40,563 nt of DNA from Bacteroidia bacterium (GCA_025454975.1 JALONK010000030.1:1-40563); one strand, 5' to 3'. Shown: positions 1 to 40,563, counted from the first letter of the stretch. Notes: generated by a model from the letters alone, not told the origin. Translations and numbers: made by a program.

Positions 1-460
1 GCCTACTCTCACTTTTACTTTACCTGTAGTGCCTGTAATAGCAGTTGCATCAATAGCAATACCACAAGTTGCAGTTTTAGCTAATTCGGTATTCGTCATG
101 CTTGTCCATAAACTGCGGCTTACAGCTAAGCCTCCGCTTGAGCCCGGAATACGGTTTACGCTACCTGTTGGGAAACCTGTAACTTGAAATTTAGGGCTGT
201 AGAAAGAACTATAATAATTGATTTGCATGGCATCACCTTGATGAACCATGATTGGTACAATCTTGTTCGGATTGTTTTTCATTAATTGGTCAACCAAATA
301 GTGTCCGTCAACACACCATCCGCACCATGCGCCGGTAAATTCTTCCAGTGCTACTTTTGGTTGGTTGTTTTGTTTCTTCTTCCGACGAGTCAGAACAAGA
401 AGCAAAAAACAAGGAGCCGGAAATAATTGCTGCGCCTAATAGTAAATGATGCTTTTTCAT
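1..460 (-). pseudogene. Omp28-like thioredoxin-fold lipoprotein, frameshifted and cut by the window edge
   Basis: The gene reads leftward from ATG 458-460 and runs off base 1. The first ~34 codons encode a lipoprotein signal peptide with a lipobox ending FFASC, then a Ser/Glu-rich linker. The next part, from about 360 down to 1, is in another frame: it begins VALEEFTGAWCGWC, a thioredoxin-type CxxC active site, followed by a GFPTG cis-proline segment and a beta-rich end (GTTGKVKVRVG). This order matches Omp28-related thioredoxin-fold envelope proteins of Bacteroidota. Removing one base between about 355 and 385 joins the two frames. The downstream frame has no ATG of its own, so the join is needed for a complete protein. 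It is either a real lesion or a base-call error in an A-rich run (minus strand). The family call is fairly safe; the inactivation is not. Confidence 0.7.
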
Positions 461-506
461 AAGTTTAGTTTTGTTAAGTATTTATTTAGTTATTCGAATA
501 TGTTAA

Positions 507-537
507 TTTGTTATTAAAAAAACAAATACTTATTTTG
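507..537 (+). promoter_or_regulatory. Candidate Bacteroidota promoter for the T9SS protein at 553
   Basis: TTTG (507-510) is followed after 19 bases by TTATTTTG (530-537), one mismatch from the Bacteroidota -7 consensus TAnnTTTG. The implied transcript start is only about 9 bases before the ATG, a short leader, so this is tentative. Confidence 0.35.
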
Positions 538-552
538 CGTTTTTAAAATATT

Positions 553-1245
553 ATGAAAAAACTTTACATATTACTTTTCGGAGCCATGCAAGCTTCCTTA
601 GTATTTGGTCAGCAAATTGCGGTTGAGCCTCGAGCAAAAAGTGTTGAAGGATTTGTTGATGCTGTAGAAGGTATCTCTGCTCAGGTGGTGATAACCAATA
701 ACGCAACCAATCCTAGTGATACCAATATTACGTGGAAAATTGTTGAAAGAACAGTTCCTACAGGATGGAGAACAGATTTTTGTGATCCTAATGAGTGTAT
801 GACAAACAAACAATTAAATGATGCGGGTTCATTTAAGTTAGGTATTGGAGGTAGAGGTCCACTAAAAGTTGATTTTTATAATGTTGATAATGTAAGCGGT
901 ACGGCAACTGTAAAAATATTATTGAACTACAATGAAGGATCTCCCAATTTTGACACAGCAACCTTTATTGCTCGTGCCTGGGCTACCGGAGTTATAGATA
1001 TTGTAAATGCCACACAACCAATTAATGTTTTTCCAAATCCAACTTCAACAAAACTTTGGATTAACACTTCCTTTGCCGGAACCAAACAAATAAACATTAT
1101 GGATATTACCGGAAAGGTTGTACTTCAAGCAGAAAATGACTTGAATGACCAAGAGTTAAATGTGCAATCGCTTCCTCAAGGAACATACTTCGTTCAGGTA
1201 AATAATAATGGAACAATTTACCGTTCAAAGTTTATTAAATATTAA
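553..1245 (+). CDS. Secreted protein with T9SS type A sorting domain
   Basis: A 230-residue exported protein of unknown specific role. Residues 1-20 form a Sec signal peptide (MKKLYILLFG... ending VFGQQ). Residues ~21-145 are a beta-rich domain with the segment GWRTDFCDPNECM, whose C77 and C82 could form a disulfide. From ~152 comes a T9SS type A C-terminal domain: the INVFPNPTS opening, the GKVV strand, then LPQGTYFVQV and the final KFIKY. In this family the C-terminal domain directs transfer across the outer membrane and is removed or anchored at the surface. It is divergent from the Omp28-like lipoprotein at 460, and similar secreted and Omp28-like proteins often share thiol chemistry, so a shared envelope function is possible but inferred. 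Confidence 0.85.
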   Translation: MKKLYILLFGAMQASLVFGQQIAVEPRAKSVEGFVDAVEGISAQVVITNNATNPSDTNITWKIVERTVPTGWRTDFCDPNECMTNKQLNDAGSFKLGIGGRGPLKVDFYNVDNVSGTATVKILLNYNEGSPNFDTATFIARAWATGVIDIVNATQPINVFPNPTSTKLWINTSFAGTKQINIMDITGKVVLQAENDLNDQELNVQSLPQGTYFVQVNNNGTIYRSKFIKY

Positions 1246-1268
1246 AAATCAATTTACTTCCTATAATG

Positions 1269-1295
1269 AATGCGGCTTCGAGCCGCATTTTTTTT
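1269..1295 (+). terminator. Rho-independent terminator after the T9SS protein
   Basis: A perfect 9-bp stem (AATGCGGCT/AGCCGCATT) with loop TCG is followed by six or more T. It lies 24 bases after the stop at 1245. Confidence 0.9.
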
Positions 1296-1351
1296 GCTTT
1301 TTTAAGTAAACCATTTACTTATCCACGCGAATACCACAACCCCTTATTTTA

Positions 1352-1382
1352 TTTGAAATATTATGTTTTTACCTTAGGTTTG
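1352..1382 (+). promoter_or_regulatory. Bacteroidota sigma-A type promoter
   Basis: TTTG at 1352-1355, a spacer of exactly 19 bases, then TAGGTTTG at 1375-1382. This is a full match to the Bacteroidota -33/-7 consensus TTTG-N19-TAnnTTTG. It lies 34 bases before the ATG at 1417 and after a terminator, so it should drive the nuclease-transporter pair. Confidence 0.75.
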
Positions 1383-1416
1383 AACACTAAGAAAGAAATT
1401 CATTGGAATTTGTGTA

Positions 1417-2010
1417 ATGAGTAAGGTAAAATTAAATATTGCCGGACTAAGTTCCGGACATACTAACGGTTCGTATACCCTTATCCTTGGCGAAGAGAAT
1501 GGACGTCGTAAATTACCAATTATCATTGGTAGTTTCGAAGCACAGGCTATTGCTATTGAAATAGAGAAAATTGTTCCGTTCAGGCCAATGACTCACGATT
1601 TGTTTGTGAACTTTGCCAAAACCTTCGATATTGTAATTATTGAAGTGGAAATTTATAATTTAGTTGATGGGGTATTTCATGCCAAGCTGGTTTGTGAATT
1701 TGATGGACAAATTCGTGAGATTGATGCACGAACCAGCGATTCAATTGCACTAGCCGTTCGCTTTAAATGTCCGATTTATACACATGAACATATTATGGCA
1801 GAAGCAGGGATGATTTTTACCGAAGATATGACGGAAGATGATATGATTGATGAACCTGCTTATGGCAGTTCGGCAACTCCATCCGGTGAAGGTGGACTTA
1901 CACGCATGAGTAAAGAGGAACTGGAAGAAAAATTGAACGAGGCACTTCACGACGAAGATTATCAAAAGGCAGCAAAACTGCGTGATGAGTTGAACAGAAG
2001 AAAAAAATAA
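1417..2010 (+). CDS. Bifunctional nuclease family protein (DUF151) with UVR motif
   Basis: The 197-residue protein has an N-terminal DUF151 bifunctional nuclease domain (about 1-135; conserved stretches GRRKLPIIIG, IEIEK and ARTSDSIALAVRF). A C-terminal UVR motif (about 167-195, ending AAKLRDELNRR) is like the one by which UvrB and UvrC meet. Plant homologues of DUF151 have RNase and DNase activity; the bacterial role is poorly defined. The DUF151-UVR pairing is common in Bacteroidota. It is preceded by an exact promoter at 1352-1382 and followed after 15 bases by the nucleoside transporter, so the two are probably co-transcribed and may serve nucleic acid turnover and nucleoside uptake (inference). 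Confidence 0.88.
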   Translation: MSKVKLNIAGLSSGHTNGSYTLILGEENGRRKLPIIIGSFEAQAIAIEIEKIVPFRPMTHDLFVNFAKTFDIVIIEVEIYNLVDGVFHAKLVCEFDGQIREIDARTSDSIALAVRFKCPIYTHEHIMAEAGMIFTEDMTEDDMIDEPAYGSSATPSGEGGLTRMSKEELEEKLNEALHDEDYQKAAKLRDELNRRKK

Positions 2011-2025
2011 TGATTACCTGATTAT

Positions 2026-3303
2026 ATGGAAAGATTTACGGGATTACTAGGAGTTGTACTCATACTTGCTTTAGCATTTTTGTTGTCTAATAATCGCAAA
2101 GCCATCAACTACCGGTTGGTGTTTAGCGGACTTGGCGTACAAACTTTGCTGGCTTTATTTATTTTAAAAACCAGTATTGGGCAAGAAATTTTTGCAAAAC
2201 TTGGTAATGCCATCAAAAAACTGTTAGAACTGGCCGATCAAGGTGGTGAGTTTGTATTTGGTGGTTTGGTTCGTCCTGAACTGTTGGCACCGATATTGGG
2301 TTCGGGTAGTTATATATTTATCCTCAAAATTATGCCGGCAATCATTTTTGTAGCTGTGTTGGTAAACATTGCCTATCATATCGGATTGATGCAAATTATC
2401 GTTTCCTTTTTTGCACGTATTGTGCATGCAGTTATGCGGGTAAGTGGAAGCGAAGCCTTGAGTAATATTTCAAGTGCATTTGTTGGTCAGGTAGAAGCCC
2501 AAATTATGATTAAGCCATATTTATCAACTATGACCATGAGTGAATTACTGGCAAGCATGAGTGGGAGTATGGCCTGTATTGCCGGTGGTGTTATGGCTGT
2601 TTATATATCAATGGGAGTTCCCGCTCCGTATTTGTTGGCAGCCAGTATTATGGCAGCTCCGGGCGCTTTAGTAATCTCAAAAATCGTTTGGCCTGAAACT
2701 GAAGAATCACCCACCAAAGGTGCCGTGAAATTAGAAGTTAAAAAATCGCACGCCAACATTTTAGATGCTATTTCGCATGGCGCCAGCGACGGACTTAAAG
2801 TTTCATTGAATGTAATGGCTATGCTTATTGGTTTTATTGCATTAATTGCTTTAGGTGATATTATTTTGGCCAAGGTGGCCGAGATTCCTAATTGGTTTAA
2901 AGCAGAAGGCGAAACCTTAATTGTTGGAAAAGAAGTATTGAGTTTGAATAAAATTTTTGGAACTGTATTCTCTGTTTTTGCATGGGTGATGGGTGTGCCT
3001 TCACAAGACACAACGGTTGTAGGTTCGTTAATGGGTACTAAAATGGTTATTAATGAATTTGTAGCCTACTCACAACTTACACCTTTGCTAAATAACAATA
3101 CGCTAAATCCTAAATCAGTTGTAATAGCAAGTTTTGCTTTGTGCGGATTTGCCAACTTCAGTTCAATTGCCATTCAGGTTGGTGGTATTGGAGAATTAGC
3201 ACCTTCTCGTCGTGCTGACTTAGCCAAACTCGGATTTAAAGCTTTGATTTGCGGAACACTGGCCTCTTACCTTTCGGCCACTATTGCTGGAATAATGGTG
3301 TAA
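2026..3303 (+). CDS. NupC-family concentrative nucleoside transporter
   Basis: A 425-residue polytopic inner-membrane protein matching the CNT/NupC family, which imports nucleosides with H+ or Na+. Diagnostic features are the GSGSYIFILKIMPAIIF segment, the VSGSEALSNISSAFVGQVEA region (CNT signature G-x-SE...GQxE) and the C-terminal ALCGFANFSSIAIQVGGIG segment. A longer soluble loop (about 225-250) precedes the second half. Length fits the family at roughly 400-430 residues. It sits 15 bases after the DUF151 nuclease gene and upstream of fur-purA, a plausible purine-related neighbourhood. Exact substrate range cannot be read from sequence. Confidence 0.92.
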   Translation: MERFTGLLGVVLILALAFLLSNNRKAINYRLVFSGLGVQTLLALFILKTSIGQEIFAKLGNAIKKLLELADQGGEFVFGGLVRPELLAPILGSGSYIFILKIMPAIIFVAVLVNIAYHIGLMQIIVSFFARIVHAVMRVSGSEALSNISSAFVGQVEAQIMIKPYLSTMTMSELLASMSGSMACIAGGVMAVYISMGVPAPYLLAASIMAAPGALVISKIVWPETEESPTKGAVKLEVKKSHANILDAISHGASDGLKVSLNVMAMLIGFIALIALGDIILAKVAEIPNWFKAEGETLIVGKEVLSLNKIFGTVFSVFAWVMGVPSQDTTVVGSLMGTKMVINEFVAYSQLTPLLNNNTLNPKSVVIASFALCGFANFSSIAIQVGGIGELAPSRRADLAKLGFKALICGTLASYLSATIAGIMV

Positions 3304-3410
3304 GCTTAGCAGTATTCCAAAAGCGTTAGTAAGTTTAGAATAACTTCTTTAACTAAGTTTTATTTAACATAAAATCTAACGTATTTTGCAACCTAAATGC
3401 AGTAAGGCTT

Positions 3411-3899
3411 ATGCACTTAAATCAGTCAACAGAACAGATTAAAGAAGAAGTTAAAAGACTATTTATTACGTTTCTTGAACAAAAGCAACAACGTAAAACT
3501 CCTGAACGTTTTGCCATACTCGACGAAATATACAGTAATAAAGAGCACTTTGATGTGGAAACCTTGTACGTGCACATGAAAAACAGAAACTACAGGGTAA
3601 GTCGAGCTACTGTTTATAATACACTTGATTTATTGTTGGAAGCCGGACTGGTTACTAAACATCAGTTTGGTAAAAACTTAGCCCGGTACGAGGGAGCGTA
3701 TGGATATAAACAACACGACCACATGATTTGCAACCGTTGTAACCGAATTCTTGAATTTTGTGATCCCCGCATCCAACAAATAAAAAGTATGATGGGTGAC
3801 TTGTTGCATTTTGAAGTAACAGAACATTCATTACACCTGTTTGGAAATCCAAAGGTGGAACATGGCAAATGCCAAACTTGTGAAAAAATAATTTCTTAA
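3411..3899 (+). CDS. fur: Fur-family metal-responsive transcriptional regulator
   Basis: The 162-residue protein has the Fur layout: an N-terminal winged helix (about 20-90, with [20 protein letters not shown] as recognition helix region) and a C-terminal dimerisation and metal-binding domain. Metal ligand candidates are QHDHMIC, the CNRC pair and a last CQTC pair; the two CxxC motifs are the structural zinc site seen in Fur and PerR. Fur versus PerR or Zur cannot be settled from sequence alone, so the symbol is tentative. purA starts 35 bases downstream; fur-purA adjacency is familiar in Bacteroidota and suggests co-transcription. Confidence 0.88.
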
Positions 3900-3934
3900 T
3901 TAATAATCGGAGTCAAATCCGGAAGATAAATAAC

Positions 3935-5197
3935 ATGATTGACGTTGTTTTAGGGCTCCAATGGGGCGATGAAGGTAAAGGAAAAATAGTTGATGTACTT
4001 ACACCAAAATATGATGTAGTTGCTCGTTTTCAAGGTGGTCCAAATGCCGGACATTCACTTGAATTTAATGGTCAAAAGCACGTGTTGAATACCATTCCTT
4101 CAGGAATCTTTCATCAACATACCATTAACATTATCGGTAATGGTGTGGTGATTGATCCGGTAACTTTAAAAAAGGAAATTGAAAAGGTAATGGCCTCGGG
4201 TGTTGATCCTCGGAAAAATTTATACATTTCGCAAAAGGCTCATTTAATTTTACCTACACATCGTTTGGTGGATGCCGCCAGTGAGGCGCATAAAGGTGAA
4301 CATAAAATTGGTTCAACCTTGCGCGGTATTAGTCCAACCTACCAAGATAAAATAGGAAGAAGTGGTTTGCGCGTGGGAGATATTATCACCCCAAATTTTA
4401 CGCAGAAATATGAACAAGCTGTTGCAAACCACAAACAATTGCTCGATAGGTTTAACTTTACTTATAACCTTGCAGAACACGAACCCGCATTTTTTGAAGC
4501 TGTTGAATTTTTAAAACAATTTCAAATCATTAGTTCCGAATATTTTTTAAACGAATTGCTTCAACAAGGTAAAAAAGTATTAGCCGAAGGAGCTCAGGGT
4601 ACTTTATTAGATATTGATTTTGGAACATATCCATTTGTAACTTCTTCAAATACCATTACCGGCGGCGTATGCAGCGGATTAGGTGTGGCACCGCAAAAAA
4701 TAAACAAGGTATATGGAATTTTTAAAGCGTATTGCACACGTGTGGGCAGTGGTCCTTTTCCTACTGAATTACATAATGAAGTTGGTGAACAATTGCGTAA
4801 ACAAGGTTTCGAGTTTGGAGCCACCACCGGTCGTCCGCGCCGCACAGGCTGGCTCGATTTACCAACCCTTAAATACTCGGTAATGTTAAATGGTGTTACC
4901 GATTTAATTTGTACTAAAAGTGATGTGCTGAGTGGTTTTGAAACTGTTCCGGTTTGTGATGCTTACGATATTGAAGGAGAGCGAATTTCTGATATTCCGT
5001 TTAACTTTAACGATGCCCCAATTAAACCTTTGTTTAAAACATTTAAAGGCTGGCACGAAGATCTTACACAAATTAAAACCTACCAACAATTACCGGAAAG
5101 TTTTAAAGCTTACATGACCTATATTGAAGAGCAAGTAGGTTTACCACTTAGCGTTATTTCGGTTGGTCCGGATCGCGAACAAACCATTATTAAATAA
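3935..5197 (+). CDS. purA: Adenylosuccinate synthase
   Basis: Catalyses the GTP-dependent joining of IMP and aspartate to adenylosuccinate, the first committed step from IMP to AMP. The 420 residues match the family length. Visible signatures are the P-loop-like LQWGDEGKGKIVD (8-20) carrying the catalytic Asp, GPNAGHS with the catalytic His, the EGAQGTLLDIDFGTYPFVTS segment and TTGRPRRTGWLDL, the IMP and GTP binding loop. It is a cytoplasmic housekeeping enzyme 35 bases behind fur and probably in its operon. Confidence 0.97.
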   Translation: MIDVVLGLQWGDEGKGKIVDVLTPKYDVVARFQGGPNAGHSLEFNGQKHVLNTIPSGIFHQHTINIIGNGVVIDPVTLKKEIEKVMASGVDPRKNLYISQKAHLILPTHRLVDAASEAHKGEHKIGSTLRGISPTYQDKIGRSGLRVGDIITPNFTQKYEQAVANHKQLLDRFNFTYNLAEHEPAFFEAVEFLKQFQIISSEYFLNELLQQGKKVLAEGAQGTLLDIDFGTYPFVTSSNTITGGVCSGLGVAPQKINKVYGIFKAYCTRVGSGPFPTELHNEVGEQLRKQGFEFGATTGRPRRTGWLDLPTLKYSVMLNGVTDLICTKSDVLSGFETVPVCDAYDIEGERISDIPFNFNDAPIKPLFKTFKGWHEDLTQIKTYQQLPESFKAYMTYIEEQVGLPLSVISVGPDREQTIIK

Positions 5198-5326
5198 TAT
5201 AATAGAGGCTGTAGATTAGCATCTGCAAGTATGTACGTTTGGATGTAAACAACTGTTATCTTGCTGCTACTTGTTATATTTTAAGTGGTTTTATTGCTGC
5301 AACAAGGTTGCAATATTAATAAACTT

Positions 5327-5878
5327 ATGAGCAAACTTTTAGTGCAATTATGTTTGTTGTTTCCTTTAATAGCTTCGGCACAGTTACAATTTGATTCGGT
5401 TATACAACAATATCATTACCGTTGCAATTGTAATGAATATGTTATTGTGCAAGGAATCCCAACACCAATGCCACATGCATCAAAGAAACAGCCATACAAT
5501 TTATTTAAACTTCGGGTTGATACGGTTTATTATGCTGTAGATATTAAAGCCATGGAAGATTCAGTTATGTATCTGCTTTCAACCTCACCACAAAGCACCT
5601 TACAGATAACCACTTCAAATTTATTTATACTTAAAAAGTGTTTTTATTGCGAATCACCCGCATCCTTTCCTTGTAGGCCATTATTGTATTATGAAGTATA
5701 TGAATCTGCCAATAACCATAACGATACTATACAATTGCATCAACGCGATACAACCTTACCACCATGTAAGTATTGTGAAACCATGCGTTCACCGGCATCA
5801 AGTAGAAACAAAGTTGATATAAACAAGTTGAATCAAATAGAAAAGTTTATACAAGCACAAACCAAAGCCAAAAAATAA
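5327..5878 (+). CDS. Exported cysteine-rich hypothetical protein
   Basis: The frame is open from 5285 (GTG), but ATG 5327 is preferred because it begins a clean signal peptide (MSKLLVQLCLLFPLIASAQ, cleavage after ~19). The mature part of about 164 residues has seven cysteines at 33, 35, 105, 108, 116, 147 and 150. Two short elements resemble each other: CFYCESPAS and CKYCETMRSPAS. The end is polar and Lys-rich. I recognise no family. CxxC pairs in an exported protein suggest metal binding or disulfides. It stands alone between purA and a terminator at 5884, next to the AT-rich cassette but separated from it by that terminator. Confidence 0.7.
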   Translation: MSKLLVQLCLLFPLIASAQLQFDSVIQQYHYRCNCNEYVIVQGIPTPMPHASKKQPYNLFKLRVDTVYYAVDIKAMEDSVMYLLSTSPQSTLQITTSNLFILKKCFYCESPASFPCRPLLYYEVYESANNHNDTIQLHQRDTTLPPCKYCETMRSPASSRNKVDINKLNQIEKFIQAQTKAKK

Positions 5879-5883
5879 ATGGG

Positions 5884-5903
5884 AGAGTGAAAACACTCTT
5901 TTT
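5884..5903 (+). terminator. Rho-independent terminator after the cysteine-rich protein
   Basis: Stem AGAGTG/CACTCT with loop AAAA followed by TTTT, 6 bases after the stop at 5878. A short but well-placed hairpin; it separates this gene from the cassette that follows. Confidence 0.65.
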
Positions 5904-6087
5904 GCTAGTGAAAATATAGTCTTTTTATTATTGATTACAGCAGTAGAGTTGTCGTAATAAATTATGCTTTCCCCAACATTTGTTATAAGTGTTTTATCCT
6001 CAAGTTTATTTCATAAAATCATTAGGAGTAGCAGTAACTACAGCAACAAATAGGGTTAATTAAGCGTGAATACTAGGGTTGATAAAT

Positions 6088-7101
6088 ATGAATAAACGGT
6101 TAAATTTGAATGGTAGCACAATAAATGTTTTGGCCATTTTGGATGAAATCCTTTCTAAATACCTTAAACTGTTTAAAAAGTTAAGAATAGATCGTTCACA
6201 CGGAAACGCTCCGCACAAGCCGATTTTATTACTTACAGTATTAGAGTTATATCGTAAAGGATTAATATTAGATGAAAAGATTTACATCACACCTGAGTTA
6301 ATAACAGTATTTAGAGCCAATTTGAATGTATTAGTAGTAACCAATCATGAGTGTAGAATATCTTATCCATTCTATCATTTAAATAGCGAAAAATTTTGGC
6401 ATTTAGTTCCCAATGGGGTGCTTCAAGATATCAATCAAATACATACAAGTGTTAAAAGTTTATTCAGGTTGAATGCATATATAGCTTATGCTGCAGTTGA
6501 TGCTGATTTCGTGCTATTAGCTAAGGATAAGGATATGAACCAACTATTGACCAATTTTTTATTGGCTGAATATTTTCCGATAACACGAAACCATTATGCA
6601 TTAGTAAGCATTAACGCCAACATGCAATTTGGAGAACTTGAGCAGAAAGTGTTGCATGATTCACCTGAAAAATACAAGCGAGAGATTAAAGCGTTATTAG
6701 CAGAAAAGAATGAAGAGGAGGTATTTATTAGAGGCAGTTTATTTAAACGAGAGATACCCAAAATTTATAATAATACTTGTTGTATTTCAAGGATGAAGGT
6801 AGAAACCGTTACTAATATTTCAATGATAGATGCTTGTCATATTGTACCATTTAGCATTAGTTATGATGATACTGTAACCAATGGTATTGCCTTGTGTCCA
6901 AATCTTCATCGGGCATTCGACAGGGGGTTGATAGCCATAGATGATAACTTCAAGGTAATGGTTTCGAAAGTATTTGCAGAAGAGCAATCGAATTATAGTT
7001 TAAAGGTATTTGAAGGCAAACGAATTCAATTACCCAAGATAAAGAGTTATTATCCAATGAAAGAAAATTTAGAATGGCATAGGGGGAATGTATTTAAATG
7101 A
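6088..7101 (+). CDS. HNH endonuclease, COG3440-like restriction-type
   Basis: 337 residues from ATG 6088; a TTG at 6079 in the same frame is the alternative. The N-terminal half contains GNAPHKPILLLTVLELY (about residues 39-55), typical of predicted HNH restriction endonucleases. The C-terminal HNH domain (about 228-285) has CC, DACHIVPF and NGIALCPNLHRAFDRGLI; H251, N272 and H274 are the likely metal and catalytic residues, all intact. It should cut DNA; target and modification sensitivity are unknown, and no methyltransferase lies nearby. Its stop overlaps the start of the giant helicase as ATGA (7098-7101), which suggests translational coupling and a joint function. Confidence 0.85.
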   Translation: MNKRLNLNGSTINVLAILDEILSKYLKLFKKLRIDRSHGNAPHKPILLLTVLELYRKGLILDEKIYITPELITVFRANLNVLVVTNHECRISYPFYHLNSEKFWHLVPNGVLQDINQIHTSVKSLFRLNAYIAYAAVDADFVLLAKDKDMNQLLTNFLLAEYFPITRNHYALVSINANMQFGELEQKVLHDSPEKYKREIKALLAEKNEEEVFIRGSLFKREIPKIYNNTCCISRMKVETVTNISMIDACHIVPFSISYDDTVTNGIALCPNLHRAFDRGLIAIDDNFKVMVSKVFAEEQSNYSLKVFEGKRIQLPKIKSYYPMKENLEWHRGNVFK

Positions 7102-10100
7102 AATCTATAGCATTTATTGATACTGAAATTGAACCAAAAACCGGAAAGATTCTTGATATTGGTTGCATAAAGAATGACGGAAGCACTTATCATAAGTCAA
7201 ATGTTTCCGAATTATTTAACTTTATTCATGAGGTTCAATTTATATGTGGTCATAATATCATTCATCACGATTTAAAATATTTAACTAAAGCAATATCATT
7301 TAATCATGAACAGATAAAGCATGTAGTAGACACCTTATATTTATCTCCTTTACTTTTCCCAACTCGACCTTATCATGCATTATTGAAAGATGATAAGTTG
7401 CAATCGGAGGATATGAATAATCCTTTAAATGATGCTAAGAAGGCAAGGGATCTTTTTTTAGATGAAGTTACTGCATTTAATCAAACAGAAGAAGATCTAA
7501 AAGAAATCTTTTATTTGTTATTGAAGGACAAGGTTGAATTTAAATCATTTTTCCATTACATTGGATATAGTATCAACAATCATCCAATTGAACAATTAAT
7601 AAGGCATAAATTCAGTTCATCAATATGTGAAAATGCGAATCTTCAACAGATGATTACAGAGCATTCGATTGAACTGGCCTATTGTTTAGCATTAATTAAT
7701 TGTAACAATCGGTATTCAATTACGCCACCTTGGGTTTTACGCAACTTTCCAAAAGTTGATAAACTTATGTTTTTGTTACGCAGTAAACCGTGTTTAACAG
7801 GATGTAAATATTGTAACAAAGCTTTTGACGTTCATCTTGGGTTAAAAAAATATTTTGGGTATGATAGTTACAGAACTTATGAAGGCGAACCATTGCAGGA
7901 AAAGGCCGTTAAATCGGCTGTTGAGAATAAGTCATTATTAGCAGTATTTCCAACAGGTGGCGGAAAATCAATAACGTTTCAAGTTCCTGCATTAATGGCC
8001 GGTGAACATTCAAAAGGATTAACTGTTGTGATTTCTCCATTACAGTCATTGATGAAAGATCAAGTTGATAATCTTGAGAAAATCCAAATTACGGAGGCTG
8101 TAACTATCAATGGATTGCTTGATCCAATTGAAAGAGCAAAATCTATAGAGCGAATTATGGATGGAAGGGCATCTTTACTTTATATTTCTCCTGAGTCACT
8201 TCGTTCTAAAACAATAGAAAAATTGTTATTGACACGAAAGATTGTTCGATTTGTGATAGATGAAGCGCATTGTTTTTCTTCTTGGGGTCAAGATTTTAGG
8301 GTTGATTATTTGTATATAGGTGATTTTATAAAGCAAATTCAGGAGAAAAAGAATCTTGATGAAAGTATTCCGATTTCATGTTTTACGGCAACAGCAAAAC
8401 AAAAGGTAATTGAAGATATTTGTGCTTACTTTAATGATAAGTTAGGTATTCAACTGGAAGTTTTTCCATCAAAAGCTTCTCGTACAAACTTGAAATATGA
8501 AGTATTTGCTAAACAGGATGATGAAGAAAAGTATAATGCAGTTCGTGATTTAATCAATGAGAAAAATTGTCCAACCATCATTTATGTGTCAAGAACCAAA
8601 CGTGCTCAAATCATTGCAGAACGACTAAACGAAGATGGATTTAACGCTAGGGCATTTCATGGTAAAATGGATAGTCGTGAAAAAACAAACAATCAAGATG
8701 CATTTATTTCCGGCGAGGTACAGATTATGGTTGCAACATCTGCTTTTGGAATGGGGGTTGATAAAAAAGATGTTGGGATGGTTATACATTATGAGATATC
8801 AGATTCATTGGAGAATTATGTTCAGGAAGCAGGCAGGGCCGGACGTGATGAAAACATCAATGCGGATTGTTATGTACTTTTTAATGAGGAAGACTTAGGT
8901 AAGCATTTTATTTTATTGAATCAAACTAAAATAAATATTCACGAGATAAAGCAAATCTGGAATGCAATAAAATTTTTAACTAAAACAAAATCAAGCATTC
9001 AAAAATCAGCTTTAGAAATTGCGCGAACAGCAGGTTGGGATGATAATGTAAATGAAATTGAAACAAGAGTAACAACGGCCATTGCTGCATTAGAAGAAGC
9101 AGGTTACATTATACGTAAACATAATGTACCTAGAGTTTTTGCCAATAGTATTTTAACCAAATCAGCACAAGATGCAATTATTAAAATAGAAAATTCCGGG
9201 AAGTTTAACAAAGAACAAAAGATATCAGCCACAAGAATAATAAAAAGTTTGTTTTCAAGTAAAAGTAGTAAATCGTCTGATACTGATGAAGCTGAATCAA
9301 GGGTTGATTATCTTGCAGATCATTTAGGAATAAATATTAATCAAGTTATTTCCATCATTAATTTATTAAGGGATGAAAAAATTCTTGCTGATGCCAAAGA
9401 CTTAAGGGCCTTTATCAAAAGGGGCGAGCATAAAAATCGTTCACTTGCCATTGTTCAAAATTTCGCAAGTATAGAAAAATATTTAGGTCAGTTATTTGAT
9501 GAACAGGAAAGGATATTTCACATCAAAGAATTAAATGAGGATGCAGAAACAAAAGGATACAAAGATGTAACTCCAAACAAAATAAAAACAATTATTAATT
9601 ATTGGGCAATCAAAAACTGGATAAAAAGATATAACAAAGATTATTCAAAGAATTATATAGCGGGGATTGCATGTCAGAGTCAGGATATCTTAAACGAGCG
9701 ACTTGATAAACGACATCAAATAGCTAATTTTATTGTAAGTTATTTGTATAGCCAAAGTAATAAATCATTAAATGAAGTTGATACTTCCCAAGAAGAAATT
9801 TTAACCGAGTTTTCAATTCTTGAATTACAAGCCCAATTCGAAAAACAGAATCAGGGTTTATTTAATTATAAACCAACTACGGAAGAAATTGAGGATTCGT
9901 TATTTTTTCTTTCTCGAATTAATGCCATTAAAATTGAAGGTGGTTTTATGGTTGTTTATAATAAACTTACCATTGAAAGGATTGAACAAAACAATAGAGT
10001 TCAATATAAAGAACAAGATTATCAAAAACTGAATCAGTTTTATAATCATAAAGTCCAACAAATTCATATCGTTGGGGAGTATGCCAAAAAGATGATAGAT

Positions 10101-11915
10101 GATTCGACGCGAGCCTTAACCTTTGTTGATGATTATTTTAGATTAAACTTTCCATCTTTTCTCAATAAGTACTTCAAAGGCGCAAGAGCTTTAGAAATTA
10201 ACCGTAACATCACTCCTAAAAAGTATAAACAACTGTTCGATTCCTTATCAGACGTGCAAAGGAAGATCATTGACGATAAAACATCACCATACATTGTAGT
10301 GGCTGCGGGTCCGGGTAGCGGAAAAACTAAGGTTTTGGTTCATAAATTGGCCTCTTTACTTTTAATGGAAGACGTGAAGCATGATCAATTACTGATGCTA
10401 ACTTTCTCAAGGGCTGCTGCTACTGAATTTAAAAAACGATTGATTGAACTCATTGGAAATGCAGCACATTATATTGATATCAAAACTTTTCATTCATATT
10501 GTTTTGACTTATTAGGAAAAATTGGGACAATTCATGATTCGGAATCAATTATAAAAGTAACAGTTGATAAAATTAAAAATAATGAAGTTGAAGCTAATAG
10601 AATTACAAAGACCGTTTTAGTTATTGATGAAGCTCAGGATATGAATGAAGCCGAGTTTGAATTGGTTAAGACATTGATGGATAGGAATGAGGAAATGAGG
10701 GTAATTTTAGTGGGTGATGATGATCAAAACATCTATGAATTTAGGGGATCAAATTCAAAATACCTGATAAGCTTTATAAAAGATAAAAACGCTACCAAGT
10801 ACGAGCTTGTTAAAAATTATAGAAGCAAAGCTAATTTAGTCTACTTCTCAAATCAGCTTGCTGAAACAATTAAACACAGGCTCAAAGAAGTTCCTATTCT
10901 ACCACATCAACCTGATTTGGGTAACTTAAAAATTGTTCATCACAAAGGGAATGAACTCATCTTACCTTTAATAGAAGACATACTAACTTCCGGGCTTTCA
11001 GGAACAACTTGTATATTAACACATAATAATGATGATGCATTACTGATTGTTGGGCTTTTAATAGAAAATGGGCTTCAAGCGAAACTAATTCAAACTAATA
11101 AAGAATTTAGTTTATATAATCTCGATGAGGTTCGTTTCTTTCTTAATCAGTTAAATTTAACGGAAGATACATTTGTGATTAGTGATGATGTTTGGGGCAA
11201 TGCCAAACGAAGTTTAATAAATGAATATCTGCGTAGTCCTAAATTAGAGATATGCAATAATTTAATAAAAGAGTTTGAACGGATTGCTTCAAAAACCAAG
11301 TACAAAACTGATTTCGAAATTTTTATAAGAGAATCAAAATTAGAGGATTTCATAAATGTAAATAGTGAAATTATTTTGGTTTCTACGATTCATAAATCAA
11401 AGGGCAGAGAATTTGATAATGTGTTCCTTCATCTACAAAATTTTGATATATCTAATGAAGAAAGGAAACGCGGACTTTATGTAGCCATGACAAGGGCTAA
11501 ACGTAACTTAACTATTCACCTAGACGGAAGTTATTTAGATAAGTTTGTGGTACAGGGTTTGGAAAGGACTGAATGTGATAAAGTTTATGCTAAACCATCA
11601 AACTTAACGATTCAATTATCACATAAAGATTTATATTTAAGCTATTTTGAATTTATACAAAAACGAATCAGTACTTTAAAGAGTGGTGATGAGTTGCATT
11701 TCTCGGAAGAAGGTTGTAAGAATGATAAAAATGAATTGGTGTTAAAGTTCTCACGTAACTTTATTAAGGATTTGATCGGATATAAACAAAGAGGATATGA
11801 GTTCAAAAGTGCGAAGGTAAACTTTATTGTTTATTGGAAGGGAGAAGACAAAGAAAATGAGGTTAAGATAATTTTACCTGAGCTTAATTTTAAGAAAAGT
11901 ATTGATAAGAAGTAG
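7098..11915 (+). CDS. Exonuclease-RecQ-UvrD fusion protein (1605 residues)
   Basis: One chain, several machines. Residues ~1-125 look like a DEDD 3'-5' exonuclease: FIDTE (D8, E10), GHNIIHHD (D58) and NNPLNDA (D112), but Asn stands where DEDDh enzymes have His. At 232-239 is CLTGCKYC, a possible metal site. Residues ~265-600 form a RecQ SF2 helicase: TGGGKS 286-291, DEAH 388-391, QEAGRAGRDE 576-585. A winged-helix-like stretch (~630-690) and a long linker follow. Residues ~1045-1480 are a UvrD SF1 helicase: GPGSGKT 1071-1077, DEAQD 1177-1181, GDDDQNIYEFRG 1206-1217, STIHKSKGREFD 1429-1440, YVAMTRAK 1461-1468. All ATPase motifs look intact, so two motors are expected. RecQ zinc cysteines are not evident after motif VI. 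Likely role: DNA unwinding and degradation in defence or repair (inference). Confidence 0.9.
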   Translation: MKSIAFIDTEIEPKTGKILDIGCIKNDGSTYHKSNVSELFNFIHEVQFICGHNIIHHDLKYLTKAISFNHEQIKHVVDTLYLSPLLFPTRPYHALLKDDKLQSEDMNNPLNDAKKARDLFLDEVTAFNQTEEDLKEIFYLLLKDKVEFKSFFHYIGYSINNHPIEQLIRHKFSSSICENANLQQMITEHSIELAYCLALINCNNRYSITPPWVLRNFPKVDKLMFLLRSKPCLTGCKYCNKAFDVHLGLKKYFGYDSYRTYEGEPLQEKAVKSAVENKSLLAVFPTGGGKSITFQVPALMAGEHSKGLTVVISPLQSLMKDQVDNLEKIQITEAVTINGLLDPIERAKSIERIMDGRASLLYISPESLRSKTIEKLLLTRKIVRFVIDEAHCFSSWGQDFRVDYLYIGDFIKQIQEKKNLDESIPISCFTATAKQKVIEDICAYFNDKLGIQLEVFPSKASRTNLKYEVFAKQDDEEKYNAVRDLINEKNCPTIIYVSRTKRAQIIAERLNEDGFNARAFHGKMDSREKTNNQDAFISGEVQIMVATSAFGMGVDKKDVGMVIHYEISDSLENYVQEAGRAGRDENINADCYVLFNEEDLGKHFILLNQTKINIHEIKQIWNAIKFLTKTKSSIQKSALEIARTAGWDDNVNEIETRVTTAIAALEEAGYIIRKHNVPRVFANSILTKSAQDAIIKIENSGKFNKEQKISATRIIKSLFSSKSSKSSDTDEAESRVDYLADHLGININQVISIINLLRDEKILADAKDLRAFIKRGEHKNRSLAIVQNFASIEKYLGQLFDEQERIFHIKELNEDAETKGYKDVTPNKIKTIINYWAIKNWIKRYNKDYSKNYIAGIACQSQDILNERLDKRHQIANFIVSYLYSQSNKSLNEVDTSQEEILTEFSILELQAQFEKQNQGLFNYKPTTEEIEDSLFFLSRINAIKIEGGFMVVYNKLTIERIEQNNRVQYKEQDYQKLNQFYNHKVQQIHIVGEYAKKMIDDSTRALTFVDDYFRLNFPSFLNKYFKGARALEINRNITPKKYKQLFDSLSDVQRKIIDDKTSPYIVVAAGPGSGKTKVLVHKLASLLLMEDVKHDQLLMLTFSRAAATEFKKRLIELIGNAAHYIDIKTFHSYCFDLLGKIGTIHDSESIIKVTVDKIKNNEVEANRITKTVLVIDEAQDMNEAEFELVKTLMDRNEEMRVILVGDDDQNIYEFRGSNSKYLISFIKDKNATKYELVKNYRSKANLVYFSNQLAETIKHRLKEVPILPHQPDLGNLKIVHHKGNELILPLIEDILTSGLSGTTCILTHNNDDALLIVGLLIENGLQAKLIQTNKEFSLYNLDEVRFFLNQLNLTEDTFVISDDVWGNAKRSLINEYLRSPKLEICNNLIKEFERIASKTKYKTDFEIFIRESKLEDFINVNSEIILVSTIHKSKGREFDNVFLHLQNFDISNEERKRGLYVAMTRAKRNLTIHLDGSYLDKFVVQGLERTECDKVYAKPSNLTIQLSHKDLYLSYFEFIQKRISTLKSGDELHFSEEGCKNDKNELVLKFSRNFIKDLIGYKQRGYEFKSAKVNFIVYWKGEDKENEVKIILPELNFKKSIDKK

Positions 11916-12077
11916 GTTATGCTGATTGAATATTTTTACTTTAATAAAGCTGATAACGATTACGGTATCATTCCAAACCACTCGTACGACTAATCCTCAT
12001 GAAACCGTCCCAATTTTTATTAGATAATTGAGTTAATTTAATCAGTTTGAAAAAGTAATAACCAATATAAATAGCAA

Positions 12078-14711
12078 ATGTTACTATTCTTAATTATTGT
12101 TTTTATTATTGTTATCGTTGTTGTTAATAGGTTAATTTTTTTGGCGAAAAATAAATACCAGGACCCAAATTATTTAGTACATCTTCAACATATCAATGAG
12201 TTTTTCCTACTTATAGAAGGATTCGATGATTATATAACTTGGGTATATAAAAATAAAATAAAGGAGCAATTTAAGGTCTCTGCGAAATTCTTTAAGTATA
12301 AAACATCTTATTATGCTAAAGAAGAGCGTGTAAGTAAATTTAATGATCTATATGCTAATTTAGATGACTATGTGATTAATCATAATAAAAATTATGTTAG
12401 GACACAGGTTCAAAAGTTACATGATTATTTTAATAATATTGAAGGGAAACAATTAGATGAACAACAACGTACAGCAGTAGTTACTGATGAGTATTCTAAT
12501 TTAATAATTGCAGGTGCAGGTTCAGGAAAAACTTTGACCATTTTAGCAAAAATAAAATATCTCATCGAAGTGAAAAAAATTGAACCCGAGGAGATATTAT
12601 TATTATCATTCACCGAAAAAACTGTAAGTGATTTAAATGATCGTATTAATAAGTTATCACTAAATGTTCAAGCTATGACCTTTCATAAATTAGGGTATAG
12701 CATAATAAAAAAATATCAAGATAATATTCCAACTGTAACAAATGAGAATACATTAATTAATACCATTAAAAACTATCTGACTGAAGAAATTTTTAAAGAC
12801 GAAGAAGCCCTGCAAGCATTCATTCAATTTGTTGCATGCTATTTGAATATACCTGAAGAACATGACAATTTTGATTCGTTAGGTGCAAAAATTGATGTAG
12901 AAAAGGGTATAGATTATCGAACTTTAAGATCAAAAACCTCATTAGATGCGTTACAAGGTGAAAAGGTTAAAAGCGTAGAAGAGTTAACAATCGCTAATTT
13001 CTTGTTTTTAAATGGTATTGAGTACGAGTATGAGAAACCTTACCCAATAAAAGGTATAGTATATCGCCCCGACTTTTATTTAAAAGATTATGATATTTGG
13101 TTGGAGCATTTTGGTGTGGATGAGAACAACAGGGCTAAATGGTTAACACCCCACAATGAAAAAAAATATATAGACGATATTGAAGTTAAAAGAAGAACTC
13201 ATGTTGAGAATAATACTAAGCTTTTAGAAACGTATTCATATTATAACAGAGATCATGTACTTTTAGCAAAACTGAAAGAAATGTTAGAAAAAGAGGGTGT
13301 TGTTTTCAAACCTCGTAACTCTGAAGAAATTTACAAACGAATCACCAATAATCAAGACCTTAACTTTGGAAGTGAGTTGATTAAATTGATTGAAAGCTTT
13401 ATTAATCTTAGTAAGTCAAGAAGATATACAAAGCAATCAATAATGAAAGATTTTTCAAATAATTTTAGATTTAAACGTTTGTTTTTAAGTGAACGTAAAG
13501 ACTTGTTCTTTCAATTTACACTGCCCATATTAGAAAGATATAATCTTATATTAGAAAGCAAGAATCAGATAGATTTTAATGATATGATAAATCATGCTAC
13601 TGATTTAATTGCGCATCATGAAACTAACTACGGATATAAATATATTTTAATTGATGAATACCAAGATATATCCGTTGCTAGATTTAATTTAATTAAAAAG
13701 ATACGCGAAATATGCGGGGCGAGATTAGTTTGTGTTGGAGATGATTGGCAATCTATTTATCGTTTTGCAGGTAGCGATATTAATTTGTTTAGTCATTTTG
13801 AAAAACATGTAGGTAAATCAGAAACTCTTTTAATAGAACAAACCTATCGTAATTCGCAAAGCATAATAAATATTTCAGCAAGATTTATTCAAAAAAATAA
13901 AAATCAAATTCCTAAAAATCCGATTTCAAAGAAGACTGATATTCTTGATCCATTAAAAATTTTGTACTATACAGACAATTCGTTGGAACAAGATTTTATT
14001 AACGAGATACAATTATTACAATCTAAATACGGCAATGCACCAATTTTAGTTTTAGGACGACATAGTTTTGACATTAATGACTTGCTTAATAATAGTAAAA
14101 AAATAAAATACCATGCGGTTTCTGATAAATTAACAGTTGAAGGTTTTGAGGAAATTGAAATTAAATATTTAACGGTACACCGTTCTAAAGGTTTAGAAGC
14201 AGCAAACGTTATTATATTAAACCTAAAAAATCATTTGTTGGGATTTCCTAACAAAATAACTGATGATCCTATTTTATCATTATTGTTAAGTGATGATGAA
14301 AAATTCATGTTTGCAGAGGAGCGCAGGTTATTTTACGTAGCACTTACAAGAACTCAGAATGAAATCATTTTATTTTCACCTGAGGATAAATCATTATTTG
14401 TTGATGAATTATTAATGGATAATCATTATTTGTTAACAAGAAGTCAAGGTTCATTAAATACAACATCTTGTCCGTACTGTAAGACAGGTAAGTTAAAAAT
14501 CAGACTAAATCCTAATAATGGAAATCAATTTTTAGGATGTTCACATTACCCTAGTTGTAATCAAACCTTTAACTCTATTGAAATTTTAGCAAATACAATA
14601 CTTTGTCCTTCTTGTTTAAGTGGTTTTATGGTAAAGCGTTCAAGTAGATTTGGGGATTTTTTAGGATGTACAAATTATCCGAGGTGTAATGAAGTGATAA
14701 ACTTAAAATAA
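12078..14711 (+). CDS. Membrane-anchored helicase-IV-like UvrD helicase with inserted nuclease domain and zinc ribbons
   Basis: An 877-residue SF1 helicase. Residues 3-22 are a strongly hydrophobic membrane segment. Helicase motifs: Q motif near 126, AGAGSGKT 145-152, DEYQD 526-530, GDDWQSIYRFAG 554-565, TVHRSKG 699-705 and FYVALTRTQ 752-760. Between motifs Ia and II, residues ~297-375 resemble a PD-(D/E)XK nuclease: E301/E302 in a helix, PDF (D332) and LEHFG (E343). Two topoisomerase-type C4 zinc ribbons close the protein (C798, C801, C821, C827; C843, C846, C864, C870). It lies 162 bases after the fusion helicase on the same strand and is the most AT-rich gene seen here (one sampled 60-base line, 13441-13500, has 12 G/C). 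Role inferred: DNA end processing at the membrane. Confidence 0.88.
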   Translation: MLLFLIIVFIIVIVVVNRLIFLAKNKYQDPNYLVHLQHINEFFLLIEGFDDYITWVYKNKIKEQFKVSAKFFKYKTSYYAKEERVSKFNDLYANLDDYVINHNKNYVRTQVQKLHDYFNNIEGKQLDEQQRTAVVTDEYSNLIIAGAGSGKTLTILAKIKYLIEVKKIEPEEILLLSFTEKTVSDLNDRINKLSLNVQAMTFHKLGYSIIKKYQDNIPTVTNENTLINTIKNYLTEEIFKDEEALQAFIQFVACYLNIPEEHDNFDSLGAKIDVEKGIDYRTLRSKTSLDALQGEKVKSVEELTIANFLFLNGIEYEYEKPYPIKGIVYRPDFYLKDYDIWLEHFGVDENNRAKWLTPHNEKKYIDDIEVKRRTHVENNTKLLETYSYYNRDHVLLAKLKEMLEKEGVVFKPRNSEEIYKRITNNQDLNFGSELIKLIESFINLSKSRRYTKQSIMKDFSNNFRFKRLFLSERKDLFFQFTLPILERYNLILESKNQIDFNDMINHATDLIAHHETNYGYKYILIDEYQDISVARFNLIKKIREICGARLVCVGDDWQSIYRFAGSDINLFSHFEKHVGKSETLLIEQTYRNSQSIINISARFIQKNKNQIPKNPISKKTDILDPLKILYYTDNSLEQDFINEIQLLQSKYGNAPILVLGRHSFDINDLLNNSKKIKYHAVSDKLTVEGFEEIEIKYLTVHRSKGLEAANVIILNLKNHLLGFPNKITDDPILSLLLSDDEKFMFAEERRLFYVALTRTQNEIILFSPEDKSLFVDELLMDNHYLLTRSQGSLNTTSCPYCKTGKLKIRLNPNNGNQFLGCSHYPSCNQTFNSIEILANTILCPSCLSGFMVKRSSRFGDFLGCTNYPRCNEVINLK

Positions 14712-14852
14712 GTTAATTATCATGTACATGCAATTTTATTTTTTAGACGTAATGAAAAGATAAAAACGTTTGTATCAATTTTTCATAAAAAGCGGTATAG
14801 CTGAAACCGAAATATTTATTAGAGTTTAATTACAATTAATTTTTAAAAAAAT

Positions 14853-14884
14853 AAGCTGTCTCTAAATGGTGTTAGAGACAGCTT
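14853..14884 (-). terminator. Terminator of the LOG-family gene (minus strand)
   Basis: A 13-bp perfect stem, AAGCTGTCTCTAA against its complement, loop of 6. On the minus strand it is followed by a run of seven T (14851-14845). There is no T tract on the plus side, so it serves the leftward gene ending at 14959. Confidence 0.85.
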
Positions 14885-14958
14885 AATGAATTATTTAACC
14901 AGCATAATTTTGGCTTGTGTGCACACCCTTTACGATAAGATAATAATTCACTTAAAGT

Positions 14959-15726
14959 TTATGCCGAATGTAAAAATTCGCCCAACCATTTTTTGGGTTT
15001 CATCACACGTTGTTTTTTCAAACCGAATTTGTCAATGGCAAACTTTTTTACATGGTTAGCAGCTTCTTCCACCGAGTCGGTGATTAGTAAATATTCTTTA
15101 ATTTCTGCTGCTGATACCGTTTTGTGAGTAACCATGTCTTCGGTAAGTTCGATTAAATTTTTCCAATATTCTTTACCAAATAACACTACAGGAAATTCTT
15201 TTATTTTTCCTGTTTGAATTAGTGTTAATGCTTCAAACATTTCATCCATAGTACCCCAACCACCCGGCATAATTACAAATGCATACGAATATTTAACCAA
15301 TAAAGTTTTACGAACGAAAAAATATTTAAACTCAACCGACGTTTGCACGAAGGGATTTTCTTTTTGTTCGTGAGGCAATACAATATTACATCCAACTGAA
15401 CGTCCACCGGCCTCAAATGCCCCACGGTTAGCGGCTTCCATAATTCCCGGACCGCCGCCTGTCATCACGGTAAATCCAAGTTTACTTAATGCAGCTCCCA
15501 TTTCCATAGCTTTAATATAATAAGGATGATCTTCTTTAAATCTGGCACTGCCAAAAACAGTTACACAGGGGCCAACGAAATGCAGCTTTTGAAATCCTTT
15601 AATAAACTCCCAGCATACTTTTAATACAAATCGAAGTTCACGCGTACGTGAACGAGGACCTTCCAAAAATCTTCTTTCCGAATGAAGAACTTTATCTTTT
15701 AATTGTTTTATATTTTTTTCAGTCAT
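14959..15726 (-). CDS. LOG-family (TIGR00730) Rossmann-fold protein
   Basis: The 255-residue protein carries the LOG/lysine-decarboxylase-like signature: VFGSARF near 60, MTGGGPGIMEAANRGAFEAGG and PGGWGTMDEMFEALTLIQTGKI. Characterised LOG proteins are cytokinin-type nucleoside 5'-monophosphate phosphoribohydrolases; the PGGxGTxxE motif holds the active-site residues. The N-terminal ~50 residues are an extra basic segment common in the longer group of these proteins. It is transcribed leftward behind the hmgA-hppD terminator (15739-15768), so it is probably an independent unit. Physiological substrate in this organism is unknown. Confidence 0.88.
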   Translation of the reverse strand: MTEKNIKQLKDKVLHSERRFLEGPRSRTRELRFVLKVCWEFIKGFQKLHFVGPCVTVFGSARFKEDHPYYIKAMEMGAALSKLGFTVMTGGGPGIMEAANRGAFEAGGRSVGCNIVLPHEQKENPFVQTSVEFKYFFVRKTLLVKYSYAFVIMPGGWGTMDEMFEALTLIQTGKIKEFPVVLFGKEYWKNLIELTEDMVTHKTVSAAEIKEYLLITDSVEEAANHVKKFAIDKFGLKKQRVMKPKKWLGEFLHSA

Positions 15727-15738
15727 AACTACTAAACG

Positions 15739-15768
15739 AAAAAAGACGCGAAATTGATTCGCGTCTTT
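15739..15768 (-). terminator. Terminator of the hmgA-hppD operon (minus strand)
   Basis: An 11-bp stem, AAAGACGCGAA with its complement TTCGCGTCTTT, loop ATTGA, followed on the minus strand by six T (15744-15739). It lies about 29 bases after the hppD stop. Confidence 0.88.
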
Positions 15769-15796
15769 ATGAATAACATGAATTTAAAATTATTAA

Positions 15797-16930
15797 TTAC
15801 AAATTCCCCCTGCGTTCTTGTTCACGTTCTAAGGCTTCAAATAAGGCTTTAAAGTTTCCTTTGCCAAATGATTTTGCTCCTTTACGCTGAATAATTTCAA
15901 AGAACATGGTAGGTCTGTCTTCCACAGGTTTTGTAAATAATTGTAACAAATATCCTTCATCATCTCTATCCACTAAAATGCCCAATTCTTTTAATGGTCC
16001 CATATCTTCTTCTATAGGTCCTACGCGGTCTAATAAATCATCATAATATGATTGTGGTACTTGTAAAAATTCAACTCCTCTTGATTTTAAATTTTTAACA
16101 GTATGTACAATATCTTTAGTAGCGATGGCAATGTGTTGTACTCCTTCTCCTTCATAAAAATCAAGGTATTCCTCCACCTGCGATTTCTTTTTACCTTCAG
16201 CCGGTTCGTTAATCGGGAATTTTACATAACCATTTCCATTGCTCATTACCTTACTCATTAATGCCGAGTATTCAGTGCTGATATCATTATCATCGAATGA
16301 TAAAATGTTTTTGAATCCCATCACTTCTTCATAAAATTTAACCCAAGGATTCATTTGGTTCCAACCCACATTTCCTACACAATGGTCAACATGTAATAGT
16401 CCGGCCGGCTCGGGATTGTATTCACTTTTCCACTCTACATAACCCGGCATAAACAATCCGTTATAATTTTTTCTTTCGATAAATAGATGTTCAACATCAC
16501 CATAAGTTTTTATACCACTTACACGCACTTCTCCATTTTTATCCTGTATCGTTTTAGGGTTTACCGTTCCTATTGCGCCGCGAGAGGTTGTTTTTTCAAA
16601 AGCTTCATAAGCATCATCAACCCAAAGTGCCAGATATTTTAAACCATCACCATGTTTCTTGTGGTGTTCAGCAATTTCACCTTTACTGCTTAAAGGCGAG
16701 GTTAAAATAAGTCGAACTTTATTTTGAACCAACACATAAGAGGCACGGTCTTTAATTCCGGTTTCAGGTCCGGCATAGGCTAAACTTTGAAATCCAAATG
16801 CCGTTTTATAAAAATGTGCTGATTGTTTTGCATTACCTACCCATAGTTCGATAAAATCGGTACCATTTAAAGGAAGGAAGTCGGTTTCTGTTGTTGTTTC
16901 TTTACTGTATGTAGTTTCCATTGTATTCAT
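15797..16930 (-). CDS. hppD: 4-Hydroxyphenylpyruvate dioxygenase
   Basis: Converts 4-hydroxyphenylpyruvate to homogentisate in tyrosine breakdown, using Fe(II) and O2. The frame is open to 16975, but ATG 16930-16928 is preferred: it lies one base after the hmgA stop and gives the usual N-terminus (377 residues). Two vicinal-oxygen-chelate halves are visible. The iron ligands are in HVDHCVGNV (H183), GVQHIAIAT (H266) and MFFEIIQR (E345). The C-terminal FGKGNFKALFEALEREQERRG is diagnostic. The gene is immediately downstream of hmgA, whose enzyme uses its product. Confidence 0.96.
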   Translation of the reverse strand: MNTMETTYSKETTTETDFLPLNGTDFIELWVGNAKQSAHFYKTAFGFQSLAYAGPETGIKDRASYVLVQNKVRLILTSPLSSKGEIAEHHKKHGDGLKYLALWVDDAYEAFEKTTSRGAIGTVNPKTIQDKNGEVRVSGIKTYGDVEHLFIERKNYNGLFMPGYVEWKSEYNPEPAGLLHVDHCVGNVGWNQMNPWVKFYEEVMGFKNILSFDDNDISTEYSALMSKVMSNGNGYVKFPINEPAEGKKKSQVEEYLDFYEGEGVQHIAIATKDIVHTVKNLKSRGVEFLQVPQSYYDDLLDRVGPIEEDMGPLKELGILVDRDDEGYLLQLFTKPVEDRPTMFFEIIQRKGAKSFGKGNFKALFEALEREQERRGNL

Positions 16931-16931
16931 A

Positions 16932-18089
16932 TTATTCAACCCACGATTTATAATAGTGCGGATCTTCCATATCAAGTGCCGCTTGTGTTATTTGTAAAGG
17001 ATAAAAAGGATCAATCATTACTGCTAATTCTTTTGTTTCCGTTTTTCCGATTGATTTTTCAACAGTGCCCGGATGCGGTCCATGAGGGATACCTTTCGGG
17101 TGTAAACTTATCATACCGCGTTCAACATGTTTTCTGCTCATAAAATCACCATCAACATAATAAAGCACTTCATCACTATCAACATTACTATGGTTGTAAG
17201 GTGCAGGAATTGAAAGCGGATGATAGTCGTACAATCGAGGTACGAAAGAACAAATTACAAAATTGTGTCCTTCGAATGTTTGATGAATTGGCGGAGGCAT
17301 GTGCACACGTCCGGTTATTGGTTCATAGTTATGAATGCTAAATCCATAAGGATATTGATAACCATCCCAACCGATAGCATCAAATGGATGCGTTGCATAA
17401 GTATAAGGGAATATGGTATCTTGTTTTTTAATGAGCACTTTAAAAGACCCAACTTCGTCGTGGGTTTCTTTTAATACCGGTAATTTAATGTCTCTTTCAC
17501 AGTAAGGTGAATGTTCTAAAAATTGCCCGAACGAGTTTAAATATCTTTTAGGTGGACGAATAGGCGAAAAACTTTCAGTAATAAACAACCTGTTATTTTC
17601 GTCGTTAAAAGTTATTTGATAAATTATGCCTCTAGGGATAACTAAATAATCGCCATACTCAAAATTAATTTCACCGTATAATGTAATTAATTTACCACTT
17701 CCTTCATGCACAAAAATTACTTCGTCGGCATCGGCATTTTTAAAAAAGTAATCGTTCATACTTTTCTTAGGAGCGGCACTAGATAAGTAAACATCCGAGT
17801 TAAACAGGGTGTACACTCTACTGGCTAAATAATCATCAACCGGTTTAGTTTTAAAGGTTAAAAAACTTCTGTTTTGTAAATTTTTTTTCAGGGCAGCTTG
17901 CGGTGCCATCGGGTAAGGTTCGCCAATTTGTTTTACCAAAGTTGGTGGGTGGCAATGATAAACCAAACTGTAGATGCTGCTGAAGCCTTCTGTACTTACC
18001 AGTTCCTCGGCATATAAACTACCGTCAGGTTTTCTAAATTGGGTGTGTCTTTTTTCAGGTATATTACCTTGTTTATGATAAAAAGGCAT
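16932..18089 (-). CDS. hmgA: Homogentisate 1,2-dioxygenase
   Basis: Opens the ring of homogentisate to maleylacetoacetate, using Fe(II). The 385 residues show the cupin-type fold of the family. Ligand candidates are H300 and E307 in APYNHSNVDSDEVLYYVDG and H336 in HPKGIPHGPHPG; PFDAIGWDGYQYPYGF is another conserved stretch. The length is a little shorter than the ~430-440 of proteobacterial and human forms and fits the Bacteroidota type. It is the first gene of the tyrosine-catabolism operon. The final fumarylacetoacetase and the isomerase are not in this window. Confidence 0.95.
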   Translation of the reverse strand: MPFYHKQGNIPEKRHTQFRKPDGSLYAEELVSTEGFSSIYSLVYHCHPPTLVKQIGEPYPMAPQAALKKNLQNRSFLTFKTKPVDDYLASRVYTLFNSDVYLSSAAPKKSMNDYFFKNADADEVIFVHEGSGKLITLYGEINFEYGDYLVIPRGIIYQITFNDENNRLFITESFSPIRPPKRYLNSFGQFLEHSPYCERDIKLPVLKETHDEVGSFKVLIKKQDTIFPYTYATHPFDAIGWDGYQYPYGFSIHNYEPITGRVHMPPPIHQTFEGHNFVICSFVPRLYDYHPLSIPAPYNHSNVDSDEVLYYVDGDFMSRKHVERGMISLHPKGIPHGPHPGTVEKSIGKTETKELAVMIDPFYPLQITQAALDMEDPHYYKSWVE

Positions 18090-18211
18090 AGTTTATTTTA
18101 TTCTTTAGGGATGTAATTTGAATTAATTTTTTCAATTAAGCCAACTTATTTAGTTTTTTTGTGACTTCTATATATAGAAACCGTAAGCAACAAATGTATT
18201 TTAAAACACGT

Positions 18212-19213
18212 ATGAAAAAACTGATTTTTATCACAGCAAGTGCCTTGATGATTGCAGGTTGCAGCCCATCTGACCCTACAAAAAAGGAGGCTGAAACAAA
18301 AGCAGAAGAGGAGGTTAAATCAGCCATAGCTTTAAGTGATGAAATAGAAAAAGATCCGGGAAATCCTGAACTTTTTTACCGCAGGTCGAACATTTACTTT
18401 AATGAAAGTTATTTAGACAGGGCTCTTGCAGATATCGACCAGGCGTTAATATTAGCACCTAATACACCGATTTATATGTTTAATAAAGCACGTATTTTAT
18501 ATGCGATGAATAAAACCAAAGAGGCGGCTGAATTATATGAAAATGTGATTAAGATAAAACCTGATTTTATCGAAGCTAAAGTAAAATTGGCTGATTTATA
18601 TTATGTGGTTAAAGAGCATAAAAAATCGATAGATTTATTAAATGTGGTGTTGGCAGAAAACAAGGCCAATGTTGATGCTTACTTTTTAAGGGGAATGAAC
18701 TTTAAAGAAATGGGCGATACCGCTTCGGCTATCAGTTCATTTCAGAAAGCCTACGCAATTGATGATAAAAACTATGATGCGGTGATGCAACTGGCTTCGT
18801 TGTATGCTGCGATAAAAAATAAAGTAGCCTTAGATTATTATGTAGCCGGAGCAAGAATTAAACCTAAGAGTGCGGAACCACCTTATGGTGCAGGGGTGTT
18901 TTATCAGCAGCAACGTGATTATAAAAGAGCCATAAAAATGTATGAGCAAGCAGTGAAGGCTGATGATCGTTATTTTCAGGCTTATTACAATGCGGCTATC
19001 ATCAATATGGAATTGAATGATTTTAAAACTGCCTTAGATCAACTGAATATGGTGGTGCGTATCGAGCAAGGATTTGCTGATGCATATTACATGAGGGGTT
19101 TATGTTATGAACAAATGAAAAACAAGGAAGATGCAAGGCTTAATTACCAATATACCCTTGAAATAAATCCAAAACATAAGTTGGCGAATGCAGCCTTGCA
19201 GACGTTAAAATAA
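18212..19213 (+). CDS. TPR-repeat lipoprotein
   Basis: The start is set at ATG 18212 because it begins a lipoprotein signal peptide (MKKLIFITASALMIAGC, lipobox MIAGC); the open frame extends to 18161. The 333-residue product has, after a charged Lys/Glu linker, about seven tetratricopeptide repeats, each with the 34-residue spacing and W/Y-A-P pattern (for example YLDRALADIDQALILAPN and KEAAELYENVIKIKPD). TPR lipoproteins are periplasmic or outer-membrane scaffolds for protein contacts; this one's partner is unknown. It is divergent from hmgA and runs toward thrS, 68 bases upstream of it. Confidence 0.85.
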   Translation: MKKLIFITASALMIAGCSPSDPTKKEAETKAEEEVKSAIALSDEIEKDPGNPELFYRRSNIYFNESYLDRALADIDQALILAPNTPIYMFNKARILYAMNKTKEAAELYENVIKIKPDFIEAKVKLADLYYVVKEHKKSIDLLNVVLAENKANVDAYFLRGMNFKEMGDTASAISSFQKAYAIDDKNYDAVMQLASLYAAIKNKVALDYYVAGARIKPKSAEPPYGAGVFYQQQRDYKRAIKMYEQAVKADDRYFQAYYNAAIINMELNDFKTALDQLNMVVRIEQGFADAYYMRGLCYEQMKNKEDARLNYQYTLEINPKHKLANAALQTLK

Positions 19214-19281
19214 CTTAATTGAAAAATATCCCCTTCCATTTGCTTCTTTTTTTGTGATGTTGCTATTACATTGCAAACTTT

Positions 19282-21213
19282 ATGAGCAATATAAATATTA
19301 CGTTACCTGATGGTTCCGTGCGTTCGTATGCAACGGGTACCACCGCTTTAGAGATTGCCAAATCAATTAGTGAAGGTTTGGCCAGAAATGTATTGGCTGC
19401 AAAAGTCAATGGAGAAGTTTGGGATGCAGGCCGATCAATTACTACGGATGCATCTTTAGTACTGCTTACGTGGAATGATACGGAAGGAAAACAAACCATG
19501 TGGCATTCATCTGCGCATTTAATGGCAGAAGCATTAGAAGCCTTGTATCCGGGAATTAAGTTTGGTATTGGTCCGGCTATTGAAAATGGATTTTATTATG
19601 ATGTAGATTTTGGCGATAAAACTTTTTCAATTGAAGACTTAAAAGCAGTTGAAGATAAAATGCTTGAATTGGCTAAAAAAAGTAATGCATATCAACGTAA
19701 AGAGGTAAGCAAGGCCGATGCTGTAAGTTATTTTACAAACAAAGGAGACGAATATAAATTAGAGTTGATTGAAGGTTTGAATGATGGTGACATTACATTT
19801 TATGAGCAAGGCAATTTTGTTGATTTATGTAAAGGACCTCATATTCCGGATACCGGTTTTATTAAAGCGATTAAATTATTGAATGTAGCGGGTGCGTATT
19901 GGCGTGGTGATGAAAAGAATAAGATGTTAACCCGTATTTATGGAATCACTTTCCCGAAAAAGTCGGAGCTTGATGAATACTTAAGGTTATTGGAGGAAGC
20001 CAAAAAACGCGATCATCGTAAATTAGGAAAGGAACTTGAACTTTTTACTTTCAGTGAAAAGGTGGGCATGGGTTTGCCTTTATGGTTACCTAAAGGGGCG
20101 ATGTTACGTGAGCGTTTGGTTCAATTTTTACAACGTGCGCAAATAGATGCAGGATATTTACCTGTAGTTACTCCTCATATTGGGAATAAAAATTTATACA
20201 TTACTTCGGGGCATTATGAAAAATATGGTGCTGATTCATTTCAACCGATTTCAACACCAAGGGAAGGCGAGCAATTTTTCTTAAAACCAATGAACTGCCC
20301 TCACCATTGCGAAATTTATAAATCGCAACCGAGATCGTATAAAGATTTACCTGTTCGCTTTGCTGAGTTTGGAACGGTTTATAGATATGAACAGGCAGGA
20401 GAATTACATGGTTTAACAAGGGTTCGTGGGTTTACGCAGGATGATGCACATTTATTTTGCAGGCCCGATCAAGTGAAAGAAGAGTTTTGTAAGGTGATTG
20501 ACTTGGTATTATATGTTTTTAAAGCGTTGGATTTTAAAGAGTATACTGCTCAAATATCATTACGTGATCAGGTGGATAGGGCTAAGTACATTGGAAGCGA
20601 CGAAAACTGGAATTTAGCTGAACAAGCTATCATTGAATCGGCAGCAGAAAAGGGTTTAAAAACTGTGGTAGAATACGGCGAAGCTGCATTTTATGGACCT
20701 AAGCTTGATTTTATGGTGAAGGATGCCATAGGTAGAAAATGGCAATTAGGAACTATACAGGTAGATTATAATTTACCGGAACGTTTTGAATTAGAATATA
20801 CCGGAAGTGATAATCAAAAGCACAGGCCTGTAATGATTCATCGTGCACCATTTGGCTCGCTTGAGCGATTTGTAGCGGTATTAATTGAGCATTGCGCCGG
20901 AAATTTCCCATTATGGCTGCAACCTGAGCCTGTGGCTATATTACCTGTAAGTGAAAAATACCACGACTATGCGCAAAAAGTTGTGAATGTGCTAAATAAA
21001 TCAGATATTCGCGGCCCTCTCGACGATAGAAATGAGAAAGTTGGAAGAAAAATTCGAGATGCAGAAATGAAAAAAATACCATTTATGTTGGTAGTAGGGG
21101 AGCAAGAGGAAAGCTCATCAACGGTTTCGGTAAGGAAGCATGGAGGTGAGGAAGTTGGTAAACTTACAGTAGATGAATTTGTAAATTTCTTTAAGGAACA
21201 AACTAAAATATAA
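19282..21213 (+). CDS. thrS: Threonyl-tRNA synthetase
   Basis: Charges tRNA-Thr. The 643 residues contain the complete bacterial layout: TGS domain (1-~61), the second additional domain for editing with [17 protein letters not shown] (about 74-90), the class II catalytic core with [10 protein letters not shown] (zinc Cys and His), QDDAHLFC and [12 protein letters not shown], and a C-terminal anticodon-binding domain (about 535-643). No T-box leader or similar structure is seen upstream. It leads the conserved thrS-infC-rpmI-rplT cluster, with infC starting 9 bases after its stop. Confidence 0.97.
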
Positions 21214-21222
21214 TTAAACAAT

Positions 21223-21831
21223 TTGAGTACAACAAACAAACCGGTTGGTTCAACAGGAACTCCACAAGGACCAAGGCCATTTGGCGACCGACCACAATTT
21301 AACAGAGGCAGAAGGTCGCTTGAACCTGAGCACAAGCTAAATGAAAAAATTTTAGCGAGGGAAGTCCGTTTAGTAGGTGAAAACATAACACCGGGAGTTT
21401 TTTCTATTTCAGAAGCGTTAAAGCTGGCCGAAGAATTAGAGTTAGACTTGGTAGAAATTTCACCGAATGCCGTACCTCCGGTATGTAGAATTGTTGACTA
21501 CAAAAAGTTTTTGTACGAACAAAAGAAGAAAAAGAAAGAATTAAAAGCCAATTCGGTTAAACAAGAGGTAAAAGAAATTCGTTTCGGCCCGAATACCGAT
21601 GAGCATGATTTTGAATTTAAGTTAAAACATGCCGAAAAGTTTTTAAATGACGGCAATAAAGTTCGTGCTTTCGTATTCTTTAAAGGTCGTGCCATTGTTT
21701 ACAAGGAAAGAGGTGAGGTGTTATTGTTACAATTTGCACAACGACTGTCGGAGATTGGTAAAGTTGAGCAATTACCGAAGCTTGAAGGTAAAAAGATGTT
21801 TTTACTGATGGCACCGAAAGGTAAAAAATAA
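21223..21831 (+). CDS. infC: Translation initiation factor IF-3, TTG start
   Basis: IF-3 keeps ribosomal subunits apart and checks start-codon pairing. The 202 residues show the N-domain ([11 protein letters not shown]... [24 protein letters not shown]), a Lys-rich linker ([10 protein letters not shown]) and the C-domain ([25 protein letters not shown]). The frame is closed by the thrS TAA at 21211, and no in-frame ATG exists before the C-terminal [10 protein letters not shown], so the start must be non-AUG; TTG 21223 is the best choice, with an ATT at 21349 too far inside. In E. coli the AUU start of infC gives feedback control by IF-3 itself, and the same logic may hold here. Confidence 0.95.
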
Positions 21832-21877
21832 TTGAATTATCGTAGATTGGTTTAAATAAAAAGAAGGGAACAGGATT

Positions 21878-22078
21878 ATGCCTAAAATGAAAACAAACAG
21901 CGCTGCCAAAAAAAGATTTAAGGTTACCCCAAGTGGTAAAATTAAACGTGCGCAAGCGTACAAAAATCACATTTTAACTAAAAAAACCACTAAGCAAAAA
22001 CGTGCTTTAACCAAAATGGTTGTAGTAAGTGATGCCGATATGGGATTAGTTAAAAACCTACTTGCTATAGGAAAATAA
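21878..22078 (+). CDS. rpmI: 50S ribosomal protein L35
   Basis: The 66-residue basic protein begins [20 protein letters not shown], the standard L35 N-terminus, and is of family length. It sits between infC (46-base gap) and rplT (104-base gap) in the usual order. Confidence 0.96.
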
Positions 22079-22182
22079 GCAAAGGCTATTGGATAAGCCT
22101 TAATTATCCGGTTTATTATTTAACCCGAACATAAGCACCTAAGATTCCAAACGGAACGCTTCAGTTCAAAAAAAGAAAAATT
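22079..22182 (+). promoter_or_regulatory. Structured gap between rpmI and rplT, possible leader
   Basis: This 104-base gap is long for neighbouring ribosomal genes. It holds competing short inverted repeats: AAGGCT/AAGCCTT (about 22082-22102), GGATAA/TTATCC (about 22092-22110) and GAAC/GTTC just before rplT. The first two share bases and could be alternative hairpins. In other phyla L20 represses its own cluster through RNA structure. A similar role here is only a hypothesis. Confidence 0.3.
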
Positions 22183-22530
22183 ATGCCACGTTCAGTAAAT
22201 TCAGTTGCGTCGCGCCGACGCAGAAAAAAATTACTCAAGTTAGCCAAAGGCTACTGGGGTAAACGTAAAAATGTATTAACAGTTGCCAAACACACTATCG
22301 ACCGCGCATTGGCTTATGCTTATCGCGATCGTAAAACCAAAAAACGTAACTTCCGTAGCTTATGGATTACCCGTATCAACGCGGGCGTTCGCCAAGAAGG
22401 TTTAACGTATTCGCAGTTTATGGGTTTGGTTGCTAAGAAAAATTTAGGTTTAAACCGTAAGGTTCTTGCTGATTTAGCGATGAATAACCCTGAAACGTTT
22501 AAAGCCATTGTTGATTCAGTTAAAAAATAA
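22183..22530 (+). CDS. rplT: 50S ribosomal protein L20
   Basis: The 115-residue product begins [25 protein letters not shown] and contains [20 protein letters not shown], both L20 signatures. L20 binds 23S rRNA early in 50S assembly and in several bacteria regulates its own operon. It ends the thrS-infC-rpmI-rplT cluster and is followed by a terminator. Confidence 0.97.
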
Positions 22531-22559
22531 TTGAAACACCAATTTTACGATAATTAAAG

Positions 22560-22583
22560 AACCGCTTTAGGGCGGTTTTTTTT
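22560..22583 (+). terminator. Terminator of the thrS-infC-rpmI-rplT cluster
   Basis: Stem AACCGC/GCGGTT, loop TTTAGG, then six T after the arm; 30 bases after the rplT stop. Confidence 0.88.
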
Positions 22584-22660
22584 ATGGTAAAAATCATTAA
22601 ATAGAATTAGTCTAAATAAAAATAAAGTCATTTATTTGTAACATCAAACAAACTAATGAT

Positions 22661-22990
22661 ATGAAAAAAACTTTTGTAGCCATCAATTACATTCAATGTA
22701 AATCGGATTACGCCGAGCGGTTTGAACAGCTTTTTGCCACAAGGGTACATGCCATTGATACCTTACCCGGTTTTGTAGATATGCAGGTGTTAAAACCACA
22801 AAAGGAAGGGGACGCCTATTTGGTGGTTAGTCATTGGTTAAATGAGGAATCCTTTCGTGCATGGACAACTTCACCTCAGTTTTTGGAAGGACATAAGCGT
22901 GGATTTGAAGACTTAAGAAAGGCAAAGGAGCAGGGTTTGGAGCCGCCGATGCACTCCGATTTTAAAACTTACATGGTTATAAGCGAATAA
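22661..22990 (+). CDS. HmoA/IsdG-like antibiotic biosynthesis monooxygenase (ABM) protein
   Basis: A 109-residue cytoplasmic protein of the ABM ferredoxin-like fold: MKKTFVAINYIQC at the N-terminus, a central LPGFVDMQVLKP, YLVVSHWLNEESFRAW and the EGHKRG segment with a possible haem-ligand His. Close family members (HmoA, HmoB, IsdG) degrade haem; others have different substrates, so the haem role is an inference from resemblance. A 40-residue membrane peptide begins 3 bases after the stop, implying co-expression. Confidence 0.75.
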   Translation: MKKTFVAINYIQCKSDYAERFEQLFATRVHAIDTLPGFVDMQVLKPQKEGDAYLVVSHWLNEESFRAWTTSPQFLEGHKRGFEDLRKAKEQGLEPPMHSDFKTYMVISE

Positions 22991-22992
22991 TT

Positions 22993-23115
22993 ATGCAACA
23001 GCTTAAACACATTAAATTTCTGAAACGAATTGGTATTGCTGGCTTTCTGTTCTTTTTGATAAAAGGGTTGCTTTGGATTATTATTCCCATGATGATAGGC
23101 AAGGCTATTTGGTAA
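22993..23115 (+). CDS. Small membrane protein (40 residues)
   Basis: ATG 22993 to TAA 23113-23115. A basic N-terminus (MQQLKHIKFLKR) is followed by a hydrophobic stretch, IGIAGFLFFLIKGLLWIIIP, with one internal Lys, and a short end KAIW. It has one or two membrane segments. It starts 3 bases after the ABM gene and is read in the same direction. I have a memory of similar KFLKR...FLFFLIKGLLW peptides in other Bacteroidota, but could not check it. Function unknown. Confidence 0.65.
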   Translation: MQQLKHIKFLKRIGIAGFLFFLIKGLLWIIIPMMIGKAIW

Positions 23116-23163
23116 TCACAGGCAGTTTAATTTTTTTTATCTTTCGCATAAAAACTGTTAATC

Positions 23164-24261
23164 ATGAACGACCTTGTGTACCGAATTGCCATAACAAAGA
23201 TTCCGGGAATTGGAGATGTGTTGGCAAAAAATCTGATTAGTTATTGCGGAGGGATAAAAGAAGTATTTAAACAAAAAAAGCATAAGCTTATGCTTATTCC
23301 CGGTATTGGCGAAAAAGCAGCCACAGCCATTAGCCAATTTAAGCAATTTGATTTGGCTGAAAGGGAAGCGGCTTTTATAGATAAACATCAGATAAAACCA
23401 TTTTTTTATTTAGACAAAGATTACCCGACACGATTGGCCGGCATACAAGATGCACCGGTTATGCTGTATGCGTTAGGAAATATGAATGTAAATGCACCTC
23501 GCATTGCTGCTATTGTAGGTACGCGTAAATGCACCGAGTATGGGAAACACATAACCGAAGAAATTGTAGCGTGTTTAAAATCAACAGGAGTTACAATTAT
23601 TAGTGGTTTGGCTTTAGGAATAGATGTATCAGCGCACCGCCAAGCTGTTAAATTAAAAATGGAAACAGTTGGTGTGATGGCAACAGGATTGGATAAAGTG
23701 TATCCGCACCAGCATAAAGGAATAGCCAAAGCGATGATTGAAAATGGAGGATTATTGACTGAGTTTACTAGTGGCACCATTCCTGACAGAGAAAATTTTC
23801 CTAAAAGAAACCGTATTGTGGCAGGTATGTGCGATGTGCTTATTGTGGTTGAAACAGGCATTAAAGGTGGTGCTATGATAACTGCGGAAATTGCCAATAC
23901 CTATAATAAAGAAATTATAGCTGTTCCCGGACGCATAACAGATGATATGTCATTTGGCTGCAACGCACTTGTTAAATTAAACAAAGCAAGTACCATAAAT
24001 GTACCTGAGGATATTCTTACTTTAATGGGTTGGGAACCCCAAACCCAAAATAAAAAACAAAAGATTAAACAGATTGGATTGTTATTATCTGAACAGGAAG
24101 TAAAGGTTATTGAATTGATTAAAGCCAGAAACAAAATTGGAATTGATGATTTAGCTTATACCACTCAAATGTCGGCAGCTTCACTTTCGTTATTGTTACT
24201 TGATTTAGAATTTAAAGGAATAATCAGACAATTGCCCGGCAAAGTTTTTGAATTGGTGTAA
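23164..24261 (+). CDS. dprA: DNA-processing protein DprA
   Basis: Loads RecA on incoming single-stranded DNA during natural transformation. The 365 residues show an N-terminal helix-hairpin-helix pair (ITKIPGIGDVLAKNL and LIPGIGEKAATAI), the Rossmann-type core with VGTRKCTEYG, IISGLALGIDVSAH, VMATGLDKVYPHQHK and FPKRNRIVAGMCDVLIVVE, and a C-terminal winged helix (about 305-365). The layout is complete. Many Bacteroidota carry dprA without a demonstrated competence system, so competence here is not implied. It runs into the phosphatase gene with a 9-base gap. Confidence 0.95.
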   Translation: MNDLVYRIAITKIPGIGDVLAKNLISYCGGIKEVFKQKKHKLMLIPGIGEKAATAISQFKQFDLAEREAAFIDKHQIKPFFYLDKDYPTRLAGIQDAPVMLYALGNMNVNAPRIAAIVGTRKCTEYGKHITEEIVACLKSTGVTIISGLALGIDVSAHRQAVKLKMETVGVMATGLDKVYPHQHKGIAKAMIENGGLLTEFTSGTIPDRENFPKRNRIVAGMCDVLIVVETGIKGGAMITAEIANTYNKEIIAVPGRITDDMSFGCNALVKLNKASTINVPEDILTLMGWEPQTQNKKQKIKQIGLLLSEQEVKVIELIKARNKIGIDDLAYTTQMSAASLSLLLLDLEFKGIIRQLPGKVFELV

Positions 24262-24270
24262 ATTGCAACC

Positions 24271-25335
24271 ATGAAATTATCACGATTGATGGGTATAGTT
24301 GCAATGGTATTGCTTTCTACCCAACATCTTTTGGCACAGCAGCCTAAACCCAAGCGAATCGTTTTTTTAATTGGTGATGGCATGGGACTGGCTCAAATAT
24401 CTGGAGCGATGTATGGCTACACAGGGCAAAACGCATTTGCTCGATTTACGGTTATTGGTTTAAGCAATACATCTTCGTCCGACCATTATATTACTGATAG
24501 TGGAGCAGGAGCAACCGCCTTTAGTATTGGAAAGAAAACTTTTAACCGAGCCATTGGAGTGGCTCATGATTCAACACCTTATCCAACTTTGTTTGAATTG
24601 GCTAAGAAGAAAGGTTATTCAACCGGATTAGCAGTTACTTCAAGCATTGTACATGCAACTCCGGCAAGCTTTTATGCCCATGTAATTAATAGGAAAATGT
24701 ACGACAGTATTGCCATGTTTTTGTTGAATGGTTCGGTTGATATTGCCATTGGTGGAGGAACTGATTTTGTAACGAACAGAAAGGATGGTAGAAATTTAGC
24801 AGCCATGTTAAAGCAAAGTGGTTTTGAGGTGATTTCAGATTCGGTGTTAGTTAATATTGCAGCCAAACGTTACATTTATTTGCTTGCTCCCGACGAACTA
24901 CCTAAGATGGAGAAGGGAAGAGGAGATTTACTTAAGCAAGCGTCGTTGCAGGCTGCAAAAAATTTAAGCAGCAATAAAAATGGTTATTTATTAATGATTG
25001 AAGGTAGTCAGATTGATTGGGGTGGACATGAGAATAGTTTTTCATATATGGCAGCGGAACTGCGCGACTTTAATGAAGTAATTAATGCCTTTTTAGACAT
25101 GGCAGAAAAAGATAAAGAAATGCTTGTGATTGTAACGGCCGATCATGAAACAGGTGGATTAACCTTAAATGAAGGTGGTACTTCTCAAACGTTTCGTCCT
25201 AAATTTTCGACAGGCGACCATACAGGAATAATGGTTCCGGTATTTGCATTTGGAGCAGGTGCCGAGTTTTTTGGAGGGATGTATGAGAACACTGAAATCT
25301 TTACCAAAATTGTTCAATTGCTTCAACTGAAATAA
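24271..25335 (+). CDS. Alkaline phosphatase
   Basis: The 354-residue protein has a signal peptide (MKLSRLMGIVAMVLLSTQHLLAQQ, about 22 residues), so it acts outside the cytoplasm. Active-site segments of the PhoA superfamily are present: LIGDGMGLAQI with the first metal Asp, DSGAGATAFSIG with the nucleophilic Ser, IEGSQIDWGGHEN with metal Asp and His, and TADHETGG with metal Asp and His. At 354 residues it is shorter than E. coli PhoA (~450) but within the range of Bacteroidota members. It follows dprA by 9 bases; the link looks positional rather than functional. Confidence 0.92.
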   Translation: MKLSRLMGIVAMVLLSTQHLLAQQPKPKRIVFLIGDGMGLAQISGAMYGYTGQNAFARFTVIGLSNTSSSDHYITDSGAGATAFSIGKKTFNRAIGVAHDSTPYPTLFELAKKKGYSTGLAVTSSIVHATPASFYAHVINRKMYDSIAMFLLNGSVDIAIGGGTDFVTNRKDGRNLAAMLKQSGFEVISDSVLVNIAAKRYIYLLAPDELPKMEKGRGDLLKQASLQAAKNLSSNKNGYLLMIEGSQIDWGGHENSFSYMAAELRDFNEVINAFLDMAEKDKEMLVIVTADHETGGLTLNEGGTSQTFRPKFSTGDHTGIMVPVFAFGAGAEFFGGMYENTEIFTKIVQLLQLK

Positions 25336-25339
25336 TAAT

Positions 25340-25591
25340 ATGTATACATATATTGGATTAGGAGTAGGCATAGTTTTTATAATCTTATTTATTTATAAAA
25401 TACTACCGGCTTTAAAACTTAAAGGTGATGTGTCAAAATGGATTAAAGGTGTATTATTTATTGGTATGATGACCTATTTGAGTGTTGATTTTATCATGAA
25501 AGAAAAGTACACGTATTTAATAGTTATTGTATTGGGAAGTATCGGCTTTTTGTGGATGTTGAAAGAAAGTAAACCTAAATCATCTGATTAA
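25340..25591 (+). CDS. Small multi-pass membrane protein
   Basis: 83 residues with three hydrophobic segments (about 2-20, 33-50 and 56-75) joined by short Lys-rich loops, and a polar end ESKPKSSD. It starts 4 bases after the phosphatase stop, so it is likely co-transcribed. No family recognised. Confidence 0.65.
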   Translation: MYTYIGLGVGIVFIILFIYKILPALKLKGDVSKWIKGVLFIGMMTYLSVDFIMKEKYTYLIVIVLGSIGFLWMLKESKPKSSD

Positions 25592-25734
25592 ACTTGTTTC
25601 TTTTATTGGGTATAGTAATTCTTTATTAGGTACTGAATGGGATTAATAATTTTTTGATTACTTGAAGAACTATGATTCACCCAACTAATACATTTTGATG
25701 CACCGGGTGGAAGTAAAATGTTGTAGTTATTGTT

Positions 25735-25858
25735 AGTCCGGCTTAGGGATTGACGTGGAAAGCCCGGAGCGAGGAACGAGCGAGGACTTGAAACAAAAGC
25801 CCGACCCCGAAGCGTTTGGGTTGGATGGTGATGAGGCGCTGAGGTGGGAAGCCCCCAA
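25735..25858. repeat. GC-rich repeat-like intergenic element
   Basis: From 25741 to 25860, 70 of 120 bases are G or C, against 16 of 60 at 25621-25680. It contains a tandem pair of near-identical 11-mers (GAGCGAGGAAC, GAGCGAGGACT; 25767-25788), three copies of an AAGCCC motif (near 25760, 25798 and 25849) and a hairpin CCCGAA-GCG-TTTGGG (25806-25820). It ends 4 bases before the adhesin stop. From memory, similar AGCGAGGA...AAGCCCGACCCC strings recur between genes of Bacteroidota, but there is one copy here, so the repeat call is an inference. Confidence 0.5.
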
Positions 25859-25861
25859 AAA

Positions 25862-28318
25862 TTAACGCAACAATGTTACATTTCCATTTAGTTCGCCTTG
25901 CATACCATTATTACCGGTGTAACGTAATATATACATATAAACATCATTGGGTAAAGGCTGATTTTTATAGGTGCCATCCCAACTTATGGATTCGCTTGTG
26001 GTACGGAAAATGAGTTGTCCCCAACGGTCGTAAATCAACAACTCAAACTTTGATACATCTTCCATTATGGGTTTAAATTTATCATTATCGCCATCAAAGT
26101 TTGGTGTAAAAACATTTGGAATGGCAATGGCCGCAGGGCAGGATGAAACCACTTCACTTTGCCCGTTATTGGTACATCCATTAATACCTGTAACTACAAA
26201 GGAGTAAATGCCGGGTTGGGTAATTACATTGGTGTTTTCGCGGTTGTTGTTATTTAGCCAAATGATGGAAGAAAAGTTTCCGTTTACGGTGATGGCGGTA
26301 TCTTGTTTACACACCGTAATTTTAGGTGTGGTAAAAAAAGTAGGAAGTGGTTTAATGCTTAAATTAAACGTATCAGCTACACTACAGCCATTCACATCAA
26401 TTGCAGTTACATAATACGTCCCTGCTTGCGACAGTTCAATTTTTTGTTGGGTTGTTCCGGTATTCCAATTGTAATTATTAAAATTATCGGGAGCAGATAA
26501 TATATAGTTTTCGCCTGCACATATAGCGGTATCTTCAGCTAAATTAAAGTCAATACTATTAAAATTAACTGCACGAATGGTATCGAATACAAAACAATTA
26601 CTTGCATTAGACACACCTACGGAATAAATGCCGGGTGTATTAACAATAATGCTTTGGGTTGTGCTGCCTGTGCTCCATAAATACGTATTAAAAGTTCCTG
26701 CATTTAGCAACACATTAGTTCCTTTGCAAAAAACGGTATCTGAAGGTAGGTTTAACTCGGGCATTGGTTTAAGGGTTATTCTCACCGAATCAACAAAAAC
26801 GCATTTGCCTTTTGTTACTTCAACCTTAACCAATCCGGGACCTACCTGTGTGTAAATGGCATTTGTATTGGTGTTATTCCATAAGTAGCTATTCGCATTA
26901 AGTCCGCTTAAATTAAAGGTAACAGAATCGTAACTACAAATGCTGGTGTCATTACCTAATTCCGGTATTATTTGTTCATAGAATGTCACTTGTACACTAT
27001 CTCTTGCCACGCATGGGCCGGTAATTACTTCAACAAAATATAAACCTGAATTAGTTATATTAAACAAGTTACCTGTAAATCCGGTATTCCATTTTACCGA
27101 GCTGTTTAATACATTTAATCTTATTGGATAAAGAGTTCCGCAAATGGAAGTGTCGGGGCCTATGTTTATAGGCGGTTGAGTAACAAAATTTATGGTAATA
27201 TTATCTGTTGCAGTACAAATTCCGTTACGTACCAAAAGGTTGTAAGTGCCTGAGGTGTTAATATTGATGGTGGGTGTAGTATCGCCGGTGCTCCATTGAT
27301 ATTTATTAATATTGGAGGCAATTAGCGGTGCAAAAATCGTATCCGGTTGAGTGTTTTTACAAATTGAAATATTGGGGCCAAGTTCAATAACGGGCTGTTT
27401 GAAGTAGTTAAATTGAATGGTATCATACAGGCTGCACAGGCCTGTAATTGAATTTACAATATATATACCTGAAGTGTCAGTAATAATGAATCGTCCGGTG
27501 TCGCCGGTATTCCATAAATATTTGGTATTGGGTAAATTTACGCTGCTAAACAAAGCATGGGTTGAGTTATCGGATTTGCAAACGGAGATGGTACTTTTAG
27601 GTGTATTAGTTATATTAAAGCAATCGTACGTCAACGTAACATCATCAATATAATAATAGCTCATAAGGTTAAATCCACCGCCATTTCCGCCAGGTACCGA
27701 CATGGTTCGTCCGGTATTCGAACTATTAAAATTTCCGATAGTTATGTAACGTTCACCACCTGTGGCAATGATGCGTCTATAAATGCGTGTCCACCCCGTT
27801 TTATCTGTAATAAATGAGTCCATTAATATTTGAGGAGTGAATGGCAATACTGTGCTTGCACCGAACAAACCAACGGGTGTGTTACTTAGGTAAACGCCAA
27901 TACCTTTAAACGCAAATTCACTATTTTCAGCCAGGCTAACGTACATTTCAAACGTATAGGTTTGGCCGGCAATTAAGGGAGCCGATAATTCTGATTGGAT
28001 ATATTCGCGATAATTTACAAGTTGATTATTGCTGCTGGTAGTGGTTAATAAGCCTACATAGGCACTACCTGTTCTGGCATTTTGGTTGCCCATGAAATTT
28101 GCCGGGACATCTGGTCCTGTTTGTGTTGACTGATAACAAGCGTTAAAATAATCGGCAGTGCCTTGAGTAGGTTGTGTCCAAGAAGTAGGTAATACTCCGT
28201 CGTTTCGAAATTGGGGGCAGGAGGTATAATTTTCGAAACTGGAATTCACTACTAAGTTTTGCGCCTGTAGCAACATGCTTGGAAGCAGCAAAAAATATAT
28301 AACGAAATTAACTTTTAG
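25862..28318 (-). CDS. Large secreted T9SS type B (gliding-motility C-terminal domain) adhesin-like protein
   Basis: Frame open to 28348, about 828 residues; no ATG precedes the hydrophobic signal (LLKVNFVIYFLLLPSMLLQAQ). TTG 28318 gives a good signal peptide; TTG 28348 lies inside the neighbour's terminator hairpin and is less likely. After the signal: an N-terminal beta domain (NLVVNSSFENY..., about 30-245), then seven Ig-like repeats of ~75 residues, each with a Cys pair and a core like YLWNTGDTG...SGIYIV...C. The last ~85 residues are the T9SS type B C-terminal domain (IPNVFTPNFDGDNDKFKP, YDRWGQLIF, WDGTYKNQPLPNDVYMY). It is probably exported by T9SS to the cell surface as an adhesin or motility-linked protein (inference). 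Confidence 0.88.
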   Translation of the reverse strand, partial: LKVNFVIYFLLLPSMLLQAQNLVVNSSFENYTSCPQFRNDGVLPTSWTQPTQGTADYFNACYQSTQTGPDVPANFMGNQNARTGSAYVGLLTTTSSNNQLVNYREYIQSELSAPLIAGQTYTFEMYVSLAENSEFAFKGIGVYLSNTPVGLFGASTVLPFTPQILMDSFITDKTGWTRIYRRIIATGGERYITIGNFNSSNTGRTMSVPGGNGGGFNLMSYYYIDDVTLTYDCFNITNTPKSTISVCKSDNSTHALFSSVNLPNTKYLWNTGDTGRFIITDTSGIYIVNSITGLCSLYDTIQFNYFKQPVIELGPNISICKNTQPDTIFAPLIASNINKYQWSTGDTTPTININTSGTYNLLVRNGICTATDNITINFVTQPPINIGPDTSICGTLYPIRLNVLNSSVKWNTGFTGNLFNITNSGLYFVEVITGPCVARDSVQVTFYEQIIPELGNDTSICSYDSVTFNLSGLNANSYLWNNTNTNAIYTQVGPGLVKVEVTKGKCVFVDSVRITLKPMPELNLPSDTVFCKGTNVLLNAGTFNTYLWSTGSTTQSIIVNTPGIYSVGVSNASNCFVFDTIRAVNFNSIDFNLAEDTAICAGENYILSAPDNFNNYNWNTGTTQQKIELSQAGTYYVTAIDVNGCSVADTFNLSIKPLPTFFTTPKITVCKQDTAITVNGNFSSIIWLNNNNRENTNVITQPGIYSFVVTGINGCTNNGQSEVVSSCPAAIAIPNVFTPNFDGDNDKFKPIMEDVSKFELLIYDRWGQLIFRTTSESISWDGTYKNQPLPNDVYMYILRYTGNNGMQGELNGNVTLLR

Positions 28319-28346
28319 CAAGGCAAAAATTTTAGTGAAGATATAC

Positions 28347-28380
28347 AAAAAAGCCCGACGGTTGCATGGTCGGGCTTTTT
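28347..28380 (-). terminator. Terminator of the bacilliredoxin gene (minus strand)
   Basis: A 12-bp stem, AAAAAGCCCGAC with GTCGGGCTTTTT, and loop GGTTGCATG. It is followed by a T run on the minus strand (28352-28347) and lies 22 bases after the stop at 28403. It separates the bacilliredoxin from the adhesin downstream. Confidence 0.88.
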
Positions 28381-28402
28381 AAATGTGATATTAATATTGT
28401 TT

Positions 28403-28822
28403 TTAACAATACTCATTAAACACCGCCTTTAGATGTTCAGCAATCATATCAGCACTTCGGCCTTCAATCATGTGGCGTTCTACAAAGTGAACCAATTCAC
28501 CTTCTTTAAACAGTGCGATGCTTGGAGATGAAGGTGGGTAAGGAGCGGTAAACTCTCTTGCTTTACTAACGGCTTCGGCTTCCTGACCGGCAAATACGGT
28601 GAGTAATGCATCAGGTTTTTTGCTTGAATTTTCAAGTGCTTTTAAAACTCCCGGGCGACAAGTGCCGGCAGCACAACCGCACACTGAATTAAACACCAAT
28701 AATTGTGTGCCCTTTTTCTCATTAAGTACTTTTTCTACATCACCAGAACTCATCAAACTGGTGAATCCTGCTTGTTCTAGTTGTTGGCGCATTGGAGCGA
28801 CTAACATTTCCGGATATGGCAT
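28403..28822 (-). CDS. BrxA/BrxB-family bacilliredoxin
   Basis: The 139-residue protein has the YphP/YqiW (DUF1094) layout, with MPYPEMLVAPMRQQLEQAGF at the start and the CGC active-site motif SVCGCAAGTCRPG (C48, C50, C55). Bacilliredoxins in Bacillus remove bacillithiol from mixed disulfides. Bacteroidota members share the CGC motif, and some members of this phylum make bacillithiol, so a thiol-redox role is plausible; the thiol used here is not known. It has its own terminator and is divergent from ahcY. Confidence 0.9.
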   Translation of the reverse strand: MPYPEMLVAPMRQQLEQAGFTSLMSSGDVEKVLNEKKGTQLLVFNSVCGCAAGTCRPGVLKALENSSKKPDALLTVFAGQEAEAVSKAREFTAPYPPSSPSIALFKEGELVHFVERHMIEGRSADMIAEHLKAVFNEYC

Positions 28823-28990
28823 AAAATTAAAATTTTAGATAAATGTTAAATAACAATGTAAATGCCAAAACGTTGTAACTAACATTTTGACAGGATACAA
28901 AAGTAAGTGAATATCAAATGAACATAAAATAAATTTTCATTATATCAGATATTAATACTAATTTCGCAATCCTTTAATTTTTAAAGTTTT

Positions 28991-30304
28991 ATGTCAGAGA
29001 CAACAACACATTTACCGTACAAAGTAAAAGACATCTCACTTGCAGAGTGGGGTCGCAAAGAAATTAAATTAGCCGAAGCTGAGATGCCGGGTTTAATGTC
29101 AATCAGAAAAGAATATGGTCAGCAACAACCTTTAAAAGGAGCCAGAATTGCCGGTTGCTTACACATGACTATACAAACTGCCGTTTTAATAGAAACATTA
29201 AAGGCATTAGGTGCTGAAGTAACTTGGAGTTCTTGTAATATTTTCTCGACTCAAGATCATGCTGCTGCTGCTATTGCCGCTGCCGGTATTCCTGTTTACG
29301 CGTGGAAGGGTCAGAATGAAGAAGAATTTGATTGGTGTATTGAGCAAACCTTATTTGCATTTGAAGGTGGTAAAGCTTTAAATATGATTCTTGATGACGG
29401 TGGTGATTTAACCAATATGGTATTAGATCGTTATCCTGAATTGGTAGCTGATATCAAAGGTTTATCAGAAGAAACTACTACAGGTGTACACAGATTATAT
29501 GAAAGAATGAGAAAAGGGACTTTACCAATGCCTGCTATCAATGTAAACGATTCGGTTACTAAATCGAAATTTGATAATAAGTATGGTTGTAAAGAATCGT
29601 TGGTTGATGCTATTCGTAGGGCAACAGATATTATGTTAGCCGGAAAAGTGGCAGTAGTAGCCGGTTATGGTGATGTAGGAAAAGGTTCAGCAGAGTCATT
29701 ACGCGGAGCCGGTGCTCGTGTGTTGGTTACTGAAATTGATCCGATTTGCGCATTACAAGCGGCCATGGACGGATTTGAAGTAGTTACCATGGAAGAAGCA
29801 TGTACCCGTGCGAATATTTTTGTTACGGCAACAGGTAATGTTAAAATTATAACTGACCGTCATTTTAAAGCCATGCGTGATAAATCAATCGTTTGTAACA
29901 TTGGTCACTTCGATAATGAAATTGATATGGCTTGGTTAAACAATAATTACGGAAGCAGTAAATATACCATCAAACCTCAGGTGGATGTATATAATGTTGA
30001 AGGTAATGAAATTATTGTTTTGGCCGAAGGTCGTTTAGTGAACTTAGGTTGTGCAATGGGACATCCTTCATTTGTTATGAGTAATTCATTCTCGAACCAA
30101 ACTTTAGCACAAATTGAACTTTGGAATAACAGCAGTAACTACGAAAACAAAGTGTATGTATTACCTAAACACTTAGATGAAAAAGTAGCTGCATTACACT
30201 TAGATCATATAGGAGCTAAACTAACTAAACTTGATCCTGAACAAGCTGAATACATCGGAGTAAAAGTTGAGGGTCCGTTTAAAGCTGAACTTTACAGATA
30301 TTAA
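28991..30304 (+). CDS. ahcY: Adenosylhomocysteinase
   Basis: Splits S-adenosylhomocysteine into adenosine and homocysteine, clearing the inhibitor left by methyltransferases. The 437 residues match the family length. Diagnostic parts are ADMPG-like [32 protein letters not shown], the NAD-binding [24 protein letters not shown] and the C-terminal [20 protein letters not shown] and YRY end. No SAH or SAM riboswitch fold is apparent in the 168 bases before it. It is a stand-alone gene with a terminator downstream. Confidence 0.97.
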
Positions 30305-30333
30305 TAGTTTACTATTTTCATAAAACCCAAAAG

Positions 30334-30362
30334 GCTGCTTAACATCAAGCAGCTTTTTTTTT
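30334..30362 (+). terminator. Terminator of ahcY
   Basis: Stem GCTGCTT/AAGCAGC (30334-30340 with 30347-30353), loop AACATC, followed by nine T; 29 bases after the stop. Confidence 0.88.
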
Positions 30363-30400
30363 GTAAGAATAATCTAACCACTGTTTTAAATTAATACCAA

Positions 30401-30961
30401 ATGAGCACTACACAACAACCAACAAATTACAGAAAGGTGATTTTGTATATTGCGATGAGTCTTGACGGTTATATTGCAACCAATGATGATGACCTAAGTT
30501 TTTTAGAATTGGTACAACAAGATGGTGAGGATTATGGTTACGAGCAATTTGTTAAACAAATTGATACAGTAATTATTGGTAGAAAAACCTACGATTGGGT
30601 AACACAACATGTTACCTTTCCCCATACTGATAAGCAAACCTATGTGATTACTAAGCAAACTAAAACAGGCGACGATAACCTTATTTTTTATAATGGCAGT
30701 TTAAGAGAATTAATTGCGGAATTGAAACAAAAAGAGGGTAAACATATTTATTGTGATGGTGGTGCAACATTAGTGAATGCATTATTACATGAGAAGTTGA
30801 TTGATGATATGATTATTTCAATTATACCTGTGGTATTGGGTGGAGGCAAACGTTTGTTCAAAGAAGGGCTTCCAATGCAACAACTACACCTTTTATATTC
30901 ACGTAATTTTAAGAGTGGTTTGGTACAAGTTCACTATCAAGTACAACATTTAGTTGGTTAA
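30401..30961 (+). CDS. RibD C-terminal/DHFR-like reductase family protein
   Basis: 186 residues of the dihydrofolate-reductase-like fold: VILYIAMSLDGYIATNDDDLSFL at the N-terminus, IIGRKTYDWV and IYCDGGATLVNALLHEKLIDDMIISIIPVVLGGGKRLF. This is the YwjB/YyaP type, small NADPH-binding proteins related to the RibD reductase domain. Substrate unknown. It stands between the ahcY terminator and the PIF1-like helicase, on the same strand with a 99-base gap to the next start. Confidence 0.85.
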   Translation: MSTTQQPTNYRKVILYIAMSLDGYIATNDDDLSFLELVQQDGEDYGYEQFVKQIDTVIIGRKTYDWVTQHVTFPHTDKQTYVITKQTKTGDDNLIFYNGSLRELIAELKQKEGKHIYCDGGATLVNALLHEKLIDDMIISIIPVVLGGGKRLFKEGLPMQQLHLLYSRNFKSGLVQVHYQVQHLVG

Positions 30962-31060
30962 TACTTTGTTGTCAATTACCTCCAATTGTTAACCGCTAAC
31001 AGTTGAAATCAATTCTATTGATTTACGTTTAATTTGAAACCTTTATGGTTATTTTGCAGG

Positions 31061-32395
31061 ATGATACAACAGCATGTAATTGGTGGGCAGTTTGATTCAG
31101 CAAACGGGGCGTATAAACTGGCCTTAGAAGCCATGGAGTACACCGATGAATGTTTATTTATAACCGGCAAAGCCGGAACAGGTAAATCTACTTTGTTGCG
31201 TCATTTTATAGGCACTACAAAAAAGAATTGTGTAGTACTTGCCCCAACAGGTATTGCTGCCATTAATGTTGGTGGAGTTACGGTACATTCATTTTTCAGG
31301 TTGCCATTTCGACCAATCTTACATGGAGATGACGATATTCAACGATTTCCAAAGCATAGCGATAAGTTTAAAATAATTGAGCGAGCTGATTTATTCATCA
31401 TAGATGAAGTTTCGATGTTACGAGCGGATATGATAGATGCGATTGATCAATCATTACGAATGAATACAGGAAAAGCAATACCATTTGGAGGCAAGCAGGT
31501 TGTATTTTTTGGTGATTTGTTTCAATTAGAACCTGTTGTTCAAAACAACGAAGTGGAGCGATATTTATTTAATGAATATTATAAGAGCCATTATTTTTTT
31601 GATGCAAATGTGTTTAAGGAAATACAACTAACTTGTATTGAACTAAGGAAAATTTATCGTCAGCATGATTTACACTTTATAGAGTTGTTAGATCATGTTA
31701 GAACCAACAAAGCAGATGAGCATGATTTGGAAATGTTAAACCAACGTTTAGATAAATATTTCGAACCCACGATAGAGGATACTTATATTACTTTATGCAC
31801 AAGAAACCAGATTGCATCGGGAATTAATGAATTTGAATTGAATAAATTGCCTGGAGTTACATATGAATATAAAGGGGAAATTGAAGGAGAGTTTAACACC
31901 AATCAATTACCAACCGAACCTGTATTGATGTTTAAGCAAGGAGCTCAGGTTATATTTATCAAGAATGATGTTGCCGGAAAATGGGTGAATGGTACAATTG
32001 CAAAAATCCATCAGTTAAATGAAAATAATATTGAAGTACAATTAGCCAATGGTGATATAGTTGAAGTACCTCGCGAGCTTTGGGAAAACAAACGATATTC
32101 ATGGGATAGGTTAAATAGAAGAGTGAAAACAGAAGTAGTTGGAACTTTTAAACAATACCCGATAAAACTGGCATGGGCCATCACCATTCATAAAAGTCAG
32201 GGCTTAACTTTTGATAAAGTAATTTTAGAATTGGGAGGCGGAACATTTGCTCACGGTCAGTTATATGTTGCTTTAAGTAGGTGTAGAACATTAGAAGGCA
32301 TGATATTACGAGAGGCTATTAAATTTAAAGATATTATAACTGATGAAAGGGTAGTGCATTTTGCGAATCAATTTGCCTCCTTAGAAGATACATAA
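31061..32395 (+). CDS. PIF1-like DNA helicase
   Basis: ATG 31061 is chosen (444 residues); a TTG at 31034 in the same frame has nothing to recommend it. SF1B helicase motifs are present: GKAGTGKST (about 36-44), VVLAPTGIAAINVGG, DEVSMLRADM, GDLFQLEPV, AITIHKSQGLTFDKVILE and YVALSRCRTLEGM. PIF1/Dda-type helicases move 5'-3' on DNA and unwind forks and structured DNA. Family members in Bacteroidota often have an extra C-terminal HRDC or wing domain; this one ends soon after motif VI, so it is the short form. Confidence 0.9.
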   Translation: MIQQHVIGGQFDSANGAYKLALEAMEYTDECLFITGKAGTGKSTLLRHFIGTTKKNCVVLAPTGIAAINVGGVTVHSFFRLPFRPILHGDDDIQRFPKHSDKFKIIERADLFIIDEVSMLRADMIDAIDQSLRMNTGKAIPFGGKQVVFFGDLFQLEPVVQNNEVERYLFNEYYKSHYFFDANVFKEIQLTCIELRKIYRQHDLHFIELLDHVRTNKADEHDLEMLNQRLDKYFEPTIEDTYITLCTRNQIASGINEFELNKLPGVTYEYKGEIEGEFNTNQLPTEPVLMFKQGAQVIFIKNDVAGKWVNGTIAKIHQLNENNIEVQLANGDIVEVPRELWENKRYSWDRLNRRVKTEVVGTFKQYPIKLAWAITIHKSQGLTFDKVILELGGGTFAHGQLYVALSRCRTLEGMILREAIKFKDIITDERVVHFANQFASLEDT

Positions 32396-32422
32396 AAAAA
32401 GCTACCGTAAGTAGCTTTTTTT
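32394..32422. terminator. Bidirectional terminator between the PIF1-like helicase and the small membrane protein
   Basis: A long stem, seven A plus GCTAC against GTAGC plus seven T, loop CGTAA. It overlaps the last bases of the helicase stop region and ends 3 bases before the minus-strand 43-residue gene's stop at 32425, so it can serve both. Confidence 0.88.
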
Positions 32423-32424
32423 CA

Positions 32425-32556
32425 TCATTTTTTGGTTTCGGTACCCATTTTTTCACTGGTTTGCTGTTCTTCAATAAACATCTTGTAGCCAACAACCCCA
32501 ATTGCGATAAGCCAGCCAATAATAATTGTGAGTACTAACGTTTTTCCTGATTTCAT
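32425..32556 (-). CDS. Small single-pass membrane protein (43 residues)
   Basis: ATG 32554-32556 to TGA 32425-32427. The start MKSGKTLVLTIIIGWLIAIG plus VVGY forms one strong transmembrane helix (about 5-24). It is followed by a charged end rich in Glu, Lys, Gln and Thr. The minus-strand sequence just upstream has AGGGAG, a purine-rich ribosome-site candidate. It faces the PIF1-like gene across a shared terminator. Function unknown; small size lowers certainty. Confidence 0.6.
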   Translation of the reverse strand: MKSGKTLVLTIIIGWLIAIGVVGYKMFIEEQQTSEKMGTETKK

Positions 32557-32672
32557 AGTAGTAACTCCCTTTTGTTAATACAAATATTAGGCGAAAAATT
32601 TCTTAATTATTTCTGAATTATACGAAATAGTTAATATTGAAATAAGTGGGCTTAAGTTAGTATAAACATGGG

Positions 32673-33494
32673 TTATGGATTGCAAAATTCACAAAATTGA
32701 GGGTCGGCACTATGATTTTTGCTAGGTTCATTAACTGTGAACGAACAATAGTTACATTTTTTTACAAAGAAGCGAATTTGTGGTGTAGGCAATCCACAAG
32801 CAGAACAGGGCAAACCCGGTTTAACTTCACGTTGATCGAATCCTGGTTGATTGCACTTGGGACATGCTTGAGATAATCGCTTAAATAATTTTTCGGTTGC
32901 AGTTGCAATTACCTCCATTCGTAATGGATTAAACATAGCCCTCATGTCGGTTTCAATGCTTAACTCATTACTAGTTTTAAATATATTCTCCGTTGTTTTG
33001 ATTAATGTTTCTTCATCATCAATTCCTTTTACAAATTGAAGATAATCTTTGTTTTTATAGGATAGGATTATGGCATGTTCAGGAAACTTGGCTTGCCGGG
33101 CAAATGTTAATACTTCCGAAAGTTGAGTGCAATTTGTTTTTCCAAAATTGGTTTGGGTGGTTCTTTCAATAAAATAGTCTTCAACTCCTTTATTACGATC
33201 AATGATATAAACAATTTCTTCATGCATAAGTAAACCATAAAAAGAAGGATGAGGAAAAAACGATCCTTCTGTAGCAATTGCTGCTTGGACATTTTCAAGT
33301 TTTATGGCTAATTCACATTTTAATTTTGCAGCTTCTAAAGGTAGCAGTGTTCGTTCTATTTCTCCGGTAAAAGTACCTAATGAATCGGTATCAACTAGTG
33401 AGGTAACAACACATTCATAGCCATTTCTGTTGGCAATCGGTGCGATAGCTTTTTCTTTATTATGTTTTGAAGCAATTACCAATTTGGTAATCAT
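32673..33494 (-). CDS. DUF6671-like protein with two zinc ribbons
   Basis: 273 residues. The first ~200 form the unknown domain with LVIASKHNKEKAIAP, VDTDSLGTFTGEIERTL and AIATEGSFFPHPSF. The C-terminal ~70 residues carry four CxxC pairs (CPKC, CSAC, CNYC, CEFC), enough for two zinc ribbons. The domain name is from my memory of similar proteins. The gene begins 1 base after the fcl stop (33496), a tight arrangement that suggests co-transcription with gmd-fcl, though no sugar-related motif is seen. Confidence 0.75.
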   Translation of the reverse strand: MITKLVIASKHNKEKAIAPIANRNGYECVVTSLVDTDSLGTFTGEIERTLLPLEAAKLKCELAIKLENVQAAIATEGSFFPHPSFYGLLMHEEIVYIIDRNKGVEDYFIERTTQTNFGKTNCTQLSEVLTFARQAKFPEHAIILSYKNKDYLQFVKGIDDEETLIKTTENIFKTSNELSIETDMRAMFNPLRMEVIATATEKLFKRLSQACPKCNQPGFDQREVKPGLPCSACGLPTPQIRFFVKKCNYCSFTVNEPSKNHSADPQFCEFCNP

Positions 33495-33495
33495 G

Positions 33496-34434
33496 TTAAA
33501 TTGATCTGAAATTCCCGTTTAAAAAATCGTGATAGGCCAATTTTATACCTTCTTGTAAGGAAATTTTAGGTGTCCATCCCATGTTTTTTAATTTTTGAAT
33601 ATCCATAAGTTTTCTGGGTGTTCCATCCGGTTTAGTGCTATCGAATTTAATTTCACCGGCATAGCCAATGGTTTCTTTGATTAAATAAATTAAATCTTTT
33701 ATACTGATATCTTCACCAAAACCAACATTTATAAATTGTTTTTCATTGTACTCTTGCATCAACATATAACAAGCATCTGCGAGGTCGTCAACAAATAAAA
33801 ATTCGCGCAATGGCGAACCTGTTCCCCATGCTTCAATAAATGGTGCTTGGTTAATTTTGGCTTCATGCATTCGTCTGATTAAAGCGGGCATCACATGCGA
33901 ATGCGAAGGGTGGTAATTATCTCCATAACCATATAAGTTAGTAGGCATAACAGAAATAAAATTACAACCATATTGCTCACGGTAACTTTCACATAGTTTT
34001 ATACCGGCAATTTTCGCAATGGCATAAGGTTCGTTGGTATATTCTAAAGCACCTGTAAGTAAATAGTCTTCTTTTAGTGGTTGTGGTGCAAGTTTTGGAT
34101 AGATGCATGATGAGCCAAAGAACATCAGTTTCTTTACCTTATGCACATACGACTGATGAATAATATTAGATTCTATCATCAGGTTTTGATAAATAAAATC
34201 GGCACGATAGGTATTATTAGCAATGATTCCACCAACTTTAGCAGCGGCTAAAAAAACGTATTCGGGTTTTTCTTGTTCAAAAAATTGAGCGACTGTATGC
34301 TGGTTTGTTAAATCTAATTCGGCACTTGTTCGTACTACAATATTATTAAAACCTTCAGATATAAGTTTTCTATGCATGGCCGAACCAACCATTCCTCTAT
34401 GTCCGGCTATATATATTTTCGATTGTTTCTCCAT
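33496..34434 (-). CDS. fcl: GDP-L-fucose synthase
   Basis: Turns GDP-4-keto-6-deoxymannose into GDP-L-fucose by epimerisation and NADPH reduction. The 312 residues show the extended SDR fold: [10 protein letters not shown] (nucleotide binding), the GSSCIYP Ser site, the YAIAK Tyr-x3-Lys catalytic pair after [18 protein letters not shown], and the C-terminal [19 protein letters not shown]. It follows gmd by 10 bases and takes that enzyme's product. GDP-fucose would feed surface polysaccharide or glycoprotein synthesis, consistent with the glycosyltransferases at 39461-40563 (inference). Confidence 0.96.
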
Positions 34435-34444
34435 TACCTCTTAT

Positions 34445-35581
34445 CTATTCAAAATAATTCATGGTATTAAAACCCGAATCTTTTAAAAATAATTCTTTCT
34501 TCATCAATTTTAAATCACCTTTCATCATATCCTTTACCAAAGCAGGTAAATCATATTTAGGCTTCCATCCTAACTTTGTTTGAGCTTTGGTAGGGTCACC
34601 AATTAACAAATCAACTTCTGTAGGTCGGTAATACCTAGGGTCAACAGCTACAACTTCTTGTCCTACTGACAAGTTGCAAGATGTAATACCAAGTTCAGTT
34701 AATCTATGTTGATTAATTGTTTCAACAACACCAACTTCCTTTTCGTGTTCACCTTTAAACGCAAGTGTTATACCTACATCTTCAAAACTCATCCGAACAA
34801 ATTCTCTAACTGCTGTGGTAACACCTGTTGCAATTACATAATCTTCAGGTTTTTCTTGTTGAAGAATTAAATACATAGCCTCAACATAATCTTTGGCATG
34901 TCCCCAATCACGTTGAGCATTTAAATTTCCAAGAAATAATTTGTCTTGCATGCCCAGTACAATTTTCGCAGCAGCACGGGTAATTTTTCTGGTTACAAAA
35001 GTTTCTCCTCTTATCGGACTTTCATGATTAAATAAAATACCGTTACAAGCATACATGCCGTATGCTTCACGATAATTAACTGTAATCCAATAAGCATATA
35101 ATTTAGCTACAGCATAAGGCGAACGAGGGTAGAAAGGAGTTGTTTCACTTTGAGGTACGGCTTGTACTAATCCGTATAACTCAGAAGTTGAGGCTTGATA
35201 TACTTTAGTTTTATGTGTTAACCCACAAATGCGCAAAGCCTCTAGAATACGAAGCGTGCCAATACCATCAGCATTTGCTGTATATTCAGGTGTTTCAAAA
35301 CTTACATGCACATGGCTCATGGCAGCCAAATTGTAAATTTCATCAGGCTGTGTTTCTTGAATAATCCTTATCAAATTAGTTGAATCAGTTAAATCACCAT
35401 AATGTAATTTAAGTTTCAAATTTTTTTCGTGAGGGTCTTGATAAAGATGATCTATTCGATCGGTATTAAACAATGAGCTTCTGCGTTTAATACCATGTAC
35501 CATATAGCCTTTATTCAATAAGAACTCGGCAAGGTATGCACCGTCTTGTCCTGTTATTCCTGTTATTAATGCTGTTTTCAT
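34445..35581 (-). CDS. gmd: GDP-mannose 4,6-dehydratase
   Basis: Makes GDP-4-keto-6-deoxymannose from GDP-mannose with NADP. The 378 residues contain [15 protein letters not shown] (cofactor loop), [21 protein letters not shown], the [12 protein letters not shown] catalytic Tyr-Lys and [22 protein letters not shown]-like end region ([18 protein letters not shown]). Length is typical. It is the first gene of the gmd-fcl pair, with the asparaginase gene 66 bases upstream on the same strand. Confidence 0.96.
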
Positions 35582-35647
35582 TTTATAAAGTATACAAGCT
35601 TGTGCTTGTGTTAAACTTGAATTATGTGTAGTTGCTTATTCAACAAA

Positions 35648-36133
35648 TCAAATTTCTTCAAAAAAACCGGTTTGTTTATTTTTCTTAACATTATTCCAAT
35701 TAAAATAGCGTCCGTTCATAGCTATATAAATACCTTGAGGTAAAGTTTGAGCGAATGCCAAGGCGCTTCCTAAATTAAATAAACCGTCGCTCGAACCAAA
35801 TTTGTAAGGAATCATTGCACCGGTAATTACTATGGTTTTATTTGATATTTCATCAGCCAGCACTTTTGCTGTTGTTGTCATGGTATCAGTTCCATGTGTA
35901 ATCACTATGCGATCTTCTTCGGCACGTTTGCAACTTTCAACAATAATACTTCTATCGGTATCCGTCATTTCTAAACTGTCAACTAACATTAAAGTACGAA
36001 TACTCACATCAACCTTACATCTTCCAAGTTTTAAAATTTCTTGAATGTGAGTGTCTTTAAAAAACAGTTGACCATTCAATTCGTTGTACTCTTTATCGAA
36101 TGTACCCCCTGTTACAAAAATTCTAACCGACAT
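35648..36133 (-). CDS. Single-domain asparaginase-like protein
   Basis: 161 residues covering only the N-terminal domain of the asparaginase fold: VTGGTFDKEYNEL with the nucleophile-region Thr, ITHGTDTMTTTAKVL with the second Thr and Asp, and VITGAMIPYKFGSSDG with the Lys/Ser region. Classical L-asparaginases have ~330 residues and use a C-terminal domain in the dimer, which is absent here. The start and end are clean, so this is a short family form rather than a truncation. Enzyme activity is uncertain. It is same-strand upstream of gmd; relation unclear. Confidence 0.8.
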   Translation of the reverse strand: MSVRIFVTGGTFDKEYNELNGQLFFKDTHIQEILKLGRCKVDVSIRTLMLVDSLEMTDTDRSIIVESCKRAEEDRIVITHGTDTMTTTAKVLADEISNKTIVITGAMIPYKFGSSDGLFNLGSALAFAQTLPQGIYIAMNGRYFNWNNVKKNKQTGFFEEI

Positions 36134-36367
36134 AGTATAGTGATAATAAAAAACGAAAGTAATTGAATTCCATATTTTTTTGAAGTATTGATAAGCAAAC
36201 CAAGTTTTATTACCTTGTCACTAAGGTATATTAATTTTATTATACTTTGTAAATCAGGCTTATGTATTAAATAGTATTAAATGACTATTATCAATAAAAC
36301 CTTTTATTGCATTACTTTATTTATTAATAGGAATGGTTAATTTCGTGGCACTTTTATAAAATTATAA

Positions 36368-38212
36368 ATGAATTCAATAGAAACGACTTTAGAGTCGGTT
36401 GTAATAAGATTTGCAGGTGATTCAGGTGATGGAATGCAGCTTACGGGCAGCCAGTTCACTAATGCAACGGCACTCCTAGGTAATGATTTAGCAACGTTCC
36501 CGGATTTTCCGGCAGAAATTCGTGCTCCTCAAGGTACTTTGGCCGGAGTTTCAGGCTTTCAAATCCATTTTGGTTCCACCCGAATTCATACTCCCGGTGA
36601 TAGGTGTGATGTATTGGTGGTAATGAATGTTGCGGCGTTAAAAGCGAATTTGCGTAACCTTAAAAAGGGGGGTGTTATCATTGCCAATACAGATGGTTTT
36701 GATGCAAAAAATATGCGTTTGGCAAATGTACCAGAAGGAGAAAATCCCTTAGAAAATGGTTCATTATCTGAATACGATGTAAAAACAATTGATGTAACTA
36801 AAATTACACGTGCAGCATTGGCTGATAGTGGTTTAGGCACCAAAGAAATCGACCGTTGTAAAAATATGTTTGTGCTTGGGTTATTATACTGGATGTATCA
36901 CAGGCCAATGGACAATACATTAGCATTTATTCAGGCAAAATTTAAAAAGAATGAAGCTGTATTAAATGCAAATATCAAGGTTTTGCAAGCCGGCTGGAGT
37001 TATGGTGAAACAACCGAAATGTTTGCTAACCGTTACAATATTGCTCCTGCTAAAATGGAAGCCGGGGTTTATCGCGGTATCATGGGTAACCAAGCTGCTG
37101 CTTACGGCTTAATTGCTGCATCTGTTAAATCAGGCTTACCATTGTTTTATGGAACTTATCCGATCACCCCTGCATCGGATGTGTTACATGAACTTTCAAA
37201 GTATAAAAATTTTGATATTAAAACATTCCAAGCGGAGGATGAAATTGCCGGAATATGCTCGGCAATTGGTGCAGCATTTGGCGGACATTTAGCAGTAACA
37301 GGCTCTTCAGGTCCGGGAATTGCCCTGAAAACAGAAGCCATTGGCTTAGCTACAATGCTTGAATTACCTTTGGTTGTTGTAAACATTCAACGTGCAGGTC
37401 CAAGTACAGGTTTACCAACCAAAACAGAGCAGGCTGATTTATTGCAATCTTTTTATGGTAGAAATGGTGAATGTCCGGTGGTTATTGTGGCCGCTCAATC
37501 CCCTGCCGATTGTTTTATAATGGCGTATGAAGCATGTAGAATTTCGCTTGAGCACATGATACCGGTTTTCTTTTTAAGCGATGGGTATATTGCTAATGGT
37601 TCAGAGCCTTGGAAGTTTCCAAACTCATCCGAATTGCCAAATATAACTGTTGAATTTGCAAAAGAACGCGCATCATCTGATGATAAATTTATGCCTTATT
37701 TCCGTGATGAGAAGTTATCCCGTCCATGGGCAGTACCCGGAACAAAAGGATTAGAACATCGTATTGGTGGATTAGAAAAACAAAATATTACAGGCAATAT
37801 TTCTTATGATCCGGATAACCATGAATTGATGGTGAAACTTCGTCAGGAAAAAGTTGATTTGGTAGCAAACTATATCCCAAATCAAACTATAGATACAGGT
37901 GATGATTCAGGTGATATATTAATTTTAGGTTGGGGTGGTACTTATGGTGCACTTAAAACTGCTACCCAACAATTAATTACGGATGGCCATAAAGTTTCAC
38001 ATGCCCATCTCAGATATTTAAATCCATTCCCTAAAAACTTGGGCGAGCTAATGGGCAAATTTAAAAAGGTGGTTATACCTGAATTAAACAATGGTCAACT
38101 GGTGAAAATTATTCGTGATAAATATTTCATTGATGCTATTGCTTACAACAAAATTCAAGGTCAACCTTTTATGGCAAGTGAAGTGGTAGCATATATTAAA
38201 TCTCAGCTTTAA
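36368..38212 (+). CDS. korA: 2-Oxoacid:ferredoxin oxidoreductase, alpha (fused gamma-alpha) subunit
   Basis: The 614-residue subunit fuses an N-terminal gamma domain (about 9-185: VIRFAGDSGDGMQLTGSQF, FPDFPAEIRAPQGTL) to an alpha pyrimidine-binding domain (GTYPITPASDVLHEL, QAEDEIAGICSAIGAAFGG, TGSSGPGIALKTEA). With korB it decarboxylates 2-oxoglutarate or a related 2-oxoacid to the acyl-CoA and reduces ferredoxin. Substrate specificity is inferred from the aerobic-Bacteroidota type; no ferredoxin delta subunit is beside it. korB follows after 168 bases. Confidence 0.92.
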   Translation: MNSIETTLESVVIRFAGDSGDGMQLTGSQFTNATALLGNDLATFPDFPAEIRAPQGTLAGVSGFQIHFGSTRIHTPGDRCDVLVVMNVAALKANLRNLKKGGVIIANTDGFDAKNMRLANVPEGENPLENGSLSEYDVKTIDVTKITRAALADSGLGTKEIDRCKNMFVLGLLYWMYHRPMDNTLAFIQAKFKKNEAVLNANIKVLQAGWSYGETTEMFANRYNIAPAKMEAGVYRGIMGNQAAAYGLIAASVKSGLPLFYGTYPITPASDVLHELSKYKNFDIKTFQAEDEIAGICSAIGAAFGGHLAVTGSSGPGIALKTEAIGLATMLELPLVVVNIQRAGPSTGLPTKTEQADLLQSFYGRNGECPVVIVAAQSPADCFIMAYEACRISLEHMIPVFFLSDGYIANGSEPWKFPNSSELPNITVEFAKERASSDDKFMPYFRDEKLSRPWAVPGTKGLEHRIGGLEKQNITGNISYDPDNHELMVKLRQEKVDLVANYIPNQTIDTGDDSGDILILGWGGTYGALKTATQQLITDGHKVSHAHLRYLNPFPKNLGELMGKFKKVVIPELNNGQLVKIIRDKYFIDAIAYNKIQGQPFMASEVVAYIKSQL

Positions 38213-38380
38213 ATGTAAAGTTACAGTTTTGTTAGCGCTAATGGTTGGTATTATTTCTCATCAAATAGATGCAGAATAAAGGTTAATAGAAACGATTGAA
38301 GGAATAACATGTCAACCTATATTTAACAACTAGAAGCTGAATAAACTAAATATAAAACACAGTATTAAAAAACACAAATT

Positions 38381-39403
38381 ATGACCGCTATAGAAAAACT
38401 AACATCAAAAGATTTTGCATCGGATCAAGAAGTGCGCTGGTGTCCGGGATGTGGCGATTACAGTATATTAAAACAAGTTCAAACAGTGCTTCCGGATTTA
38501 GGTCGCCCTAAAGAGGAGTTTGTATTTATATCAGGCATAGGATGTTCATCACGTTTTCCATATTATATGGATACTTTTGGTATGCATAGCATACATGGTC
38601 GTGCAACTGCTATTGCAACAGGTTTAAAAGCAACCCGACCTGATTTATCCGTGTGGGTAATTACAGGTGATGGTGATAGCATGAGTATTGGTGGCAATCA
38701 CTTCATTCATATGTTGAGAAGAAATCCCGACTTGAATGTGTTGCTATTTAATAATCAAATTTATGGTTTAACTAAAGGGCAATATTCACCAACATCAGAG
38801 CAAGGCAAAGTAACTAAATCAACGCCAATGGGTTCGGTTGATTACCCTTTTAATCCAATTGCTTTATGTTTAGGTGCAGATGCAACTTTTGTTGCCCGTA
38901 CTATGGATCGTGATCCCAAACATCAACAAGCGATTATCAAAAGAGGCTACGAACATAAGGGTACTTCAATGATAGAAATCTATCAAAACTGCAATGTATT
39001 TAATGATGGTGCCTTTGAAATTTTTACCGAGAAAGGTTCTAAAAAACAAGAAACATTATTCATGGAAAATGGTAAGCCGTTGTTGTTTGGTGAGCAAAAT
39101 GAAAAAGGAATTATGCTTGATGGTTTTAAACCCGTTATAGTAAACATTTCAGATGTTTCGTCTAATGATTTATGGATACATGATGAAACAGATCTGGTTA
39201 AAGCTACAATCTTATCTCGTTTTTATGATGATGCATCTATTGAGGGACACTTTCCTCGTCCGTTTGGTGTGTTTTATGTAAATGAGAACAAAGCTACTTT
39301 TGATGATTTGTTTAATGCGCAAATTGAAGAAGCAAAAACAAATTATGGTAAAGGAGATTTAGATAAACTCTTAGCAGGCAGAGAGACTTGGGTAGTTAAT
39401 TAA
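38381..39403 (+). CDS. korB: 2-Oxoacid:ferredoxin oxidoreductase, beta subunit
   Basis: The 340-residue partner of korA binds thiamine diphosphate and the [4Fe-4S] cluster. Seen: VRWCPGCGDYSILK with CxxC, the GIGCSSRFPYY Cys, and the TPP motif GDGDSMSIGGNHFIHMLRRN ... NNQIYGLTKGQYSPT. The third and fourth cluster cysteines are consistent with those in the CxxC and GIGC parts, with another near YQNCNVF. Length fits the beta subunit type. A terminator follows at 39423. Confidence 0.93.
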   Translation: MTAIEKLTSKDFASDQEVRWCPGCGDYSILKQVQTVLPDLGRPKEEFVFISGIGCSSRFPYYMDTFGMHSIHGRATAIATGLKATRPDLSVWVITGDGDSMSIGGNHFIHMLRRNPDLNVLLFNNQIYGLTKGQYSPTSEQGKVTKSTPMGSVDYPFNPIALCLGADATFVARTMDRDPKHQQAIIKRGYEHKGTSMIEIYQNCNVFNDGAFEIFTEKGSKKQETLFMENGKPLLFGEQNEKGIMLDGFKPVIVNISDVSSNDLWIHDETDLVKATILSRFYDDASIEGHFPRPFGVFYVNENKATFDDLFNAQIEEAKTNYGKGDLDKLLAGRETWVVN

Positions 39404-39422
39404 TTCATCTGATTAACCGCTT

Positions 39423-39453
39423 AAAAGCAGCTTATGTTAAGGCTGCTTTTTTT
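39423..39453 (+). terminator. Terminator of korB
   Basis: Stem AAAAGCAG/CTGCTTTT extended by TTA/TAA around loop TGT with one unpaired region, followed by T run to 39453; 20 bases after the korB stop. Confidence 0.85.
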
Positions 39454-39460
39454 ATGTAAA

Positions 39461-40216
39461 TTAACGGAGTTCATAAAGTTTTTTGTATTTCAAAAAAACC
39501 TCTTGAGCTGTAATTTTTGCAATCATAAAACCATACTTTCCATCTAAAAAACCTAACTTAATAAAGTAATCACGCACAAACCTGAAAATTGGCGAGAAAT
39601 AGATTTTAAATATTGATGATTTTTTACCTTGCTTCAGGTAAGCACGTGCTGCAATATCAGCATATTTACTTGCTCGCTGTTGGTGCTCATTCACCGAATA
39701 ATAGCTCCAGTGCAATATTTTTCCTCTAAGTGTTATTATTTGCTCATTAGGATTTTCTAAGGTAAACTTATCATGTGGATTCATTCCTCCCCATTTACCT
39801 TTTGTACTATCCCACAATCGTAATTTCCAATCGTTTTTCCAAGCGCCAAAGTTTATCCATTTACCACAATAATTATTAAGTCGGTTGGTATTATAGGCCG
39901 CTGCAATTTGAGATTGATTTTTAATAGTCAGAATTTCTTGTTCGAAAGTTTCATCTATGGCTTCATCAGCATCAAGAGAAAGAATGAATGAATATTTGGC
40001 TTGGGATATCGCGAAATTTTTTTGTTCGATATGTCCTGAGAATTTGTTGAATACAACACGTGCGCCAAGCTCTTCTGCAATCTTTACTGTGTCGTCTGTT
40101 GAATAGGAATCAATAATTACAATATCATCAGCAACTTTTTTTACGGAGTTAATACAACGTGCAATATTTTTTTGTTCGTTGTAGGTAATGATAGCAACTG
40201 ATAGTTGATGTAGCAT
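39461..40216 (-). CDS. Family 2 glycosyltransferase (WaaE-like)
   Basis: The 251-residue enzyme has the GT-A fold start LSVAIITYNEQKNIARCINSV, the VIIDSYSTDDTVKIAEELGARV stretch and the DxD-type LSLDADEAIDETF. It resembles the WaaE/KdtX group that adds sugars to LPS core, but the sugar and acceptor are not readable. It starts 1 base after the upstream glycosyltransferase's stop (40218), forming a tight pair, probably for surface polysaccharide assembly. Confidence 0.88.
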   Translation of the reverse strand: MLHQLSVAIITYNEQKNIARCINSVKKVADDIVIIDSYSTDDTVKIAEELGARVVFNKFSGHIEQKNFAISQAKYSFILSLDADEAIDETFEQEILTIKNQSQIAAAYNTNRLNNYCGKWINFGAWKNDWKLRLWDSTKGKWGGMNPHDKFTLENPNEQIITLRGKILHWSYYSVNEHQQRASKYADIAARAYLKQGKKSSIFKIYFSPIFRFVRDYFIKLGFLDGKYGFMIAKITAQEVFLKYKKLYELR

Positions 40217-40217
40217 A

Positions 40218-40563
40218 TTATTTAAGTGAAATATAAATAGCCTTTAACCGAGCAATAATGTAGGCTAGTCCTTTAGGATAATATAGTGCTTTATTTGCTT
40301 GGTAAGGTTGGCCCATTCGTAGCACATATTTATAAAAATAAGAAGAAGGGACTTTCCATTTTTGTGCAAATTGTTTTCTTCCATTATTACGTTTAACACG
40401 ACCGGTACTTTTACTTAGAAAATGATAGGCGAAACTGTTTCCAACACCAATAAAAGTACGAATGCCTTGTTGCCATAATTTCATTGAGAAGTCGGGGTCG
40501 CTGCCAAAGCCCGGACTAAATTCTTCGCTATATCCACCAACCAATACAAAATTATTTTTACTT
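40218..40563 (-). CDS. Family 2 glycosyltransferase, C-terminal part only
   Basis: The frame is open from the right edge and ends at 40218. The visible ~114 residues contain LVGGYSEEFSPGFGSDPDFS, typical of the acceptor-side region of GT2 enzymes (GG-F-x-E...D-D), then KLWQQG and a basic C-terminus. The start lies outside the window. It is followed within one base by the WaaE-like enzyme, so both are probably one operon. Confidence 0.75.
   Translation of the reverse strand, partial: SKNNFVLVGGYSEEFSPGFGSDPDFSMKLWQQGIRTFIGVGNSFAYHFLSKSTGRVKRNNGRKQFAQKWKVPSSYFYKYVLRMGQPYQANKALYYPKGLAYIIARLKAIYISLK

Follow-up and report, generated by a model that had tools for sequence, protein, structure and literature searches.

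An SBD-HNH nuclease gene and an exonuclease-RecQ-UvrD fusion gene: a recurrent operon and probable defence pairing in an acquired island of a Bacteroidia genome

Between purA and a LOG-family gene, a Bacteroidia genome carries three genes rich in nuclease and helicase domains (here A, B and C), and the question is whether these constitute a single defence system, a smaller operon with an adjacent passenger, or no defence module at all. The window analysed, that is, the whole stretch of DNA, is 40,563 nucleotides long. The first-pass annotation described a three-gene, same-strand, AT-rich cassette in which A and B overlap as ATGA, and this description agrees with the ORF calls (A, 6088-7101; B, 7098-11915; C, 12078-14711, all on the plus strand) and with the GC content, which is 0.27-0.33 (27-33%) over the three genes versus 0.35-0.39 in most of the flanking kilobases.

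5188..14975, no strand: accessory insertion of ~9.79 kb in the interval between purA and the LOG-family gene
5285..5878, plus strand: Cys-rich secreted-like ORF, an unrelated passenger without a homologue in 57 relatives

The region is an acquired accessory island. Similarity to the congeners is lost at 5187, just 5' of the purA stop codon, and regained at 14976, just within the LOG gene. In three congeneric genomes (G004, G006 and G007), the island is absent, and the purA–LOG gap is a short one of ~43-45 bp that is occupied by a bidirectional terminator. Given that the insertion starts at ~5188, the Cys-rich ORF, which had originally been counted as flank along with purA and the LOG gene, is part of the island. 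Another congener, G002, contains a different insert of 1.9 kb at the same spot (L173:1158-3001), bounded on either side by a copy of the terminator hairpin AAAGTCGGGCTnGCCCGACTTT; this spot is thus a recurrent accessory site. An Rfam search of the island yielded no match, a tRNA search across the window detected none, the hits of a promoter scan did not exceed chance expectation, and no repeats marking a mobile element were found at the flanks.

6088..7101, plus strand: gene A, SBD-HNH protein of 337 aa, type IV restriction-like
6154..6591, plus strand: sulphur-binding domain (SBD) of A, aa 23-168, with phmmer, profile and Foldseek matches to 8h0l
6778..6942, plus strand: HNH nuclease domain of A (DACHIVP, N265, H274), PF13391 with E 2.5e-12

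Gene A encodes the HNH domain (HNH_2) that had been noticed from the start, preceded by a sulphur-binding domain that had been missed. A phmmer search identifies similarity to the SBD of Hga (8h0l) with an E-value of 1.6e-13, and a profile made from 27 relatives of A detects the same protein with an E-value of 1.5e-27 and also matches ScoMcrA. The predicted structure of A (pLDDT 88.8) has 8h0l, a complex with phosphorothioated (PT) DNA, as its best Foldseek match (TMt 0.86, rmsd 2.2); further structural matches include the SBDs of SprMcrA and ScoMcrA and, in the HNH half, VcaM4I and TagI. The sulphur pocket of ScoMcrA is lined by H116, R117 (or K), Y164 and P165 (PMC6224610), and the equivalent residues of A are H43, K44, Y93 and P94. 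In the family alignment, P94 is invariant and K44 nearly invariant; the tyrosine is variable, with L at the Y164 position in most of the sequences. The HNH set, H251, N265 and H274, is invariant in all 27 sequences. The SBD-then-HNH order, the HK and P residues of the pocket and the H-N-H residues are shared with the PT-dependent type IV enzymes SprMcrA, EcoWI and Hga, as well as with ScoMcrA, which has an extra SRA domain. Unlike these enzymes, A scores below the cut-off of the closest NCBIfam model, NF045808, PT-DNA restriction endonuclease (117.3 bits versus the cut-off of 180), so that its PT specificity is not assured, and it is the first cistron before a helicase-exonuclease gene. Judging from the sequence and the model, the architecture of A looks like that of a modification-dependent (type IV) restriction enzyme, and the predicted cleavage is likely to be PT-dependent. 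The SBD-HNH enzymes cleave PT-DNA and restrict PT-modified plasmids, and the rarity of their genes beside dnd genes has already been published (PMC7461809). The start codon of A is uncertain (window positions 6079-6142): there is an alternative TTG start at 6079, the alignment with most relatives begins only at residue ~18, model confidence is low at the very N-terminus, and the real start may lie further 3'.

7098..11915, plus strand: gene B, DEDD exonuclease-Cys4-RecQ-UvrD fusion of 1605 aa
7098..7577, plus strand: DEDD-type exonuclease domain of B, with D8, E10, D58 and D112 invariant in 46/46 sequences and a model pLDDT of 89
7626..7814, plus strand: putative zinc module of B (C177, C232, C236, C239), conserved in 45-46 of 46 sequences
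7842..8930, plus strand: RecQ-type SF2 helicase core of B, aa 249-611, TIGR01389 with E 3.2e-92, motifs intact
10230..11537, plus strand: UvrD-type SF1A helicase core of B, aa 1045-1480, PF00580 with E 6.2e-34

The exonuclease-RecQ-UvrD fusion originally assigned to B is borne out, with the two motors supported by Pfam (RecQ-type DEAD/Helicase_C, UvrD N and C) and the exonuclease by the predicted structure and the conserved motifs. The UvrD motifs GPGSGKT, DEAQD, GDDDQNIY and TRAK are conserved in the alignment of B, which comprises 46 members. The N-terminus matched none of the Pfam exonuclease models, and its sequence profile shows only weak similarity to PDB entries (E 0.03-0.15). The first 245 residues are nevertheless predicted to adopt an RNase H-like DEDD exonuclease fold (pLDDT 89.2), for which a structure comparison (VIA) gives DinG from Staphylococcus aureus with a Z-score of 14.2 over 226 residues and DnaQ with a Z-score of 12.5; ExoI, RNase T and Cap18 are among the other best fold matches. 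In motif III, the position of the usual catalytic histidine, five residues before the last aspartate (position 107), is occupied by N in 40 and by S in six of the 46 sequences, and invariant H93 and K97 are located upstream of it.

Comparison with characterised proteins identifies relatives of the individual parts of B, in line with the original statement that no named system is recognised: there is no full-length match, and the PADLOC matches of B (DpdF, GajB) correspond to shared RecQ and UvrD parts. The full-length RecQ model TIGR01389 scores 310 bits versus the required 640, so that only the RecQ core is present. The match to DpdF of the Dpd system (NF041063) reaches 224 bits versus a cut-off of 550 and covers the RecQ-like core only; the GajB matches reflect the common UvrD core, and no OLD nuclease, as in Gabija, was found among the proteins of the insertion. 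The RecQ core is shared with RecQ, and its combination with a DEDD exonuclease with WRN, but B adds the Cys4 module and an entire UvrD motor in one chain and is accessory rather than housekeeping. DinG of S. aureus, an exonuclease-helicase and the closest solved match to the N-terminus of B, has an XPD-like helicase, whereas B has RecQ and UvrD. With RecBCD and AddAB, B shares two motors and a nuclease and, in principle, the capacity for end degradation; it differs from these in being a single chain with RecQ and UvrD motors, in having a DEDD rather than a RecB-type nuclease and in its patchy distribution.

B is present in 26/395 Bacteroidia genomes (~7%) in a patchy manner, and in the genus of the window it is found otherwise only in G003, at a different locus. 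Relatives of B occupy 19 loci in the GTDB contig set, some of them in MAGs classified as Clostridiaceae and Lachnospiraceae, and more distant ones are encoded on plasmids of Bacteroides, Phocaeicola, Aliarcobacter, Thiothrix and Cereibacter. Scans of viral contigs with A and B detected no relatives; the phage records that match B do so mainly over the RecQ core. Analysis of ~35 B loci reveals mostly ordinary neighbour genes, B being usually solo, and no neighbour family is common to more than two of 22 loci. At one locus (L036:4576-10004), 4 nt are shared between the B homologue and an 88-aa ORF; this ORF is preceded by the gene for a 1615-aa AAA_11/AAA_12 helicase that includes an MTES_1575 nuclease domain and is possibly another defence neighbour of B. 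B looks like a candidate standalone defence enzyme; given that it most often lies alone among ordinary genes, outside defence islands, an accessory repair enzyme fits as well.

7098..7101, plus strand: ATGA overlap of the A stop and B start codons, a 4-nt junction also present in L035 and L113

The A-B pair is a recurrent operon. A is located directly upstream of B in three genomes, namely, the window, G029 (L035) and G295 (L113), with the ATGA overlap in each case. In the tree of B, these three genomes are scattered, and with only supported branches considered, their distribution forces three or more changes. The corresponding A genes all belong to a single A subclade. Hence, there was either repeated formation of the pair or repeated loss of A. 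The identical 4-nt overlap in separate B lineages suggests selection for matched dosage, without proving joint action. Chance adjacency of A and B is very unlikely, the rough estimate being overstated because it includes the window, of which two of the three pairs are independent. At the level of genomes, there is no excess of co-occurrence (3 observed versus 1.9 expected). Because such nuclease genes are also found at the head of two known antiviral operons (below), the SBD-HNH gene and the exonuclease-RecQ-UvrD gene are probably an undescribed defence pairing.

The strongest indication of the role of B comes from the contexts of A. The A family (E<=1e-12) is present in 34/395 Bacteroidia genomes. 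Among 15 close A genes, six are followed by a same-strand gene that starts within 6 bp of the stop codon or overlaps it, and the partners are B in three cases and Wadjet, a Wadjet-like operon and Hachiman in one case each. Specifically, the SBD-HNH gene shares the four nucleotides GTGA with jetA, the first gene of a complete Wadjet type I JetABCD operon (L191:3939-11463); it has an ATGA overlap with a divergent four-gene Wadjet-like operon that is barely recognised by PADLOC, with matches only to the JetC start and the JetD end (L116:7471-14765); and it lies 6 bp upstream of Hachiman HamA-HamB (L117:8838-13300). Just upstream of the SBD-HNH–Wadjet operon in L191, there is a gene for a 1048-aa protein similar to the ResIII-type helicase of L112. 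Other relatives of A adjoin ResIII-PLD-DUF3427 helicases with NUDIX, a Schlafen-type helicase or NACHT genes. The three Wadjet, Wadjet-like and Hachiman loci have the same SBD-HNH first gene and the same tight junction as the window, where, by contrast, the downstream module is the single gene B. Because A takes the first-gene position before Wadjet, Wadjet-like and Hachiman genes, it looks like an interchangeable nuclease layer placed ahead of defence modules that target DNA, and the fact that B holds the same position behind A is the main argument for B as a defence module. As for modification genes, dnd genes are present in 17/395 Bacteroidia genomes and their co-occurrence with A (1 versus 1.25 expected) is uninformative; a search of the window's own genome found no match to DndC, and the locus is not assigned to Dnd.

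12078..14711, plus strand: gene C, helicase IV-like UvrD protein with an N-terminal hydrophobic helix, an insert and two Top1 zinc ribbons
12957..13277, plus strand: insert of C, a putative PD-(D/E)xK-like nuclease, motifs kept in 5/5 homologues

Gene C is probably a separate passenger, an unlinked neighbour of A-B, given that this helicase is solo and accessory elsewhere. It is similar to helicase IV (NF008276, E 3.1e-93) and shares the helicase core with HelD of Escherichia coli, to which it adds the N-terminal hydrophobic helix, the nuclease-like insert and the zinc ribbons. Of the membrane nuclease-helicase that had been proposed, the UvrD core and the hydrophobic N-terminus stand, and the nuclease is putative: the insert, located between helicase motifs, contains conserved S-x-(E/Q)-E, Y(R/K)PDF and (L/I)EHFG and looks like a PD-(D/E)xK-like nuclease. 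C is found in 5/395 Bacteroidia genomes at E 1e-60 and in 5/198 genomes of the phylum at E 1e-90, and its relatives are also encoded on plasmids. The first-pass reading of A, B and C as one undescribed system can appeal to the common strand and AT-rich insertion, to the B–C spacing of only ~160 bp and to the co-occurrence of B and C in two genomes versus 0.33 expected, one of the two being the window itself. Against this, C adjoins neither A nor B in any of the four relatives inspected (G016, G272, G412 and G169, the last of which has B and C on separate contigs), and solo occurrence is the rule for B, so that the expected adjacency of all three orthologues fails. A single system of three genes is thus largely refuted and highly improbable. 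The three-gene cassette as a conserved unit is rejected on the context of these C relatives.

What remains of the proposed defence module is its smaller form, which is compatible with the acquired island, the recurrent A-B operon and the presence of the A family in defence operons. We consider it somewhat probable that A and B constitute a two-gene defence operon within the island, with A a type IV-like nuclease, B a single-chain end-processing machine, and C separate. A serious competitor, falling just short of probable, is that the two are stacked, mechanistically independent layers that merely share a transcript, without ever acting on one and the same DNA molecule, A restricting modified DNA and B performing a separate job; A also precedes Wadjet and Hachiman, which as far as known work without A, and most B genes lack A, but the exact 4-nt overlap in separate B lineages is suggestive of a tuned stoichiometry, short of a proof of joint action. 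Action on the same molecule and mere stacking are rated about equally. That B is an accessory helicase-exonuclease of DNA repair or recombination, with A an unrelated adjacent restriction gene, appears unlikely; a repair function of B where it stands alone is the leading alternative to defence. RecQ, UvrD and DinG-like exonucleases are classical repair parts, and solo B genes sit between core genes; yet B is very patchy even within a genus, is carried on plasmids and is recurrently paired with a restriction-type nuclease. It also seems rather doubtful that the SBD-like domain of A has given up sulphur recognition in favour of a different modification, of the backbone or of a base, or of a structure that the partner system exposes. 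The sub-threshold NCBIfam score, the prevalent leucine at the Y164 position and partners that include systems not tied to PT would accord with such a change, but the pocket proline and, nearly so, the lysine are retained, the top structural match is the PT-DNA complex, and a distant, 35%-identical SBD-HNH homologue is located within a dnd (phosphorothioation) cluster of a cyanobacterial plasmid (L196:2498-12975).

Under the two-gene defence reading, family knowledge and genomic context suggest the following anti-phage or anti-plasmid mechanism. The SBD of A would probably read phosphorothioated, or similarly modified, DNA as a foreign backbone mark, and the HNH domain would cut near the modified site. 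The RecQ and UvrD families usually move 3'-5', and the two motors of B could unwind DNA from the ends, with the putative activity of the DEDD domain degrading the 3' strand, so that the invading DNA would be destroyed. B presumably acts with or without A, being A-less in most genomes, and A would be an additional, exchangeable layer that heads one or another defence module; co-translation would match the levels of A and B. More tentatively, as a possibility that we rate below probable, SBD-HNH might be a portable module placed before unrelated DNA-translocating immune systems (Wadjet, Hachiman and B), and B might be an undescribed single-protein RecBCD-like immune nuclease.

The SBD-HNH enzymes themselves are already known. 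Neither an exonuclease-RecQ-UvrD defence protein nor an SBD-HNH gene as the head of Wadjet or Hachiman operons is described in PADLOC 2023, NCBIfam, Pfam or the open-access papers searched; within these limited sources, which do not amount to a proof of novelty, B as a defence candidate and SBD-HNH heading Wadjet and Hachiman appear to be new. A modification-dependent restriction-type gene thus recurs at the head of several different defence operons, and B provides a specific candidate for an immune protein that combines helicase and exonuclease in one chain, found in the above ~7% of the sampled Bacteroidia genomes and on plasmids. If the proposed scheme is correct, a portable SBD-HNH module and B would link the sensing of backbone modification to processive destruction of invading DNA and, if A reads phosphorothioate, these operons would be anti-PT barriers among Bacteroidota, where dnd genes do occur.
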